From Ginsengibacter hankyongi (GTDB lineage Bacteria; Bacteroidota; Bacteroidia; Chitinophagales; Chitinophagaceae): 64,000 nt of DNA. Within the stretch, counting starts at the first letter, position 1. Each line of letters starts with the position of its first letter. The stretch is from NCBI RefSeq assembly GCF_008710285.1, contig NZ_VYQF01000004.1, positions 124,001 to 188,000 of the forward strand. Direction: 5' to 3'. Of this stretch, positions 1-64,000 are shown in pieces. Below the pieces are notes generated by a model, which was not told where the DNA came from, ran no database searches, and saw only the letters and a program-made list of their open reading frames with translations. The position numbers and the translations under genes were made by a program.

Positions 1-948
1 GTGTTGTTTATAACCAACTACGTTTCTAAAATGAACGAACGTAATCACATTTTTTTTGCAAAAATATTCTATAGCAACAGGCAAGTCTTCCTGCTTACCT
101 TCATCTCCCATTTCACCAAAAGTTCCATCCCATGTAATACCATTATTTGGACTTGGATAAATATCTATCATTCGTTTAAAGGCAGCAACAGATGTCATTA
201 TCCGCGGAATCGCCCTGATTGCATCAACGGGAGGATCATCAGGATGCATGGACAACTTTATTCCATATTTTTCTGCCTCGGGAACAACTGCCTTCAAAAA
301 ATATTCAAGATTTTTCCACATCAAACCATGCGTCAATGTTCCATATTCTGTTATTGGATCGCCTTCCATTTTATCAATATCAAAACCCATTACCAATGCG
401 TCGCCACGGTCGGGCCTTGCTTTATCGCTACGGGCCCAGCTTATTAACGGCATCCAGTTGTAACACACGGTATCAATCCCCAATTGTGAAATATTTTTCA
501 TAAACGTAACGAAGTTGGCAATCTCTTCATCTCTTCCCGGAAGGCCCAGTTTAGTTTTGGTATTAAGGGCAGGCGGCCCTTCTATCACAGTTAGTTTTAG
601 TCCTTCTTTGTCCCATGATTCCTTTACAGCTTTTATTACATCAAATTCCCAACTGTTTGCATTGTCCATTCCAACCATTTTTGGGTTGATTCCTCCAACA
701 GCACCTAATACACCCATTTGCTTTGCAAGTTCAATTCTTCGTGGTTCCTTGCCTGCAAAATAAGCAAGGCACAATTTCATTCCTGCATCTTTAATATAAT
801 TTATTTCGGGGTTTTGGTCTTTTAAAGAGTTCCTGTTATTTTCATTTCGTTTATGCCTATCCGTTGCGAATGCGCCCATTGTCCCAAGTGATAAGGATGC
901 AGCAACCGATGTACTTTTTATAATAAAATCGCGGCGATTGTCTTTCAT
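1..948 (-). CDS. uxuA: Mannonate dehydratase-like protein with twin-arginine-type signal (C-terminus outside window)
   Basis: The frame is open from the ATG at 948-946 to the window edge, giving 316 residues without a stop. The N-terminus has an RRDFI motif followed by a hydrophobic stretch, which resembles a Tat signal. The body reads as a UxuA-type TIM barrel: the segment SMHPDDPPVDAIRAIPRI is the hallmark Mn-binding loop, and GITWDGTFGEMGD and FVHFRNV follow in the family order. UxuA dehydrates D-mannonate to 2-keto-3-deoxygluconate (KDG). That fits the KDG kinase and KDPG aldolase nearby. Classical UxuA is cytoplasmic, so the export signal is odd; the protein may act in the periplasm or on a related sugar acid. 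The family is clear, but the exact substrate is inferred. Confidence 0.8.
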   Translation of the reverse strand, partial: MKDNRRDFIIKSTSVAASLSLGTMGAFATDRHKRNENNRNSLKDQNPEINYIKDAGMKLCLAYFAGKEPRRIELAKQMGVLGAVGGINPKMVGMDNANSWEFDVIKAVKESWDKEGLKLTVIEGPPALNTKTKLGLPGRDEEIANFVTFMKNISQLGIDTVCYNWMPLISWARSDKARPDRGDALVMGFDIDKMEGDPITEYGTLTHGLMWKNLEYFLKAVVPEAEKYGIKLSMHPDDPPVDAIRAIPRIMTSVAAFKRMIDIYPSPNNGITWDGTFGEMGDEGKQEDLPVAIEYFCKKNVITFVHFRNVVGYKQH

Positions 949-1123
949 GATTATGAATTTTTTGGACTTGAAAAAAAGAACAGATATTGTTTAAAATATA
1001 AATGGAAAATACGCAAAAACGATTTTATTCCACGGCCGGTTTCATGTATTATTCTATCATTTTAAGATATTATTCTATCCTGCCCTGAGTGATTAAAATA
1101 TTGAACATCAATATTAAACTCTT

Positions 1124-2614
1124 TTAACTGAATACCCTGTCGTGTGAACGTATTTCATTCCATTCTGGTGTTGGGGCAAAAAAGCTTTTATCTTTTGCAT
1201 GCAAATGCTTTTTTACTTCTTCTTCATTTAATTCAATGCCCAGACCGGGCGCAGAAAACGGAACGTTAGCAAAGCCTTTTGTTATCAATTGCCTTCCATC
1301 TGTTGTCTTCACTAAACCTTCCCACCATGGCACATCAATATTATGATGTTCACAGGCAAGGAAGTTTTGGGTTGCTGCTGCACAGTGCACATCGGCCATA
1401 AACGAAACGGGTGTACCAGCCTGATGCATCGCCATGGCTACACCGTGTTCTTCAGCATAATCTCCAATTCTCTTCGTTTCTAATAAGCCTCCTGAAGTTG
1501 CGAGATCAGGATGAACGATATCAACCGCATGAATATCTATTAATGGTTTAAAGTTTTTCAGAAGGTAGATATCTTCGCCGGTAAGCAAAGGAGTTTCAAG
1601 TGCATCAGACATTGTTTTCCATTGATCAGTTAATTCCCACGATACAATATCTTCCATCCAAGCAAGCCTGTATTTTTCCAGTGCCTTGCCCAATCTTATA
1701 CCGTTATTCAAATCAAAGTGTCCATAATGATCTGTAGAAAGTGGTATATCATATCCCACCATATTGCGAACCTTCTCTACTATTTTAGTTAATTCATCAA
1801 GGCCTTTATCTGTTATTTGTATTTGAGTAAAAGGATGAAGTGTATTTGCATAAGACATATTATCGCCCTGCCATTGTTTAAGAGAGCCCTGGCTTTCCCA
1901 GAATTTTTGATTAACTAAAGTGCCTGGAATTTTTGTAAGCTCATCAATTGAAACATCCATTTTAAGCCATGTGTATCCCTGGTCTTCGGTGCGGTACTTA
2001 ATTAATTTTAATTGTTCTTCGGGTGAATTAGCTTCAGGTGTATCAGCATACAGTCTTATCTTATCACGATACCTGCCTCCTAATAATTGCCATGCAGGAA
2101 CGTTATATGCTTTGCCACATAGATCCCAAAGAGCCATCTCTACTGCACACACGCCACCCGCTTGGCGGCTTGGTCCGCCAAATTGTTTTATAATTTTAAA
2201 TATCATCTCTACATTACATGGATTTAGACCAAGGATGCGGCTTTTCAACATCAAAGCATAGCGGGGATCGGCCGCATCCCTCACTTCTCCTAAACCATAA
2301 ATGCCCTGGTTAGTGTCGATACGAATAATAGCGGTGCCTCCCATTGCAGCCGTGAGCGCATAGCGCATATCGGTAATTTTTAAATCGGACGGGGCCGAAT
2401 AACGTTTAACCTTAGACGTAGTTAATGCAAGCGTGTCTTCGATAGACAATCCCATCATTCCTGCAAGCGTAATCCCCCCGAAAGCTGTTTTCTTCAAAAA
2501 ATCACGACGGTCTTTTTTTGTTTCGGGATTATTTATTTCTGCCTGCGCTTTAAGCGCTTCAGCTTTTTCAAGTTCTTTATTGTTTTCACTTAATTGTTTT
2601 AAAATACTTTTCAT
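1124..2614 (-). CDS. Enolase-superfamily (mandelate racemase/muconate lactonizing type) sugar-acid dehydratase
   Basis: The product has 496 residues. An unusually long charged N-terminus precedes a twin-arginine-like signal (KKDRRDFLKK plus a hydrophobic stretch, about residues 33-62). The mandelate racemase N-terminal lid domain follows, then the C-terminal barrel. Visible motifs are LKMDVS on the second barrel strand, a metal-ligand series (STDHYG, MEDIVSWE, LTGEDIY), VDIVHPDLATSGG, and MHQAGTPVS with ACEHHN near the end. These resemble the ManD/RspA-like acid sugar dehydratases. The likely role is dehydration of an aldonate to a 2-keto-3-deoxy sugar acid, feeding kdgK and eda. The substrate cannot be read from the sequence. 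It is transcribed on the same strand as the UxuA-like gene, 175 bases upstream of it. Confidence 0.8.
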   Translation of the reverse strand: MKSILKQLSENNKELEKAEALKAQAEINNPETKKDRRDFLKKTAFGGITLAGMMGLSIEDTLALTTSKVKRYSAPSDLKITDMRYALTAAMGGTAIIRIDTNQGIYGLGEVRDAADPRYALMLKSRILGLNPCNVEMIFKIIKQFGGPSRQAGGVCAVEMALWDLCGKAYNVPAWQLLGGRYRDKIRLYADTPEANSPEEQLKLIKYRTEDQGYTWLKMDVSIDELTKIPGTLVNQKFWESQGSLKQWQGDNMSYANTLHPFTQIQITDKGLDELTKIVEKVRNMVGYDIPLSTDHYGHFDLNNGIRLGKALEKYRLAWMEDIVSWELTDQWKTMSDALETPLLTGEDIYLLKNFKPLIDIHAVDIVHPDLATSGGLLETKRIGDYAEEHGVAMAMHQAGTPVSFMADVHCAAATQNFLACEHHNIDVPWWEGLVKTTDGRQLITKGFANVPFSAPGLGIELNEEEVKKHLHAKDKSFFAPTPEWNEIRSHDRVFS

Positions 2615-3073
2615 AAAAAATGTTTTAGATGAGATTACGTAGCCGTTATTTTCAAAATGAATAATCGTTATCGTTAGTTTTCTCTGTTAGGCCGATTAAA
2701 AATTCTAACAAAATGTTCTGCAAATTTTATTTAAAACATTCCATCCGATTCTATTAATTTTTCAACAAAATAGTTATCAGATTCCCGGATCCGGTATTCT
2801 TTATAACATGTACACGCAATCGTTATATTAACTAAAAATAGCCAATTTATTATTGTTAGCAGCAAAAAACTCATATCTGGGAAATAAACTAAAACTAAAT
2901 ATTGAAAATATTTAAATACAAAAGTTTAATTCCAATCGCAATGCTGTACCGCACTAATTCTTTTTTTACTGCTCTATTGTTCCAGAGGAACGTTTTGTGC
3001 TAAATTAGTTCTTTGAAAATATATTGCTCGCCATATTCTACTTCAAGAACCTTGAGCATTCTTCTAAATTCAT
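2615..3073. other. Intergenic stretch, no gene seen
   Basis: This A+T-rich gap lies between the corrected end of the frameshifted DUF5009 gene and the start of the enolase-superfamily gene, both on the minus strand. I found no ORF with recognisable content and no strong hairpin. It presumably carries the promoter of the dehydratase gene, but I could not pick a convincing promoter element. Confidence 0.4.
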
Positions 3074-4332
3074 CTAAAAATAGTAGAACCACAAAAAATG
3101 AACACAAATTTGAAGTCTGATCTTTCTTTTTTCTAACAATCCTGCAATCCATATCACAAAAAAAGCAACCAGGAAAGAACGGATAATTCCGCCTGCACCT
3201 TCATTGAAAAATTGCGGATAGTGGAATCCCATCAATGTGTAAAAAGAATAGAGCAGGTAAGGAATTAAGTAGGTGGTAAGTGTACTTGTGCCGGCCGGCC
3301 GGATAACTTTAAACCAATCTTGCCTCTTATATCAATGAAATAAATTAGTAATTCAAAAATAAGAATGCCAAGACCTATACAAATAGCTACCCATGCCGGA
3401 GTTGCCCGAATCTTTGAAATGCCTGCAGCATAAGGCCTGATATATAATCCAAAAATCAGCATTGCAATTCCAACAGATGTAAACAAAATCCATAGTAATT
3501 TATCTTTTCCCTTACCGGCTAATTCCCTGTATAAAAGGGATATTACCACGCCTCCCATCGTTAATGCCACGGAAGCAGCATTGCCAATAACCCATAGGGA
3601 AAATTTCAGAGCATGAGTATGAAATGCAACGTTAATAATCATGAATAAAAAAAAGGCGGTTAGCTGTATCCAAAAATTACCTCTTGACAAAAGATAAATA
3701 AAAGCACAAACAAGATACGACCATCCGATGATGCCCAGAATACCCCACCAATACGGTTTAAATCCAACAGGGGCTGTTGGTTGTCCTCCTTTAAATAGCC
3801 AGGCCATCAGTAATAAAATCAATATACCTATACTTTGTAAAAAATACTTTTTTGATTTCTTCATAGCACCGGGATAATCAATCCATATAAGAAAAAAGGC
3901 AATGGTTATAAATATCTCCCACACGGCTTTTGGCAAAATTGCAATGCTGTTATAATTTTCTAAATTAACATGGAGAAATCCCATAACCAGCAAAGCAAAA
4001 GAGCGGGCTAAAATATAGGTGGCAACCTTATAAAAAGAATCGCCTCTCTTTATTCGTTTGGTGAGTGCAAACGTAAGAGACAAGCCTACAATAAAAAGAA
4101 AGATGGGAAAAATTGTATCAGCAAAACCAAGGCCATCAGCCTGTGCGCTTACATGTTCAATCCATTCAGGAATATTTTTAACGCCACTTACATCATTTAC
4201 GAAAATCATAAAAAACATAGTGATCGCCCGGAATACATCTATTGATAATAGACGTTTTGGGAGCTGTCGCATCGTATTGGAAATGGAATCTTCTAGAACA
4301 CGATCGCTAATTATTCCTTCGGATATTTGCAT
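3074..4332 (-). pseudogene. DUF5009/HGSNAT-like multi-pass membrane acyltransferase, frameshifted near 3320
   Basis: The frame from the ATG at 4332 encodes about 345 residues of a DUF5009 protein (start RLLSIDVFRAITMFFMIFV, then many membrane helices). It then runs into an unrelated tail and stops at 3265. In the other frame from about 3319 the family C-terminus continues without a break: DWFKVIRPAGTSTLTTYLI, then YSFYTLMGFHYPQFFNEG and a last membrane helix, stopping at 3074-3076. One missing base in the stretch read as GGCAAGATTGG on the minus strand explains it; adding one A restores ...RGKDWFKV.... The family is related to heparan-alpha-glucosaminide N-acetyltransferase and is common in Bacteroidota glycan loci. 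Either the gene is truly broken or this is a sequencing error. Confidence 0.85.
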
Positions 4333-4419
4333 GTCCTACATTTTTTTTCTTTCCGTGACGATATCGAATATACATCATCATTTCAAGAAAAAAATCAATT
4401 AATTCTTACCGAAAAATAT

Positions 4420-5451
4420 TTAACGCTGCACTCTTCCGCTTGCATCTCCTTTCATTAATCCTTTTACATCACTTAATGTAGCATGGTTTAAATCTCCGGG
4501 GATAGTATGTTTCAATGCAGAAGCAGCAACACCGAATTCGGCGGCATCTTTCATCGCCATTTCAGTAACCAATCCATAGATAAAGCCGCTTGCAAAAGAA
4601 TCACCGCTTCCAACGCGGTCTACAATTCTTACTTCGTATTGTTTGGTATGATAAAATTCATTGCCATCATATACTAATGCACTCCATCCATTATCTGAGG
4701 CACTATGACTTTCTCTTAATGTAGAAGCAATGTATTTGAAGTTGAATTTTTCTTTCATCTGTTGAAATACATCTTTATAACCATCAAGATTTAATTCGCC
4801 TTTAGTTACATCGGTTCCTTTACTTTTAAATCCTAACGTTGTTTCTGCATCTTCTTCGTTGCCGATACATACATCAACATAAGCGCAAAGCTTCGTCATT
4901 ACTTCTTTGGCTTTTTCCTTACTCCATAATTTCTTGCGATAATTAAGATCAATACTGGTGGTAATTCCTTTAGCCTTTGCCGCTTTCAAAGCTGCTTCGG
5001 TAAGGGCCGCAGCACTATCGCTTAACGCCGGCGTTATCCCGGTTGTATGAAACCATGAAGCGCCATCAAATATTTTATCAAAATCAAAGTCTTTAATTTC
5101 AGCTTCTGAAATAGCCGCATCAGCACGATCATATACCACTTGTGATGCACGCATAGACGCTCCTGTTTCCAAAAAATAAATGCCTAATCTTTTTCCGCCT
5201 CTTGCAACAAATTGCGTATCTACACCATAACGGCGCAGGTGATTTATTGCAGATTGTCCTATTGGATTATCCGGCACTTTGGAAACGAAAGTTCCCTGTA
5301 ATCCATAGTTACAAAGGGCTGCAGCTACGTTTGCTTCTCCGCCACCATAGGTCACATCAAATATATCCGCTTGCACGAATCTTTTAAAATCGGGAGTAGA
5401 TAACCGAAGCATTATTTCTCCAAGTGTTACAACTTTTTTTGCCATGATCAT
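4420..5451 (-). CDS. kdgK: 2-dehydro-3-deoxygluconokinase (PfkB family)
   Basis: The product has 343 residues. An alternative start two codons later, at 5445, would give MAKKVV. The PfkB fold is marked by the N-terminal VTLGEIMLRLS, the glycine-rich YGGGEANVAAAL (substrate-side signature) and the C-terminal DRVGSGDSFASGF. The last carries the anion hole and catalytic Asp of the second PfkB signature. The order and spacing match KDG kinases, which phosphorylate 2-keto-3-deoxygluconate to KDPG with ATP in the cytoplasm. The gene is divergent from the KDPG aldolase gene, so the two consecutive pathway steps share one intergenic region. Fructokinase is the main alternative; the context favours KdgK. 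Confidence 0.88.
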   Translation of the reverse strand: MIMAKKVVTLGEIMLRLSTPDFKRFVQADIFDVTYGGGEANVAAALCNYGLQGTFVSKVPDNPIGQSAINHLRRYGVDTQFVARGGKRLGIYFLETGASMRASQVVYDRADAAISEAEIKDFDFDKIFDGASWFHTTGITPALSDSAAALTEAALKAAKAKGITTSIDLNYRKKLWSKEKAKEVMTKLCAYVDVCIGNEEDAETTLGFKSKGTDVTKGELNLDGYKDVFQQMKEKFNFKYIASTLRESHSASDNGWSALVYDGNEFYHTKQYEVRIVDRVGSGDSFASGFIYGLVTEMAMKDAAEFGVAASALKHTIPGDLNHATLSDVKGLMKGDASGRVQR

Positions 5452-5743
5452 TTATAAATTAAAACTTAAACAGATTTATTTCTCAATTCGATAAGGCCGA
5501 ATTTCTCTCATATTTATTGAAGCAACAAGAATTATAGCAATAATTATCAAAAAAAATACGGAATCGATTGCGTAGCGAACCGGAATTACAGGCTCTTTTT
5601 TCAATTTTTAATTTCGAAAAGAAAGGCACTTGCGTGAACAATTTCAATCGTTATAAGTTACAAATTCGGTAACGTTTGCGTAAAAAAATATGGTTTAATA
5701 ATATAATTCCAATAACATTGTTCATCTGGAAAAAAATTATTTT
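5452..5743. promoter_or_regulatory. Divergent control region between kdgK and the KDPG aldolase gene
   Basis: About 290 bases separate the two divergent starts. The region must contain promoters in both directions. The nearest match to the Bacteroidota -7 element on the plus strand is TAACGTTTG around 5670, which has one extra base. I could not identify an operator. Confidence 0.35.
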
Positions 5744-6403
5744 ATGGATACAAAAAATGAATTATTAAAATTAATCCCTGAACAGGGAGTATTACCCTTA
5801 TATTTTTATAAGGATACCGAAGTAAGCATTCAGGTGCTAAAATCATTGTACAGTGCAGGTATAAGAGCAGTTGAATATACCAACCGCGGAGAAGCTGCAT
5901 TGCTGAATTTTAAAAAAATGCGTGAAGTCTGTGATGCTGAATTAAAAGGAATGTACCTGGGAATAGGGACTATAAAGAATGGGAACATGGCGCAGACATT
6001 TATCGATGCGGGCGCAGATTATATTATTTGCCCTGGACTTATTGAAGAAGTTGCTACAGTTGCTGATAAGAATAATATGCTTTGGGTTCCTGGCTGTATG
6101 ACTCCTTCGGAAATTATTCGTGCAGAGAATATGGGTGCAAAAATGATAAAACTATTTCCAGGAAATATTTTAGGACCAGGTTTTATGAGCGCCATAAAAG
6201 AATTATTTCCTGGGTTATTATTTATGCCCACCGGCGGAGTTGATCTTGATAAAGAAAATATTGCAGGTTGGTTTAAAGCAGGCGTATGCGCAGTTGGAAT
6301 GGGGAGCAAATTGGTAAGCAAAAATTTATTGGAGCAAAAAGATTATTCAAAAATTGAAGCGCTTACAAAACAGGTAATAGATATTGTAAAGTCAGTGAGA
6401 TAG
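5744..6403 (+). CDS. eda: KDPG/KHG aldolase (2-dehydro-3-deoxy-6-phosphogluconate aldolase)
   Basis: The product has 219 residues, the usual length of the family. It cleaves KDPG to pyruvate and glyceraldehyde 3-phosphate through a Schiff base. The Schiff-base lysine is visible in AKMIKLFPGNILGPGF as K136, with the upstream substrate Glu in AVEYTNRGE. The phosphate-binding glycines are in MPTGGVD and AVGMGSKL. The gene starts 32 bases before the MFS carrier gene and forms an operon with it, opposite kdgK. This completes the lower hexuronate pathway. Confidence 0.92.
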   Translation: MDTKNELLKLIPEQGVLPLYFYKDTEVSIQVLKSLYSAGIRAVEYTNRGEAALLNFKKMREVCDAELKGMYLGIGTIKNGNMAQTFIDAGADYIICPGLIEEVATVADKNNMLWVPGCMTPSEIIRAENMGAKMIKLFPGNILGPGFMSAIKELFPGLLFMPTGGVDLDKENIAGWFKAGVCAVGMGSKLVSKNLLEQKDYSKIEALTKQVIDIVKSVR

Positions 6404-6435
6404 ATAGATAATTGTTTTAAAAATAAACATACGAC

Positions 6436-7731
6436 ATGCAGAAGAATATGGGAAAATACAGGTGGACGATTTGCGCTTTGTTATTTTTTGCCACTACAAT
6501 TAATTACCTCGATAGACAGGTAATCAGTTTACTCAAACCTTATCTTGAAGTACAATTTAAATGGACGGAAAGCGATTATTCCTACATCGTTATGGCCTTC
6601 CAGTTATCGTATGCTTTAGGAATGATTTTCGTAGGAAGATTTATTGATAAAGTTGGAACTAAGTTAGGTTATGCCTTATCAACCCTGGCATGGAGCCTTG
6701 CTGCAATGGGACACGCTTTAGCCCAAAGTACCTTAGGATTTGGCATTGCACGTTCCGCTCTTGGTATTAGCGAAGCTGGTAATTTTCCTGCAGCAATAAA
6801 AACAGTTAGTGAATGGTTCCCTAAAAAAGAAAGAGCTTATGCAACAGGAATATTTAATTCAGGTTCTAATATAGGGGCTATTGTAGCGCCACTTACTGTT
6901 CCCTGGATTGCTGAAAAAATGGGTTGGGATTGGGCATTCATTTTAACGGGTGCAGTTGGTTTTATCTGGCTTATCTTATGGATATTTATTTATGAAATTC
7001 CTGCAAAAAATAAAAGACTTTCTAAGGAAGAATTTGCATATATCAATAGTGATTTGGATGAACCGGTTGATACACAAGAAAAGCCTCCCCGCACTTCATG
7101 GTTTAAATTATTAGGGTTTCGCCAAGCATGGGCATTTGTTATCGGAAAATTTTTGACAGATCCAATATGGTGGTTCTATCTTTTCTGGCTACCTGCGTTT
7201 CTTGATGCTCAATACGGAGTTACCGGAACTGCTATAGGGTTGCCAATTGCACTCGTATATACGATGACCACATTTGGAAGTATCTTCGGAGGATGGCTGC
7301 CTATGTATTTTATAAGAAAAGGCTGGCCCGTTTTTAAAGCACGAAAAACATCTATGCTTATTTATGCTTTTTGTGTGGTGCCTGTAATTTTTGCACAATG
7401 GCTGGGCTCGTTAAACATGTGGCTGGCTGTATTCATTATTGGTTTTGCAGCATCGGCACACCAGGCATGGAGCGCTAATATTTTTACAACGGTATCGGAT
7501 ATGTTTCCTAAAAAAACGGTTGCTTCTGTTACCGGGCTTGGCGGCATGTCCGGCTCGGTTGGAGGTATATTAATTGCATGGCTGGCAGGTATTCTATTCG
7601 ATAAATATAAATTACTGGGTAATATTGAAACCGGCTATTATATCATGTTTTTCATCTGCGGTTTTGCTTACCTTATTGCGTGGGTCGTTATGCATTTGCT
7701 GGTTCCTAAAATGAAAATGGTGGATGTATAA
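6436..7731 (+). CDS. MFS transporter, hexuronate (ExuT-like) / anion:cation symporter family
   Basis: The product has 431 residues with about 12 membrane segments. It begins with the ACS-family signature region (ATTINYLDRQVISLLKPYL). The helix 2-3 motif is FVGRFIDKVGTKLGYA, followed by GISEAGNFPAAIKTVSEWFPKKERA, which is typical of ExuT, GudP and other sugar-acid carriers. The likely role is proton-coupled uptake of glucuronate, galacturonate or an aldonate across the inner membrane. It is the second gene after the KDPG aldolase, which fits. The exact substrate is inferred from context only. Confidence 0.85.
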   Translation: MQKNMGKYRWTICALLFFATTINYLDRQVISLLKPYLEVQFKWTESDYSYIVMAFQLSYALGMIFVGRFIDKVGTKLGYALSTLAWSLAAMGHALAQSTLGFGIARSALGISEAGNFPAAIKTVSEWFPKKERAYATGIFNSGSNIGAIVAPLTVPWIAEKMGWDWAFILTGAVGFIWLILWIFIYEIPAKNKRLSKEEFAYINSDLDEPVDTQEKPPRTSWFKLLGFRQAWAFVIGKFLTDPIWWFYLFWLPAFLDAQYGVTGTAIGLPIALVYTMTTFGSIFGGWLPMYFIRKGWPVFKARKTSMLIYAFCVVPVIFAQWLGSLNMWLAVFIIGFAASAHQAWSANIFTTVSDMFPKKTVASVTGLGGMSGSVGGILIAWLAGILFDKYKLLGNIETGYYIMFFICGFAYLIAWVVMHLLVPKMKMVDV

Positions 7732-7862
7732 TTAATCTTAATTAAGCTGAATTAAATCTTACGATTAACTATAAGTGTTTTAATGGAGTCGATTATCTTC
7801 TGACGGGGTTAAACTTACAATAAAACGAAGGGAAATAATGATAATTCTTTTTTGAAAATATT

Positions 7863-8750
7863 TTAAACAAATCTTCTAACGCCGGTTGAAATATAATTTT
7901 GCCTGTATTCTTTTGGAGTACTGATTTTTTTCTTTTTAAATATCCGGTTGAAATTTGACATGTTGTTAAACCCACATTTGTACGCAATTTCATTAATGCT
8001 GTTAGTGGTGTCAATTAGCATTCTTGTAGCATGGCCCAGGCGCACTTCATTCAAAGTGTCAATAAAAGTTTTCCCGGTTCTTAATTTAAAAAACCTGCTG
8101 AGAGATACTTCCGCCATTCCCGCAATTTTAGCTGCATCTCCCAATGTTATGTTCTCACTAAAATTGTTATTGAGATAAGTCATAATCTTTTCAATTCTGC
8201 GGCTGTTGTATGAAGGCGTTTCTGTATTAAAGGCCATAACGGATAAAGTTCTCAAGTTCCTGGAAGTGGACAGGTCGTGCAGGATCGACATAAGTTCTAA
8301 TACGGAATCGAAGCCGTGCTTTTGCTGTAGTTGGATTAATCTGGGCGTGATCGACAGGGTTGTAGCTTCTGAAAATAATACTCCTTTTGACGAGCGTTGC
8401 AGTAATGTTCTTATAAAACTTAATTGGTTGCGGTGCAAAAATTTTTCATCAAAAAGGTCGCGGTGAAACTGGATGGTGATTTCATTAATGACCTTGTTTT
8501 TACACTTATGAGTAAACCATCCATGTTGCAGGTTCGGGCCTACAAGAACCAACTCTGTATTTCCTATTTCTTCCACATGGTCGCCTACTATACGTTTCGC
8601 ACCTGCCGCATTCTGAATAAAATTCAGCTCAAATTCATCATGAAAATGTAATGGAAAATCAAATTCCTTTTTAGATCTAGAGAACAACGAAAAGCAATCG
8701 TTTTGCGTAAGAGGCGTAATTTCTCTTAGTAATTTAGTCGTTAAACTCAT
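7863..8750 (-). CDS. AraC-family transcriptional regulator (cupin sensor plus two HTH)
   Basis: The product has 295 residues. The N-terminal half reads as a cupin-like sensor (FPLHFHDEFELNFIQNAAG, VLVGPNLQHGW). The C-terminal 100 residues form the AraC DNA-binding domain: first HTH in LGDAAKIAGMAEVSLSRFF, second in INEIAYKCGFNNMSNFNRIF, with the KKKKISTPKEYR ending. It is convergent with the MFS gene and divergent from the mannanase cluster, so it may control either. The sensor type suggests a sugar or sugar-acid ligand; this is inferred, not shown. Confidence 0.85.
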   Translation of the reverse strand: MSLTTKLLREITPLTQNDCFSLFSRSKKEFDFPLHFHDEFELNFIQNAAGAKRIVGDHVEEIGNTELVLVGPNLQHGWFTHKCKNKVINEITIQFHRDLFDEKFLHRNQLSFIRTLLQRSSKGVLFSEATTLSITPRLIQLQQKHGFDSVLELMSILHDLSTSRNLRTLSVMAFNTETPSYNSRRIEKIMTYLNNNFSENITLGDAAKIAGMAEVSLSRFFKLRTGKTFIDTLNEVRLGHATRMLIDTTNSINEIAYKCGFNNMSNFNRIFKKKKISTPKEYRQNYISTGVRRFV

Positions 8751-9174
8751 AACAAAGCATTAAAAATGGATAAGATATATTAATAAAGTATTACAAATAT
8801 GTCCAGTTTTGATACTCAAAAATCCTTGCGAATAAAGGAAATAAAAAGGTAAAAATATGATTTCAAATAATAAAACATAAATAAAAGATAAATATGTACT
8901 GATTTGGGGGTATAAATTGAAATACTTTTGAAGAAGCAAAGCTTGAGCAATGAGAAATTATTTTAATACGAAATTGGTGTTGATTTTATTATTCACTTTT
9001 TCAGTAAGCTTCATTTATTTAATGATTTCCCCATGAAGTTTTTTGTTTAACCCATTATTTAGCGTAGACGTAGAGAGAAAAGGGTGATTTATGATTATGC
9101 AATCGATGTTATAGAAATAATTTTTCCCCAGTGCGGTTTTGTACATCTTTATATAAGTAAAACATAGAACTAAA
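8751..9174. promoter_or_regulatory. Divergent region between AraC gene and mannanase cluster
   Basis: About 420 bases. A perfect -7 element TACTTTTG lies at 8923-8930 on the plus strand, with TTTG at 8903-8906, but the 16-base gap is shorter than the usual 19-21. A transcript from here would start near 8937, run through the small hydrophobic ORF at 8950-9036 and reach the mannanase gene. I see no terminator hairpin between them. Confidence 0.35.
8950..9036 (+). CDS. Possible small hydrophobic peptide or signal-peptide remnant, 28 residues
   Basis: The ATG at 8950 opens a 28-codon ORF. It starts MRNYFNTK, runs as one hydrophobic helix (LVLILLFTFSVSFIYLM) and ends at the TGA at 9034-9036. It begins about 13 bases after the start expected from the TACTTTTG element at 8923-8930. 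It could be a real small membrane peptide, or what is left of the signal peptide of a deleted secreted gene. There is no homology evidence. Confidence 0.25.
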   Translation: MRNYFNTKLVLILLFTFSVSFIYLMISP

Positions 9175-11562
9175 ATGGCATTTTTAAATTTAAAAATGAT
9201 AAAGAACTTATTTGTCTTATTATGCGCAGTTTTATTTTTTAAGATTTTACCAGCTCAATCTGAATTGGTGAAAATTAAAGGCAGCCAGTTTTATTTAGAT
9301 GGTCATCCTTTTTATTATGTAGGCACTAATTATTGGTATGGAAGTGTACTCGCTCTAAAAAAAGACAAGCAAAAAGGTATCGACAGGTTGAGGCAGGAAC
9401 TGGATTTCTTAAAATCGCATGGTGTAACTAACATAAGAATATTAGGAGGAGCAGAAGGAAAAGGTTTAATTAATGGTGTGCAAAGGGTTGGCCCTCCTTT
9501 ACAAATTAAAGAAGGAGTATTTGATCCGGGTTATTTAAAAGGAATGGATGTGTTACTAACTGAGTTGGCTAAACGCAAAATGACCGCGGTTATTTATTTA
9601 AGTAATAACTGGAACTGGAGTGGAGGTTTTCTGCAATATCTTAAATGGAACGGGTTAATTCCTGATTCGGCATTTAATAAAGACATTCCCTGGGGTGAGT
9701 TGGGAAATTATACCAGTAAGTTTTATGACTGCGAAAAATGTAAGGCAGATTATTTCAAACAGGTAAAATATATTGTTGGGCATACTAATTCAATCACTAA
9801 TAAAAAATATTCAGAAGATCCGACTATAATGGCCTGGGAAATCGCTAATGAGCCTCGGCCCATGCGCTCCTCCGCAATTAATTTTTACAGAAAATTTATA
9901 AGTAACACGGCTTCATTAATAAAAAAGATCGATTCCCATCATTTGGTAACTACCGGTACTGAAGGTTATATGAGTACGGAAAGTATCCAGTTGTATAAAG
10001 ATGTTCACAATGATAAAAATATTGATTATCTCACTATACATATTTGGCCAAAAAACTGGTCGTGGTTCAAGGGCAAGGATATTGCCGGCGGCATGGATTC
10101 GGTTATTAGTAAAACAATTACTTATTTAAATGTTCATAAAAAAATAGCAGAAGAATTAAACGAACCGCTGGTAATAGAAGAATTTGGTTTGCCAAGGGAT
10201 AATCATTCTTATGATATTGACTCGCCTACTACTTACAGAGATATTTATTACACCAAAATTTTAAGTGAATGGTTGAACAGTAAGCGTACTAGCGGACCGT
10301 TAGCTGGCGTAAATTTCTGGGCTTACGGCGGTATTGCAAAACCTATAAAAGGGCAAATCATGTGGAAAGAAGGAGATGAATATATGGGCGATCCGCCAAT
10401 GGAAGAACAAGGATTAAACACAGTATTCAATTCGGACAAGAGCACTTGGAATGTTATTGATTCGTTTTCAAAAAACACAAATAAAAATCTACTAACGGAT
10501 GATCTGCCAATTGATAAAAGAGCAACACAACACGTAATTAATTTATATCATAATTTAAAAAGGCTGCAAAAAAAAGGAATCATGTTCGGCCACCAGGATG
10601 ATCTTGCTTATGGAGTTGGCTGGAAATATATTCCTGGCAAGAGCGACGTAAAAGAAGTTACAGGCGATTACCCGGCAGTACACGGCTTTGAGTTAGGCAG
10701 GATAGAATTAGGCCATCCTGTGAATCTTGACAGTATGCCGTTTGATAAAATGCGAAAATATATTCTGCAGGTTTATGAAAGAGGCGGCGTGGTTACATTG
10801 AGCTGGCATTTAAATAATCCATTAACGGGTAAAACGGCGTGGAATGCCGCTCCCGGCACTGTTGCGTCTATACTTCCCGGTGGGGAGAGGAATGAATTAT
10901 ACAAAACCTGGTTGGATAAAGTGGCGGATTTTATTGTAAGTTTAAAAACAAAAAATAGTGTGCCCGTTCCCGTTATACTTCGTTTGTTTCATGAGCTAAA
11001 TGGCAATTGGTTTTGGTGGGGAAAAGATCATTGCACACCCGAAGAATTTAAAAAGCTTTGGCAATTTACAGTTTCGTATTTAAGAGATACAAAACATATT
11101 CGCCAGCTATTGTATGCGTATAACACCGATCGTTTTTCTTCTAAAGAAGAATATCTTTTAAAATACCCCGGTGATGAATGGACAGATGTTGTGGGTTTTG
11201 ATATTTATCAAAGAAATGGCGGTGCAGATGGAAATGCTGCGTTCATTAAAGACGCAGGTAACATGCTAACAATGCTGGAAGAAATAGCCTCAGAGAGAAA
11301 TAAAATCCCTGCACTAACAGAGTTTGGCTATGCAAAGGTGCCCGACAGTAGCTGGTGGACACAAGTATTTTTAAAAGCGCTGGACCATCATAAAATATGT
11401 TATGCATTAGCATGGCGCAATGCTGGCTATATGCCTTCCGGCGAAGCAGAATATTACCTGCCTTTTAAAGGCCAGCAGTCTGAAGAGGATTTTATAAAAT
11501 TTTACAAAACTCCTGGGATTTTATTTCAAAAAGATATAACGAAAGAGCATCTTTATAAATGA
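9175..11562 (+). CDS. Bimodular secreted beta-mannanase, GH5 (subfamily 7-like) fused to GH26
   Basis: The product has 795 residues. A signal peptide covers about residues 1-28. The GH5 module (about 30-440) has the acid/base Glu in WEIANEP (E226) and the nucleophile Glu in VIEEFGLP (E336), and its overall pattern is that of endo-beta-1,4-mannanases. The GH26 module (about 460-790) begins FGHQDDLAYG, has LRLFHELNGNWFWWG with the acid/base E607, and ALTEFGY with the nucleophile E716. Both catalytic pairs are intact, so both domains should be active on mannan. No type IX sorting domain or lipobox is visible. The stop overlaps the symporter start by ATGA (11559-11562), so the two are translationally coupled. 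The first ATG could also be the one at residue 8. Confidence 0.9.
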   Translation: MAFLNLKMIKNLFVLLCAVLFFKILPAQSELVKIKGSQFYLDGHPFYYVGTNYWYGSVLALKKDKQKGIDRLRQELDFLKSHGVTNIRILGGAEGKGLINGVQRVGPPLQIKEGVFDPGYLKGMDVLLTELAKRKMTAVIYLSNNWNWSGGFLQYLKWNGLIPDSAFNKDIPWGELGNYTSKFYDCEKCKADYFKQVKYIVGHTNSITNKKYSEDPTIMAWEIANEPRPMRSSAINFYRKFISNTASLIKKIDSHHLVTTGTEGYMSTESIQLYKDVHNDKNIDYLTIHIWPKNWSWFKGKDIAGGMDSVISKTITYLNVHKKIAEELNEPLVIEEFGLPRDNHSYDIDSPTTYRDIYYTKILSEWLNSKRTSGPLAGVNFWAYGGIAKPIKGQIMWKEGDEYMGDPPMEEQGLNTVFNSDKSTWNVIDSFSKNTNKNLLTDDLPIDKRATQHVINLYHNLKRLQKKGIMFGHQDDLAYGVGWKYIPGKSDVKEVTGDYPAVHGFELGRIELGHPVNLDSMPFDKMRKYILQVYERGGVVTLSWHLNNPLTGKTAWNAAPGTVASILPGGERNELYKTWLDKVADFIVSLKTKNSVPVPVILRLFHELNGNWFWWGKDHCTPEEFKKLWQFTVSYLRDTKHIRQLLYAYNTDRFSSKEEYLLKYPGDEWTDVVGFDIYQRNGGADGNAAFIKDAGNMLTMLEEIASERNKIPALTEFGYAKVPDSSWWTQVFLKALDHHKICYALAWRNAGYMPSGEAEYYLPFKGQQSEEDFIKFYKTPGILFQKDITKEHLYK

Positions 11563-13388
11563 AATTACAGTTTATAGATATAGCAATAGTTGCCCTGTAT
11601 CTTTTAATGATGCTGATGCTGGGATGGTTTCTCAGGAAAAAAGCAAGACAGGATAACGAGAGTTATTTAATGGGTGGCAAAAGGCTTCCGTGGTATTTGC
11701 TGGGGCTTAGTGATGCAGCAGATATGTTTGATATAAGCGGAACCATGTGGATGGTTTCATTATGCTTCGTGTATGGGTTAAAAAGTATCTGGATTCCTTG
11801 GTTGTGGCCGGTGTTTAACCAGGTTATTAATATGATGTTCCTCGCAAAATGGTTGCGGCGTTCTAACGCCAATACAGGAGCCGAATGGCTGGCTACACGA
11901 TTTGGCATAAAAGGTACTGGCGTAAAATCTTCTCATAATGTTGTTGTTGCTTTCGCATTAATTGGCTGCCTTGGTTTTTTAGCATATGGTTTTATTGGCC
12001 TCGGAAAATTTATTGAAATTTTTGTTCCCTGGAACCTCGTTCAGCCGTACATTCCGTTTCATGTAGCGCCTCAATATGTAGCGCATTTTTACGGAATTAT
12101 ATTTACGCTGTTTGCCATGTTCTATTCAATTCTTGGCGGCATGCGGAGTATTGTGTTGGGAGATCTTATTAAATATATAATCATGACTGTTGGCTGTATT
12201 GCTATTGCAATAATTGCCGTTATACACTTAAATGGCCATTCTTTAAATGTGCCGGCAGGGTGGAGCAATCCTTTCTTCGGCTGGCATCTAAACTTAGATT
12301 GGTCGGGCATTGTAGCTGATGTAAATAAAAAAATTACCGACGATGGGTATGGCCTTTTTGGTTTGTTTTTTATGATGATGTTGTTCAAAGGTGTATTTGC
12401 AAGCTTGGCTGGCCCTGCTCCTAATTACGACATGCAAAAAGTTTTGTCAACAAAATCGCCAAAGGAAGCTTCCAAGATGACGTGTTTTGTTTCTATTGTT
12501 TTATTGCCGATAAGATATTTAATGGTGATTGGTTTAACCGTTCTCGGGTTGTTATACTATAATCAAATGGATCTTTCTGACGGATTGGGACATACTGATT
12601 TTGAAAGAATATTACCGGGAGCCATCAACAGTTTTTTGCCGGCTGGAATTTTGGGGTTAGTGCTTACTGGTTTATTAGGTGCATTTATGGGCACTTTCTC
12701 CGGCACTATGAACGCGGCACAGGCCTATATTACGAACGATATTTATTTAAAATATATTAATCCAAACGCTACCAACAAAAAAGTTATCTATATAAATTAT
12801 TTGTCAGGAGTTGTGGTGGTTACCATTGGAGTTGCACTTGGATTTTTTACAAAAGATGTCAATAGCATTTTGCAGTGGATAGTGTCAGGATTATATGGCG
12901 GCTATATTGCTGCTAACATGCTCAAATGGTATTGGTGGCGTTTCAATGCGAACGGGTTTTTTTGGGGCATGCTTGCAGGAATTGCAGTAGCGCTAATATT
13001 TTCAAGGTTTTTTGACGGCATACAATTCCTTTATTATTTCCCGGTTCTTTTTCTTATATCAATAACTGGTTGCCTTGTTGGAACTTATGCATCGCCGCCA
13101 ACAGATACCGAAGTGTTGAAAAGTTTTTACAAAACGGTGCGCCCGTGGGGCTTTTGGAAGCCAATTCATACAATGGTAGTAAATGAAGATCCCCTATTTA
13201 TTGCCAATAAAAGATTCAAACTCGATATGTTTAATGTAGCCCTTGGGATTATTGCACAGCTTTGCCTCACTATTTTGCCAATGTATCTTGTTTTGTGGAT
13301 GAAACTTCCTTTAATCCTAACGGTTAGTATACTTCTAATAATAATAATTATACTTAAAAGAACGTGGTGGAATAAACTGGAAAACTAA
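11559..13388 (+). CDS. Sodium:solute symporter (SSS family), probable mannooligosaccharide/sugar importer
   Basis: The product has 609 residues with about 13-14 membrane helices. It starts IAIVALYLLMMLMLGWFL and carries SSS-typical segments such as RKKARQDNESYLMGGKRLPWYLLGLS and GLLGAFMGTFSGTMNAAQAYITNDIYLKY. The length exceeds the usual 500-550 because of an extended C-terminus with extra helices. It overlaps the mannanase gene by four bases and precedes the GH130 phosphorylase. This suggests that it brings mannobiose or a similar disaccharide across the inner membrane. Known SSS members near GH130/epimerase genes support this role, but the substrate is inferred. Confidence 0.85.
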   Translation: MKLQFIDIAIVALYLLMMLMLGWFLRKKARQDNESYLMGGKRLPWYLLGLSDAADMFDISGTMWMVSLCFVYGLKSIWIPWLWPVFNQVINMMFLAKWLRRSNANTGAEWLATRFGIKGTGVKSSHNVVVAFALIGCLGFLAYGFIGLGKFIEIFVPWNLVQPYIPFHVAPQYVAHFYGIIFTLFAMFYSILGGMRSIVLGDLIKYIIMTVGCIAIAIIAVIHLNGHSLNVPAGWSNPFFGWHLNLDWSGIVADVNKKITDDGYGLFGLFFMMMLFKGVFASLAGPAPNYDMQKVLSTKSPKEASKMTCFVSIVLLPIRYLMVIGLTVLGLLYYNQMDLSDGLGHTDFERILPGAINSFLPAGILGLVLTGLLGAFMGTFSGTMNAAQAYITNDIYLKYINPNATNKKVIYINYLSGVVVVTIGVALGFFTKDVNSILQWIVSGLYGGYIAANMLKWYWWRFNANGFFWGMLAGIAVALIFSRFFDGIQFLYYFPVLFLISITGCLVGTYASPPTDTEVLKSFYKTVRPWGFWKPIHTMVVNEDPLFIANKRFKLDMFNVALGIIAQLCLTILPMYLVLWMKLPLILTVSILLIIIIILKRTWWNKLEN

Positions 13389-13417
13389 AATATTAAACCT
13401 TTAGCAACATTTTTATA

Positions 13418-14638
13418 ATGAATACATATTTTCATAAAAGAGTAAAAACATTAACGGCAACTTTTAATGATTTAATAACTAAGAGGAATAAGCCGCTTGA
13501 ATCAGTAAATGGAATTTACGAGCGCTACGAAAACCCTGTTCTCACTGCAGCTCACACTCCTCTTACCTGGCGTTTCGATTTCAACGAAAAAACAAATCCT
13601 TTTTTTATCGAAAGGTTCGGGATCAACGCCGTTTTCAATTCCGGCGCAATTAAATTTCATAATAAATATGTATTAGTACCAAGAGTTGAAGGCCTCGACC
13701 GGAAATCTTTTTTTGCGGTAGCTGAAAGCGATAACGGGATTGATAATTTTAAATTTTGGGATCGTCCTGTTATAATGCCTTCCGCTAATGAACCGGAAAC
13801 AAATATTTATGATATGCGTTTGGTTCAACATGAGGATGGGTGGATTTATGGTATTTTCTGTACCGAGAAACGAAATACCACGGCGCCAGAAGGCGATCAA
13901 TCTGCTGCAATAGCTCAATGTGGAATAGCCAGGACTAAAGATCTTGTAAAATGGGAACGACTTCCTAACCTTAAAACCCATTCACCTCAACAGCGAAACG
14001 TTGTTTTGCATGCTGAATTTTATAAGAATAAATATGCTTTTTATACCCGGCCGCAAGACAGCTTCATTGAGGCTGGAAGCGGTGGTGGTATCGGTTTCGG
14101 TTTTTGTGATGATATTAAAAATGCAGTAATTGACCATGAAATTGTAATTGATAAAAAAGTTTACCATACAGTTTATGAAGCAAAAAACGGCTCAGGCCCC
14201 GCTCCGCTTAAGACTTCTAAAGGCTGGCTACACCTGGCACACGGCGTGAGAAGCACTGCGGCAGGATTGCGCTATGTGTTGTATATGTTTATGACAGACC
14301 TTAATGATATTACTAAAATAATTCACAAGCCCGGCGGATATTTTATGGCGCCGCAGGGTGACGAAAGAGTGGGCGATGTTTCTAACGTAATTTTTACTAA
14401 CGGTTGGATAGCCGATGATGATGGCACTGTGTTTATTTATTATGCCTCTTCCGATTTAAGAACACATGTCGCCACCTCTACTATTGAAAAACTGCTTGAT
14501 TATGTCATGAACACTGCAGAAGATGGATTTACTTCTGAAGCGTCCGTTAAAACGATTACGGACATTATTGACAGTAACCTGGTCGGAAAAGAATATAATG
14601 GTACAGTACAAACGCAGATTCAGGGTTATGATAAATGA
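13418..14638 (+). CDS. GH130 4-O-beta-D-mannosyl-D-glucose phosphorylase
   Basis: The product has 406 residues, cytoplasmic, with no signal peptide. It reads as the five-bladed propeller of GH130 subfamily 1: [63 protein letters not shown] and [20 protein letters not shown] all match the family order. The enzyme phosphorolyses mannosyl-beta-1,4-glucose to mannose 1-phosphate and glucose. The next gene is the 2-epimerase that makes its substrate from mannobiose, the pair known from Bacteroides fragilis mannan use. Subfamily 2 (mannooligosaccharide phosphorylase) is less likely given the close match to subfamily 1. Confidence 0.9.
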
Positions 14639-14653
14639 AAAAGATAAGAAATT

Positions 14654-15880
14654 TTGCTCATAAGTAACGATATCGAATTGGTTAAGCAATTAACGCTTTA
14701 TAAAAAGCAAATGCAGCAGGAGTTGTCAGCAATTCTGCACTTCTGGCAGCGGTATACGCCAGACACCGCATTTGGCGGATTTTACGGCAGGCTCGATAAT
14801 CTTAATAACGTTTCGAAGAATGCCCCCAAAGGCTCCGTTTTAAACAGCAGAATTTTATGGGCATTCTCGGCCGCTTTTAATCTTCAAGGCAATAAAGATT
14901 ACCTGGATGTGGCAAACAGGGCTTTTCAATACATCATTAATTATTTTATAGATAAAACCAACGGAGGAATTTATTGGACCGTTGATTACAAAGGGGAACC
15001 CCTGGATACAAAAAAGCAGATGTATGCATTATCATTTGGAATTTATGGGTTAAGTGAATTTTATGTGGCCAGTAAAAATCAACAGGCAAAAGAAACTGCT
15101 ATAGCATTATACCACCTTATTGTTGAACACAGTTATGATAAAATAAATGGAGGTTATTTGGAAGCATTGTCTGCAGATTGGAAGGAAATAGGCGATTTGC
15201 GTCTTAGTAAAAAAGATGCAAACGAAAAAAAATCCATGAACACACATTTGCATATACTGGAATGTTTTGCTGCTCTCTACCGTATATGGCCAGACGAAGT
15301 TTTAAAAAATAAAATTGAGGAGTTAATTCAGATTTTTTTAGATCATATAATTGATAAAAAAAGCAATCACCAGGTGTTGTTTTTTGATGAACAATGGAAT
15401 CCGAAATCAAATATAATTTCATATGGCCACGACATTGAGGCCGCATGGCTGATCCAGGAAGCTGCTGAAATTATTCAAAATAAAAATTTAATTGAAAAGA
15501 TTAAAATACGTTCGGTACAACTTGCAAATGCCGCCGCCGAAGGATTAGATACAGATGGTGGCTTATGGTATGAATATGAAGTAGAGGAAAAAAATCTTAT
15601 TAAAGAAAAGCATTCATGGCCACAGGCAGAAAGCATGATTGGGTTTTTTAATGCCTGGCAATTAACCGGCAATGAAGATTTACTGGAAAAGTCTTTTGCC
15701 AGTTGGAAGTTTATACAGCAACACATTCTTGACAAAAAAAATGGTGAATGGTTCTGGGGCGTTAAAGAAAATTATTCGCTAATGAACGAAGATAAAGTGG
15801 GACCCTGGAAATGCCCATATCATAATAGCAGGGCTTGTATTGAATTGATAAAAAGAATAGATAATACACTAAAGAGTTAG
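14654..15880 (+). CDS. Cellobiose/mannobiose 2-epimerase (AGE family), TTG start
   Basis: The product has 408 residues and forms an (alpha/alpha)6 barrel of the N-acylglucosamine 2-epimerase superfamily. Visible motifs are FWQRYTPDTAFGGFYGRLD, NSRILWAFSAAF, MYALSFGIYGLSEFY, MNTHLHILECFAALY, SYGHDIEAAWLIQEAA and KHSWPQAESMIGFFNA; the His residues are the catalytic acid/base pair. It converts the reducing-end mannose of mannobiose to glucose for the GH130 enzyme. The start is TTG: the in-frame TAA at 14645-14647 excludes anything upstream except an ATT, and the first in-frame ATG falls after the expected N-terminus. It begins 15 bases after the phosphorylase stop. Confidence 0.88.
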   Translation: MLISNDIELVKQLTLYKKQMQQELSAILHFWQRYTPDTAFGGFYGRLDNLNNVSKNAPKGSVLNSRILWAFSAAFNLQGNKDYLDVANRAFQYIINYFIDKTNGGIYWTVDYKGEPLDTKKQMYALSFGIYGLSEFYVASKNQQAKETAIALYHLIVEHSYDKINGGYLEALSADWKEIGDLRLSKKDANEKKSMNTHLHILECFAALYRIWPDEVLKNKIEELIQIFLDHIIDKKSNHQVLFFDEQWNPKSNIISYGHDIEAAWLIQEAAEIIQNKNLIEKIKIRSVQLANAAAEGLDTDGGLWYEYEVEEKNLIKEKHSWPQAESMIGFFNAWQLTGNEDLLEKSFASWKFIQQHILDKKNGEWFWGVKENYSLMNEDKVGPWKCPYHNSRACIELIKRIDNTLKS

Positions 15881-15933
15881 CTAATGAATAAAATTAGTTT
15901 TTATTTTTTGCCGTTGAGTTTTAAATAATAAAC

Positions 15934-17487
15934 ATGAAAAAAAATTTGTCCTTTTTCATATGTGTTTTTTTCACTTCATTATGTACAGCGCAAACACAAA
16001 CTTTTAATATTAAAAGTTATGGCGCTGTTGGTGATGGAAAATCAATTTGTACCAAAGCCTTGCAAAACGCAGTTGACGCATGTCATAAAAATGGCGGGGG
16101 CGATGTATTAATTCCAACCGGTATTTTCGTAATTGGAACGGTGCATTTAAAAACCAATGTGCACTTGTATTTACAGAGTGGCGCTGTACTCCGTGGCAGC
16201 GGTAACCTGGATGATTACGAGACTTTTTATGCAGGCAAGCCTTTTAGCCCGGTTCATAAGGGAATGCTATTTACGGAAGATGCGGAAAACATCACGATAT
16301 CAGGCGAAGGGCGGATTGACGGTAACGGCGATGTTTTTTTTGAAATGGATAAGGCAAAAAAACTAAGCAGCAGTGATACGAAATTTACGAGACAAAAAGA
16401 TAATTTCCGGCATGTTGATGAGAGAATAGGCGACGGGCCTTTTGTGCCAAAAGACAGGCCCTACCAAATGTTTGTTTTTAGTAATTGTAAGAGGGTAACT
16501 GTAAAAGACATTCTTATTACGAAGTCGCCATTCTGGTGCATGCATTTTGCCGATTGCGATGCTGTACGCGTAAGTGGCATTCGCTTATGGAATAATTTAC
16601 TGGCACCTAACGCCGATGGCATAGACGTAACTAGCTGCAACAATGTAATCATTGACGGGTGCGATATACGCAGCGGTGACGACGCGATTGCAATAGTTGG
16701 CTATAATCATCATTTTGAAATTCCGGGATTTAATAATTCACTACATCCATCAGGTAATATTATTATAAGTAATTGTAATCTTCAATCGTATTCAAGCGGC
16801 ATCCGTATCGGTTTTTTAGATCAAAATTCTGTGAAGAATATTCACGTTAGCAACGTAAATATTACCAACTCTACAAGAGGTATTGGCATTTTTGTAAGAG
16901 ACCAGGGCTCGATTGAAAACATCACGTTTTCTAACATTAATATTGAAACGCATTTGAGAACAGGTGACTGGTGGGGCAATGGCGAGCCTATTCATATTTC
17001 GGCAGTAACGGGAAAGGATTCTGTAAAACTCGGCCAGGTAAAACACGTATTGTTCCAAAATATTATCTGTACAGGTGAAAATGGAATATTGTTGTATGGA
17101 AGCGACGAAAGCATGTTGGAAGATATTTCATTCGATCATATAAGATTTAATCTTATTGACAGCAAACTCAATGAAGTTGCCGGTGGCAATATCGATCTTC
17201 GCGGAAGCAGTCTGCAACCATCCCTTTTTAAAAGCGATATTCCCGCGATGTATGCGCAATACATTAAAGGTTTGCGCATCAGCGATTTTCAGTTGGAATG
17301 GGTTAATACCCGGATGCCGTTTTTTACCAATGGTATCGAATTAAATCATTTTGAAGATGCGGAAATAAAAGATTTTAAAGGAAGCGCATCACCCACAAAT
17401 CCCAAAGCATTTAAGATTTATGCTGAAAATGGCAAAGACTTCAAAACAAATAGTAATAATGGTGTTTCAACCCAAAATGTGCAATAA
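15934..17487 (+). CDS. Secreted glycoside hydrolase family 28 (polygalacturonase-like)
   Basis: The product has 517 residues with a signal peptide (about 1-19, cleaved near CTAQ). The right-handed beta-helix starts with FNIKSYGAVGDGKS, the usual GH28/pectate-lyase-like entry. The catalytic region is NADGIDVTSCNNVIIDGCDI followed by RSGDDAIAI and SSGIRIG. These carry the Asp triad and the Arg of polygalacturonases. The likely activity is hydrolysis of galacturonan or a related alpha-galacturonide or alpha-rhamnoside in the periplasm. The product galacturonate would feed the hexuronate genes at 1-8750. The substrate is inferred. Confidence 0.85.
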   Translation: MKKNLSFFICVFFTSLCTAQTQTFNIKSYGAVGDGKSICTKALQNAVDACHKNGGGDVLIPTGIFVIGTVHLKTNVHLYLQSGAVLRGSGNLDDYETFYAGKPFSPVHKGMLFTEDAENITISGEGRIDGNGDVFFEMDKAKKLSSSDTKFTRQKDNFRHVDERIGDGPFVPKDRPYQMFVFSNCKRVTVKDILITKSPFWCMHFADCDAVRVSGIRLWNNLLAPNADGIDVTSCNNVIIDGCDIRSGDDAIAIVGYNHHFEIPGFNNSLHPSGNIIISNCNLQSYSSGIRIGFLDQNSVKNIHVSNVNITNSTRGIGIFVRDQGSIENITFSNINIETHLRTGDWWGNGEPIHISAVTGKDSVKLGQVKHVLFQNIICTGENGILLYGSDESMLEDISFDHIRFNLIDSKLNEVAGGNIDLRGSSLQPSLFKSDIPAMYAQYIKGLRISDFQLEWVNTRMPFFTNGIELNHFEDAEIKDFKGSASPTNPKAFKIYAENGKDFKTNSNNGVSTQNVQ

Positions 17488-17580
17488 TTTTTGTATAATA
17501 TGTAAACCCTGCAAGCTGCTTACTTAAAAATGAGTAAATTGAAAGGCTAAATTATTCGTGAACTTTTTAAAATAAATAAC

Positions 17581-18465
17581 ATGACAACTTCAAGAAGATC
17601 ATTTCTAAAATCAACCACGTTACTTTCAGCAGGGTTATACATGGCCCCATCAAAGTTTAAGATGAAATCGCCCACAATTGGCTTGCAATTATATACCGTA
17701 AGAGATGCAATGGCGAAAGATCCGGTATCGACGCTGGCAAAAGTTGCAGCAATAGGTTACAATTCAGTAGAAGGCGCAACATATACCGGCGATGAAAAAT
17801 TTTACGGTATGAGCGCCGCTGAATTTAAAAGAGTATTGAAGCAAAATGGCTTGATCATTCCAAGCAGCCATTACCGGTTGGGCGAAGAAAAAGTGAATGG
17901 AGAAACGCAAAAAGGAACAATGCTTAATGATTGGAACAAAGCCGTAGATGACGCCGCCGAAGTTGGAATTAAATATATGGTGTGTGCTTATTTATCAGAA
18001 ACCGAAAGAGGTGATCTCGATCACTATAAAAAAGTGGCTGATCAATTAAATATTGCCGGAGAAAGATGCAAAAAATCGGGGATTCAATTGTGTTATCACA
18101 ACCACAATTTTGAATTTGTAAAACAGGGCGAAACTTATCCTTATGATATTTTATTAAAGAGCGAAAAGAACCTTGTCAAAATGGAAATTGATTTGTATTG
18201 GATTAAAAAAGCAGGCCAGGATGCAGTTAAACTTTTCCATGAACATCCCGGAAGATTTCCTTTGTGGCACGTAAAAGATATGGACAAGACGCCTGAACAA
18301 AATTTCACAGAAGTGGGAAACGGTATTATCGATTTCAAAGAAATTTTTAAGTATAAAAGTTTAGCCGGAATGAAATACTTTTTTGTAGAAGAAGACAAAT
18401 GCCCCGGCTCACCATTTGATAGTATTACAAAAAGCATCAATTATATAAAAAAGAATTTGGTTTAA
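17581..18465 (+). CDS. Exported sugar phosphate isomerase/epimerase-like TIM barrel (AP endonuclease 2 fold)
   Basis: The product has 294 residues. A twin-arginine-like signal, SRRSFLKSTTLLSAG, is followed by GLQLYTVRDAMAKDPVSTLAK, the start typical of Bacteroidota xylose-isomerase-like barrels. Later strands carry QLCYHNHNFEF, MEIDLYWIKKAG, PLWHVKDMD and YFFVEEDKCPG, with His/Asp/Glu metal ligands. The protein is related to the gene at 31107-32018. These proteins are common in glycan loci and some act on 3-keto or oxidised sugars, but the reaction is not established here. Confidence 0.8.
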   Translation: MTTSRRSFLKSTTLLSAGLYMAPSKFKMKSPTIGLQLYTVRDAMAKDPVSTLAKVAAIGYNSVEGATYTGDEKFYGMSAAEFKRVLKQNGLIIPSSHYRLGEEKVNGETQKGTMLNDWNKAVDDAAEVGIKYMVCAYLSETERGDLDHYKKVADQLNIAGERCKKSGIQLCYHNHNFEFVKQGETYPYDILLKSEKNLVKMEIDLYWIKKAGQDAVKLFHEHPGRFPLWHVKDMDKTPEQNFTEVGNGIIDFKEIFKYKSLAGMKYFFVEEDKCPGSPFDSITKSINYIKKNLV

Positions 18466-18494
18466 ATTTTCAATCATAAACTTTGCGACTAAAA

Positions 18495-19274
18495 ATGTAC
18501 ACAAAAATTAAAATGGGTTTTATCATCGCATCTCTAATGACTATTTCTTCATCATTATTTGCAAAAGGCGGGCGTAATTTTTATCAAATGAAAATTTATC
18601 ATTTAAAAAATAATGAACAGGTTAATAGTGTTGATGAATATTTGCAGAACGTTTATCTGCCTGCATTGCATCGCTTAAATATAAAAAACATTGGTGTGTT
18701 TAAACCAATTGCAAACGATACCGCGGCTGTAAAATATATCTATGTATTAATTCCTTTTAAATCAGACGAAGAATGGGTAAAACTTGATAAAAATATTGTA
18801 AAAGATAAAGTGTACGATGAGGCTGCAAAAGGTTTTTTGGCTGCGCCATCGGATAAGGCACCTTATGAAAGAATGGAATCCATTTTACTGGAAGCTTTCG
18901 AAAGCCAGCAGCAATTATTATTACCGGCAACAAAAAATGCAGAAAGGGTTTTTGAATTGAGAAGTTATGAAAGCCCTACCGAAAATTTATCAGCAAAAAA
19001 AATAGGCATGTTTAACAAGGATGAAATAAATATTTTCAACCGGCTTGGATTTAATCCTGTTTTTTACGGAAGAGTTTTGTCCGGGAGTCGCATGCCTAAC
19101 CTGATGTATATGCCCATATTTAAAAGTGTGGAAGATAGAAATGCGCAATGGAAAGTATTTGGTGCAGATGCAAAATGGAAAGAAATTTCGGCAGACCCAG
19201 TGAATGAAAATAAAGTTTCCGTTTCGCACATTGACAGTATTTTAATGCACAGCACTTCATATTCTGATTATTAA
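18495..19274 (+). CDS. NIPSNAP-family secreted protein
   Basis: I chose the ATG at 18495 over a TTG at 18483 because it gives a clean signal peptide (MYTKIKMGFIIASLM, cleaved near LFAKG). The mature part holds two NIPSNAP/ferredoxin-like repeats: FYQMKIYHLKNNEQVNSVDEY and VFELRSYESPTENLSAKKIG, the second ending AQWKVFGADAKWKEIS. The length is 259 residues. The function of bacterial NIPSNAP proteins is not well known. Many lie next to sugar isomerase and PQQ/Tat-exported enzyme genes, as here, immediately after the exported isomerase-like gene. Confidence 0.8.
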   Translation: MYTKIKMGFIIASLMTISSSLFAKGGRNFYQMKIYHLKNNEQVNSVDEYLQNVYLPALHRLNIKNIGVFKPIANDTAAVKYIYVLIPFKSDEEWVKLDKNIVKDKVYDEAAKGFLAAPSDKAPYERMESILLEAFESQQQLLLPATKNAERVFELRSYESPTENLSAKKIGMFNKDEINIFNRLGFNPVFYGRVLSGSRMPNLMYMPIFKSVEDRNAQWKVFGADAKWKEISADPVNENKVSVSHIDSILMHSTSYSDY

Positions 19275-19284
19275 ATTTAAAATC

Positions 19285-20796
19285 ATGCCTTTCAAATTAT
19301 CAGGCTTAAAGATCTTTATGTTGGCGGTTAGTGCGCTTCCGTCACTAAATTCCTTTTCACAAAAAGTTGGTGTTTTTGAAAATCAAAATGACGTGGGTAA
19401 AATATTACATCGCGGTAGCGGAACATACAATGAAGCTACGGGTGAATATTTTTTATCGGGGTCGGGAACCAACATTTGGTTTACCCATGATGACTTTCAT
19501 TATGTATGGAAGAAGATAAAAGGCGATTTTATATTACAGGCAAGAGGAAAATTGATCGGTAAAGGAGTAGAAGAACATCGAAAATTTGGTTGGATGGTTC
19601 GCGCAAATCTCGACAGCACTTCTTCAATGATCGCTGGAACCATTCATGGCAGCGGCCTTACGTCATTGCAATACAGGAAAGCGCCTAAAACAAATGTTGA
19701 GGAAAAGCAATTCACCATTTCAGGACCTGATGTAATCCAGTTAGAACGAAGGGGAAATCAATACATCATGTGTGTTGCGCATTTTGGAGAGCCGTTTGTT
19801 ACTGAGGAAATTACTGACGTTGATTTAGGAGAGGATGTGTATGTGGGATTGTTTATCTGTTCACACAATAAGGATGTAGTGGAAAAAGTAAAATTCGATA
19901 ACGTACGAATCATCGTTCCTGCAAAGGCGGATTTTGTTCCTTATAAAGATTACCTGGGAAGCAATATTGAAACCATGGATGTGTTTACAGGAGCAAGAAA
20001 AATTTTATACACTTCTCCTGCATCTTTACAGGCGCCTAACTGGATGCGTGATGGGGAAAGCTTAATTTATAATACAAATGGATTGATGTATCGGATCAAT
20101 ATTCAAAATTGTAAACCAACATTGATTAATACAGAGCCGGTAAAAAATAATAACAATGACCACGTAATTTCCTTTAACGGAAAGATGTTGGGACTAAGTG
20201 CCGCAAGTATGGATCATAAATATAACTCCGTTGTATATACAGTACCGGTAAACGGTGGTACGCCAAAACAAATAACGCCAACCGGCCCATCATATTTGCA
20301 TGGATGGTCACCCGACGGCAAATGGCTAACGTTTACGGGCGAACGAAATAGCGAATTTGATATTTATAAAGTTCCTTCTAACGGCGGAGAAGAAATTCGC
20401 CTTACAACTACTCCTGGTTTGGACGATGGCTCTGAGTACAGTCCCGATGGAAAATACATTTATTTTAACTCTGTAAGAAGCGGTACCATGCAGTTGTGGC
20501 GCATGAAGCCGGATGGAAGCGACCAGCAACAATTAACGAATGATGAATACAATAATTGGTTTGCCCATATATCTCCCGATGGTAAATGGATTGTGTGTTT
20601 ATCTTTTTCAAAAGATATTAAGGCTGATGATCATCCATTTTACAAACATGTTTATTTGCGCATGATGCCGGCTACAGGCGGCAATCTTAAGGTAATTGCT
20701 TATTTATACGGAGGGCAGGGTTCTATCAATACACAATCCTGGTCACCTGATAGTAAGAAAATTGCGTTTGTTAGTAACAGTGATGTAATAAAATAA
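19285..20796 (+). CDS. TolB/WD40-like PD40 beta-propeller protein with N-terminal lectin-like domain
   Basis: The product has 503 residues with a signal peptide (cleaved around SLNSFSQ). Residues about 25-220 resemble a concanavalin-like/DUF1349 sandwich (FGWMVRANLDSTSSMIAG, VYVGLFICSHNKD). The rest is a propeller of PD40 repeats: HGWSPDGKWLTFTGER, EYSPDGKYIYFNSVRSG, HISPDGKWIVCLSFS, SWSPDSKKIAFVSN. These proteins are often annotated as TolB-like and lie near glycan enzymes. They probably bind a ligand or partner in the periplasm. No catalytic motif is seen. It begins 10 bases after the NIPSNAP gene, in the same operon. Confidence 0.8.
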   Translation: MPFKLSGLKIFMLAVSALPSLNSFSQKVGVFENQNDVGKILHRGSGTYNEATGEYFLSGSGTNIWFTHDDFHYVWKKIKGDFILQARGKLIGKGVEEHRKFGWMVRANLDSTSSMIAGTIHGSGLTSLQYRKAPKTNVEEKQFTISGPDVIQLERRGNQYIMCVAHFGEPFVTEEITDVDLGEDVYVGLFICSHNKDVVEKVKFDNVRIIVPAKADFVPYKDYLGSNIETMDVFTGARKILYTSPASLQAPNWMRDGESLIYNTNGLMYRINIQNCKPTLINTEPVKNNNNDHVISFNGKMLGLSAASMDHKYNSVVYTVPVNGGTPKQITPTGPSYLHGWSPDGKWLTFTGERNSEFDIYKVPSNGGEEIRLTTTPGLDDGSEYSPDGKYIYFNSVRSGTMQLWRMKPDGSDQQQLTNDEYNNWFAHISPDGKWIVCLSFSKDIKADDHPFYKHVYLRMMPATGGNLKVIAYLYGGQGSINTQSWSPDSKKIAFVSNSDVIK

Positions 20797-20838
20797 TTTG
20801 ATGAATTGAACAATTTAGAAACCTAATTAAAGCTTGAT

Positions 20839-23130
20839 ATGAGACGCGTAGTTAACATTAAAAGTGCAATGCTTATTTTATTAATTGCAATAATTGCATT
20901 GCCATTAAAAAATAAAGCGCAACAGGTAAACGATCCCGCCATTGATGCGAAAGTGAATGCGCTGGTAAAGCAAATGACATTGGAAGAGAAAGTGGGCCAG
21001 ATGGCGCAGGTTTCCATTGAGTCTCTCGGTAAAATAAGAAATGGGAATTTTGTTTTTGACCAGGATACTTTTAAAAAAGCCGTTATACAATATAAAATAG
21101 GCTCTATTCTTAATACGCCCGGCTTACAAAATGCGCAACAATGGAATAATATAATACAGGAGATACAAAATGCGGCTAAGCAAACAAGATTGAAAATTCC
21201 TGTATTGTATGGGCTTGATGATAATCACGGTGTAAATTATGTTGCGGGGGCTACTTTATTTCCCCAGGAAATTGGACAGGCCGCCACCTGGAATCCGGAA
21301 CTTATTTATAATGCCGGGGTAATTACTGCTTACGAATCGCGGGCAGCAAGCGTGCCGTGGACTTATTCACCTGTGTTAGATTTAGGTACAAATCCGCAAT
21401 GGCCGCGTATTTGGGAAGATTATGGCGAGGACCCCTATTTGAGTTCACGGATGGGCGTTGCATTTGTACATGGTGTGCAGGATCCGCTCGGCAGCAAAGA
21501 CAAACTTGTAGTAAGTCTAAAACATTACATGGGTTACTCCGATCCCAAATCGGGGCATGACAGAACAGATGCATGGATCCCCGAAAATTATTTGCGGGAA
21601 TATCATTTGCCGGCCTTTCGTGCATGCGTAGACGCAAACGCCAGGACAGTTATGGTTAACTCAGCATTAATTAATGGGATACCAACTCATATTAATAAAC
21701 ACGTTCTTACTGATATTTTAAAAGACGAATTGGGCTTCACAGGTTTTACTGTGAGCGATTGGCAGGATATTGAAAATGTGTACCGGCGCGATCATATCAC
21801 TAAAGATATTAAAGGTGCAATTATGCTGGCTATAAACGCCGGAATTGATATGTCGATGATTCCTTATAATTACAAGGAATTTTGTACCGACCTCATTGCT
21901 TTGGTTAAAGAAGGAAAAGTTTCTATGAGCCGAATCAACGATGCCGTTACAAGAATTTTGAGGGTGAAAGAAGAATTAAAACTCTTTGAAACGCCAATGA
22001 CTTATTTAAAAGATTATCCAAAATTTGGAAGTGCCGAATTTGAAAAAGCATCTTATAATACTGCCGCGGAATCTATTACGCTTTTAAAAAATTCTAACAA
22101 CGTTTTGCCTTTGCCAAAAACTGCCAGGGTTTTGGTAACAGGCCCCAATGCTAATTCCATGAGAACATTAAATGGCGGTTGGACCTATACATGGCAGGGA
22201 GAGAGAACAGATGAATACGCACAGAAATACAATACTATTTTAGAAGCCGTTCAGAACAAATTCGGCCCTACAAATGTATTGTATGAGAGAGGTGTGTCTT
22301 ACAATACGGCCGGAAAATATTATGAAGATTCAATTGTTGATATGGACGCGGCTGTAAAAGCTGCCGCAAATGTTGATTATATTTTATTATGTATTGGTGA
22401 AAATAATTATACAGAAACACCGGGCAATTTGAATGATTTGACCTTATCTCACAACCAGTTGTTGCTTGCAAAAGCAATGATTAAAACGGGCAAGCCTGTA
22501 ATTTTTATTTTGAATGAAGGACGGCCAAGGATTTTTAATGAGGTGGAATCTGCTGCAGCTGCAGTTATCGACGTATATCTTCCTTCAAATTTTGGCGGCG
22601 ATGCTTTGGCGGATATTCTTACGGGAGATGTTAACCCGAGCGGAAAGCTTCCAATAACCTATTCACGTTTCACTAATGCACTGGCAACCTATATACATAA
22701 GCCTTCCGAAGGTGATGGCAATCCACAAGGCGGAGATTTTTATCCGCAATATCAATTCGGATTTGGATTGTCTTATACATCTTTTGAATACAGTAACCTT
22801 TCTGTTAATAAAAATGTTTTTTCACCTGGCGACACGGCAACTATACATGTTACTGTAAAAAATTCGGGTAACCGTGATGGTAAGGAAGTTGTTGAATTGT
22901 TTGCGTCTGATCTTGTTGCTTCTTTAACCCCGGATGTAAAAAGGCTAAGAGGTTTTGAAAAAATTGATTTAAAAGCCGGGGAATCAAAGACGGTAACTTT
23001 CCGGCTTCCAATGAAAGATCTTGCCTACGTAAATTCAAACAATAAAACAGAGTTGGAAGCAGGCGATTTTAAACTCCAGGTTGCAAATCTTAATGCATCT
23101 TTCAGTGTTAATAAAACGGTGATCTATTAA
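20839..23130 (+). CDS. bglX: Glycoside hydrolase family 3 beta-glucosidase
   Basis: The product has 763 residues with a signal peptide (about 1-28, ending LKNKAQQ). Domains in order are the GH3 barrel (about 40-370), the GH3 C-terminal sandwich (about 400-620) and a C-terminal fibronectin-III-like domain (about 660-755). The substrate loop is VVSLKHYMGYSDPKSGHDR and the nucleophile Asp is in GFTVSDWQDIENV. The C-terminal part has LLKNSNNVLPLPK and ITYSRF. The likely role is periplasmic cleavage of terminal beta-glucosyl residues from gluco-oligosaccharides such as those from glucomannan. It sits seven bases before the GH31 gene. Confidence 0.9.
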   Translation: MRRVVNIKSAMLILLIAIIALPLKNKAQQVNDPAIDAKVNALVKQMTLEEKVGQMAQVSIESLGKIRNGNFVFDQDTFKKAVIQYKIGSILNTPGLQNAQQWNNIIQEIQNAAKQTRLKIPVLYGLDDNHGVNYVAGATLFPQEIGQAATWNPELIYNAGVITAYESRAASVPWTYSPVLDLGTNPQWPRIWEDYGEDPYLSSRMGVAFVHGVQDPLGSKDKLVVSLKHYMGYSDPKSGHDRTDAWIPENYLREYHLPAFRACVDANARTVMVNSALINGIPTHINKHVLTDILKDELGFTGFTVSDWQDIENVYRRDHITKDIKGAIMLAINAGIDMSMIPYNYKEFCTDLIALVKEGKVSMSRINDAVTRILRVKEELKLFETPMTYLKDYPKFGSAEFEKASYNTAAESITLLKNSNNVLPLPKTARVLVTGPNANSMRTLNGGWTYTWQGERTDEYAQKYNTILEAVQNKFGPTNVLYERGVSYNTAGKYYEDSIVDMDAAVKAAANVDYILLCIGENNYTETPGNLNDLTLSHNQLLLAKAMIKTGKPVIFILNEGRPRIFNEVESAAAAVIDVYLPSNFGGDALADILTGDVNPSGKLPITYSRFTNALATYIHKPSEGDGNPQGGDFYPQYQFGFGLSYTSFEYSNLSVNKNVFSPGDTATIHVTVKNSGNRDGKEVVELFASDLVASLTPDVKRLRGFEKIDLKAGESKTVTFRLPMKDLAYVNSNNKTELEAGDFKLQVANLNASFSVNKTVIY

Positions 23131-23136
23131 ATAGAT

Positions 23137-25980
23137 ATGAAAACGATTGCTACGTATTTTTTTATCGCTTTTAACCTGTTAAGTGTATCTGCATCATATG
23201 CACAAAATGCCAGGTTTGAAAAGCTCGATAATGGAGTAATAATTTACTTTTCAAATCATGAAACCAATTCCACGAGGGCTTTACAACTTGTGGTAGTTGA
23301 TAAGAAAATTATCCATGTAATTAAAAGCCCCGAACTGCCACTGGTGGCCGATACCAGCCTCATGATTTTAAAAAATAGTTCTAAAACGCAATTCTTTGTA
23401 ACTAATACAAACGACGAGGTAACACTTTCAACCGCGGAATTGAAAGCAACTGTTTCTTTAGAAACTGGCCTGGTAACATTTGAAGATTCAGCCGGAATTA
23501 GATTATTACGGGAAGATAATAATGTAAAAAATTTTAAGCCCACTGTAATTGATGCGGGGCAATCGTGGCAGGTTCAGCAATCATTTATCACTCCAGAAGA
23601 TGAAGCCTTTTATGGCCTCGGCCAGCATCAGCAGGGCTTAATGAATTATAAAGGAAATATAATTACGCTTTTGCAAAACAATACTGAAGTGGCCATTCCA
23701 TTTTTAGTTTCAAATAAGAATTATGGAATTCTCTGGGATAATTATTCTATTACAACATTTGGCGATGGAAGAAGTTATGAACCCCTTAATCATTTAAGGT
23801 TGTTTGATGCGAATGAAAATGCCGGATCGCTTTCGGCAACTTATGTTCTTAAAATGGATTCTTCCAAAATAATCACAAAAAGAAATGAAGACTCAATCGC
23901 TTATGATTATTTATCCGATTTAAAAAACTTTCCCGCTTCATTTGAATTAGGTAAAGGAATGGTAATGTGGAATGGATTTATTCAGTCACCTTATTCCGGA
24001 CTTCATAAGTTTTCGTTTAGATATGGTGGTTATATTAAGGCATGGCTTAATGATTCTCTGTGTTTAAATGAATGGCGCCAATGCTGGAACCCTGAAATGA
24101 CGATTATCCCATTCGTAATGGAAGCCGGCAGGAAATATCATATCAAATTAGAATGGATTCCGGATGGTGGTGAATCTTACATTTCGTGCAATTGGCTTCG
24201 CCCGGCAAATGATGAAGAAAAGCGTCACTTTATGCTCCGATCGGAATCGGCTGATAATGTTGGCTATTATTTGGTGTATGGTGAAAAAACTGACGACATA
24301 ATAAGTGGTTACCGGCAACTCACAGGCAAAGCGCCAATTGTTCCAATATGGGCGCTTGGATTTTGGCAAAGCCGGGAACGATATAAGACACAGCAGGAAG
24401 TTATATCTACCCTAAAAGAATTTCGTAAGAGGCAAATTCCAATCGACAACATTGTGCTGGACTGGCAATATTGGGAGCCCGATCAATGGGGGAGCCAGCA
24501 ATTCGATTCATCAAGATTTCCAGACCCGTTTGGCATGATTGACTCGCTGCACCATTTGTATCATTCACATATGATGGTTTCGGTATGGCCGAAATTTTAT
24601 AAAGGAATTGCCAATTATGATTTAATGAATAATAAGGGGTTTTTATTAACAAGAAATATTGAAGAAAACCGGAAAGATTGGTTAGGCTACGTTTCTACAT
24701 TTTATGATGCTTTTAATCCTGAAGCAGCAAAAGTATTTTGGAGCCTTGTTTATAACAATTTATACCGGAAAGGCGTAGACGCTTTTTGGATGGATGCACC
24801 TGAACCTGATATTCATTCTAATTTGAATATTGAACAAAGAAAGGAATTGATGTTTCCGAATGCTTTGGGCTCTGCAACAAAATATTTTAATGCTTATCCA
24901 CTTGTGAATGCCAAAGCGGTTTACGAAGGGCAGCGTTCAGTTGCTCCCAATAAGCGGATATTCACATTAACCCGTTCTGCTTATGCCGGTTCGCAACGTT
25001 ATGCCGCTGCAGTTTGGAGTGGAGACATTGGATCACGCTGGCATGATATGAAAAATCAAATTTCAGCCGGAGTTAATTTTTCTATGTCCGGAATTCCTTA
25101 CTGGACCATGGATGCCGGCGGCTTTGCCGTAGAACACCGTTATGAAAATGCGAAAGGGGATGATCTTCAAGAATGGAAAGAGCTAATGACGAGATGGTAC
25201 CAATTCGGCGCTTTCTGCCCGTTATTTCGGGTACATGGCCAGTTTCCTTACCGCGAAATATTTAATGTGTCTTCTCCAGGCGAAGATGCTTATGAGAGCA
25301 TGCTGTATTATGATCAACTGCGTTACAGGCTTCTGCCTTACATCTATTCAATGGCTGCTAAAAGTTACCTGGATGATTATACCATTATGCGTGGTTTAAT
25401 AATGGATTTTCCAAATGATAAAAACGTGATCGACATAAACGATGAATATTTATTTGGAAATAGTTTTCTAATAAACCCGGTATATGAGAGAGATGCGGTG
25501 AGCAGGAAAGTTTATTTGCCTTCAGGCGATGGATGGTATAATCTTTATGATGGGAAATATTTTGAAGGAGGTCAAAATATAAATGCACCTGCACCTTACA
25601 TGCGCATGCCTGTATTTGTAAAGGAAGGTTCTATAATTCCCTTTGGGCCTGCATTACAATATACCGGAGAAAAGAAAGCTGATACAATATCATTATTTAT
25701 TTATACCGGTAAAAACGCATCTTTTATTTTATATGAAGATGATGGCACAACTTATAATTATGAAAAAGGTAAATATGCTACCATCACATTTAATTACAAT
25801 GAAGCTGGTAAAGAATTAACTATACAGAACAGGCAGGGAAATTTTCAAGGTATGCTGCAAAAGAGAATATTTAATATTTATTGGATAAAAAAAGATAAAC
25901 CCCTTGAATTGAAGTTTGATAAAAAATATGATAAGGAGATTGTATATAAGGGGCAAAAATTATCAATCAGAATGAATTAA
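23137..25980 (+). CDS. GH31 alpha-xylosidase/alpha-glucosidase with inserted PA14 domain
   Basis: The product has 947 residues and a signal peptide (about 1-22). An N-terminal beta-sandwich (FYGLGQHQQGLMNYKG) is interrupted by a PA14-type domain at about 265-355 (MVMWNGFIQSPYSGLHKFSF, WIPDGGESYISCNW). The GH31 barrel then has VLDWQYWEPDQWGSQQFDSS, the nucleophile Asp in DAFWMDAPEPDIH and the acid/base region WSGDIGSRWHDM. A DUF5110-like C-terminal domain follows (FILYEDDGTTYNYEKG). PA14-containing GH31 enzymes such as Cellvibrio Xyl31A act on xyloglucan oligosaccharides, so alpha-xylosidase is the best guess; alpha-glucosidase is possible. Confidence 0.88.
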   Translation: MKTIATYFFIAFNLLSVSASYAQNARFEKLDNGVIIYFSNHETNSTRALQLVVVDKKIIHVIKSPELPLVADTSLMILKNSSKTQFFVTNTNDEVTLSTAELKATVSLETGLVTFEDSAGIRLLREDNNVKNFKPTVIDAGQSWQVQQSFITPEDEAFYGLGQHQQGLMNYKGNIITLLQNNTEVAIPFLVSNKNYGILWDNYSITTFGDGRSYEPLNHLRLFDANENAGSLSATYVLKMDSSKIITKRNEDSIAYDYLSDLKNFPASFELGKGMVMWNGFIQSPYSGLHKFSFRYGGYIKAWLNDSLCLNEWRQCWNPEMTIIPFVMEAGRKYHIKLEWIPDGGESYISCNWLRPANDEEKRHFMLRSESADNVGYYLVYGEKTDDIISGYRQLTGKAPIVPIWALGFWQSRERYKTQQEVISTLKEFRKRQIPIDNIVLDWQYWEPDQWGSQQFDSSRFPDPFGMIDSLHHLYHSHMMVSVWPKFYKGIANYDLMNNKGFLLTRNIEENRKDWLGYVSTFYDAFNPEAAKVFWSLVYNNLYRKGVDAFWMDAPEPDIHSNLNIEQRKELMFPNALGSATKYFNAYPLVNAKAVYEGQRSVAPNKRIFTLTRSAYAGSQRYAAAVWSGDIGSRWHDMKNQISAGVNFSMSGIPYWTMDAGGFAVEHRYENAKGDDLQEWKELMTRWYQFGAFCPLFRVHGQFPYREIFNVSSPGEDAYESMLYYDQLRYRLLPYIYSMAAKSYLDDYTIMRGLIMDFPNDKNVIDINDEYLFGNSFLINPVYERDAVSRKVYLPSGDGWYNLYDGKYFEGGQNINAPAPYMRMPVFVKEGSIIPFGPALQYTGEKKADTISLFIYTGKNASFILYEDDGTTYNYEKGKYATITFNYNEAGKELTIQNRQGNFQGMLQKRIFNIYWIKKDKPLELKFDKKYDKEIVYKGQKLSIRMN

Positions 25981-26029
25981 ATGGTTATATGAATTTTAGG
26001 AAATTTAGATTATTAAGTAAAATAACATC

Positions 26030-27235
26030 ATGAAAAAAATCTTCTTCTTTGCATTTATTTTCTGCAGCACAAAAATGTATGCGCAAAAATTTGAGGGATT
26101 AGCGCTAACACCGCCGATGGGATGGAATAGCTGGAATACATTTCAAACAAAAATCAATGATTCGTTGGTAAGAGAAATTGCCGATGTAATGGTTTCTTCA
26201 GGGATGAAGGACGCGGGCTATACCTATCTTGTTTTGGATGATGGATGGATGTCAAGGGAAAGAGATAGCGTTACAGGAAATCTTGTTCCTGATCCAAAGA
26301 AATTTCCCAACGGAATGAAAGTGCTGGTTGATTATGTACATTCAAAAGGCTTAAAGTTTGGATTATACAATTGTGCAGGCACTAAAACCTGTGCAGGCTA
26401 TCCGGGTACAAGAGGATATGAATACCAGGATGCGAGATTTTATGCTTCCCTGGAAATTGATTATTTAAAATTTGACTGGTGTAATACGGATGGAATTAAT
26501 GCAAAGGAAGCCTATACTACTATGAGTAAGGCATTAAAAGCAGCAGGTCGCCCGATTGTTTTTAGTCTATGTGAATGGGGTACTAATAAACCGTGGGAGT
26601 GGGCTGAGAATGTTGGTGAACTTTGGCGTACAACAGGAGATATTTCGGCAGTTTATGATGGATATATTGATCATGGAACCTGGAAGCAAACAGGTGTAAT
26701 GCCGATAGTTGATCTGCAAAAGGGATTAAGAAAATATGCAGGCCCCGGCCATTGGAACGATCCTGATATGCTTGAGGTGGGTAACGGTATGAGCGTAGCC
26801 GAAGATAGAACGCATTTTTCGATGTGGTGTATGCTTGCAGCACCGCTGATGGCAGGCAATGATTTAAGAAAGATGTCGAAAGAAACACAATCGATATTAA
26901 CCAATAAAGAAGCGATAGCGATTAACCAGGATAAGTTAGGTATTGAAGGATTTCAATATGAAGATAAAGATAGTCTTGAGGTGTGGGTAAAGCCTTTGGA
27001 GAATGATGATTGGGCCGTATGTTTTTTAAACAGGTCTGCTAAGCCGATGAAAATAAATCATAACTGGAAGGATGAATTGATTACAGATCCATTATTTCAT
27101 AAAACAATGAATGCAAAAGAACATCCATATAAAATAAGAAACGTCTGGGCGAAAAGTAATGCAGGTGACACACAAAAACCTTTAGTTGCAATAGTGCCTT
27201 CTCATGATGTAATGATGTTGAGGCTAACGAAATAA
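26030..27235 (+). CDS. Glycoside hydrolase family 27 alpha-galactosidase
   Basis: The product has 401 residues with a signal peptide (about 1-19, ending KMYAQ). The barrel begins LALTPPMGWNSWNTF, continues YTYLVLDDGWMS, has the nucleophile Asp in IDYLKFDWCN and the acid/base Asp in LWRTTGDISAVYDGY, then GPGHWNDPDMLEVGNG. A C-terminal beta-domain carries WVKPLENDDWAVCFLNRS. The order and motifs are those of GH27. In this cluster it would remove alpha-1,6-galactose branches from galactomannan before or during mannanase action. It is the last plus-strand gene of the cluster. Confidence 0.93.
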   Translation: MKKIFFFAFIFCSTKMYAQKFEGLALTPPMGWNSWNTFQTKINDSLVREIADVMVSSGMKDAGYTYLVLDDGWMSRERDSVTGNLVPDPKKFPNGMKVLVDYVHSKGLKFGLYNCAGTKTCAGYPGTRGYEYQDARFYASLEIDYLKFDWCNTDGINAKEAYTTMSKALKAAGRPIVFSLCEWGTNKPWEWAENVGELWRTTGDISAVYDGYIDHGTWKQTGVMPIVDLQKGLRKYAGPGHWNDPDMLEVGNGMSVAEDRTHFSMWCMLAAPLMAGNDLRKMSKETQSILTNKEAIAINQDKLGIEGFQYEDKDSLEVWVKPLENDDWAVCFLNRSAKPMKINHNWKDELITDPLFHKTMNAKEHPYKIRNVWAKSNAGDTQKPLVAIVPSHDVMMLRLTK

Positions 27236-27274
27236 CTGTTTAATGTTTTAAACCTATATTCGATTTTTTAAAGA

Positions 27275-28273
27275 TTACTGGTTAAGAATCTTATCAATTC
27301 TTTCCAATTCCTCTTTTGAGAAACTATAATTTTTAATAGCGCCGATTGCGTCAGATACCTGCTTTGGTTTACTTGCTCCTAGAATAACCGAAGTAATGCG
27401 TTCATCTTTTAAAACCCATGCAATAGCCATTTGTGCAAGCGATTGATTTCTTTCAGCAGCGATTGCATTTAATTTTTTTGCTTTATCTATAATTTCATTG
27501 GTAACCTGGGATTCACTGATAGCACCATTTTCGAGATGCCTGCCTACCCTTGAATCTTTGGGGATTCCCTTTAAATACTTATTAGTAAGAATTCCCTGGG
27601 CTAATGATGAGAAGGTGATACAACCTACTTTTTCTTTACCTAAAAGATCTAATAAACCATTTTCAACCCAGCGGTCAAGCATTGAATATCTTGGTTGATG
27701 AATAAGACATGGAGTTCCCAGTTTTTTCAACATTTCAAATGCCTTTGCTGCTTCTTCCGGTTGATAACTTGATATGCCTACATACAAAGCTTTGCCTTGC
27801 CTTACAATGAGATCGAGCGCAGTCATCGTTTCTTCCAAAGGAGTTTCAGGGTCCGGGCGATGATGATAAAATATATCAACATAATCCAATCCCATTCGTT
27901 GTAAACTTTGGTCGAGACTTGCAACTAAATATTTTTTTGAGCCCCAATCGCCGTAAGGCCCATCCCACATTAGATATCCCGCCTTGGACGAAATAATTAA
28001 CTCATCCCTGTAAGGCTTAAAATCTTTTTTAAATATTTTACCAAATGTTACCTCAGCAGCGCCCGGTGGCGGACCGTAATTATTAGCAAGATCAAAATGT
28101 GTAATACCATTGTCGAAGGCCGTATGCAAGATCTTACAGCAATTTTCGTAATCATCAATCTCACCAAAGTTGTGCCATAAGCCCAATGAAATTAATGGGA
28201 GTTTGAGACCACTGTTGCCGCATCTGCGGTATTGCATCAGGTCATAACGATTTTTATTTGCAGAGTAACTCAT
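27275..28273 (-). CDS. Aldo/keto reductase, YghZ/Kv-beta-like (AKR14 type)
   Basis: The product has 332 residues, cytoplasmic. It starts YRRCGNSGLKLPLISLGLWHNFG and carries the catalytic tetrad in FDLANNYGPPPGAAE (Asp, Tyr), ISSKAGYLMWDGPYGDWGSK (Lys) and DIFYHHRPDPETPLEET (His). The GPYGDWGSKKYL segment is typical of the L-glyceraldehyde-3-phosphate reductase group (E. coli YghZ). These NADPH-dependent enzymes reduce aldehydes, including methylglyoxal. It is convergent with the alpha-galactosidase gene and not part of that operon. Confidence 0.9.
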   Translation of the reverse strand: MSYSANKNRYDLMQYRRCGNSGLKLPLISLGLWHNFGEIDDYENCCKILHTAFDNGITHFDLANNYGPPPGAAEVTFGKIFKKDFKPYRDELIISSKAGYLMWDGPYGDWGSKKYLVASLDQSLQRMGLDYVDIFYHHRPDPETPLEETMTALDLIVRQGKALYVGISSYQPEEAAKAFEMLKKLGTPCLIHQPRYSMLDRWVENGLLDLLGKEKVGCITFSSLAQGILTNKYLKGIPKDSRVGRHLENGAISESQVTNEIIDKAKKLNAIAAERNQSLAQMAIAWVLKDERITSVILGASKPKQVSDAIGAIKNYSFSKEELERIDKILNQ

Positions 28274-28708
28274 TATAGTTGTTGAAATTTTTTATAAATA
28301 CGATTAGCCATATCAGTTATGAAACTCCTTTATTGTTGCTGTTGCTTGTGTTGCACTTTAAGATAATGGCGGTAGAATTCCAATGAGTACCTATCTTTTA
28401 AAAACATTGAATGCCTATAGTCTTTGTCTTAATCGTGTTTCTATTACTCCATTTACTAATTGTAATAACGCGTGAAATAATATCAAATGTAAATATTTTT
28501 TCTATACCCCGCCGCTATGGAATGTAATAGGAAAATGTAAATCGGCTGTTTAAAAATATTGTCACTTTCATTTCGCTTCGGATTTAATATTTTAACTTTA
28601 ACAGCGGTAAAAGAATTAAGGAAATAACGAAAGAAATTTCATCTTCTTCCGTTATTTCCTTTTTGATGTATAAGAATCTGCCTTTGAAAAATATTGTTTG
28701 GGTGAAAT
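28274..28708. other. Divergent intergenic region with an orphan terminator-like hairpin
   Basis: About 435 bases lie between divergent genes (aldo/keto reductase and the gliding-type protein). No ORF is recognisable. The only clear structure is the hairpin at 28618-28664, described separately. The region upstream of it (28500-28617) could encode a small RNA, but no promoter match is convincing. Confidence 0.4.
28618..28664 (+). terminator. Perfect 12-bp hairpin with T-run, orphan terminator or 5'-UTR attenuator
   Basis: AAGGAAATAACG at 28618-28629 is exactly complementary to CGTTATTTCCTT at 28650-28661, and the run of Ts continues to 28664. The loop is 20 bases. On the plus strand this has the form of an intrinsic terminator with an A+T-rich stem. 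No plus-strand gene lies upstream within the gap, and the next gene starts 45 bases later. Confidence 0.6.
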
Positions 28709-30667
28709 ATGTATAAGTTATTAATGAAGGAAACTGTTATGAGACCGCCATTAAAAATGTTGGTTGCCTTTTTGTTATTTACATTTCTTTATTGTTTTGA
28801 ATCGAACGCTCAACTATGCCAGGGGAGCCTCGGTGACCCCGTGGTCAATATCACTTTTGGTGCCGGCTCCAATTCAGGACCGCCACTTGGTAGCACTAAT
28901 TATACCTATGTTCCAAAGGATTGTCCGAACGATGGCTTTTATACAATCGCCAATTCAACAAGAAACTGCTTCAACGGCACCTGGCATACACTCACCGAAG
29001 ATCATACGCCCGGTGATGTCAACGGTTACATGATGGTGGTGAATGCTTCCTACACGCCCGGAGATTTTTTTGTAAAAACAGTGGATGGCCTTTGTCCGAA
29101 TACCACCTACGAATTTGCTTCCTGGATTTATAATGTGCTGCAGCCATACGCGTGCGACGGCCATGGAATAAAACCTAATATAACTTTTAGCATTGAAACA
29201 ACTTCGGGCACTGTATTGCAAACTTACTCAACCGGCGACCTCCCTATGGTGGCCAACTGGACGCAATACGGCTTCTTCTTTTCAACTACTTCCGGCACAA
29301 ATTCCGTCGTTTTAAGAATGACTAATAACGCCCCGGGCGGGTGTGGTAACGATCTGTTGCTGGATGATATTACTTTTCGTGCATGCGGCCCGTTAGTTAC
29401 TGCTAATATAAATGGAGTTGCTGATTCTGTTGATGTTTGTACGGGAGATAATTCTGTTTTCACGTTGCACGCAAATGTTTCTGCAGGGTATTCGGATCCT
29501 GTTTATCAATGGGAGCTTAGTATAAATAATGGCGCTTCGTGGGCAAATATCTCTGGCGCAAATGATACGGTTTACACCCGGCCCGCTACCCCTAATGTGG
29601 CGACTTACCTATATAGATTGGCAGTTTCACAGCGGGAAAATATAAATGTATCAACCTGTTCAATCCTTTCAAATATTGTAAAAGTAGGCGTGAATGAATA
29701 TCCGGTGACTGATGCGTCTAACCGTGGCAGTTGTATTGGTGATACACTGTTTTTAAATGCTAATGGCGGCAGCTTTTTTTCGTGGGCAGGGCCAATGAAT
29801 TTCTTAAGTACCGAGCAATCTCCATTTATTGCCCCGACTGCTGCAGAAAATAGCGGAATTTATTTTGTAAAGGTTACTTCTTCCAAAGGTTGTACAACCG
29901 CAGATTCCACAAAGGTTGATTTAATCTCAAAGCCGTCGGTTTATGCGGGTGATGACGCTGAGATCTGCGAGGGAGCTACGGTTCAACTAAATGCTGCAGG
30001 AAGTGATAATATCACCTCATACTCGTGGGCGCCGCCACAGGGAATTTCAGATCCAAATATTCCTAACCCTGTTGCTTTACCAAAGGAAACAACATTATAT
30101 ATTCTTACAGTTGCAAACAATGAATGTAAAGTGTATGATTCTTTATTAATTACGGTTGATAAAAACCCATCCGCAAATGCAGGGCCGGATAGAGTAATTA
30201 TCAAAGGGCAATCTGTTACTTTAAGCGGAACTGCGGACGGAACTGATGTTAATTATTTTTGGGCGCCAAATACTAATATAACGGGAACTGAAACACTTGT
30301 ACCTGTTGTAAGCCCACCAGCAAGCCAGGTGTATGTATTGAATGTAATTTCAAATAAAGGTTGTGGAACCGCTACAGATAGTGTGCTGGTAAAAGTTTAC
30401 CAACAGTTGTACATTCCGAATGCGTTCACGCCTAACGGTGACGGTGTAAATGATAATTGGTTTATAGAAACGTTGCAGGCGTATCCCGGTGCGCAGGTTA
30501 AAGTCTATAACCGTTACGGGCAAATAGTTTTTGACAATCACAGAAAAAATATTTGGTGGGATGGAAAATTCAAAGGTGTTCAACTTACCTCGGGAGCCTA
30601 TGTGTATATAATCGATTTGAAAAATAATACCCCGGTCATAAAAGGTGTTGTGTATGTTCTGTTATAA
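28709..30667 (+). CDS. Large secreted protein with Ig-like domains and gliding-motility (CHU_C, type B) C-terminal sorting domain
   Basis: The product has 652 residues. An internal ATG at 28739 would give a more typical signal peptide (MRPPLKMLVAFLLFTFLY, cleaved near SNAQ). The N-terminal module (about 30-220) is a cysteine-containing beta-sandwich found in Bacteroidota cell-surface proteins. Repeated Ig/PKD-like domains follow (SKPSVYAGDDAEICEGATVQ, KNPSANAGPDRVIIKGQS). The end is the CHU_C domain: YIPNAFTPNGDGVNDNW, VKVYNRYGQIVF, WWDGKFKGVQLTSGAYVYII. This marks secretion through the type IX system and attachment outside the cell. The ligand is unknown; adhesion is a guess. Confidence 0.88.
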   Translation: MYKLLMKETVMRPPLKMLVAFLLFTFLYCFESNAQLCQGSLGDPVVNITFGAGSNSGPPLGSTNYTYVPKDCPNDGFYTIANSTRNCFNGTWHTLTEDHTPGDVNGYMMVVNASYTPGDFFVKTVDGLCPNTTYEFASWIYNVLQPYACDGHGIKPNITFSIETTSGTVLQTYSTGDLPMVANWTQYGFFFSTTSGTNSVVLRMTNNAPGGCGNDLLLDDITFRACGPLVTANINGVADSVDVCTGDNSVFTLHANVSAGYSDPVYQWELSINNGASWANISGANDTVYTRPATPNVATYLYRLAVSQRENINVSTCSILSNIVKVGVNEYPVTDASNRGSCIGDTLFLNANGGSFFSWAGPMNFLSTEQSPFIAPTAAENSGIYFVKVTSSKGCTTADSTKVDLISKPSVYAGDDAEICEGATVQLNAAGSDNITSYSWAPPQGISDPNIPNPVALPKETTLYILTVANNECKVYDSLLITVDKNPSANAGPDRVIIKGQSVTLSGTADGTDVNYFWAPNTNITGTETLVPVVSPPASQVYVLNVISNKGCGTATDSVLVKVYQQLYIPNAFTPNGDGVNDNWFIETLQAYPGAQVKVYNRYGQIVFDNHRKNIWWDGKFKGVQLTSGAYVYIIDLKNNTPVIKGVVYVLL

Positions 30668-30691
30668 GCCACTAAATATTTTTTCGGAAGT

Positions 30692-30960
30692 TTAAATAGC
30701 GTCGACTCTTTCTTTTGCCTGCGCCGATGTTATTACCGGGATAACCTTAAAATCAGCAAGGTCATTCCAGTGTTGAATCCATTCATTAATTTTTTCTTCC
30801 GAATCGCTTTCCATAACCTGGTAGCAAGTTGTTACTTCCTCGTTAATCCAACTATTTATATAATGAACTCCTGTGGGCAGTTGCCTTCCTTTTTCCTCAA
30901 TCTTTTGTATAATTCTTTCACTTTATTTTGGCGGAAAGTTTCGATGATCATATACATCAT
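30692..30960 (-). pseudogene. DUF3303-family small protein, frameshifted near 30900
   Basis: Starting from the ATG at 30960 (or 30957), the frame gives MMYMIIETFRQNKVKELYKR and then runs to an early stop. In the neighbouring frame, from about 30898, the family continues: EEKGRQLPTGVHYINSWINE, then CYQVMESDSEEKINEW and DLADFKVIPVITSAQA, ending at the stop at 30692-30694. The region is 269 bases, one short of 90 codons, so one missing T (TT where TTT is expected before GAG) accounts for it. The intact protein would have 89 residues, normal for the family, whose function is unknown. Confidence 0.85.
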
Positions 30961-31106
30961 AAAATAATTTTTGCAAGTTTTAACTAATGAAATATAATTA
31001 TCAAAATAAAAAAGCAAAGTAAAGAAAATGAATAAAATAATATGCAATAAAACTTAGAACTATTAAGTATTTTTAATCTCCTTTCTTCAGCTAAATAAAA
31101 ATTTAT

Positions 31107-32018
31107 ATGAATACTTCCCGCCGCACATTTATTAAAACCGGCAGTATAACGATTGGCGGCGCAGCAATGCTTCCGGATATTTTAAAAGAAAAGAAGACGA
31201 ATGCTATTTTGGGATTGCAGTTATACACAGTGAGAGACGATATGAAAACAGATCCTGCAGGAACTTTAAAGCGCCTGGCAGCCATGGGCTTCAAATACGT
31301 TGAACATGCAGGCTATCATGACCGTAAATTTTATGGATATTCAATACCGGATTTCAAAAATCTTTTAAAAGATAATGGATTAAAAATGGAAAGTGGCCAT
31401 AACCCACTCACGTCTAAATATTGGGATAAGGCCACAAATGATTTTACGGAGGAATGGAAATATACTATTGAAGACTCGGCCGCTATTGGATTAAAATACA
31501 TGATAAGCCCGGGGGTTGATGAAAGCATGTGCAAGAACATGGACGATTTTAAATTATATATGGACATGCATAACAAAACCGGTGAGCTTTGTAAAAAAGC
31601 AGGAACACATTTTGCCTTTCATAATGAAAGTTATGAATTTAACCACAGCCTTAATGGCACCGTATTGTACGACTTGCTGCTTCAATTAACTGACAAATCT
31701 TTAGTGGCACAACAAATTGACATTGGTAATATGTATGAGCCGGGCGGAAGGCCTTTATATTATTTAAAAAAATACTCGGGAAGATTTTTATTGATGCATG
31801 TAAAAGATGAATTGAAAAGAGATTCTCCGGGAACTGATGGCAGAGTTTATGAAAATACGTTATTGGGAAAGGGAGTTATTGACGTAAAAAATGTTGTTGA
31901 TTATGCACGTAAAACAGGAACGAAATATTTTATAATAGAGCAGGAAGAATACCAGGGAATAGCGCCGCTCGATTGTGCGAAAGAAGATTTAGAAAAAATG
32001 AAAGGGTGGGGCTTTTAG
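31107..32018 (+). CDS. Exported sugar phosphate isomerase/epimerase-like TIM barrel, paralogue of 17581-18465
   Basis: The product has 303 residues. The signal is twin-arginine-like (TSRRTFIKTGSITIGGAA). The mature start, GLQLYTVRDDMKTDPAGTLKR, and the FYGYSIPDFKNLLKDNGLKM segment closely parallel the protein at 17581-18465. The metal-ligand regions are HFAFHNESYEF, VAQQIDIGNMYEPGG, FLLMHVKDELKRD and YFIIEQEEYQG. It is a single gene outside the mannan operon. The substrate is unknown. Confidence 0.8.
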   Translation: MNTSRRTFIKTGSITIGGAAMLPDILKEKKTNAILGLQLYTVRDDMKTDPAGTLKRLAAMGFKYVEHAGYHDRKFYGYSIPDFKNLLKDNGLKMESGHNPLTSKYWDKATNDFTEEWKYTIEDSAAIGLKYMISPGVDESMCKNMDDFKLYMDMHNKTGELCKKAGTHFAFHNESYEFNHSLNGTVLYDLLLQLTDKSLVAQQIDIGNMYEPGGRPLYYLKKYSGRFLLMHVKDELKRDSPGTDGRVYENTLLGKGVIDVKNVVDYARKTGTKYFIIEQEEYQGIAPLDCAKEDLEKMKGWGF

Positions 32019-32108
32019 TAAGAGTTCAGCAACATTTTGGCTAACTAATTTTACCACATTTCATTAATCAAAGTAAGAAGTTGGTTTCTACCTTTTTTAT
32101 TTTTGAAT

Positions 32109-32462
32109 TTATTCACCGGCTTCATTTTTTGCAAACCATTTTTTAAAAACATAGTGATATATCTGAGTGGTTCCGTTTAAAACGGGAAATGCATTCACAA
32201 ATATCCATCCGTCTTTACCCATATAATTCAATGCATCAACAACCGTATTAAATTTTTTCAATTTCCCTTCATCATCCTTAAGCCTTGTATCTTTCCAGAT
32301 GCTTTTTTGTTCACCATAATTTATATCAATGGTAACTTTATTGCTTAAAAGCCTTGGCGTTGCAATTACTTCGCAATACTGTTCAACTTTTGACGAATCA
32401 ATTTGGGAAAAGGAAACAGATGAAATAAAAACTATTATGGCGGTAATGATGAGCTTTTTCAT
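32109..32462 (-). CDS. Small secreted protein of unknown function
   Basis: I chose the ATG at 32462-32460 because it starts a clear signal peptide (MKKLIITAIIVFISSVSFSQ). Longer versions upstream add an unlikely N-terminus. The product has 117 residues. The mature part ends with DGWIFVNAFPVLNGTTQIYHYVFKKW, a pattern seen in short Bacteroidota proteins with no assigned role. No catalytic motif is visible. Confidence 0.65.
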   Translation of the reverse strand: MKKLIITAIIVFISSVSFSQIDSSKVEQYCEVIATPRLLSNKVTIDINYGEQKSIWKDTRLKDDEGKLKKFNTVVDALNYMGKDGWIFVNAFPVLNGTTQIYHYVFKKWFAKNEAGE

Positions 32463-32548
32463 GAAGCAGAATTTTTGCAATGATTTAATAGTAAATGTAA
32501 AAAAAATAAGCGCAATCCCGTAATAACTAAACCTGCCATCTTTAACTA

Positions 32549-32932
32549 TCACTTCTCATACAATTCAATGGGCAAATCATCGGGATCTGCAAAAAAAGTA
32601 AAACGTTTGTTGGTGGTTTCGTCTATACGAACGGGCTCACAAGCGACGTTATGTTTTTTTAATTTTTCAATTACAACATTTAAGTCATTTACTTCAAAAG
32701 CAATATGCCTCAAGCCTGTTCCTTCCGGCCTTGACAATCTTGGTGGTGGCGCGGGAAATGAAAAAAGCTCAATAATATATACACCATTTAATGCGAGGTC
32801 TAATTTATACGACTGCCTTTCTTTTCTATAAATTTCTCTTATAATTTCAAGCCCTAAAATCTCTGTATAAAAAACTTTTGACTTTTCATAACTGGAACAA
32901 ATAATTGAAATATGATGGACACGATTAAGCAT
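32549..32932 (-). CDS. VOC-family protein (glyoxalase I-like, GloA2/YaeR type)
   Basis: The product has 127 residues. It shows the two beta-alpha-beta-beta-beta modules of the vicinal oxygen chelate fold: MLNRVHHISIICSSYEKSKVFY at the start and TGLRHIAFEVNDLNVVIEKLK in the second half, ending FTFFADPDDLPIELYE. Potential metal ligands are the His near residue 6, Glu in GVYIIELFSF, His in LRHIAF and the final Glu. It is close to the YaeR/GloA2 group, whose substrate is uncertain. It is followed by the small secreted protein gene. Confidence 0.85.
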   Translation of the reverse strand: MLNRVHHISIICSSYEKSKVFYTEILGLEIIREIYRKERQSYKLDLALNGVYIIELFSFPAPPPRLSRPEGTGLRHIAFEVNDLNVVIEKLKKHNVACEPVRIDETTNKRFTFFADPDDLPIELYEK

Positions 32933-32995
32933 ACACGCAAGTTATCAATTAATGTAATTGATATTCGATCGATTTCCGAACGGTTATTGATTTCT

Positions 32996-33367
32996 TTATA
33001 CCGTGTTCATCTTCTTATGCCACAGGTAATAGGAAAGAAATAAAAAAATTATTGGCAGCACCATAAACATTAACGATGATTGAAGTCCGTATGTTGCAAG
33101 TACCGAATAAGTGGCGCCGGCCAGGTCGAAAAATAAACCTGCATAAGCCCACTCTGTTATTCGTTTAAACCCGGGAATGAGTATAGCAATTACCCCCAGC
33201 ACCTTTGCAACACCAAGAAACGGAACGATATAATTAGGATAGCCCAATTGATTATTCATAAACTTAATTGCATCGGCAGTGCTCAAAACATCTGGAATGG
33301 CTGAAAATAGCATGGACGCTGCAAACAATCCAGTGATAATCCAATATAAAATTTTTGTCTTTTTCAT
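32996..33367 (-). CDS. DoxX-family small membrane protein
   Basis: The product has 123 residues with four predicted membrane helices. Family-typical segments are AIKFMNNQLGYPNYIVPFLG and VAKVLGVIAILIPGFKRITEWAYAGLFFDLAGA. DoxX-like proteins of this type often sit in ArsR-AHSA1-DoxX-PhnB clusters in Bacteroidota. Here the gene immediately upstream is a chimera of just such ArsR and PhnB genes (33402-33614). The function is not known in detail. Confidence 0.85.
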   Translation of the reverse strand: MKKTKILYWIITGLFAASMLFSAIPDVLSTADAIKFMNNQLGYPNYIVPFLGVAKVLGVIAILIPGFKRITEWAYAGLFFDLAGATYSVLATYGLQSSLMFMVLPIIFLFLSYYLWHKKMNTV

Positions 33368-33401
33368 TTTACTCCATGTAATATTAATAAATTAATTACC
33401 G

Positions 33402-33614
33402 TTAGTTTGATTTCTCCACGCGATTAAACATCCAGTTTACTCCATATGTATCGGTACAACTTCCAAAGTATGCGCCCCAAAACATGTCTTGTAATTCCAT
33501 GGAAATTTTTCCATCTTTTGATAACGCATTTAGAGATTTATTGGCAACCATTCCAATGATCTGTCTTCTAGTAGGATCTGCTATTGCCTGAAATACATCC
33601 CGTCGCGCTTCCAT
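33402..33614 (-). pseudogene. Chimeric remnant: ArsR-type regulator N-terminus joined to PhnB/VOC C-terminus
   Basis: From the ATG at 33614 the first 29 residues (MEARRDVFQAIADPTRRQII, then GMVANKSLN) match the start of ArsR-family repressors, just before their recognition helices. The rest, ALSKDGKISMELQDMFWGAY followed by FGSCTDTYGVNWMFN, is the C-terminal end of PhnB-like VOC proteins. The 70-residue product has neither a complete HTH nor a complete VOC fold. The simplest reading is a deletion that removed the rest of an ArsR gene, any genes between, and most of a PhnB gene. The open frame through the junction may be chance. Loss of function is inferred. Confidence 0.75.
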
Positions 33615-33709
33615 ATGCAAGTATTTACTTGCGCAAATTTTTTTGATTTTTTTTACATAAGCCATAATGCAACGTCTTAGTAAGGAAGGTTGTCAACAAT
33701 AAAAAAATA

Positions 33710-34078
33710 ATGAAAAATCTTTTCGTCATCAGTATATTATTCTCCGGGATGCTATTTTTTTGCGGTAAAAATAAGCTAGAAGCTAACGGTAAAGTGCACG
33801 TGCGAATAGAAAACCTGGCAGGATTTACAATAAGAAATGTAAGCGTTGGAAATGCAAATTATGAGATCGTGATCCAGGGGCAGATTACTAATTGTAAAAT
33901 TTTGGATCAGCCAATATATGCCGGGTATTGCAGTTTTATGAAAGACAGTGTTCAATCAGGTGCCGGTGTAGGAGTTTGTGGAACGCCGTCTCCACCTCTA
34001 TTTAAACCGGGGTATTACACTTTCAGAGTAACTCCTGAAGTTAACGGGTATAATAATATAATTGTAATTGAAAATTAG
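33710..34078 (+). CDS. Small secreted protein of unknown function
   Basis: The product has 122 residues with an N-terminal hydrophobic signal (MKNLFVISILFSGMLFF). A Cys follows at residue 18 in FFCGKN, but the lipobox is not canonical. The mature part reads as a short beta-sandwich (KVHVRIENLAGFTIRNVSVG, and PGYYTFRVTPEVNGYNNIIV at the end) with three further cysteines. I do not recognise the family. It is divergent from the ArsR/PhnB remnant and convergent with the DinB gene. Confidence 0.6.
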   Translation: MKNLFVISILFSGMLFFCGKNKLEANGKVHVRIENLAGFTIRNVSVGNANYEIVIQGQITNCKILDQPIYAGYCSFMKDSVQSGAGVGVCGTPSPPLFKPGYYTFRVTPEVNGYNNIIVIEN

Positions 34079-34085
34079 CCCCGCA

Positions 34086-34610
34086 TCAGTTTAAATATTT
34101 TTCTTTGATAATATTAATGTGATGCAATTCATGCCCGGCAAGGTGATAGCCCAATGCCCGCACCGTTACTTTATTTTTGTTTGCAACACCTTCTCTTAAT
34201 AAAGCTGTCTTGTCAAAGCTTTCAAACAAAGTAATCGTTGCATTGCGAACGGATTCATATTCATTCAATATATTTTCAATACTTCTGTTGTTTGCATTTG
34301 AAAAAGTGGCATAGTCATCCTGTTCAAAACCCGGGAGTTCAGTTTTGTCATTTCTCGCAAAACATAAAGCACGGTAAGCATAAATGCGTTCATCATCTAT
34401 TATATGAACCAATATTTCTTTTATGTTCCATTTATCTTTTGCATACCGGTAAGTAAGTTTTTCTTCCGGTAGAGAGAAGATGAATTCTTTTGTCTTGTCA
34501 AAATTTTCTTTTAAATGTTTTAATAGCAATCCATCATCTGGCAATAGACTAATATACATTATTGCATATGATGGAAATTCTCCGTTTTTTGGTTTTTCTA
34601 TTTTTTTCAC
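34086..34610 (-). CDS. DinB-family (DfsB-like) protein
   Basis: The product has 174 residues and forms a four-helix bundle of the DinB/YfiT metalloenzyme-like superfamily. It has the three His positions in KWNIKEILVHIIDDERIYAY (first) and GYHLAGHELHHINIIKEKYL (second and third). The DELTA-like GFEQDDYATFSNANNRS segment is typical of this group. Relatives include thiol transferases such as bacillithiol S-transferase, but many members have no known role. The start may be inside the given N-terminus. Confidence 0.82.
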   Translation of the reverse strand: MKKIEKPKNGEFPSYAIMYISLLPDDGLLLKHLKENFDKTKEFIFSLPEEKLTYRYAKDKWNIKEILVHIIDDERIYAYRALCFARNDKTELPGFEQDDYATFSNANNRSIENILNEYESVRNATITLFESFDKTALLREGVANKNKVTVRALGYHLAGHELHHINIIKEKYLN

Positions 34611-34691
34611 GTGTGTAAAAGCTTTAAACGATCTTCACTATTTTACATAGTTCGATTATATGCCTGAATGTTTTTTTCACTCTTTTTATTT

Positions 34692-36248
34692 TCAATGGTG
34701 CGCCATCCTCTTCCCCGCCAAATATTTCTCTCTTATAATTTCATACACCGGTTTGTTATACACTTTACTTTCCAGCCATGAAATAATATCGAGGTAGGCA
34801 AAGGCTCTTGTTTCAAATTTGCTTTTTTCAAGATCCTTAATTCTATCAAGCAATTTTTCAAATTCAGGTTGCAGTTTTCTTGCGGAGAGATAAAATGAAT
34901 TCTTCAAAAATTTAAACATCTCCTCTTCAACAAGGCTCAGATTTTGCATCTTCGCCATAAAGCGGTATACTGATTTTATTAAATATTCCAGCAGTTGAAA
35001 ATTGCCCAATTCATAATGAGAGATTAAATGCAGCAGTCTTGAATAGCATTGCAAATCGGTGCGCAGGTCAACTTTCCAGTTGATGATTTTATTTAAATAA
35101 TCTATTGCAGTGTCATAATCTTCGGCACCAAAATATAAGGAAGCAATCTTATAATAAAAAACAAGTACCCTGTGATGATCCATATAAATACTAAACTCTT
35201 TCAGCTGTTGCTCAATTTCAGGAACCATTGCTATTCCTTCTTTAAACGTTCCTTCTAAAAAATGCTGGTTAATTTTTGATGTATATAAATAAATAAAAAC
35301 CTGCACCCTGTTATTGTTGCTTTGTTTTACAATATCCGAATCCCGGAAAGTTTCAAGCTGTTGGATTGTTTTACTAAAGCCGTTATAATTCCTTAACGTA
35401 AAATGTGCATTCAATAAATTGTGCATTCCCTTTATATAATTAGCCGTTTCCATTTCCTTCATTCCTGATTCATCGGTGAAAAGATCGACCCACTTCTGTG
35501 TATAACGGTAATACAATAAAAAATCCTGCCTTATAAAAGCATACCAGCAATAGCTTTGATTGTAATATAATTTTTCATAAAAGCCTTCGGGATTTTTTAT
35601 ATCATCACTCAGGTGTTGCTTAAAATAATTTTCAATCACTTTTTCATCCTCTTTATTTCTTGCGTGCCCGTTTTTGATATACCAGCTATACAATTGCAGC
35701 GCAAGGTTGGAAAGTTTTGTAACCCTCACTAACTGCACATTTGTTTGATTGGATTGATCAGTTAAAGCATCGGCACGGTCCTGCATGCTTCGGGTGATGT
35801 GTAATGTTTCAATTTTCTTTTCAAGAAATAACACTTCTATAAGAAAACTAATCTGGTTGTGTTCAATTGCGTTTTCTTTTACCCGGTCTAATATTTTTAA
35901 GCTTTGCAGGTAAAGTCCTTTGTTGTATAATATTCTTGCATAATCCAATTGTTCATGCATTTGAATATCTATGTTTTCATTGCTTTCGAGTACACGAAGG
36001 CTCGCCAGTATTTGCCTGTATAGATGAGCTTTCATATTGGAAAGCTGCTCTTTTTTTATAGAGACAGTTTTATTAATGAGTTCCTTTTCATCATACTCTT
36101 TCATCTTATCAAATGCATCAAATAACTGTACAATTTTAAGATCGGGGGATGAAGAGTTTCTTTGTACATAAAGCTTAAAATTCCTCTTTTCCGACTTTTG
36201 AAGGGAATGAATCAATTGAAATACGGAGTCTGTTGATCTGTTGGGCAT
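34692..36248 (-). CDS. Large helical repeat (TPR-like) protein of unknown function
   Basis: The product has 518 residues, no signal peptide, and is almost entirely helical. It starts STDSVFQLIHSLQKSEKRNFKLYV and has repeat-like helices with aromatic/Tyr spacing (ARILYNKGLYLQSLKILDR, ASLYFGAEDYDTAIDYLNKI). This type of protein is frequent in Chitinophagaceae genomes without an assigned role. The fold suggests a protein-interaction scaffold. It is divergent from leuA with about 200 bases between them. Confidence 0.7.
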   Translation of the reverse strand: MPNRSTDSVFQLIHSLQKSEKRNFKLYVQRNSSSPDLKIVQLFDAFDKMKEYDEKELINKTVSIKKEQLSNMKAHLYRQILASLRVLESNENIDIQMHEQLDYARILYNKGLYLQSLKILDRVKENAIEHNQISFLIEVLFLEKKIETLHITRSMQDRADALTDQSNQTNVQLVRVTKLSNLALQLYSWYIKNGHARNKEDEKVIENYFKQHLSDDIKNPEGFYEKLYYNQSYCWYAFIRQDFLLYYRYTQKWVDLFTDESGMKEMETANYIKGMHNLLNAHFTLRNYNGFSKTIQQLETFRDSDIVKQSNNNRVQVFIYLYTSKINQHFLEGTFKEGIAMVPEIEQQLKEFSIYMDHHRVLVFYYKIASLYFGAEDYDTAIDYLNKIINWKVDLRTDLQCYSRLLHLISHYELGNFQLLEYLIKSVYRFMAKMQNLSLVEEEMFKFLKNSFYLSARKLQPEFEKLLDRIKDLEKSKFETRAFAYLDIISWLESKVYNKPVYEIIREKYLAGKRMAHH

Positions 36249-36445
36249 CGTAATAATTTTACCGCGAATGGTAGTAATAACAAGGGTTTCAATAAATTAC
36301 CGTTCCTTTCGGCAATGTAAATTTCTGCTTTTTTGTTCAAAATTGTTTTGTTATAAATTCTACTTTCATACTATTATAAATCCCGGTTACTATTTGTCAC
36401 CTAATTTTTGCTCCGAAACGATTGCCAAGAATAAAGTAATATATT

Positions 36446-37612
36446 ATGGATAAAATAATAATATTTGATACAACGCTTCGTGACGGAGAACAAGTACCCG
36501 GCTGTAAACTTAACACAAAAGAAAAAGTTGAGCTGGCGCTGGATCTTGAACATTTAGGCGTTGACGTTATAGAGGCTGGTTTTCCAATTTCAAGCCCGGG
36601 AGATTTTGCTTCCGTAAATGAAATTTCAAAAAGTATTACAAATGCAACTGTTTGTGCGTTGTCCCGTGCGGTAGAAAAAGATATACAGGTTGCAGGCGAA
36701 GCATTAAAATATGCAAAACGTCCACGCATTCACACGGGTATTGGCACTTCTGATTTACACATAAAAAGTAAATTTAACTCTAACCGTGAAGATATTTTGG
36801 CAAGAGCAATTCAATGTGTAAAGTGGGCAAGAAAATATACTGACAATATAGAATTTTATGCAGAAGATGCAGGAAGAACGGATAATGATTACCTGGCAAG
36901 GGTTATAGAAGGAGTTATTAAAGCTGGCGCAACAACAGTAAATATTCCAGACACTACCGGTTATTGTTTGCCATATCAATATGGTGAAAAAATTGCTTAC
37001 TTAATTAATAACGTTTCTAACATTGACCAGGCAGTTATATCATGTCATTGTCACAATGATCTGGGTTTGGCCACCGCTAATTCTATTGCAGGTGTTATCA
37101 GTGGCGCAAGGCAAATAGAATGTACAATAAACGGATTAGGCGAAAGGGCAGGGAATACATCGCTGGAAGAAGTGGTGATGATTATAAAGCAACATAAAGA
37201 TTTAAATTTTTATACCAGCATTGATGCAACACAATTAAACCCGATGAGCAGGAAGGTTTCCGATATTATGCGTATGCCGGTGCAGCCGAATAAAGCTATC
37301 GTGGGAAGTAATGCATTCTCACATTCTTCAGGTATTCACCAGGATGGGTTTTTAAAAAATGCTGAAACTTATGAAATTATTAATCCATTAGAAGTTGGAG
37401 CCGACGACTCGAAGATTGTACTAACGGCAAGGAGTGGACGCAGTGCGCTGGCGCACCGGTTTAAGAAACTGGGTTACGAGTTTGACCGGAATGGTGTTGA
37501 TGTTTTATATGATTGGTTTTTACAGGTGGCAGATGGTAAGAAGGAAGTGGAAGATGCCGATCTTACCCTGCTTGCAGAAAAATATAAAGAAAGAAATTTT
37601 GTTACAACTTAG
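36446..37612 (+). CDS. leuA: 2-isopropylmalate synthase (short form without regulatory domain)
   Basis: The product has 388 residues. It condenses acetyl-CoA with 2-ketoisovalerate, the first committed step to leucine. The HMGL-like barrel starts [17 protein letters not shown], with metal ligands in [16 protein letters not shown] and the substrate loop [18 protein letters not shown]. The subdomain has [13 protein letters not shown]. The length is about 120 residues short of E. coli LeuA because the C-terminal leucine-binding domain is missing. Feedback inhibition of the usual kind is therefore not expected. Short versions occur in Bacteroidota; isocitrate-homologue synthases are the alternative. 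A terminator follows directly. Confidence 0.9.
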
Positions 37613-37639
37613 TTTCATGCAGTTTTAGTTTTATGATCG

Positions 37640-37664
37640 GTGGGGGATTGTCCCCCACTTTTTT
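37640..37664 (+). terminator. Intrinsic terminator after leuA
   Basis: GTGGGGGA (37640-37647) pairs perfectly with TCCCCCAC (37651-37658) across a TTG loop, and six Ts follow (37659-37664). It lies 28 bases past the leuA stop. It separates leuA from the ABC protein gene and leuB, so leuA appears to be its own transcript unless it is read through. Confidence 0.9.
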
Positions 37665-37878
37665 AGCATGTGAAGAAATGAGTAGAAACATTAAGTGGAA
37701 AACCGGGAGAAGCACCTTGTAAAATCGATGCACGCCTCCCTTATATGTATAGTGATAAATATTTTATGCATGAAGTATCCAGCCTGCACGCTTTTTGATT
37801 ATTTAATAACTAATAAAAAAGATATAGAAGCATTTCAAGCAACTTTAGCCTGATCTGTATTCTTCTTTTACAATAAGA

Positions 37879-39327
37879 ATGAAACAAACTTTTCTTTTGC
37901 AGGTAAAAAACCTAACTGTTCAACTGTCGGGCAAACCTGTGTTAAATAATGTTTCATTTGAAATAGACAAGGGTGAATGCCTGGCGATCATTGGCCTATC
38001 AGGAAGTGGTAAATCGACATTAATAAAAACCCTGGGAGGTAATTATTTTGGCGCAGGAGGCGTTTTATTCGAAAAAGAAAATGGCAAAATGCCTAATGTT
38101 ATAATTATTTCGCAACAGCATTTTTTTAAAAATTTATCAAATACCTCTACGTTTTATTACCAGCAACGATTTAATTCCTGCGATTCGGAAGACGCATTAA
38201 TGATAAATGATGTTTTGGAAAACTTGTCGGATGATGAGCTAACAATACAGGAAACTTTGGAAATGCTAGGAATTGGGCATCTCAGGTTTACAAGGCTTAT
38301 ACAATTATCTAACGGCGAGCATAAACGTTTTCAGTTAGCGAAGGCTATTCTTCAAAATGCAGATTGGATTTTATTGGATAGCCCTTACACCGGGCTTGAT
38401 GCAGGAGCAAGAAAATTATTAAATAAAATTATCGATAAACTTATTGCAAACGGCATTCACATTTTGTTAGTCACTTCCCACGCAGATATACCTGCATCTG
38501 TTACGCATATCGCTTTATTGGATAATGGCGAATTAAAGGAAAAAATGCCCCGGAAAGAATTTAAACATGTAATTCCCGGAAAAAATAATTTGCCACTAGT
38601 AAATTCGAAATCACTGGAAACAATAGCTTCGGTATATGACAATGATGAATTTTCTGTTGCAATTAAAATGGTTGATACCAATGTTATTTATAACGGCAGA
38701 AAAATCCTTGACAACATTAACTGGAAAGTAAATAAGGGTGAATGTTGGAGTGTTTCGGGGCATAATGGTTCAGGAAAATCTACTTTATTAAGCTTAATTA
38801 CGGGAGATAATCCGCAGGCATTTGCAAATGAAATTTATTTATTTGATAAAAGAAAGGGAAGCGGCGAATCCATATGGGACATCAAACAAAAAATTGGTTT
38901 TGTATCACCGGAGTTGCATCATTATTTTGACGCGGCATGTTCCTGCTTTGAAGTTGTTGCATCAGGATTGTTCGATACCATTGGTTTATTTAGACAACTA
39001 AGTGAAAAGCAAAGAGCAATCGTAACCAAATGGATGTCGCTATCGCATTTGGCAAATTTTGAAAAAAGATTATTCAGGCAATTATCTAATGGGGAGCAAA
39101 GATTGGTTTTGTTAGCACGTGCTTTGGTAAAAAATCCACCAATGCTAATACTGGACGAACCTTGCCAGGGGCTGGACGATGAAATGAGCGCATGGTTCAT
39201 TGCTTTAATAAATGATATATGTGTTGGAATGAAAAAAACATTGATATATGTAAGTCATTACGAGGAAGAGATTCCACCATGTGTTACCTATACTTTAAAA
39301 CTTGAACAGGGGAAAATTGCAGCTTAA
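37879..39327 (+). CDS. Tandem ATP-binding ABC protein, ModF/PhrA-like
   Basis: The product has 482 residues with two nucleotide-binding domains and no membrane part. NBD1: Walker A GLSGSGKST (39-47), signature LSNGEHKRFQLAKAI, Walker B WILLDSP with D167 followed by Ser where the catalytic Glu is expected. NBD2: Walker A GHNGSGKST (294-302), signature LSNGEQRLVLLARAL, Walker B MLILDEPCQGLD. NBD1 may bind but hardly hydrolyse ATP. The two-domain layout is like ModF (molybdate locus) and photorepair protein PhrA. It is placed 24 bases before leuB. The partner and the substrate are unknown. Confidence 0.8.
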   Translation: MKQTFLLQVKNLTVQLSGKPVLNNVSFEIDKGECLAIIGLSGSGKSTLIKTLGGNYFGAGGVLFEKENGKMPNVIIISQQHFFKNLSNTSTFYYQQRFNSCDSEDALMINDVLENLSDDELTIQETLEMLGIGHLRFTRLIQLSNGEHKRFQLAKAILQNADWILLDSPYTGLDAGARKLLNKIIDKLIANGIHILLVTSHADIPASVTHIALLDNGELKEKMPRKEFKHVIPGKNNLPLVNSKSLETIASVYDNDEFSVAIKMVDTNVIYNGRKILDNINWKVNKGECWSVSGHNGSGKSTLLSLITGDNPQAFANEIYLFDKRKGSGESIWDIKQKIGFVSPELHHYFDAACSCFEVVASGLFDTIGLFRQLSEKQRAIVTKWMSLSHLANFEKRLFRQLSNGEQRLVLLARALVKNPPMLILDEPCQGLDDEMSAWFIALINDICVGMKKTLIYVSHYEEEIPPCVTYTLKLEQGKIAA

Positions 39328-39350
39328 CGGAATAAAAATATTTATAAAGA

Positions 39351-40466
39351 ATGGAAAAAAGGATTGCAGTTATATTAGGAGATGGAATAGGACCGGAAGT
39401 AACACATCAATCTATAAAAGTATTGAATGCTATTGCTGCAAAGTACCGACATAATTTTACTTATACATATGGGTTAATGGGTGCAATTGCAATTGATAAA
39501 ACGGGTGACCCGTTGCCTCAACATACAATCGATATTTGCCGTCAAAGCGATGCGATCTTATTTGGTGCTATTGGTCATCCAAAATATGACAACGATCCTA
39601 TAGCAAAAGTTCGGCCTGAGCAGGGTTTATTAAGACTGAGAAAAGAATTGCAGTTATTTGCCAACATACGTCCGGTTACAACTTATCCTTCGTTGCATCA
39701 TCTTTCTCCTTTGAAAGAAAAGCAATTGCAGGATGTTGATTTTATAATGTATCGTGAGTTAACAGGCGGTATTTATTTTGGCAAAAAAGAATTGAGTGAT
39801 GATGGTACAGAAGCCTCTGATTTATGCATTTACAATAAAAACGAAATTGAGCGTATTGCAAGACTGGCTTTTGTTTCAGCACAACAAAGAAGAAAAAAAT
39901 TAACATTGGTTGACAAAGCGAATGTTTTAGAAACCTCAAGGCTTTGGAGAAAAACGGTACAGGAAATTTCTTCAGATTATCCTGATGTAAAACTGGATTA
40001 CATGTTTGTAGATAATGCAGCAATGCAAATAATTGTAAATCCAAAACAATTTGATGTAGTGCTGACTGAAAATATGTTTGGCGATATTTTAAGCGACGAA
40101 TCAAGCGTTATCAGTGGTTCTTTGGGATTATTGCCATCTGCGTCTCTTGGTGTTTCTTCTGCGTTATTCGAGCCTATACATGGTTCGTATCCGCAGGCAG
40201 CAGGAAAAGATATTGCTAATCCTGTTGGCTCTATTTTATCAGCAGCTATGATGCTCGATTATTTTGGCTTATACAATGAGGCGGCGGAGGTGAGAGAAGC
40301 GGTGGCCTGGACGTTAACCAACGGATTTGTATCGCAGGATATCGACCCTGAAAATCCACATTACACTTCTACTATTGGTGAATTCGCAAGCGATTATATC
40401 AGCAATGATATTCCGCCAAACATTAATGCTAAAAATATTGCATTTGGTAAGGCAACGATTATTTAA
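39351..40466 (+). CDS. leuB: 3-isopropylmalate dehydrogenase
   Basis: The product has 371 residues. It oxidises and decarboxylates 3-isopropylmalate with NAD. It begins IAVILGDGIGPEVTHQSIKV; substrate residues are in LRLRKELQLFANIRPV (Arg pair) and VDFIMYRELTGGIYFG, the metal-binding Asp residues in MFVDNAAMQIIV and NMFGDILSDESS, and the NAD site in FEPIHGSYPQAAGKDIANP. The pattern is that of LeuB rather than isocitrate dehydrogenase. leuC and leuD are not in this window. The next operon begins behind its own promoter and attenuator. Confidence 0.95.
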   Translation: MEKRIAVILGDGIGPEVTHQSIKVLNAIAAKYRHNFTYTYGLMGAIAIDKTGDPLPQHTIDICRQSDAILFGAIGHPKYDNDPIAKVRPEQGLLRLRKELQLFANIRPVTTYPSLHHLSPLKEKQLQDVDFIMYRELTGGIYFGKKELSDDGTEASDLCIYNKNEIERIARLAFVSAQQRRKKLTLVDKANVLETSRLWRKTVQEISSDYPDVKLDYMFVDNAAMQIIVNPKQFDVVLTENMFGDILSDESSVISGSLGLLPSASLGVSSALFEPIHGSYPQAAGKDIANPVGSILSAAMMLDYFGLYNEAAEVREAVAWTLTNGFVSQDIDPENPHYTSTIGEFASDYISNDIPPNINAKNIAFGKATII

Positions 40467-40535
40467 TTTGAAATGCACGTACATTAAAATCAACAATGAT
40501 TTTAATGAATAGAATATAGGTTTAATAAAAAGTTC

Positions 40536-40566
40536 TTTGTTTTTATAAAAGGGTTAGTTAAGTTTG
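40536..40566 (+). promoter_or_regulatory. Consensus Bacteroidota promoter of the ilv operon
   Basis: TTTG at 40536-40539, a 19-base spacer, and TAAGTTTG at 40559-40566 match the Bacteroidota -33/-7 consensus (TTTG, 19-21, TAnnTTTG) exactly. Transcription should start near 40572, about ten bases before the leader-peptide ATG at 40583. Confidence 0.8.
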
Positions 40567-40582
40567 CTGAATATTTTACTCA

Positions 40583-40687
40583 ATGTTTAAGGGCAAACTA
40601 AATAATAACTTTCTCAGTATTTCAGCAATTATTATTGCTGTCAGCGTCATTATACCCTTTAACATTGGAGAAGGAATTATTGCTTAA
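40583..40687 (+). CDS. Isoleucine-rich leader peptide of the ilv operon, 34 residues
   Basis: The ATG at 40583 opens 34 codons up to the TAA at 40685-40687. It starts MFKGKLNNNF and then reads LSISAIIIAVSVIIP and FNIGEGIIA. Nine Ile, two Val and two Leu codons are present, with runs III and twice II. It sits just after a consensus promoter and 22 bases before a terminator hairpin, upstream of ilvE. This is the arrangement of IlvL in enterobacterial ilvGMEDA, where ribosome stalling at scarce-aminoacyl-tRNA codons controls termination. The codons themselves contain a hairpin, CAGCAAT/ATTGCTG (40623-40640). The peptide has no likely function as a protein. Confidence 0.8.
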   Translation: MFKGKLNNNFLSISAIIIAVSVIIPFNIGEGIIA

Positions 40688-40709
40688 AAATTTAACTAAA
40701 GTATATAAC

Positions 40710-40736
40710 CCCCGCTCCAAAAAGCGGGGTTTTTTT
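40710..40736 (+). terminator. Attenuator terminator before ilvE, with competing antiterminator
   Basis: CCCCGCT (40710-40716) pairs with AGCGGGG (40723-40729), and seven Ts follow (40730-40736). A competing pairing exists. TTGGAG (40665-40670) can pair with CTCCAA (40715-40720), extended inward by GG with CC (40673-40674 with 40711-40712) and TTAT with ATAA (40677-40680 with 40705-40708), separated by 2x2 internal loops. It uses up the 5' arm of the terminator. A ribosome stalled on the Ile codons around 40628-40636 would leave TTGGAG free; one at the leader stop would cover it. The pairings are worked out by hand. Confidence 0.8.
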
Positions 40737-40764
40737 ATTAACCGTATTCAGGAAAACAAAAATT

Positions 40765-41661
40765 ATGTATTACAACACAAATACTTTTATTTATCTCAAT
40801 GGAGAGATTGTAAAGGCTGCGGAAGCAAAAATTGACTTATACAGTCAAACGCTTCATTATGGCTATGGTGTATTTGAAGGAATCCGTTCTTATAAATCAT
40901 CATCAGGCAAAACGAAAATTTTTAAAGAAGAAGAGCATTTTGATCGATTAAAAAATTCGGCTAATGCCTTGAACCTTCCTTATCAGTGGACTGCCAGAGA
41001 GTTGATAAAAGCGACCTACGAAATTTTAGATAAAAACAATCAGCAGGACGCATACATTAGACCGTTAGTATATGCGCCCGCCAACATGAGTTTTAATCCA
41101 AATAAAGAATCTTTTATTGTAATTGAAACCTGGGAGATGCAACCCTTTCTTGGTGAAAAATTATTACGTGTAATGACGTCATCTTTTGAAAGACCCAATC
41201 CTAAAGGGTTTAAGATTGAAGCAAAAGCAACAGGCCACTATGTAAATTCTATTCTTGCCAGCCAGGAAGCAAAGGCAAAAGGTTTTGATGAAGCATTGCT
41301 GAATGATATGAATGGCTTTATTGCAGAAGGCCCCGGAGCAAATGTTTTTATGCAAAAAGATAGAGTTTTATACACACCTCAGTTGGGAAATATTTTACCA
41401 GGCATTACACGGGCTACTGTATTGGAAATATGTGAGACATTGGATATACCTGTTGTGGAAAAGCAAATAACAACATCTGAAATGCATGGTGCAGATGCTG
41501 CATTCTTTTGTGGTACCGCTGCAGAAGTAATTGGAATGGAATCGCTCGATAATATTCCCTTTAAAAAACAATGGAAAGATACTTTAGGAATACAAATTCA
41601 AAACGCTTATAAAAAATTAGTTGTGGAAAAAGCGTTTACAACTACCTCAATTACTATATGA
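40765..41661 (+). CDS. ilvE: Branched-chain amino acid aminotransferase
   Basis: The product has 298 residues, a fold-type IV PLP enzyme. It transfers the amino group to the 2-keto acids of Val, Ile and Leu. It starts [20 protein letters not shown]; substrate motifs are [13 protein letters not shown] and YIRPLVYA. The PLP lysine is in [19 protein letters not shown], and [20 protein letters not shown] and [15 protein letters not shown] follow. It is the first structural gene behind the Ile-rich leader and terminator. The stop overlaps the ilvD start by ATGA. Confidence 0.95.
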
Positions 41662-43337
41662 ACGAATTAAACAAATACAGCAAGACAATTACGCAGGATC
41701 CTACTCAACCTGCAGCCCAGGCAATGTTTTATGGCATTGGCTTAACAGATGATGACCTTAAAAAACCACAGGTTGGTATTGTAAGTATGGGATACGATGG
41801 CAATACGTGCAACATGCATCTGAACGAGTTGGCAAAGCTCGTTAAAATGGGAGTGTGGGATAACGATTTGGTTGGACTCATCTTTAATACTATTGGAGTA
41901 AGCGATGGAATGAGCAACGGTACGGATGGTATGCGCTATTCGTTAGTTAGCCGTGATATCATTGCTGATTCCATAGAAGCTGTTTGCGGTGCTCAATATT
42001 ATGATGCACTAATTGCAGTGCCTGGCTGCGATAAAAACATGCCCGGCTCCATTATGGCAATGGGTAGATTGAATCGCCCTTCTATTATGGTATATGGTGG
42101 AACTATTGCGCCGGGTCATTACAAAGGAAAAGACTTAAACATTGTTTCAGCTTTTGAAGCATTAGGACAAAAAATAAAAGGTGATTTAAGTGAAGAAGAC
42201 TTTAAAGGAATCGTGATGCATTCTTGTCCTGGAGCAGGCGCCTGTGGCGGAATGTATACGGCGAACACTATGTCAAGTGCAATTGAAGCGTTAGGAATGA
42301 GTTTGCCCTATTCATCATCAAACCCTGCTTTAAGTGAAGCAAAGAAAAATGAATGCAGTGCCGCAGGTGCAGCCATTCGTTTGTTGCTTGAAAGAGATAT
42401 TAAGCCTTCCGATATTATGACAAGAAAAGCATTTGAAAATGCAATGACTATTGTTATGGTGTTAGGCGGAAGCACAAACGCAGTTTTGCATTTGATTGCA
42501 ATGGCTAACAGTGTTGGTGTTGAAATAACCCAGGACGATTTTCAAAAAATAAGTGATAAAACTCCTGTGTTAGCGGATTTAAAGCCAAGTGGAAAATATT
42601 TAATGGAAGACCTTCATAACATTGGTGGCGTACCCGCAGTTATGAAATATTTATTACAAAAAAATATGCTGCATGGTGATTGCTTAACGGTAACAGGAAA
42701 AACCATCGAAGAAAATCTTAAGCATGTTCCGGATTTAAACTTTGAAGCACAAAAAATTATTCTTCCGATAGAAGCGCCGATAAAATCAACCGGTCATTTA
42801 CAAATATTGTATGGCAACTTAGCCGAAGGCGGAAGTGTTGCAAAAATAAGCGGACACGAGGGTGAACTATTTGAAGGTCCTGCAAGAGTTTTTGATGGCG
42901 AACACGAATTGATTAGTGGAATTAATTCAGGTAAAATTAAAAAGGGAGATGTTGTTGTCATAAAACACGTTGGTCCGCGCGGCGCTCCGGGTATGCCTGA
43001 AATGTTAAAACCAACTTCTGCAATTATTGGTGCCGGACTTGGTAAGGATGTTGCATTAATTACTGATGGCAGATTCAGTGGCGGAACCCATGGTTTTGTC
43101 GTCGGACATATAACTCCTGAATCTTTCGACGGAGGGCTGCTCGGGCTTGTAGAAGATGATGATGTCATTGAACTAAGTGTTCCGGATAAAAAAATTACTT
43201 TAAAGGTTGATGAAAAAGTAATTGAGGAAAGAAGAAAAAAATGGAAACAGCCGGCTCTATTAGCAACGAGAGGAGTTTTATATAAGTATGCAAAATCTGT
43301 TACAACTGCAGCTGAAGGCTGCATAACAGATAAGTAA
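41658..43337 (+). CDS. ilvD: Dihydroxy-acid dehydratase
   Basis: The product has 559 residues, full length. It dehydrates dihydroxy acids to the 2-keto precursors of Val and Ile using an Fe-S cluster. Cluster cysteines are visible in [27 protein letters not shown] and [20 protein letters not shown]. The C-terminal region has [18 protein letters not shown] and [20 protein letters not shown], both typical IlvD blocks. It overlaps ilvE by four bases, so translation is coupled. Confidence 0.96.
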
Positions 43338-43388
43338 AATTTGACTGGTTGTCTTAAAAAAGTTATTAGAAAATTTAAAAATATTGTT

Positions 43389-45134
43389 ATGGAAGAAATT
43401 CTTGAAAAAGTAAAAGAAAAAGTAAAAACAGAACCAAAAGAAACGACATCAGTTTCCGGCTCTGTCGCTTTACTTGAAATTCTTATAGCAGAAAATGCAG
43501 ATATAATTTTTGGCTATCCGGGAGGTGCTATTATGCCCGTGTATGATGCATTGTGGGATTATAAAGATAAACTAAATCATGTTTTAGTGCGCCACGAACA
43601 AGGAGCAATACATGCCGCACAAGGCTTTGCAAGAACATCTGGTAAGCCGGGAATTGTGTTTGCAACCAGCGGACCTGGCGCAACAAACCTGGTAACAGGG
43701 CTTGCAGATGCGATGATTGACAGCACTCCACTCGTATGTATAACGGGGCAGGTATACGCACATTTATTAGGAACTGACGCTTTCCAGGAAACGGACGTTA
43801 TTAATATTACAACACCTGTTACCAAGTGGAATTATCAAATAACTGATGCAACCGAAATTCCATCTGTTTTGGCAAAAGCATTTTATATCGCGAAGAGTGG
43901 TAGGCCAGGGCCCGTGTTAATCGACATTACAAAAAATGCGCAGTTGCAAATGTTTAATTACAACGGCTACACGAAGTGTACGCACATCCGCAGTTATCGT
44001 CCGAAGCCAATTGTAAGAAAAGAATACATTGAAGAAGCAGCTAAACTCATTAATGATGCGAAGAAGCCTTTCGTAATTTTTGGCCAGGGAGTTATTCTTG
44101 GTAAAGCAGAAAAAGAATTTAAAAATTTTATTGAGAAAGGTGGCCTTCCTGCTGCATGGACAATCCTTGGATTAAGTGCGTTGCCCACCAATCATCCGCT
44201 AAATGTAGGCATGCTAGGCATGCACGGTAATTACGGGCCAAATGTATTAACAAATGAATGCGATGTATTGATAGCCGTTGGTATGCGCTTCGATGATCGT
44301 GTAACAGGGCGGCTTGATAAATATGCTAAACAGGCGAAAATAATTCATCTCGATATCGATCCTTCTGAAATTGATAAGAACGTAAAAACAACCGTACCGG
44401 TTTGGGGCGATTGTAAGGAAACGTTGCCTTTACTCACAAATCATATTGATAAAAAACATCATTCAGAGTGGGTAGAAAAATTTCATGAGTATGCACAGGA
44501 AGAAACAGATATCTGCATAAAAAAAGAATTAAACCCAACAACAGAACAACTTACGATGGGTGAAGTAATAAATCTTTTAAACGAATTAACCGGTGGCGAT
44601 GCGGTAATGGTTACTGATGTTGGCCAGCACCAGATGGTGACTTGCCGGTATGCAAAATTTAATCAATCAAAAAGTAATATTACTTCGGGAGGCTTAGGAA
44701 CGATGGGGTTTGGATTGCCTGCAGCTATCGGTGCAAAATATGGCGCACGGGACAGAACGGTAATCGCCATAATTGGCGATGGAGGTTTTCAAATGACTTT
44801 GCAGGAATTAGGTACAATTATGCAGGATGATATAAACGTGAAAATTATAATTCTTAATAATGAATTTTTAGGAATGGTACGCCAATGGCAGGAGTTATTT
44901 CATGAAAGGCGCTATTCATTTACCGATATAAAAAGTCCGGATTTTATTGCCTTAGCTAAAGCATACAATATCGATGCGCAAAGAGTTTCTCAAAGAGAAA
45001 AATTAAAAGATGCATTAAAGCAAATGCTGGAAAGCAAAAAATCATACCTGCTCGAAATTATGGTTGGTAAAGAAAATAATGTATTCCCAATGGTACCCCA
45101 GGGTTGCAGCGTTGCTGAAATAAGGCTTAAATAA
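43389..45134 (+). CDS. ilvB: Acetolactate synthase large (catalytic) subunit
   Basis: I chose the ATG at 43389 (MEEILEKV), not an upstream TTG at 43341. The product has 581 residues, ThDP-dependent. The PYR domain has the catalytic Glu in HVLVRHEQGAIHAAQGFAR. The middle FAD-binding region includes GMLGMHGNYGPNVL and VGMRFDDRVTGRL. The PP domain has GGLGTMGFGLPAAIGAKYG and IIGDGGFQMTLQELGTI with the ThDP-binding motif ending in LNNEFLGMVRQWQELF. It makes acetolactate/acetohydroxybutyrate with the IlvN subunit encoded two genes later. Confidence 0.95.
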   Translation: MEEILEKVKEKVKTEPKETTSVSGSVALLEILIAENADIIFGYPGGAIMPVYDALWDYKDKLNHVLVRHEQGAIHAAQGFARTSGKPGIVFATSGPGATNLVTGLADAMIDSTPLVCITGQVYAHLLGTDAFQETDVINITTPVTKWNYQITDATEIPSVLAKAFYIAKSGRPGPVLIDITKNAQLQMFNYNGYTKCTHIRSYRPKPIVRKEYIEEAAKLINDAKKPFVIFGQGVILGKAEKEFKNFIEKGGLPAAWTILGLSALPTNHPLNVGMLGMHGNYGPNVLTNECDVLIAVGMRFDDRVTGRLDKYAKQAKIIHLDIDPSEIDKNVKTTVPVWGDCKETLPLLTNHIDKKHHSEWVEKFHEYAQEETDICIKKELNPTTEQLTMGEVINLLNELTGGDAVMVTDVGQHQMVTCRYAKFNQSKSNITSGGLGTMGFGLPAAIGAKYGARDRTVIAIIGDGGFQMTLQELGTIMQDDINVKIIILNNEFLGMVRQWQELFHERRYSFTDIKSPDFIALAKAYNIDAQRVSQREKLKDALKQMLESKKSYLLEIMVGKENNVFPMVPQGCSVAEIRLK

Positions 45135-45187
45135 TTTTACAATACATGTTGAATAGAAGGGCCTGATTTAAAATAGATTGAATCTAA

Positions 45188-45970
45188 ATGAAAACACCTA
45201 ATGGCTTTACAGGTTGGAATGCCAATCTGTATAATGATAAACATTCTTATGTTTTTAAATATGGGGAAGACCTGGTCGAACTTTTAAATCCACAAGCCGG
45301 TGAACGAATACTTGACCTGGGTTGCGGTACTGGTTATTTGACAAGCATAATTGCTGCGTCCGGCGCTACTGTTATTGGGATTGACAATTCGATAGAGATG
45401 GTGGCGCGGGCAAAAAGCGAATATCCCGAATTAGAATTCCAGGTGCAAAATGCAACGGATTTTCGCTTTGATGAACATTTTGATGGAATCTTTTCGAACG
45501 CGGTTTTACATTGGATCCAGGACCAGGATAAAGCTATTGAGTGTTTTTATAATAATCTGAAAAGACATGGAAGATTAGTATTGGAAATGGGCGGCAGAAA
45601 TAATGTTGCGAAGATTATTAAGGCATTGCAAAAGATTTTGATAAAACGTGGGTACCAGCAAAATGCTACGATTCCTGTATGGTATTTTCCTTCATTGGGC
45701 GAGTATACCTCACTGTTAGAGTCAAAAGGGTTTAGGGTTACTTTTTCAGTTCTTTATGACAGGGAAACAAAATTGAGTGACGATATTGATGGCATTAAAC
45801 ACTGGTTAAAAATGTTTGCTACCTCATATTTTAATGGAATCGACGAAAGTGATACTGACCATATTTTAAATGAAGTGCAGGAATTACTTGAACCTACAAA
45901 TTATAGAAACGGAAGTTGGTATGCTGATTATAAAAGATTACGAGTCCTGGCTTTTAAGCAAAAAAATTAG
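45188..45970 (+). CDS. Class I SAM-dependent methyltransferase
   Basis: The product has 260 residues. Motif I is ERILDLGCGTGYLTSIIA, motif II region VIGIDNSIEMVARAKSEYP, and motif III GIFSNAVLHWIQDQDKAIE, with NLKRHGRLVLEMGG. The fold is similar to the UbiE/trans-aconitate methyltransferase (Tam) type. The substrate is not readable. It is inserted between the large and small acetolactate synthase subunit genes. It may simply be carried along, or may act on a branched-chain pathway intermediate. Confidence 0.82.
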   Translation: MKTPNGFTGWNANLYNDKHSYVFKYGEDLVELLNPQAGERILDLGCGTGYLTSIIAASGATVIGIDNSIEMVARAKSEYPELEFQVQNATDFRFDEHFDGIFSNAVLHWIQDQDKAIECFYNNLKRHGRLVLEMGGRNNVAKIIKALQKILIKRGYQQNATIPVWYFPSLGEYTSLLESKGFRVTFSVLYDRETKLSDDIDGIKHWLKMFATSYFNGIDESDTDHILNEVQELLEPTNYRNGSWYADYKRLRVLAFKQKN

Positions 45971-46012
45971 TAGTAAGAAATTAAAAAAATAATCATTATT
46001 AAAAAATATTAA

Positions 46013-46600
46013 ATGAAACAGGAATTCACATTAACGGTTTATACTGAAAACCAAATTGGTTTGCTCAACCGTATAGCTATTATTTTTTCAAGAAGAAAAA
46101 TTAATATACATTCTTTAAATACTTCTCCTTCTGAAGTACCGGGCATCCACCGTTTTAATATTGTAATTGATGAAACAGAAGAAGTAGTGAAAAAATTAGC
46201 TCGCCAGATTGAAAAGCAGGTAGATGTTTTAAAAGCATACTATAATACCAACGACGAAATCGTTTGGCAGGAAATGGCATTATATAAAATGCCAACGGAT
46301 GCTATAGCCGAAAAAGTAAAAGTGGAAAGATTACTGCACGAATTTGGCGCCAGGGCAATTGCAATAAGAAAAGACTACACAGTGTTTGAAGCAACCGGTC
46401 ATCGTGAAGAGACAGATAAGTTGATTGCATTTTTAGAACCTTATGGCCTGATTGAATTTGTAAGAAGCGCCAGGGTTGCTATTATAAAAGACAGCAGTGG
46501 CTTTCATGAAAAGGTAAAAGAGTTTGAAAAAAGGGAGCCTGGCGAAGAAGTAATAGAGAATGAATATTTAGATAAACAGGAAGAAGTGTTTAGCATGTAA
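46013..46600 (+). CDS. ilvN: Acetolactate synthase small (regulatory) subunit
   Basis: The product has 195 residues. The N-terminal ACT domain starts QEFTLTVYTENQIGLLNRIA with SRRKINIHSLNTSPSE, the valine-binding region of IlvN/IlvH. The C-terminal ALS_ss_C domain has YKMPTDAIAEKVKVERLLHEFGARAIAI and LEPYGLIEFVRSARVAI. It activates the IlvB subunit and confers feedback inhibition by valine. It is separated from ilvB by the methyltransferase gene. Confidence 0.93.
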   Translation: MKQEFTLTVYTENQIGLLNRIAIIFSRRKINIHSLNTSPSEVPGIHRFNIVIDETEEVVKKLARQIEKQVDVLKAYYNTNDEIVWQEMALYKMPTDAIAEKVKVERLLHEFGARAIAIRKDYTVFEATGHREETDKLIAFLEPYGLIEFVRSARVAIIKDSSGFHEKVKEFEKREPGEEVIENEYLDKQEEVFSM

Positions 46601-46610
46601 TATTTTATAT

Positions 46611-46997
46611 ATGGTCGTTCTGCAAACTATACCCATATTAAGAATATTTGATTATCAAAAGGCAATTGAATTTTATGTTGATTGGCTTGGCTTCAAAATA
46701 ACATTTGAACATGTATTTGAAGAAGGCATGCCTAAGTATATTGAAGTGGTAAGAGAAGGACTGACTATTCATTTAAGTGAGCACCATGGCGATTCTACAC
46801 CCGGGACAAGAGTTTTTTTATGGTGCACGGGCTTAAAAGAATTTCATGAAATGCTGATAGAAAAAAAATATAAATACAACCGGCCCGGTTTGGAAGAAAC
46901 TTTTTATGGTTCATGGTGCATGGAAGTGATAGACCCTTTTGGAAATAAATTATCATTTAATGAGAAAAGAAAGTTAGTTGATAACGGGAAAGACTAA
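46611..46997 (+). CDS. VOC-family bleomycin-resistance/glyoxalase-like protein
   Basis: The product has 128 residues with the two VOC modules: IPILRIFDYQKAIEFYVDWL at the start and WCMEVIDPFGNKLSFNEKR at the end. The LTIHLSEHHGD segment carries possible metal-ligand His residues, but such proteins of the BLMA type often bind no metal. It is placed between ilvN and ilvC, 11 bases after ilvN. A function in the pathway is not obvious. Confidence 0.82.
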   Translation: MVVLQTIPILRIFDYQKAIEFYVDWLGFKITFEHVFEEGMPKYIEVVREGLTIHLSEHHGDSTPGTRVFLWCTGLKEFHEMLIEKKYKYNRPGLEETFYGSWCMEVIDPFGNKLSFNEKRKLVDNGKD

Positions 46998-47054
46998 ACG
47001 AAATGGATATTTACGAATAATAAAACCAATACAATAAAATAAAAACAAATAAAA

Positions 47055-48155
47055 ATGGCAAAATTAAATTTTGGTGGCACTGTAGAAAACGTTGTTACCC
47101 GTGATGAATTTCCTTTGGCAAAAGCACAGGGAGTATTGAAAGATGAGGTAGTAGCTGTAATAGGTTACGGTGTGCAAGGCCCCGGCCAGGCATTAAACCA
47201 AAAAGAAAATGGTATTAATGTAATTGTAGGCCAACGTAAAAATTCAAAAAGCTGGGACAAAGCCGTGCGTGATGGTTTTGTAGAAGGTAAAACTTTATTT
47301 GACATTGAAACTGCGTTAGCAAAAGGTACCATCATTTGTTATTTATTAAGTGATGCTGCTCAAATTGCTATGTGGCCAACCGTAAAAAAACATTTAACTC
47401 CCGGAAAGGCGTTATATTTTTCTCATGGCTTTGGTATTACCTATCTTGATCAAACGGGTATTGTTCCACCGAAAGATGTTGATGTATTTTTAGTGGCACC
47501 AAAGGGCTCAGGCACTTCATTAAGAAGGATGTTTTTGCAGGGTCGTGGATTAAACAGCAGTTATGCAATCTTCCAGGATGCAACAGGTAAAGCCTTTGAT
47601 AGGGTTGTTGCATTAGGCATTGCCATTGGTTCAGGATATTTATTTGAAACAACTTTTAAGAAAGAAGTGTACAGCGATTTAACTGGTGAACGTGGAACTT
47701 TAATGGGAGCCATACAAGGAATCTTTGCTGCACAATTTGAAGTTTTAAGGAAAAACGGCCATTCACCTTCTGAAGCGTTTAATGAAACAGTTGAAGAACT
47801 TACGCAATCGTTAATGCCATTGGTTGCAGAAAATGGAATGGATTGGATGTACGCGAATTGCTCAACAACAGCGCAACGTGGCGCATTAGATTGGTGGAAG
47901 AAATTCCGTGATGCTACGTTACCTGTATTTAATGATTTGTATGAAAGCGTAGCTACGGGTAAAGAAGCCGCCCGTTCAATTGAAAGCAACAGCAAAACTG
48001 ATTACAGGGAAAAGCTGGAAGTAGAATTAAAAGAATTAGCTGATAGTGAAATGTGGCAGGCTGGAAAGACTGTAAGAAGTTTGAGGCCTGAAAATCAACC
48101 TGCAGTTGCAGATGACGTGAAGGAAGCGTCTAAGATGGAAACAACTTCAAATTAG
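47055..48155 (+). CDS. ilvC: Ketol-acid reductoisomerase
   Basis: The product has 366 residues, the short (class I) form with a C-terminal extension. It isomerises and reduces acetolactate with NAD(P)H. The Rossmann motif is VAVIGYGVQGPGQALN, followed by the cofactor loop VGQRKNSKSW. The knotted C-terminal domain carries the Mg ligands in VYSDLTGERGTLMGAIQGIF and EELTQSLMPLVAENG. It has SHGFGITYL in place of the common SHGFNIH, which is a variant form. The function call is firm. Confidence 0.93.
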   Translation: MAKLNFGGTVENVVTRDEFPLAKAQGVLKDEVVAVIGYGVQGPGQALNQKENGINVIVGQRKNSKSWDKAVRDGFVEGKTLFDIETALAKGTIICYLLSDAAQIAMWPTVKKHLTPGKALYFSHGFGITYLDQTGIVPPKDVDVFLVAPKGSGTSLRRMFLQGRGLNSSYAIFQDATGKAFDRVVALGIAIGSGYLFETTFKKEVYSDLTGERGTLMGAIQGIFAAQFEVLRKNGHSPSEAFNETVEELTQSLMPLVAENGMDWMYANCSTTAQRGALDWWKKFRDATLPVFNDLYESVATGKEAARSIESNSKTDYREKLEVELKELADSEMWQAGKTVRSLRPENQPAVADDVKEASKMETTSN

Positions 48156-48162
48156 TTTTTAA

Positions 48163-49449
48163 TTGACTGAATTAATCTCAAATAGGGCAACTCCTGCAGA
48201 TCCATTATATAAAAAATGGGGACTTGATTTTCCGGCTGCGGCAGACCGGCTAAAGAAAATCATTTATCGTACCCCGTTAGCTTACAATCATCATCTTTCA
48301 AAAAAATATGAATGTAATGTTTTTTTAAAAAGAGAAGATCTGCAGGTAGTTCGTTCTTACAAAATTCGCGGCGCATATAATATGATGAGTAACCTGGATG
48401 AAAGCCAGTTAAAGCAAGGAGTCGTATGCGCCAGTGCAGGCAATCATGCTCAGGGTTTTGCTTATTCATGTAAACAACTTGCGTGCAGAGGTGTGGTGTT
48501 TATGCCTGTTATAACTCCTAATCAAAAGGTTAGCCAGACAAAAATGTTTGGCGAAGATTTTATTGAAATAAAGTTAGTTGGTGATACTTATGATGAATGT
48601 TCTGTCGCGGCAAAAAGATTTACTCAAGAAAATGGAATGATTTTCATTCCGCCGTTTGATGATTATAAAATTATAGAAGGACAGGGCACCGTGGGCGTCG
48701 AAATCCTGGAAGAATTAAACAAAGTGGAGTATTTGTTTGTTCCCGTAGGCGGCGGCGGATTGGCAGCCGGTGTTGGAGCTTTTTTTAAGTCGCTTTCTCC
48801 AGCAACGAAAATTATTGGAACAGAGCCCGAGGGAGCTCCATCTATGTATGAAGCCCTGAAAGCCGGTTACCCGGTAACGTTAGAAAATATAGAGAGATTT
48901 GTAGATGGTGCTTCTGTAAAAAAAGTCGGTGACATCACTTTCTCTATTTGTAAAGAAGTATTAGATGATTTGCATTTGGTTGCTGAAGGGAAAATTTGCT
49001 CTACCATTTTAAAATTATATAATGAAGATGCAATTGTTGCAGAACCGGCAGGAGCCTTGGCTATAGCTGCATTAGATGATTATGCAGAACAAATTAAAGG
49101 TAAGAATATTGTTTGCGTTGTAAGTGGTGGCAACAATGATATTGACAGGATGCAGGAAATAAAAGAGCGGTCTTTACAATATGAAGGACTAAAACATTAT
49201 TTTTTAATTCGCTTTGCACAACGCCCCGGGGCATTAAAAGAATTTGTAAACCATGTATTAGGTCCGACAGATGATATAGCACGATTTGAATACATCCAAA
49301 AGCATAACAAAGAATACGGCCCCGCGTTAGTAGGCATAGAATTGAAGTCTAAAAAAGATTATGATATTTTATTGCGAAATCTTCGGCACTATAATGTAAA
49401 ATTTACAGAACTTAAAGGCGGTGATGATGCTTTTAGTTACCTGGTATAA
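48163..49449 (+). CDS. ilvA: Threonine ammonia-lyase (threonine deaminase), TTG start
   Basis: The product has 428 residues, a PLP enzyme that makes 2-ketobutyrate for isoleucine. The PLP lysine is in VVRSYKIRGAYNMMSN, the phosphate loop in FVPVGGGGLAAGVG and the cofactor Asn in CASAGNHAQGFAYS. A single short ACT-like domain ends the protein (LIRFAQRPGALKEFVNHVL). The start is TTG: TAA stands immediately before it and the first internal ATG comes too late. It is eight bases behind ilvC, the last gene of the operon before a bidirectional terminator. Confidence 0.93.
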   Translation: MTELISNRATPADPLYKKWGLDFPAAADRLKKIIYRTPLAYNHHLSKKYECNVFLKREDLQVVRSYKIRGAYNMMSNLDESQLKQGVVCASAGNHAQGFAYSCKQLACRGVVFMPVITPNQKVSQTKMFGEDFIEIKLVGDTYDECSVAAKRFTQENGMIFIPPFDDYKIIEGQGTVGVEILEELNKVEYLFVPVGGGGLAAGVGAFFKSLSPATKIIGTEPEGAPSMYEALKAGYPVTLENIERFVDGASVKKVGDITFSICKEVLDDLHLVAEGKICSTILKLYNEDAIVAEPAGALAIAALDDYAEQIKGKNIVCVVSGGNNDIDRMQEIKERSLQYEGLKHYFLIRFAQRPGALKEFVNHVLGPTDDIARFEYIQKHNKEYGPALVGIELKSKKDYDILLRNLRHYNVKFTELKGGDDAFSYLV

Positions 49450-49489
49450 AATAGTTGTTAATACTAACGGTCAATAAATGTTCCCATAT

Positions 49490-49533
49490 AAAGACTGAAA
49501 AGCAGGACTTTCCTGAATTAATTTTCAGCCTTT
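49490..49533. terminator. Bidirectional terminator between ilvA and metZ
   Basis: The outer arms are AAAG-A-CTGAAAA (49490-49501) and TTTTCAG-C-CTTT (49522-49533), with one A/C mismatch; an inner stem CAGGA/TCCTG sits at 49503-49507 and 49511-49515. A and T runs flank both arms. The two genes converge here, and the hairpin abuts the metZ stop codon at 49535. Confidence 0.75.
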
Positions 49534-49534
49534 A

Positions 49535-50707
49535 TCAACATTTTTCCAATGCCTGCAAAATATCATTCAAAATATCATCCACATATTCTAGTCCTACAGA
49601 AATGCGTATAAGCCCGGGCGTTATATTCACCTTCAATCTCTCTTCTTCTGTAAGCTTGCCATGGGTAGTACTTGCGGGGTGAGAAGCAATGCTTCTTGAA
49701 TCGCCAAGATTGGCCGTTAGCGAAAGCATTTCCAAACTATTTAAAAATTGTCTTCCGCTTTCAATTCCGCCTTTTAATTCGAAACATATAATTCCTCCTC
49801 CATTTTTCATTTGCTTAATTGCGATTCGGTGTTGTGGATGGCTTGCTAAATAAGGATATTTTAACCAGGATATTTTAGGATGATTTTCCAATTTAGTGGC
49901 AATTTGCAAAGCATTATTCGCATGACGTTCCATGCGCACATCTAATGTTTCCAAACTTTTACTCAATACCCATGCGTTGAATGGAGATAAGGATGGGCCT
50001 GTATTTCGGCAAAATGAAAAAATTTCACTGACCAGTTTTTTATCACCTGCAATTACACCCCCCAGCACTCTTCCCTGCCCGTCAATCCACTTCGTGGCTG
50101 AATGTACAACGAGATTAGCTCCAAAATCTATCGGCCTTTGGTTTACCGGTGTGGCAAAGCAATTATCAACATTTAAAATAAGATTATGCTTTTTTGCCAA
50201 TGCACCAGCAAATTCAAGATCTATAATTTCAAGCCCTGGATTGGTAGGTGTTTCAAGGTAAATCATTTTTGTATTTGGCCTTATAGCCGCTTCCCATTCA
50301 CCAGGTTTATCAGCGCTTACATAAGAAAATTCAATTCCATAATTAGGTAAATATTTTTTGAGAATATTGTGCGTACTTCCAAAAACCGCATCACATGATA
50401 AAATGTGGTCGCCATGTTTTAATAGAGCCATAAAGGTTGCAAATACAGCACTCATGCCTGTTGCAGTAGCAACGCCTGCTTCTGCCCCTTCTAGCAAAAC
50501 CATTTTATCAATGAATTCCTGTACCGTTGGGTTGCTGAACCTGCTGTAAATATTATCATTCGTTTCATCAGCAAATGCTGCCCGCATCTCTTCCGCATTA
50601 TCAAAACAAAAGCTGCTCGTTAAGAACATAGGAGTGGAATGTTCCATTTCATTGGTGCGTTCTGTTTGAATCCGGATTGCTTCAGTAATGGGATGTAATT
50701 TCTTCAT
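49535..50707 (-). CDS. metZ: O-succinylhomoserine (or O-acetylhomoserine) sulfhydrylase / cystathionine gamma-synthase family
   Basis: The product has 390 residues, a PLP enzyme of the Cys/Met metabolism family. The PLP lysine is in VVHSATKWIDGQGRVLGG, the substrate-binding part in YSRFSNPTVQEF and YLETPTNPGLEIID, and the C-terminal signature in ANLGDSRSIASHPASTTH. The pattern, notably FSNPTV and the SATKWIDGQGR stretch, matches MetZ, which uses sulfide directly. That fits the sulfate-reduction genes on the same strand. Cystathionine gamma-synthase is the alternative. Confidence 0.85.
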   Translation of the reverse strand: MKKLHPITEAIRIQTERTNEMEHSTPMFLTSSFCFDNAEEMRAAFADETNDNIYSRFSNPTVQEFIDKMVLLEGAEAGVATATGMSAVFATFMALLKHGDHILSCDAVFGSTHNILKKYLPNYGIEFSYVSADKPGEWEAAIRPNTKMIYLETPTNPGLEIIDLEFAGALAKKHNLILNVDNCFATPVNQRPIDFGANLVVHSATKWIDGQGRVLGGVIAGDKKLVSEIFSFCRNTGPSLSPFNAWVLSKSLETLDVRMERHANNALQIATKLENHPKISWLKYPYLASHPQHRIAIKQMKNGGGIICFELKGGIESGRQFLNSLEMLSLTANLGDSRSIASHPASTTHGKLTEEERLKVNITPGLIRISVGLEYVDDILNDILQALEKC

Positions 50708-50867
50708 TTGCTTACTTTTTTTGGTACAAAGATTACCATGTTTTTGAATAGGGATTGCAAATGTACTTCACGAACGTCTTTATAACAAAGCAACTTTTGA
50801 ATATATAGCGATATAAGAAATCATTTTAAATTAATTTCTTCTAAAACAGTGTCTCGCTATTGACGAT

Positions 50868-50899
50868 TTTGAATTTGCTGCTATAATTTATTAAATTTA
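50868..50899 (+). promoter_or_regulatory. Candidate promoter for the TlpA-like gene
   Basis: TTTG at 50868-50871, 20 bases, then TAAATTTA at 50892-50899 is one base from the TAnnTTTG consensus. Transcription would begin about 13 bases before the ATG at 50919. Confidence 0.45.
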
Positions 50900-50918
50900 T
50901 TATCTAAACTAAAAAGCC

Positions 50919-52826
50919 ATGCGCACCAAAACTTTTCTATTCGTAGTGGTATTGTTTTTCACTCTCTCATCTTTTGCACAAAATAATTTTAAGTTTTTTC
51001 CCGAAAAGCCAAAGGCCGGAGACGTAATTACCATCACTTATACGCCCTCGGGTAATATTGCAAATACATCGGCTCCAATAGAGGCAATTGTTTATTCTAT
51101 GGGAAGTAAAGGACAAACGACGAATGAACTTCAACTTAAAAGAATCGGGCACGATTATACCGCTGTTGTGCCTACTGACACCTCAGAGAATTTTGCATTT
51201 TTTAGTTTCTCATCGGATAAAAAATTCGATAATAATTTTAATAACGGATACTGGATTCAATTATACGATGGCGATAAAGTAAAGAAAGGCGCCAATAATA
51301 ACACTGCACTATTCTACGAATATTATGGAAGAAATGTTGGCATGGACGCCAATAATGAAAAGGCTTTGCAGTATATGGAGGAAGAATTTAAGGCCTATCC
51401 CGAATCAAAGAAAAATAATTTGATTGCTTATGCAAGATTATACTCGCAGGTACATACAGAAGAAGCATCTGTGTTTATTCAAAAAGAAATTGAAGAACAA
51501 ATAAAATCCGGCTTGAAAGATGAAAATGATTATGCAAATGTTCAAAATTTATATTCACTTGCTAAACTGCCGCAACAATCAAAACTTATCAACGATCTGA
51601 AAAAAGAAAAATTTCGGGATGGCAAATGGGCCAAGGCGGAATACATTCAAAAATATTTGGCTGAAAAAGATGTTGCTAAAAAAGAACCAATGCTGGATGA
51701 TATCATTTCAAAAATATCTAACGATTCTTCATGGAAATATCTTGAACCTTCTTTGCCCTTTTTTAAATCTGCCGTCCCTGCTGCATATGCAGCAAATAAA
51801 GATTGGGAAGGTATGAGAAAAGCAGTTGAAAAATATAATATTAAAGGTGCCGAGCTGGCTTCACTTTACAACAATAATGCATGGGAAATACAAAAGACTG
51901 GTACTAATTTAAATGAAGCGGAAGCCATGTCGAAGATTGCTACCGAATGGGCTAAGAATGAATGGAAAAATCCATCTGGTGTAAAGCCAGGTTATCTTAC
52001 AAACAAGCAATGGACAAATTCCCGTGAAAACATTTATGGTATGTATGCCGATACTTATGCAATGGTTATGTATAAGCAGGGAAAATATAAAGAAGGATTC
52101 CCCTATACAAAAGATGCCGCAATAAAAATTGGCAAAGGACAACAAGCCGATGAAAATAATACTTATGCATTACTTGCAGAAAAAACATTACCTGAAAAAG
52201 AATATGTAAAACAACTAGAGCAATTTGTAAAAGACGGTAAATCAACTTCTGAAATAAAAGACATTTTAAAGAGATTTTATGTAAAAAAACATCAATCGGA
52301 AAATGGGTTTGATGACTATATAACTGCGCTTGAGAAAGAAAGTTATTTAAAAATGATTGCGGAAATTAAAAAAGGAATTCTTAAGGATAAAGCGCCGGCC
52401 TTTACTTTGGTTGATTTAAAAGGAAAGAAAATAAATATCAAAGACCTGGAAGATAAAGTTGTGGTTGTTGATTTCTGGGCAACGTGGTGCGGCCCCTGCA
52501 AAGCCTCGTTTCCGGCTATGGAAAAGATGGTGACAAAATATAGAGAAGATCCCGAAGTAAAATTTGTGTTTGTAGATACGTGGGAACAGGAGGCTAACAA
52601 AGAAAAAAATGCAGCAGATTTTATAACGGCGAATAAATACGATTTCGATGTGCTGATGGACAATGACAGCAAAGTAGTTGATCAATTCCAGGTTACAGGC
52701 ATTCCTACAAAATTTATAATTGATAAAAAAGGAACTATTCGTTTTAAATCAATAGGCTTTGATGGGAGTGATGATAAATTAGTAAGCGAGCTTTCTGCAA
52801 TGATTGATATGGCCAAGAGTATGTAG
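50919..52826 (+). CDS. Secreted thiol-disulfide oxidoreductase with long N-terminal region (TlpA-like)
   Basis: The product has 635 residues with a signal peptide (cleaved near SSFAQ). The first 490 residues hold a beta-sandwich start (FFPEKPKAGDVITITYTPSG) and a helical TPR-like middle. The C-terminal domain is a thioredoxin fold with the active-site motif VVDFWATWCGPCKASFPAM and the cis-Pro loop VTGIPTKFIIDKKG. It probably reduces or isomerises disulfides in the periplasm. Such large TlpA-like proteins are common in Bacteroidota. Convergent to the siroheme synthase/TSUP gene with 38 bases between. Confidence 0.87.
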   Translation: MRTKTFLFVVVLFFTLSSFAQNNFKFFPEKPKAGDVITITYTPSGNIANTSAPIEAIVYSMGSKGQTTNELQLKRIGHDYTAVVPTDTSENFAFFSFSSDKKFDNNFNNGYWIQLYDGDKVKKGANNNTALFYEYYGRNVGMDANNEKALQYMEEEFKAYPESKKNNLIAYARLYSQVHTEEASVFIQKEIEEQIKSGLKDENDYANVQNLYSLAKLPQQSKLINDLKKEKFRDGKWAKAEYIQKYLAEKDVAKKEPMLDDIISKISNDSSWKYLEPSLPFFKSAVPAAYAANKDWEGMRKAVEKYNIKGAELASLYNNNAWEIQKTGTNLNEAEAMSKIATEWAKNEWKNPSGVKPGYLTNKQWTNSRENIYGMYADTYAMVMYKQGKYKEGFPYTKDAAIKIGKGQQADENNTYALLAEKTLPEKEYVKQLEQFVKDGKSTSEIKDILKRFYVKKHQSENGFDDYITALEKESYLKMIAEIKKGILKDKAPAFTLVDLKGKKINIKDLEDKVVVVDFWATWCGPCKASFPAMEKMVTKYREDPEVKFVFVDTWEQEANKEKNAADFITANKYDFDVLMDNDSKVVDQFQVTGIPTKFIIDKKGTIRFKSIGFDGSDDKLVSELSAMIDMAKSM

Positions 52827-52864
52827 AAGTATTTCGATTACTTGTATTGCAGGTATAAAAATTA

Positions 52865-54400
52865 TCAATGCATTAAATGTGCAAACACTTTCCAAAGTGT
52901 GATGCAGCTTGTAAGTATAACTAAAGCGCCGATTGCAATAAACATTTTTTTCACCGGAACTTTTCCAACCAACCTTGCTGCTAACGGTGCAGCAAGCAAG
53001 CCACCAACAATAAGCCCGGCTATTTCTACTATGGGAAGGCTTTTTAAGAAAATAAAAAAAGTAATGGAGCTGCATAGCACCACAAAAAATTCCGCAAGGC
53101 AAACGGAGCCTACAACATAACGTGGACTTTTTCTTTTTGAAATTAATGTGCTTGTAACAAGCGTTCCCCAGCCACCGCCGGCAAAAGAATCGACGAAGCC
53201 ACCAATGGTCGCTAACCATCCGGCTCTTTTTATTTTACCATTAACCTTTTTTTTATTGAATGCTTTTTGCAGAATAAAATAACCAAGATATAAAGTATAA
53301 AATGATAGCGGTATTCTTATATAATCAGCGTATTTAAATTTCTGGGCAGAAACAGCCAAAGTGGCGCCGATAACTGCACCAATGATTCCTGGAATAACAA
53401 GAGATTTGAATAGTTTTTTATTGATGTTGCCAAAACGATGATGACTATAACCCGATACCCCACTCGAAAATACTCTTGCAGAGTGCACCCTGCTGCTAAC
53501 GATTGCAGGATTAACACCATTGGCTAACAAAAATGTAGTTGATATAGTTCCATAACCCATGCCCAATGACCCATCCACCATTTGTGCAATGAAGCCGGTT
53601 ACGAACATGATGAAAAATGGTTTGGTATCTACATATTGCGGAATGGTTTTTATGCTATCCATCAATTTATTAAAAGGAACATAAGATAAAATGCCATGAC
53701 CTAATATCATAAAGAAAAAAGCAAGGAGACACCATCCAACAATTTTTTGCCACTGTTTTGTTCCTGTCTTAACTGAGTCTTGTTCTATAATTTGCTTGGC
53801 TGCTAATACGTTAGTAATCTCATTTAAATGTTTAACCTTTTCTGCAAAATTTCCATTTAATCCATTTCTAATTAAATGCATGTTTGTTAAAACATTTTCT
53901 ATTTCATCAGGCATCATATTATTGATCTGCTCTTTCAGTCTTTTTGCAACGGTTGGCGATTTACCGTTAGTTGAAATAGCAATTTTAAGATCTCCTTTTT
54001 TTACAACAGAGCTCAAATAAAAATCACAGAGTTCAGGCTTGTCTGCAACGTTTACCAATTTACCTGAACGATGTGCGTCATCCCTTATCTGTTTACTTAT
54101 TGTTATATCATTTACAGCGGCTATTACAATATCTGCATCTTCAAAATCAGTAAATGAATAAGGCCTTTCTTCAATTGTTATATTGGAGAAATCTTTTGCA
54201 ACTTCATATATTTTATCTTGGACAGTAACTCCAACAAGATGAATGATAGTTGCAGGAGAATTGCTAATAACCGCAGTTAGTTTTTCCAAAGCAACATTGC
54301 CGCCGCCAATAATAAGCAGGCGCAGCTTTTCAAGCTTTAGAAAAACGGGAAAGAGTTTATTTCCCTCTTCAACTACTATATTTTCTTTTTCTTCTGTCAC
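52865..54400 (-). CDS. Fusion of siroheme synthase (Met8-type) and TSUP/TauE-like membrane permease, GTG start
   Basis: The product has 511 residues. Residues about 15-205 are the precorrin-2 dehydrogenase/sirohydrochlorin ferrochelatase (Met8/CysG-N) domain: FLKLEKLRLLIIGGGNVALEKL, the NAD site, then VNVADKPELCDFYLSSVV and STNGKSPTVAKRLKEQI. Residues about 220-511 are eight or so membrane helices of the TSUP family (FVTGFIAQMVDGSLGMGYG and GGFVDSFAGGGWGTLVTSTL, both half-repeats). One protein would make siroheme for CysI and move sulfite, sulfate or another sulfur anion. The start is GTG, immediately after and in frame with the TAG of the DUF2490 gene. Confidence 0.85.
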   Translation of the reverse strand: MTEEKENIVVEEGNKLFPVFLKLEKLRLLIIGGGNVALEKLTAVISNSPATIIHLVGVTVQDKIYEVAKDFSNITIEERPYSFTDFEDADIVIAAVNDITISKQIRDDAHRSGKLVNVADKPELCDFYLSSVVKKGDLKIAISTNGKSPTVAKRLKEQINNMMPDEIENVLTNMHLIRNGLNGNFAEKVKHLNEITNVLAAKQIIEQDSVKTGTKQWQKIVGWCLLAFFFMILGHGILSYVPFNKLMDSIKTIPQYVDTKPFFIMFVTGFIAQMVDGSLGMGYGTISTTFLLANGVNPAIVSSRVHSARVFSSGVSGYSHHRFGNINKKLFKSLVIPGIIGAVIGATLAVSAQKFKYADYIRIPLSFYTLYLGYFILQKAFNKKKVNGKIKRAGWLATIGGFVDSFAGGGWGTLVTSTLISKRKSPRYVVGSVCLAEFFVVLCSSITFFIFLKSLPIVEIAGLIVGGLLAAPLAARLVGKVPVKKMFIAIGALVILTSCITLWKVFAHLMH

Positions 54401-55141
54401 CTATGCTTGCTTTGTTTTCTTAGTTTTTTTGAAATTAAATTGCTGAAAAATATTTACACGAAATATATTTTGATCTTCAAGAACAGATGTGCTGCTGTGC
54501 CATAGAAATATCTTAATATACTGACACTGTAAATTAGTGATGGAATTCAGTTTAAAATTAATTCCTGAAGAAATTCTGTTCTGATCAAAAAATGATTTAG
54601 CATTGATATTACCAGGATTAACCATTATTTCATTTCCAATTAATAGCCTGGTATTATTTTCGTCTAAAGGGAATTGCCATTCAAACTTGTACCGTAAACG
54701 AAAAATGTATTGATAGCTATTAATCTTTTTGTTATTTACAACTTCCTGGAGAAAACGTTGTTCGGCTCTTAATCGTTGAACAAGATTGGTTTTATGTATT
54801 GCAAGCTGGTAAAATAATTCCTGCCACGGTCGCCATTCATTTTTTAATAATAGTTTTTTATCTGCGTATTGAGCATTTTTAAAAAAAGCCAAACCACCTG
54901 TAACCGAAAAATTATTATTCAAAGAATAAGCCAATCCTGAACGAACTAAAAGTTGTGACCATTTATTAGTCCAGTCTTTCGTTCTTAATTGAACATCACT
55001 TGGTATTGACCATTTGTTAGGAAGGCGAATCGTATTATAATATCCTGCCCAAATCATATTGGTTCGCTGCGTTGTGCGTTGCGCAACAGATGCAACAGGA
55101 AATAGCAAAATAGCCAGGACGATATTTTGTTGAAGTATCAC
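54401..55141 (-). CDS. DUF2490-family secreted beta-barrel-like protein, GTG start
   Basis: The product has 246 residues. The GTG at 55141 follows the TAA of cysI without a gap and in the same frame. A signal peptide follows (MILQQNIVLAILLFPVASVA, cleaved near AQ), lacking the usual positive residues. The mature part is rich in alternating aromatic strands (NMIWAGYYNTIRLPNKWSI, LVQRLRAEQRFLQEV, FEWQFPLDENNTRLLIGNEI), typical of DUF2490 and similar to small outer-membrane porins. Its place inside the sulfite reductase operon suggests a role in moving a sulfur compound across the outer membrane; this is inferred. Confidence 0.8.
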   Translation of the reverse strand: MILQQNIVLAILLFPVASVAQRTTQRTNMIWAGYYNTIRLPNKWSIPSDVQLRTKDWTNKWSQLLVRSGLAYSLNNNFSVTGGLAFFKNAQYADKKLLLKNEWRPWQELFYQLAIHKTNLVQRLRAEQRFLQEVVNNKKINSYQYIFRLRYKFEWQFPLDENNTRLLIGNEIMVNPGNINAKSFFDQNRISSGINFKLNSITNLQCQYIKIFLWHSSTSVLEDQNIFRVNIFQQFNFKKTKKTKQA

Positions 55142-56812
55142 TTAATTGTGGAATATTTTTCTATAGGAATAGTCACCAAATCTTTCATTTGGTTTTCTTT
55201 CTTTTTTAAAATCGGCAAATAATAAATCCAGTTCACGGAGAATTTCAGTTTCGTCCAGGCTTTCTTTATATAACTGGTTTAGCCTGTAACCTTCATGATC
55301 GCCACCTAAATTAAGATTGTATTTTCCTAACGCAGTTCCTATAAAACCTATTTCCGAAACGGACGACCGGCCGCATCCATTGGGGCAACCTGTCATTCTT
55401 GTAATTATATTTTCATCGGACAAATCATACTTTGCAAGTAGTGCTTCAATCTTCGTAAGTAATGAAGGAAGATAGCGCTGTGATTCAGCCAATGCTAAAG
55501 GGCATGTTGGTAATGCCACGCATGCCATTGAATTTTTCCTGATCACAGAAGCATTGTTAGTATGCTCAATAATTTTATATTCTTCTAAAATATCGTTAAT
55601 TTCCTTTTTGTCTTCTGGCGAAACATCACTCACTATTGCTTTTTGATTTGCGGTAAACCTGAATTTTACTTTTCCTGTTTTTGCAATTTTTAGCAAGGCT
55701 GATTTTATAGCCACTTGTTCGTTATCAAGCACTCTTCCATTTTCGACAAAAAGAGTATAATACCAATTACCATTAATATCCTTTTGCCAGCCGTAATAAT
55801 CTTCGCGTTTGTTAAAGACATAAGGCCTTAATTCTTGAAACTTAAAGCCCATACGCTTTTCAACCTCCGCTTTAAATTGATCTACTCCCATTTTATCCAG
55901 GGTATATTTCATCCTTGCCTGCTTTCTGTCAACACGATCGCCATAATCTCTTTGAACCGTTACTATTTCGTAAATCGCGTTAAAAGTTTTTTCTCCTGCT
56001 TCTACGAAACCAATTTCTGTTGCTAATCGTGCGTAAGTATCCGGGTTGCCAAAAGTGAATGCCAGGCCTCCGCCAACAGCAAAATTGAAACCCACTAATT
56101 TTTTATTTTCAATGATGGCGATCAATCCCAGGTCATTACCAAATACATCAATGTCATTGTTAGGCGGAATGCAAATTCCTATTTTAAATTTACGAGGAAG
56201 ATATGCATCACGGTACAAGGCATCTTCTTCCAGTTTTTTATCAACTATTTTTTCTTCATCAAGCCATATTTCATAATAGGCCCTGGTCTTCGGTTTCAGG
56301 AAATTGCTTATTTTATCCGCATATTCAAATATTTCTTCGTGCAGTGGTGATTGCGTAGGATTGGGGCTGCAGGTTACATTCCTGTTTACATCGCCGCAAG
56401 CGGCAATAGAGTCCAGGTGTACCTGGTTAAATATCTTATGAGTTGGTTTTAATCTTGATTTAAGAACCCCATGCAATTGAATGGTTTGGCGTGTTGTGAT
56501 TTTAAGTTCATCTGTAGAATCTTTCCCTGCAATTTCGTTCAGGGCTATCCATTGCTCTGCAGTCAAAATACCTCCCGGCATGCGCAGGCGTATCATGAAT
56601 GAAAACAATCGTTCCAATTTTTTTTGTGCTCTTTCTTCTCTCCGGTCGCGGTCATCCTGCTGATACATTCCATGAAATTTCAGAAGCAGTGTATCCTCTT
56701 CCCGCATGGCGCCTGTTATTTCATTATTTAAGCTCTCAACAATGGTTCCTCGCAGCGCATCTCCGGTAACTTTTATTCTTTCCAGTAACGGTAAATTTTT
56801 TGTATCTGACAT
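55142..56812 (-). CDS. cysI: Assimilatory sulfite reductase, siroheme/Fe-S hemoprotein subunit
   Basis: I chose the ATG at 56812 (MSDTKNLPLLERIKV); longer versions add an unlikely N-terminus. The product has 556 residues. It reduces sulfite to sulfide with six electrons. Siroheme/4Fe-4S cysteines are in ACVALPTCPLALAESQRYLP (Cx5C) and TGCPNGCGRSSVSEIGFIG (Cx3C). Earlier repeats include MIRLRMPGGILTAEQW and TTRQTIQLHGV. The next gene starts exactly at its stop codon, in the same frame. Confidence 0.95.
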   Translation of the reverse strand: MSDTKNLPLLERIKVTGDALRGTIVESLNNEITGAMREEDTLLLKFHGMYQQDDRDRREERAQKKLERLFSFMIRLRMPGGILTAEQWIALNEIAGKDSTDELKITTRQTIQLHGVLKSRLKPTHKIFNQVHLDSIAACGDVNRNVTCSPNPTQSPLHEEIFEYADKISNFLKPKTRAYYEIWLDEEKIVDKKLEEDALYRDAYLPRKFKIGICIPPNNDIDVFGNDLGLIAIIENKKLVGFNFAVGGGLAFTFGNPDTYARLATEIGFVEAGEKTFNAIYEIVTVQRDYGDRVDRKQARMKYTLDKMGVDQFKAEVEKRMGFKFQELRPYVFNKREDYYGWQKDINGNWYYTLFVENGRVLDNEQVAIKSALLKIAKTGKVKFRFTANQKAIVSDVSPEDKKEINDILEEYKIIEHTNNASVIRKNSMACVALPTCPLALAESQRYLPSLLTKIEALLAKYDLSDENIITRMTGCPNGCGRSSVSEIGFIGTALGKYNLNLGGDHEGYRLNQLYKESLDETEILRELDLLFADFKKERKPNERFGDYSYRKIFHN

Positions 56813-56917
56813 GGTTGGTATATGGTTGTGGGTTGTGAAAACTAAATTGTTAATGGTAAAGCGTGAATTATAAAATGGTTGCCTGTTCAAAATCTCCTTT
56901 TACCATTGTCAATTCAA

Positions 56918-58609
56918 TTAATATACATCGGTAACATATTTTCCTTCTTCTTTTAAATCATCAAGATATTTTACCGCGTCAGTGTTTGATCTTTCGCCAA
57001 ATTTTTCAATGATAGCTATTATCGTTTCTTCAACATCAATACTCATCGGATCTTTTGTGCCACATACATATACGTAAGCGCCCGTGTGCAACCATTCAAA
57101 AAATTCGTTTCCATGTTGCATCATCTTATGTTGCACATAAATTTTTTCCTTTTGGTCTCTTGAAAAAGCAGTGCTCACTTTTGTAAGCGTGCCGGTTTCA
57201 AACCAGTTTTGAATTTCACTTTGATATAGAAAATCAGTAACAAAATGTTGTTCTCCAAAGAACAACCAGTTCTTGCCGGTGGCTCCCTTTGCATCCCGTT
57301 CTGCAATGAACGAACGAAATGGTGCAATGCCTGTGCCGGGCCCTATCATAATTATATTTTTATCTTCATCAGGTAGCCTGAACCGGTTATTAGGATGTAT
57401 ATAAAACTGCAACTCATTGTCTGTGTTGAAATGCGATAGAAATTCGGAAGCTAAACCATATTCAATCGTGTCATTTACTTTGAAAGAATTTTTAGCAACT
57501 GTGATATGTATTTCTCCTGCATGCGCTTCGGGCGACGATGCAATAGAATATAACCGGGGTGCGATAGGTTCTAATATTTTTACAACTTCAGTAAATTGAT
57601 CTGCATCTTTTACAGGATATTTTTTAAGCAGCTCCGATAAATCACATCTTTCTATCTGAATATCTTTTTGAATAACTCCCGCATATTGCTTCACCACACG
57701 TTCGGGCAGATAAGTAATATTTAATTTTTTATGTAAAAGATTATATAATGAAATCAATTCGCCTTTATAATCAATGTTAGTAGTATCGTCGATTTTTGTT
57801 AATGCAATAATTTCTTCTATTAAAGCTTTTTTATTCTCAGGAATAATTCCAATAGAATCTCCCGGCTGATAAACTACATCTTCCGCTTCTATTTCTATGT
57901 GATAGGTTTCTTTGTTGCTTTCCCTGTCGTTTAAATTTATGTGAGCCAGCAACTTGCCATTATATATTTTTTTGCCTGATGATTTCTTTGTTACTGTATT
58001 AGGCGCTACAATGGATGGCAGGCTTGTATTATCGTTTAATGCTTTGCATATTTCATTAAACCATTGTTCGGCTTCAGTATCAAAGTCAATGTCGCATTTT
58101 TGTAAAGGGGCAATACGCCTGCCTCCCAGCTTATTTAATTGTTCATCCACGTCTTCTCCAGCTTTGCAAAACAGTGGATAAGATGTGTCGCCAAGTGCCA
58201 GCACGCTGTACTTTAATTTGTCAAGTTTAAATCCATTATTATGTACATGATCGTAAAACTTTTTGGCTGCTGCCGGCGGCTCACCGTCACCGTGAGTACT
58301 AATAACAGCAAGAAAATAATCTTCTTTAGTAAGATCGTTTAAACGGTATTGATCCAAGCTTTGCACCTTTGCCTGAATGCCTTTTTTCTTTGCCTTAACA
58401 GCAAACTCCGTTGCTAATTTTTTTGAGTTGCCGGTTTCTGTTCCATAGGCAATGGTAATTTTGCCAGGGTTGGTTTTTACAGCGATTTTTTCATCGGATG
58501 ACTTTGTTGATACGATGCCATTCAAATATCCATTTATCCAAATCAATTCATCAGAAGTTGATTCGTCAATAAGATGCCGCAAGGTTTTTAATTTATTTTC
58601 AGCTAACAT
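56918..58609 (-). CDS. cysJ: Sulfite reductase flavoprotein subunit (NADPH)
   Basis: The product has 563 residues. Flavodoxin-like FMN domain first (ITIAYGTETGNSKKLATEFA, STHGDGEPPAAAKKFYDHV, YSVLALGDTSYPLFCKAG), then the FAD-binding domain (RLYSIASSPEAHAGEIHITV) and the NADPH-binding domain (MIGPGTGIAPFRSFIAERDA, NWLFFGEQH, YVYVCGTKDPMSIDVEETI). It passes electrons from NADPH to CysI. It overlaps the cobA gene by 11 bases, so translation is coupled. Confidence 0.93.
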   Translation of the reverse strand: MLAENKLKTLRHLIDESTSDELIWINGYLNGIVSTKSSDEKIAVKTNPGKITIAYGTETGNSKKLATEFAVKAKKKGIQAKVQSLDQYRLNDLTKEDYFLAVISTHGDGEPPAAAKKFYDHVHNNGFKLDKLKYSVLALGDTSYPLFCKAGEDVDEQLNKLGGRRIAPLQKCDIDFDTEAEQWFNEICKALNDNTSLPSIVAPNTVTKKSSGKKIYNGKLLAHINLNDRESNKETYHIEIEAEDVVYQPGDSIGIIPENKKALIEEIIALTKIDDTTNIDYKGELISLYNLLHKKLNITYLPERVVKQYAGVIQKDIQIERCDLSELLKKYPVKDADQFTEVVKILEPIAPRLYSIASSPEAHAGEIHITVAKNSFKVNDTIEYGLASEFLSHFNTDNELQFYIHPNNRFRLPDEDKNIIMIGPGTGIAPFRSFIAERDAKGATGKNWLFFGEQHFVTDFLYQSEIQNWFETGTLTKVSTAFSRDQKEKIYVQHKMMQHGNEFFEWLHTGAYVYVCGTKDPMSIDVEETIIAIIEKFGERSNTDAVKYLDDLKEEGKYVTDVY

Positions 58610-59447
58610 GCTTCTGTAAATTTTCCGGGTTAATAATTTTGATTACCTGGCTTGTCACGGGCTTGAAATAATATTCGCCGCTGTTTTTATTTTTAAGCCA
58701 CGCAAATTGTTCATGAAGTGAAACCACTTTTCCGATGATAACTAAAGAAGGTGAAATAAATTTCCTGCCTTTCAATTGTTTTCTATAATCATATAAGTTG
58801 GTAATATGTACATTTTGAAAAGGTGTTGTTGCCTGTTCTATTATTGCCAATAATTTATCTTCATGGATATTATTAGCAGTTAATTTTTCAACTACCTCGT
58901 TCAATGTTTCAGAAGACATATAAAACACCAGGGTATCATCTGAATTAGCTAATTCTTTCCAATAGGCATCCGTAACAATATCAGATTTATAGTAAGTAAG
59001 AAAACGCACCGATGTGGCATAACCTCTTGCGGTAAGCGGAATGCCTGTGGACGCGGCTGCTCCTAACGCTGCGGTAACGCCTGGGATTATTTCATAAGGA
59101 ATATAATTGGCAACCGCCGTTTCTAACTCATCCAGTATATTAGAAAAAACAGATACGTCTCCTCCCTTTAACCTGACAACCAATTTACCTAACAGGCAAT
59201 AGTAAACGATCAATTCATTTATCGTTTGCTGCGGTGTTGAAATACCAAGCCGGCATTGTTTACCTACCGGAATGATTTCAGCACCAGGGTTAACATAAGC
59301 ATGTAAGATTTCATCACTCACCAGGCGATCAACGAGCACAACATCTGCCGCCTGTAAATATCGGGCAGCCTTTACCGTTATAAATTCAGGATCGCCCGGG
59401 CCAGCGCCCGCAATAATCAATTTTCCGTTTTTTAAGTGCTGTTTCAT
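58599..59447 (-). CDS. cobA: Uroporphyrinogen-III C-methyltransferase
   Basis: The product has 282 residues. It methylates uroporphyrinogen III twice to precorrin-2, the first step to siroheme. It starts KLIIAGAGPGDPEFITVKAA with the SAM-binding repeats VVLVDRLVSDEI, VVRLKGGDVSVFS and EIIPGVTAALGAAASTGIP. The length of a bare SUMT, not a CysG fusion; the dehydrogenase/ferrochelatase step is encoded by the fused gene at 52865-54400. The genes for both steps are thus in one operon with sulfite reductase, their cofactor user. Confidence 0.95.
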   Translation of the reverse strand: MKQHLKNGKLIIAGAGPGDPEFITVKAARYLQAADVVLVDRLVSDEILHAYVNPGAEIIPVGKQCRLGISTPQQTINELIVYYCLLGKLVVRLKGGDVSVFSNILDELETAVANYIPYEIIPGVTAALGAAASTGIPLTARGYATSVRFLTYYKSDIVTDAYWKELANSDDTLVFYMSSETLNEVVEKLTANNIHEDKLLAIIEQATTPFQNVHITNLYDYRKQLKGRKFISPSLVIIGKVVSLHEQFAWLKNKNSGEYYFKPVTSQVIKIINPENLQKHVS

Positions 59448-59496
59448 TATCAGTCTACTTAGTTAGTAGGTTATATTTCCAAAAAAATTTATATTA

Positions 59497-60738
59497 TTAT
59501 TGAATCATACAGGCGCCCACAGTAACACAACTTGTTTCATCAATTAATATGGCGCCGCCGTTCTGCCTTAGTTTTTTATAAGGATCAAAAGCGACCGGGG
59601 ATGCGGTTTTAATAGTTACTTTAATAATATCATTTAATACCGCTTTTTCAGGAGATTCATTTTTCTGCAATGTGTTTACGTCTAATTTGTATTCTAATTC
59701 TTTTACAACACATCTTACGAGACGACTATTAATTTGGAGGAAATATTTATTACCCGGCTTCAGAGGTTTGTTATCCATCCAGCATAACATCGCTTCAAAT
59801 TCCTGTGCAATTTTTGGTTGATTATTTTGCTGCACAATCATATCTCCGCGGCTTACATCCACATCATCTTCCAAATGCAATACAACGCTTTGCAAAGCAT
59901 ACGCTTCTTCAATTTCATTGCCGCCAATTTCAATTGCTTTAACGGAGCTTTCAATGCCAGACGGCAGTACTACTACCTTATCACCTTTTTTATAAATACC
60001 ACTGATTACCTTGCCGGCATAACCCCTGTAATCATGAAGATCTTCTGATTGTGGGCGAATAACATACTGTACAGAAAACCTTGCATCTGTAAGGTTAACG
60101 TCAGAATCTAATTGAACATTTTCTAAATGATGCAATAAAGATTCACCATCATACCATGGAAAATGTTTTGACTTTTCTACTATGTTATCTCCGTTCAAAG
60201 CGCTAATGGGGATATATTTTACATCTTTAAGTCCTAATGATTTTGCAACTTCCTGGTAGTCGATAACTATGTTATTATAAACATCCTGTGAATTGCCCAC
60301 TAAATCCATTTTATTAATGGCAACAACTATGTGCGGAATGTTCAGCAACGATGCAATTACGTAATGACGTCTTGTTTGTTCAACAACACCATTTCGTGCA
60401 TCAACCAAAATGATAGCTAACTCGGAATTGGAAGCACCTGTGACCATGTTGCGGGTGTACTGAATATGCCCGGGAGCGTCGGCAATAATAAATTTTCGTT
60501 TAGGGGTTGAAAAATACTTGTAGGCAACATCAATGGTAATGCCCTGTTCACGCTCTGCACGCAGGCCATCCGTTAGTAAGGCCAAATCAATTTCTCCATT
60601 ACTTTTATTCTTACTTTGCTTTTCAATAGCAGCAAGTTGATCAATTAAGATTGATTTGCTATCGAACAATAATCTTCCGATTAATGTACTCTTGCCATCA
60701 TCAACACTTCCGGCAGTTATAAATCTTAGAATGTCCAT
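59497..60738 (-). CDS. cysN: Sulfate adenylyltransferase subunit 1 (GTPase)
   Basis: The product has 413 residues. EF-Tu-like GTPase with P-loop AGSVDDGKSTLIGRLLFDS, switch II DAPGHIQYTRNMVTGASN and NKMDLVG, then beta-barrel domains II and III (RYRGYAGKVISG type segments: DLHDYRGYAGKVISGIYKKG). GTP hydrolysis drives the CysD reaction. There is no fused APS kinase domain, consistent with the direct APS route suggested by CysH. Confidence 0.95.
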   Translation of the reverse strand: MDILRFITAGSVDDGKSTLIGRLLFDSKSILIDQLAAIEKQSKNKSNGEIDLALLTDGLRAEREQGITIDVAYKYFSTPKRKFIIADAPGHIQYTRNMVTGASNSELAIILVDARNGVVEQTRRHYVIASLLNIPHIVVAINKMDLVGNSQDVYNNIVIDYQEVAKSLGLKDVKYIPISALNGDNIVEKSKHFPWYDGESLLHHLENVQLDSDVNLTDARFSVQYVIRPQSEDLHDYRGYAGKVISGIYKKGDKVVVLPSGIESSVKAIEIGGNEIEEAYALQSVVLHLEDDVDVSRGDMIVQQNNQPKIAQEFEAMLCWMDNKPLKPGNKYFLQINSRLVRCVVKELEYKLDVNTLQKNESPEKAVLNDIIKVTIKTASPVAFDPYKKLRQNGGAILIDETSCVTVGACMIQ

Positions 60739-60831
60739 ATTTATGAGTTGTCAATTGTGAGTTGTTAATTGTGAATTGTCAATAGCGAAGGCCAGTCTAG
60801 TTAACTAACCGTTGACCATTCACCATTCACT

Positions 60832-61740
60832 TTAAAAATATCCCGTCTTCTTCCTGTCTTCCATTGCTGCTTCTGAAACTTTATCATCTATTCTTGTTTC
60901 GCCGCGTTCGCTGGTTTTAGTAGCAATAATTTCTCTAATGATATCATCAATGTTCGACGCATTTGATTCCACGGCAGCAGTACAAGTCATATCACCAACG
61001 GTGCGATAGCGAACTTTTTTTGTTGATACAACATCACTTTCATCGGGAATAATAAATTCAGAAACCGATACTAACTGTCCTTCGTACTCGATAACTTCTC
61101 TTTCATGAGCGAAATAGATGGAAGGCAATTCTATATTTTCTCTTTTAATATAATTCCATATATCAAGCTCAGTCCAGTTGCTGATTGGGAAAGCTCTTAC
61201 GTTTTCTCCTTTATGGATTTTTCCATTATAAATATTCCATAATTCAGGTCTTTGTAGTTTCGGATCCCACTGACCAAATTCATCTCTCACAGAAAATATT
61301 CTTTCCTTCGCTCTTGCTTTTTCTTCATCTCTTCTTGCACCACCAATTAATGCATCAAATTTGAACTCTTCAATAATATCAAGCAGTGTATAAGTTTGTA
61401 ACGAATTTCTACTTGCAAATTTTCCTTTCTGTTCTGTAAGATTTTTTTCCTTAATAGTATCTGCTACTTTTCTTACAATTAATTTTTCGCCAATTGTGTT
61501 TACCAGTTCATCCCTGAAATGCAAAGCTTCAGGGAAATTATGTCCTGTATCAATGTGTACTAACGGGAAAGGGAATTTCCCTGGCCGGAAAGCTTTTAAT
61601 GCAAGATGAACCAATGTTATTGAATCTTTGCCACCTGAAAAAAGCAATGCAGGACGCTCAAACTGGCCTGCCACTTCACGCATAATGTGTATCGCTTCCG
61701 ATTCCAATTGCCCCAAATAATCTAAATGATATTTACTCAT
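60832..61740 (-). CDS. cysD: Sulfate adenylyltransferase subunit 2
   Basis: I chose the ATG at 61740 (MSKYHLDYLGQLESEAIHIM), giving the usual 302 residues; the longer frame overlaps cysH. It forms APS from ATP and sulfate. The PP-loop is ALLFSGGKDSITLVHLA, and FPLVHIDTGHNFPEALHFRD, IGGARRDEEKARAKERIFS and DIWNYIKRENIELPSIYFAH are the other family blocks. It is 16 bases downstream of cysH and upstream of cysN. Confidence 0.95.
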   Translation of the reverse strand: MSKYHLDYLGQLESEAIHIMREVAGQFERPALLFSGGKDSITLVHLALKAFRPGKFPFPLVHIDTGHNFPEALHFRDELVNTIGEKLIVRKVADTIKEKNLTEQKGKFASRNSLQTYTLLDIIEEFKFDALIGGARRDEEKARAKERIFSVRDEFGQWDPKLQRPELWNIYNGKIHKGENVRAFPISNWTELDIWNYIKRENIELPSIYFAHEREVIEYEGQLVSVSEFIIPDESDVVSTKKVRYRTVGDMTCTAAVESNASNIDDIIREIIATKTSERGETRIDDKVSEAAMEDRKKTGYF

Positions 61741-61756
61741 CTTTAATTTATTTAAC

Positions 61757-62482
61757 TCATGATGCCTGCTGATGTATGTGCAGGCCACATTCTTTTTTAG
61801 TATTATCTTCCCACCACCAACGTCCTGCACGAAAATCTTCGCCGGGCCTTATGGCTCTAGTACATGGTGCGCATCCAATGCTCACAAAACCTTTATCATG
61901 TAACGAGTTGTAAGGAATGTCGTTTTCATTAACGTATTGTTTTACTTCTTCAGTGGTCCAGTTAAGTATAGGATGATATTTTATAATGTTGTTACTCTCA
62001 TCCCACTCAACCCTTGGCATATCATGACGCTCAGCAGAATGTTCTGCACGAAGGCCTGTGATCCATATTGAATTATCTTTTAGTGCTCTTTTTAGAGGAG
62101 CTACTTTTCGTATGTAGCAACAGTCTTTCCTGTTTTCGACAGATTCGTAAAAAGAATTGGGGCCTTTTTCAGCAACAAAATTTTCCAGCGATATGGTATC
62201 AGGATAAAATGCCTTTACATGTGTATCGTATTTTTCGTTGGTGGCCCTCCAAACAGAATAAGTTTCCGGGAATAATCTCCCTGTGTCTAATGTAAAAATT
62301 TTTATGGGTAGGTGATTATTTAAAATTTTATGACTGATAACCTGGTCTTCATAACTGAAGCTTGTTGAGAAAATTACTTCACCTGGAAATTGACTGGTCA
62401 ACGCCAATAGAACTTCATCAATGTTTAAAACATTTGCTGCGTCTGCTATTGATGAGACTTTATCTTTTAGCTGTTGAAACAT
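61757..62482 (-). CDS. cysH: Assimilatory adenylylsulfate (APS) reductase
   Basis: The product has 241 residues. PP-loop family reductase: VIFSTSFSYEDQVI and IKIFTLDTGRLFPETYSVW. The cluster cysteines CC in RKDCCYIRKVAPLKRAL and CxxC in SIGCAPCTRAIRPGEDFR are the 4Fe-4S signature of APS reductases, and the catalytic Cys is in KECGLHIHQ at the end. PAPS reductases of the E. coli type lack the CC/CxxC set. This means sulfate is reduced at the APS level without CysC, which is not found here. It is the first structural gene of the operon, behind the Cys leader. Confidence 0.93.
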   Translation of the reverse strand: MFQQLKDKVSSIADAANVLNIDEVLLALTSQFPGEVIFSTSFSYEDQVISHKILNNHLPIKIFTLDTGRLFPETYSVWRATNEKYDTHVKAFYPDTISLENFVAEKGPNSFYESVENRKDCCYIRKVAPLKRALKDNSIWITGLRAEHSAERHDMPRVEWDESNNIIKYHPILNWTTEEVKQYVNENDIPYNSLHDKGFVSIGCAPCTRAIRPGEDFRAGRWWWEDNTKKECGLHIHQQAS

Positions 62483-62532
62483 TTTATTATTAATAGTTTG
62501 ATGGATTTATAAAAGAGAATTTTATTGAAATG

Positions 62533-62567
62533 GTTGTTGCTTTATGGAATTAATAATCAGCAACAAC
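62533..62567 (-). promoter_or_regulatory. Hairpin formed by the Cys-Cys-Cys codons and a post-stop arm
   Basis: On the minus strand GTTGTTGC (62567-62560), made of the three Cys codons, is exactly complementary to GCAACAAC (62540-62533), with a 19-base loop that includes the leader stop. GCAAC inside the leader (62582-62578) can alternatively pair with the end of the same arm. No T-run follows, so this is not a typical intrinsic terminator. It lies about 50 bases before the cysH ATG. Confidence 0.65.
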
Positions 62568-62622
62568 AGGGCATCGAGTTGCCACAATTGCACATATTAA
62601 TGAGCGGAAAGAATGACTTCAT
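62557..62622 (-). CDS. Cysteine-rich leader peptide of the cys operon, 21 residues
   Basis: The ATG at 62622-62620 opens 21 codons that end Cys-Cys-Cys-TGA at 62557. It begins MKSFFPLIN, continues MCNCGNSM and ends PCCC. Five of 21 residues are Cys, including three adjacent at the stop. It begins about 20 bases after the expected transcription start and lies 75 bases before cysH. A short ORF with a Cys tract at its end, ahead of a cysteine/sulfur operon, is the layout known for the Cys-responsive leader in mycobacteria. The role here is inferred; the peptide itself is unlikely to be the active agent. Confidence 0.75.
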   Translation of the reverse strand: MKSFFPLINMCNCGNSMPCCC

Positions 62623-62638
62623 ATTATTTTAATTCTAA

Positions 62639-62661
62639 TAGTCTACCACAAAAGTAGGGTA
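62639..62661 (-). promoter_or_regulatory. cys operon promoter inside a TAnnCTAC-N7-GTAGnnTA palindrome
   Basis: CTAC (62643-62646) and GTAG (62654-62657), separated by seven bases, are flanked by symmetric TA pairs (62639-62640 and 62660-62661). On the minus strand the same DNA contains TACTTTTG (62656-62649), a perfect Bacteroidota -7 element, with TTTC 21 bases upstream as a weak -33. A protein bound to the palindrome would block the promoter. The half-sites recall Rrf2-family (IscR/CymR-like) operators, but no such regulator is encoded in the window. Confidence 0.6.
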
Positions 62662-63093
62662 TAGATTTTTAAAAATTGAAAATATTTTTAAACATTACCA
62701 TTAATTATATTAAAACAATAAGAAAAAAATAAAAATAAATGATGTAAGCGTTGTGCCAAAGTCTTTATGGGCCAGTGTTTCAGCAACTGATGTTGAAAGT
62801 TTATTTATTGTAAAATATTTTTTTGAAAATTTTAAAATCATAACAATACAATAAAAAGAACAATTGCATCTGGTAATAATTTTAATTTTTTATTGATCCA
62901 TATCAATGGAATTTCTTATCTCACCTCAATGGATGGAAGCATATAGCCATGGTAGCTTTGCGGTATAAAAGTTTATATAAATGATTGACAAGAAAAAGAC
63001 TCGAATGGTTTTTGTTCCCAAAGTAAGAAGAGGGAAAGAAAAACTTTTTATACAACAACATGCATAATTTATACATTAAAAATTAAAATCAAC
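62662..63093. other. Divergent intergenic region before DoxX gene
   Basis: About 430 bases. A -7 match TAGCTTTG lies at 62953-62960 on the plus strand without a good -33. A 28-codon basic ORF (62981-63067, MIDKKKTRMVFVPKV...) follows it, but nothing supports its translation. The rest is A+T-rich with no visible gene. Confidence 0.4.
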
Positions 63094-63543
63094 ATGAAAA
63101 AATTATTAGCAACAAATTCGAACAACTGGATGGCTTTAATAGCACGGCTTGCAGTAGGGATTACTATTTTTCCACATGGCGCTCAAAAATTATTGGGATG
63201 GTTTGGAGGTTATGGTTATAATGGTACAATGGGATTTTTAACCGGGCAAATACATCTTCCGTGGATTATCGCTTTGCTTGTAATTTTAATTGAATTTTTT
63301 GGGTCCCTGTTTTTAATATTTGGTTTTCTTACACGGATAGCAGCCTTTGCAATTTTGGGAAGTTTTTTAGGTGTACTCTTTAAAGTTCATATTCAAAATG
63401 GATTTTTTATGAACTGGGGGATGCAGCCTAACAAGGGAGAAGGCTATGAATTTTTCATTTTACTTTTCGGCCTGGCGCTTATTGCATTAATTGCAGGGGG
63501 TGGTAAAGCAAGTGTAGACGCAGCAATTACAAAGAATAAATAA
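63094..63543 (+). CDS. DoxX-family membrane protein
   Basis: The product has 149 residues with four membrane helices. Typical segments are ALIARLAVGITIFPHGAQKLLGWFGGYG, FFGSLFLIFGFLTRIAAFAIL and GEGYEFFILLFGLALIALIAGGG. The HGAQKLLGWFGG stretch is characteristic of the DoxX/YphA-type oxidoreductase-associated proteins. It is followed 57 bases later by the dioxygenase gene, a pairing seen in many genomes. The function is not firmly known. Confidence 0.88.
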   Translation: MKKLLATNSNNWMALIARLAVGITIFPHGAQKLLGWFGGYGYNGTMGFLTGQIHLPWIIALLVILIEFFGSLFLIFGFLTRIAAFAILGSFLGVLFKVHIQNGFFMNWGMQPNKGEGYEFFILLFGLALIALIAGGGKASVDAAITKNK

Positions 63544-63600
63544 ATAGAAAAAAGATATTATCTTTTGATTAGAAAAGATAATTAAAAGAAGTTAATTGAA

Positions 63601-64000
63601 ATGACAACATTATCTGATTTTAAAAAATTTACCACTAATCTGAAAAAACAGGATCATTTGATGCCTGTTTTATTTATTGGTCATGGTTCTCCCATGAATG
63701 GGATTGAACATAACCAGTTTAGTGAAAACTGGGCGAACCTTGCAAAGGAAATTCCTTTGCCTACAGCGATATTAGTAGTTTCAGCTCATTGGTTAAGTCG
63801 TGGCACGAAAATTACCGCTATGGATTTTCCTCAAACTATACATGACTTTGGTGGTTTTCCCCAGGAATTATTTGATGTACAATATCCTGCTCCGGGTAAT
63901 CCGCAACTGGCACAGGAAACTGCTTCGATCATTAAATCAACCAATGTAGAATTAAATCATGATTGGGGCCTGGACCATGGCGCATGGACGGTTATACGAA
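63601..64000 (+). CDS. ygiD: 4,5-DOPA dioxygenase extradiol-like protein (YgiD), C-terminus outside window
   Basis: The ATG at 63601 opens a frame to the window end (133 residues). The LigB-type extradiol fold is marked by PVLFIGHGSPMNGIEHNQFS (metal His), AILVVSAHWLSRGTKITAMD, TIHDFGGFPQELFDVQYPAPG and DWGLDHGAWTV. These match class III ring-opening dioxygenases of the YgiD/DODA group. The physiological substrate in bacteria is uncertain. It likely shares a transcript with the DoxX gene. Confidence 0.9.
   Translation, partial: MTTLSDFKKFTTNLKKQDHLMPVLFIGHGSPMNGIEHNQFSENWANLAKEIPLPTAILVVSAHWLSRGTKITAMDFPQTIHDFGGFPQELFDVQYPAPGNPQLAQETASIIKSTNVELNHDWGLDHGAWTVIR

Follow-up and report, generated by a model that had tools for sequence, protein, structure and literature searches.

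In the 64,000-nt stretch of Ginsengibacter hankyongi DNA analyzed here (the window; its source genome is referred to as the own genome), the cysH operon is preceded by a 21-codon ORF whose last three codons before the stop specify cysteine and which is very probably a translated, Cys-sensing leader. What comparison between genomes shows is the ORF itself with its Cys tail, its location behind a predicted promoter, selection acting on its reading frame (in one genus) and the composition of the spacer that follows it. For the full statement, a leader that would sense Cys-tRNA and have Rho as its output, we consider the chances about even. Features of the leader region and of related loci are collected in Table 1.

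Table 1. Features of the cysH leader region and of related loci. Positions are those of the window unless a locus (L number) is given.
Feature	Position or loci	Strand	Description and basis
Leader ORF	62557..62622	minus	21 codons, MKSFFPLINMCNCGNSMPCCC, stop TGA; 5 Cys codons
Terminal Cys codons	62560..62568	minus	TGT TGT TGC, directly before TGA; read from sequence
Hairpin 5′ arm	62559..62567	minus	Cys codons and first stop base; fold; not conserved in relatives
Hairpin 3′ arm, AGCAACAAC	62533..62541	minus	Fold; not conserved in relatives
Predicted promoter box, TACTTTTG	62649..62656	minus	Matches Bacteroidota -7 box TAnnTTTG
Palindrome CTAC-N7-GTAG over promoter box	62643..62657	minus	Probable (predicted) site of a regulator protein
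Spacer, leader stop to cysH	62483..62556	minus	74 nt, C-rich, G-poor; proposed Rho-loading region, suggested by composition
cysH, first large gene of operon	61757..62482	minus	PF01507; NF002537 phosphoadenylyl-sulfate reductase
Remaining operon: cysD, cysN, cobA-type methylase, cysJ-like reductase, cysI	55142..61740	minus	ORFs and Pfam
Sulfite-reductase operon loci with Cys-containing ORF	L112, L119, L123, L126, L127, L129, L131, L133, L134, L135, L143
metY leader loci listed for hairpin/Cys-Met-Pro	L310, L108, L286, L290, L292, L293, L298, L299, L303, L308, L309
SAM riboswitch RF00162	L108:1595-1703		metY at 2145; Rfam match
SAM riboswitch and Cys leader at same gene, further loci	L286, L290, L292, L293, L303, L308, L309

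The preliminary description of this DNA had reported a 21-codon ORF with five Cys codons, the last three abutting the stop, and the sequence bears this out. Its naming of the downstream genes as cysH-cysD-cysN-cobA-cysJ-cysI agrees with the Pfam matches, with cobA better called cobA-type and cysJ cysJ-like: cysH and cysD matched PAPS_reduct, cysN matched GTP_EFTU, the cobA-type gene matched tetrapyrrole methylase, the cysJ-like gene matched flavodoxin/FAD/NAD reductase domains and cysI matched NIR_SIR sulfite reductase. As in attenuation leaders, the short upstream ORF is rich in codons for the end product of the pathway. Gene finders usually skip ORFs as short as such leaders, which measured 11-36 codons in the set assembled here. 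The 21-aa peptide matched no family in NCBIfam, and Rfam gave no match at gathering score at the five cysH leaders searched (window, L002, L007, L024, and L220). Beside the cys operon, divergent genes of the DoxX and LigB families were observed on the plus strand at 63094-63543 and 63601-63999, respectively.

When 147 genomes from Chitinophagaceae, the family of the window, were searched for CysH, 89 gave a match, and the upstream DNA of all 89 was read. An ATG-initiated ORF with a terminal Cys cluster was found at 38 of these 89 loci, four others having been excluded by hand: L018 and L039 had no CC and lay inside another gene, L025 had its promoter box 3′ of the ORF, and the ORF of L069 lay inside cysH (the count is 40 if L025 and L069 are kept). 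When a strict rule was applied with no exclusions (an ATG ORF of 7-45 aa, no more than 250 nt before cysH, with at least 3 Cys among its last 8 residues), 35 of the 89 loci passed, compared with a mean of 0.5 and a maximum of 1 in ten shuffled sets and with 0 of 140 regions preceding other genes; thus the leader is not a product of chance. Sources of these 140 controls were 55 kb of the window and 20 stretches of 20 kb, 19 of which belong to genomes with a leader. The leader was present at 36 of the 62 loci that had no co-directional ORF within 100 nt upstream of cysH vs. 2 of the 27 that had one (p = 5e-6). No such leader was seen at 51 of the 89 loci, including 26 of the 62 cysH-first loci. 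At many leaderless loci cysH followed an AhpC-TSA peroxiredoxin-type gene (Pfam for one, L036), and at others Rrf2-type or cysteine-synthase-like frames were recognized by eye near cysH.

A wider family search of 394 genomes yielded four more CysH-bearing genomes of the window's genus, all of which kept the leader with the common pattern MC...M.CC, and five further genomes of the genus with no CysH match at a cut-off of 1e-108. Twenty-five loci were read following this search, the window and L002 included, and 19 had a CC leader and six did not. A set of 63 leaders, several from close relatives, was assembled from the 38 family leaders, 17 from the wider search and 8 from named loci; as its members were selected for the Cys tail it gives no frequencies, and one-per-genome statistics rest on the 38 leaders. 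In this set, chosen for the Cys tail, all 63 leaders had Cys among the last 3 residues and 46 ended in Cys. Between genera the Cys tail was constant while the N-terminal parts varied. Within genus g71, comparison of the first 21 codons of nine leaders gave a pN/pS of 0.21, with 87% identity in the ORF vs. 61% in the spacer, and an alignment of six of these leaders showed an ungapped ORF body followed by a gappy spacer. By this comparison the leader ORF of genus g71 is under purifying selection as a reading frame. The preliminary description had proposed a search of related genomes for the ORF, its Cys run and the complementary arm downstream; the ORF, by its position and Cys content, and the Cys run proved to be conserved across much of Chitinophagaceae but the matching arm did not.

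Cys runs before stop codons were also counted elsewhere. The pattern (TGY)4-TAR was matched in 46 of 60 genomes, a count without context that says little. In the own genome a stop codon ended 41 of 56 TGYTGYTGYTRR sites. Besides the leader, 40 such stop-ending sites were examined as possible leaders and none was convincing: six had an in-frame ATG, all six overlapped another open frame of at least 100 codons, and the three that were read closely were antisense to long ORFs.

The predicted promoter of the leader contains a match to TAnnTTTG, which we take to be the consensus of the Bacteroidota -7 element. Transcription is predicted to start near 62643, and from the position of the box the transcript should begin ~20 nt 5′ of the leader ORF. 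Of the 63 leaders, 53 had a -7 box no more than 90 nt 5′ of their ATG, compared with 9 of 140 controls, for which a fixed 90-nt stretch was read that may miss control promoters. A transcription start downstream of 62557, named in the preliminary description as contrary to its own reading, found no hint in the sequence, the Bacteroidota-type box lying 5′ of the ORF.

The spacer between the leader stop and cysH had a median length of 62 nt (range 36-134), and its first 62 nt in the window contained 21% C and 1.6% G. Pyrimidines made up 65% of spacers vs. 53% of controls, C exceeded G at 35 of 38 loci vs. 80 of 140 controls, YC dimers numbered 15.3 per 100 nt in spacers vs. 9.5 in controls (p = 6e-6), and the folding energy per nt was half that of controls. 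C-rich, G-poor, YC-rich and weakly folded RNA bears the usual marks of Rho-loading sites, and the own genome encodes a Rho gene. By the statistics over 38 loci, then, unstructured C-rich, G-poor RNA follows the leader as it does in Rho-dependent attenuators, and the spacer resembles a Rho-loading site in its composition, which is not proof. A low-structure spacer could also simply favor initiation at cysH, the start region of which was predicted to be slightly more open than in shuffles.

The preliminary description had assigned a working role to a perfect 8-bp hairpin between the Cys codons and an arm after the stop, to be held open by a ribosome waiting for Cys-tRNA. The hairpin does exist, with one pair more than was stated (GUUGUUGCU with AGCAACAAC, 9 bp); the 64-nt stretch folds with a z of -3.93 and the whole 192-nt leader with a z of only -1.38. 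A second pairing within the ORF, GCAAC with GTTGC, is possible on paper, but the predicted fold pairs GGCA with UGCC instead. These observations bear on structure-based translational attenuation, in which either the Cys codons pair downstream or the cysH start is masked by a hairpin, until a stalled ribosome makes that start accessible; such a mode is reported for mycobacteria. The window hairpin speaks for such an arrangement, being the strongest downstream pairing among 63 leaders (z -3.65), as do the 11 of 63 loci in which a ribosome on the Cys run was predicted to yield an opening gain of at least 2 kcal/mol at the cysH start. On the other hand, the last Cys run paired with downstream RNA at p < 0.05 in 7 of 63 leaders and in 0 of 4 same-genus relatives, and pairing with upstream RNA was significant in 6 of 63; the overall bias was slight (mean z -0.36 downstream, -0.53 upstream), and 3 of 38 leaders were positive in an earlier test that took a longer tail. 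The opening gain averaged 0.85 kcal/mol for real and 0.84 for shuffled spacers (p = 0.75); for the window it was 0.0. As a conserved element the hairpin was therefore rejected family-wide and kept as a feature of the window genome; unmasking of the cysH start by a stalled ribosome had no family-wide signal in these predictions, and a shared working role for the hairpin was not supported. A fold may serve single species, the modeling having detected none shared by the family, and we regard structure-based attenuation as unlikely for the leaders in general. A classical attenuator with an intrinsic terminator found no support: no terminator-like site was found in positions 62300-62800 of the window, as the preliminary description had maintained, and such sites occurred in 1 of 63 leaders vs. 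3 of 189 shuffles, i.e., not beyond chance.

Another explanation would have the stalled ribosome act through message stability, or through coupling to the cysH start, with neither Rho nor a fold involved. It agrees with the short predicted distance from the 5′ end to the ORF and with the lack of a shared fold or terminator among the leaders searched; the stop-to-cysH distances given above are long for coupling, however, and the C-rich, G-poor spacer is left unexplained, so that this explanation seems rather improbable. It could further be argued that a regulator protein bound at the palindrome controls the operon and that the ORF is incidental. The pattern C[TC]AY-N7-RT[AG]G was found in 43 of 63 cysH leaders, 9 of 17 metY leaders (see below) and 0 of 140 control stretches, Rrf2-type regulator genes occur near cysH in several relatives (Pfam for L119), and a homolog with 56% identity is encoded on another contig of the own genome, making an Rrf2-type protein a candidate regulator on sequence grounds. 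Since the palindrome stands before both cysH and metY leaders, a regulator protein probably acts too. Selection on the ORF and its Cys tail would go unexplained if this were all, and a purely incidental ORF is highly improbable; we think that a regulator layer and a leader layer, which can coexist, do so here. Slightly less probable still is a nascent peptide that senses metal or thiols rather than Cys-tRNA. The peptide is rich in Cys, and PMC9973294 deals with a nascent-protein copper sensor, as far as the available part of that paper goes. Against this, the N-terminal parts vary between genera, and Cys is made last, beside sulfur-assimilation genes; residues made last would still be inside the ribosome and hardly able to act as a folded sensor, and scarcity of Cys-tRNA would be their natural signal.

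With neither a terminator nor a shared fold, a Rho scheme with a layout like that of tnaC, read by Cys-tRNA, is favored. The terminal Cys codons of the translated leader would measure charged Cys-tRNA. When cysteine is plentiful the ribosome would complete the leader and depart at the stop, leaving the spacer bare, and Rho would end transcription before cysH or early within it. When Cys-tRNA is short the ribosome would slow on the last codons and cover the stop codon along with the first part of the spacer; the bare RNA would thereby be shortened, Rho kept off the spacer, and transcription would proceed into cysH. We infer the signal (Cys-tRNA), the output (Rho) and the direction of the response. 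Counting against the Rho scheme are the strong hairpin of the own genome and the cysH loci that lack a leader. Where the preliminary description had left the output as either translational or Rho-dependent, Rho fits best by the composition of the spacer, predicted unmasking of the start being equal to shuffles.

Cys leaders were also observed at other loci. In a second set of 80 named loci, of which 79 were read (L164 had no DNA upstream of the match), a Cys-tailed ORF lay shortly before cysH in 12, some of them in the same genomes as the family search. The 12 include the Cytophagales genome Rufibacter ruber CCM 8646 (MVYPSHIERMRFCCCSPCCCCC), Sediminibacterium sp. Gen4 and, as a weaker case, Flavobacterium urocaniciphilum. 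At 24 loci, nearly all from Sphingobacteriaceae, a sulfite-reductase gene was upstream instead (Pfam NIR_SIR for L119), and a looser Cys-containing ORF ended 75-101 nt before this gene at 11 of the 24, compared with 4 of the 45 local controls (p = 0.001); five of the 11 ORFs contain Cys-Cys-Met. The case for this variant is weaker, since the loose rule was also passed by 9 of 140 Chitinophagaceae controls. Two of the four passing local controls (L128 and L129) precede Porin_O_P genes near cysH in Mucilaginibacter; the ORF of L128, before 9319, ends in seven Cys, and that of L129, before 7281, in two.

The gene metY (O-acetylhomoserine sulfhydrylase, TIGR01326) was matched in 35 of 79 Chitinophagaceae genomes. 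Thirty loci and L108 were taken up, and with L291 not located, 30 were examined, 16 of which, including that of the own genome, had Cys leaders. A CC rule was likewise passed by 16 of the 30; L300 was dropped, its Cys being far from the end, and L310, the own-genome leader with two separate Cys and no CC, was added by choice. L310 ends ...MCGRCMP (contig C1 near 1195930), and many metY leaders end in Cys-Met-Pro. RNA directly after the last Cys codon folded better than shuffles in 13 of 16 metY leaders (mean z -2.84); the same test on cysH leaders gave 3 of 63. A conserved hairpin of the form AUGCC-N3..6-GGCAU was present in 11 of the 16, with the stop codon in its loop in most and displaced further on in some. 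A SAM riboswitch (RF00162) was found upstream of 8 of the 16 leader-bearing metY loci and of 6 further metY loci, and a separate promoter may lie between riboswitch and Cys leader. Four genomes, the own one included, have both cysH and metY leaders. The Cys leader system thus apparently spans several operons. It is conceivable, with a chance we would put somewhat short of even, that Bacteroidota possess a multi-operon Cys regulon read by ribosomes, in which cysH leaders would work fold-free through Rho and metY leaders through a stop-codon hairpin, half of them with a SAM riboswitch, with the sulfite-reductase leaders belonging as well. If so, a metY gene with leader and SAM riboswitch would read both SAM and Cys-tRNA.

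The preliminary description held that a poly-Cys leader is known from mycobacteria and knew of none described in Bacteroidota. Our literature search, with subscription papers mostly outside its reach, likewise found no Cys leader in this phylum. For Flavobacterium psychrophilum, the available part of PMC9723704 gives hints of attenuation by leader peptides upstream of amino-acid operons and does not name cysteine there, and that of PMC7366714 mentions short ORFs in long 5′ UTRs of Bacteroidota. If our reading is right, two phyla that are far apart would both have poly-Cys attenuation of the same layout, i.e., a Cys run at the stop, no terminator and a pyrimidine-rich spacer; Bacteroidota would gain a testable, ribosome-read sulfur regulon, and the suggestion made in 2005 that Cys leaders work through Rho would become testable.

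Ahead of the tryptophanase operon of E. coli, the tnaC leader detects free tryptophan by means of its nascent peptide. It resembles the arrangement proposed here in that a ribosome would wait where a short leader ends, next to a site for Rho loading, but the signal of the Bacteroidota leader would be scarce Cys-tRNA. In mycobacteria, polycysteine leaderless short ORFs are reportedly Cys-responsive attenuators of several operons, as said of work by Canestrari et al. in 2020. They share with the Bacteroidota leaders the poly-Cys leader, the response to cysteine (which in Bacteroidota we infer) and the presence at several operons; unlike the Bacteroidota leaders, for which a short 5′ UTR was predicted and no shared fold was found, they are said to lie on leaderless mRNAs with folds that hide the ribosome-binding site. 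The available part of PMC13236596 also mentions translation attenuation by mycobacterial polycysteine ORFs. The uORFC-8-2 motif before cysS of Rhodobacterales likewise has Cys codons in a short upstream ORF; as far as PMC8632094 is available, these are tandem codons, the RNA that contains them has two stems and an intrinsic terminator, and the gene that follows encodes a tRNA synthetase. A further comparison is with PMC1262725 (Seliverstov et al. 2005), the available part of which names tnaC and gives candidate Cys leaders of cys/cbs operons in Mycobacterium, Propionibacterium acnes and Bifidobacterium longum, with Cys runs near the stop, no terminators and a suggestion of Rho through polyY motifs, a prediction called weak there. 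These leaders, too, combine a Cys run near the stop before cys operons with a Rho-type pyrimidine region and no conserved terminator; they belong to another phylum, and no relationship between the peptides is established in the part compared. Whereas the polyY sites are called not conserved by those authors, the Bacteroidota spacer composition holds over 38 loci compared with controls. Leaders of this kind are known from Actinobacteria, and the Bacteroidota leader is a variant of them that belongs to another phylum.
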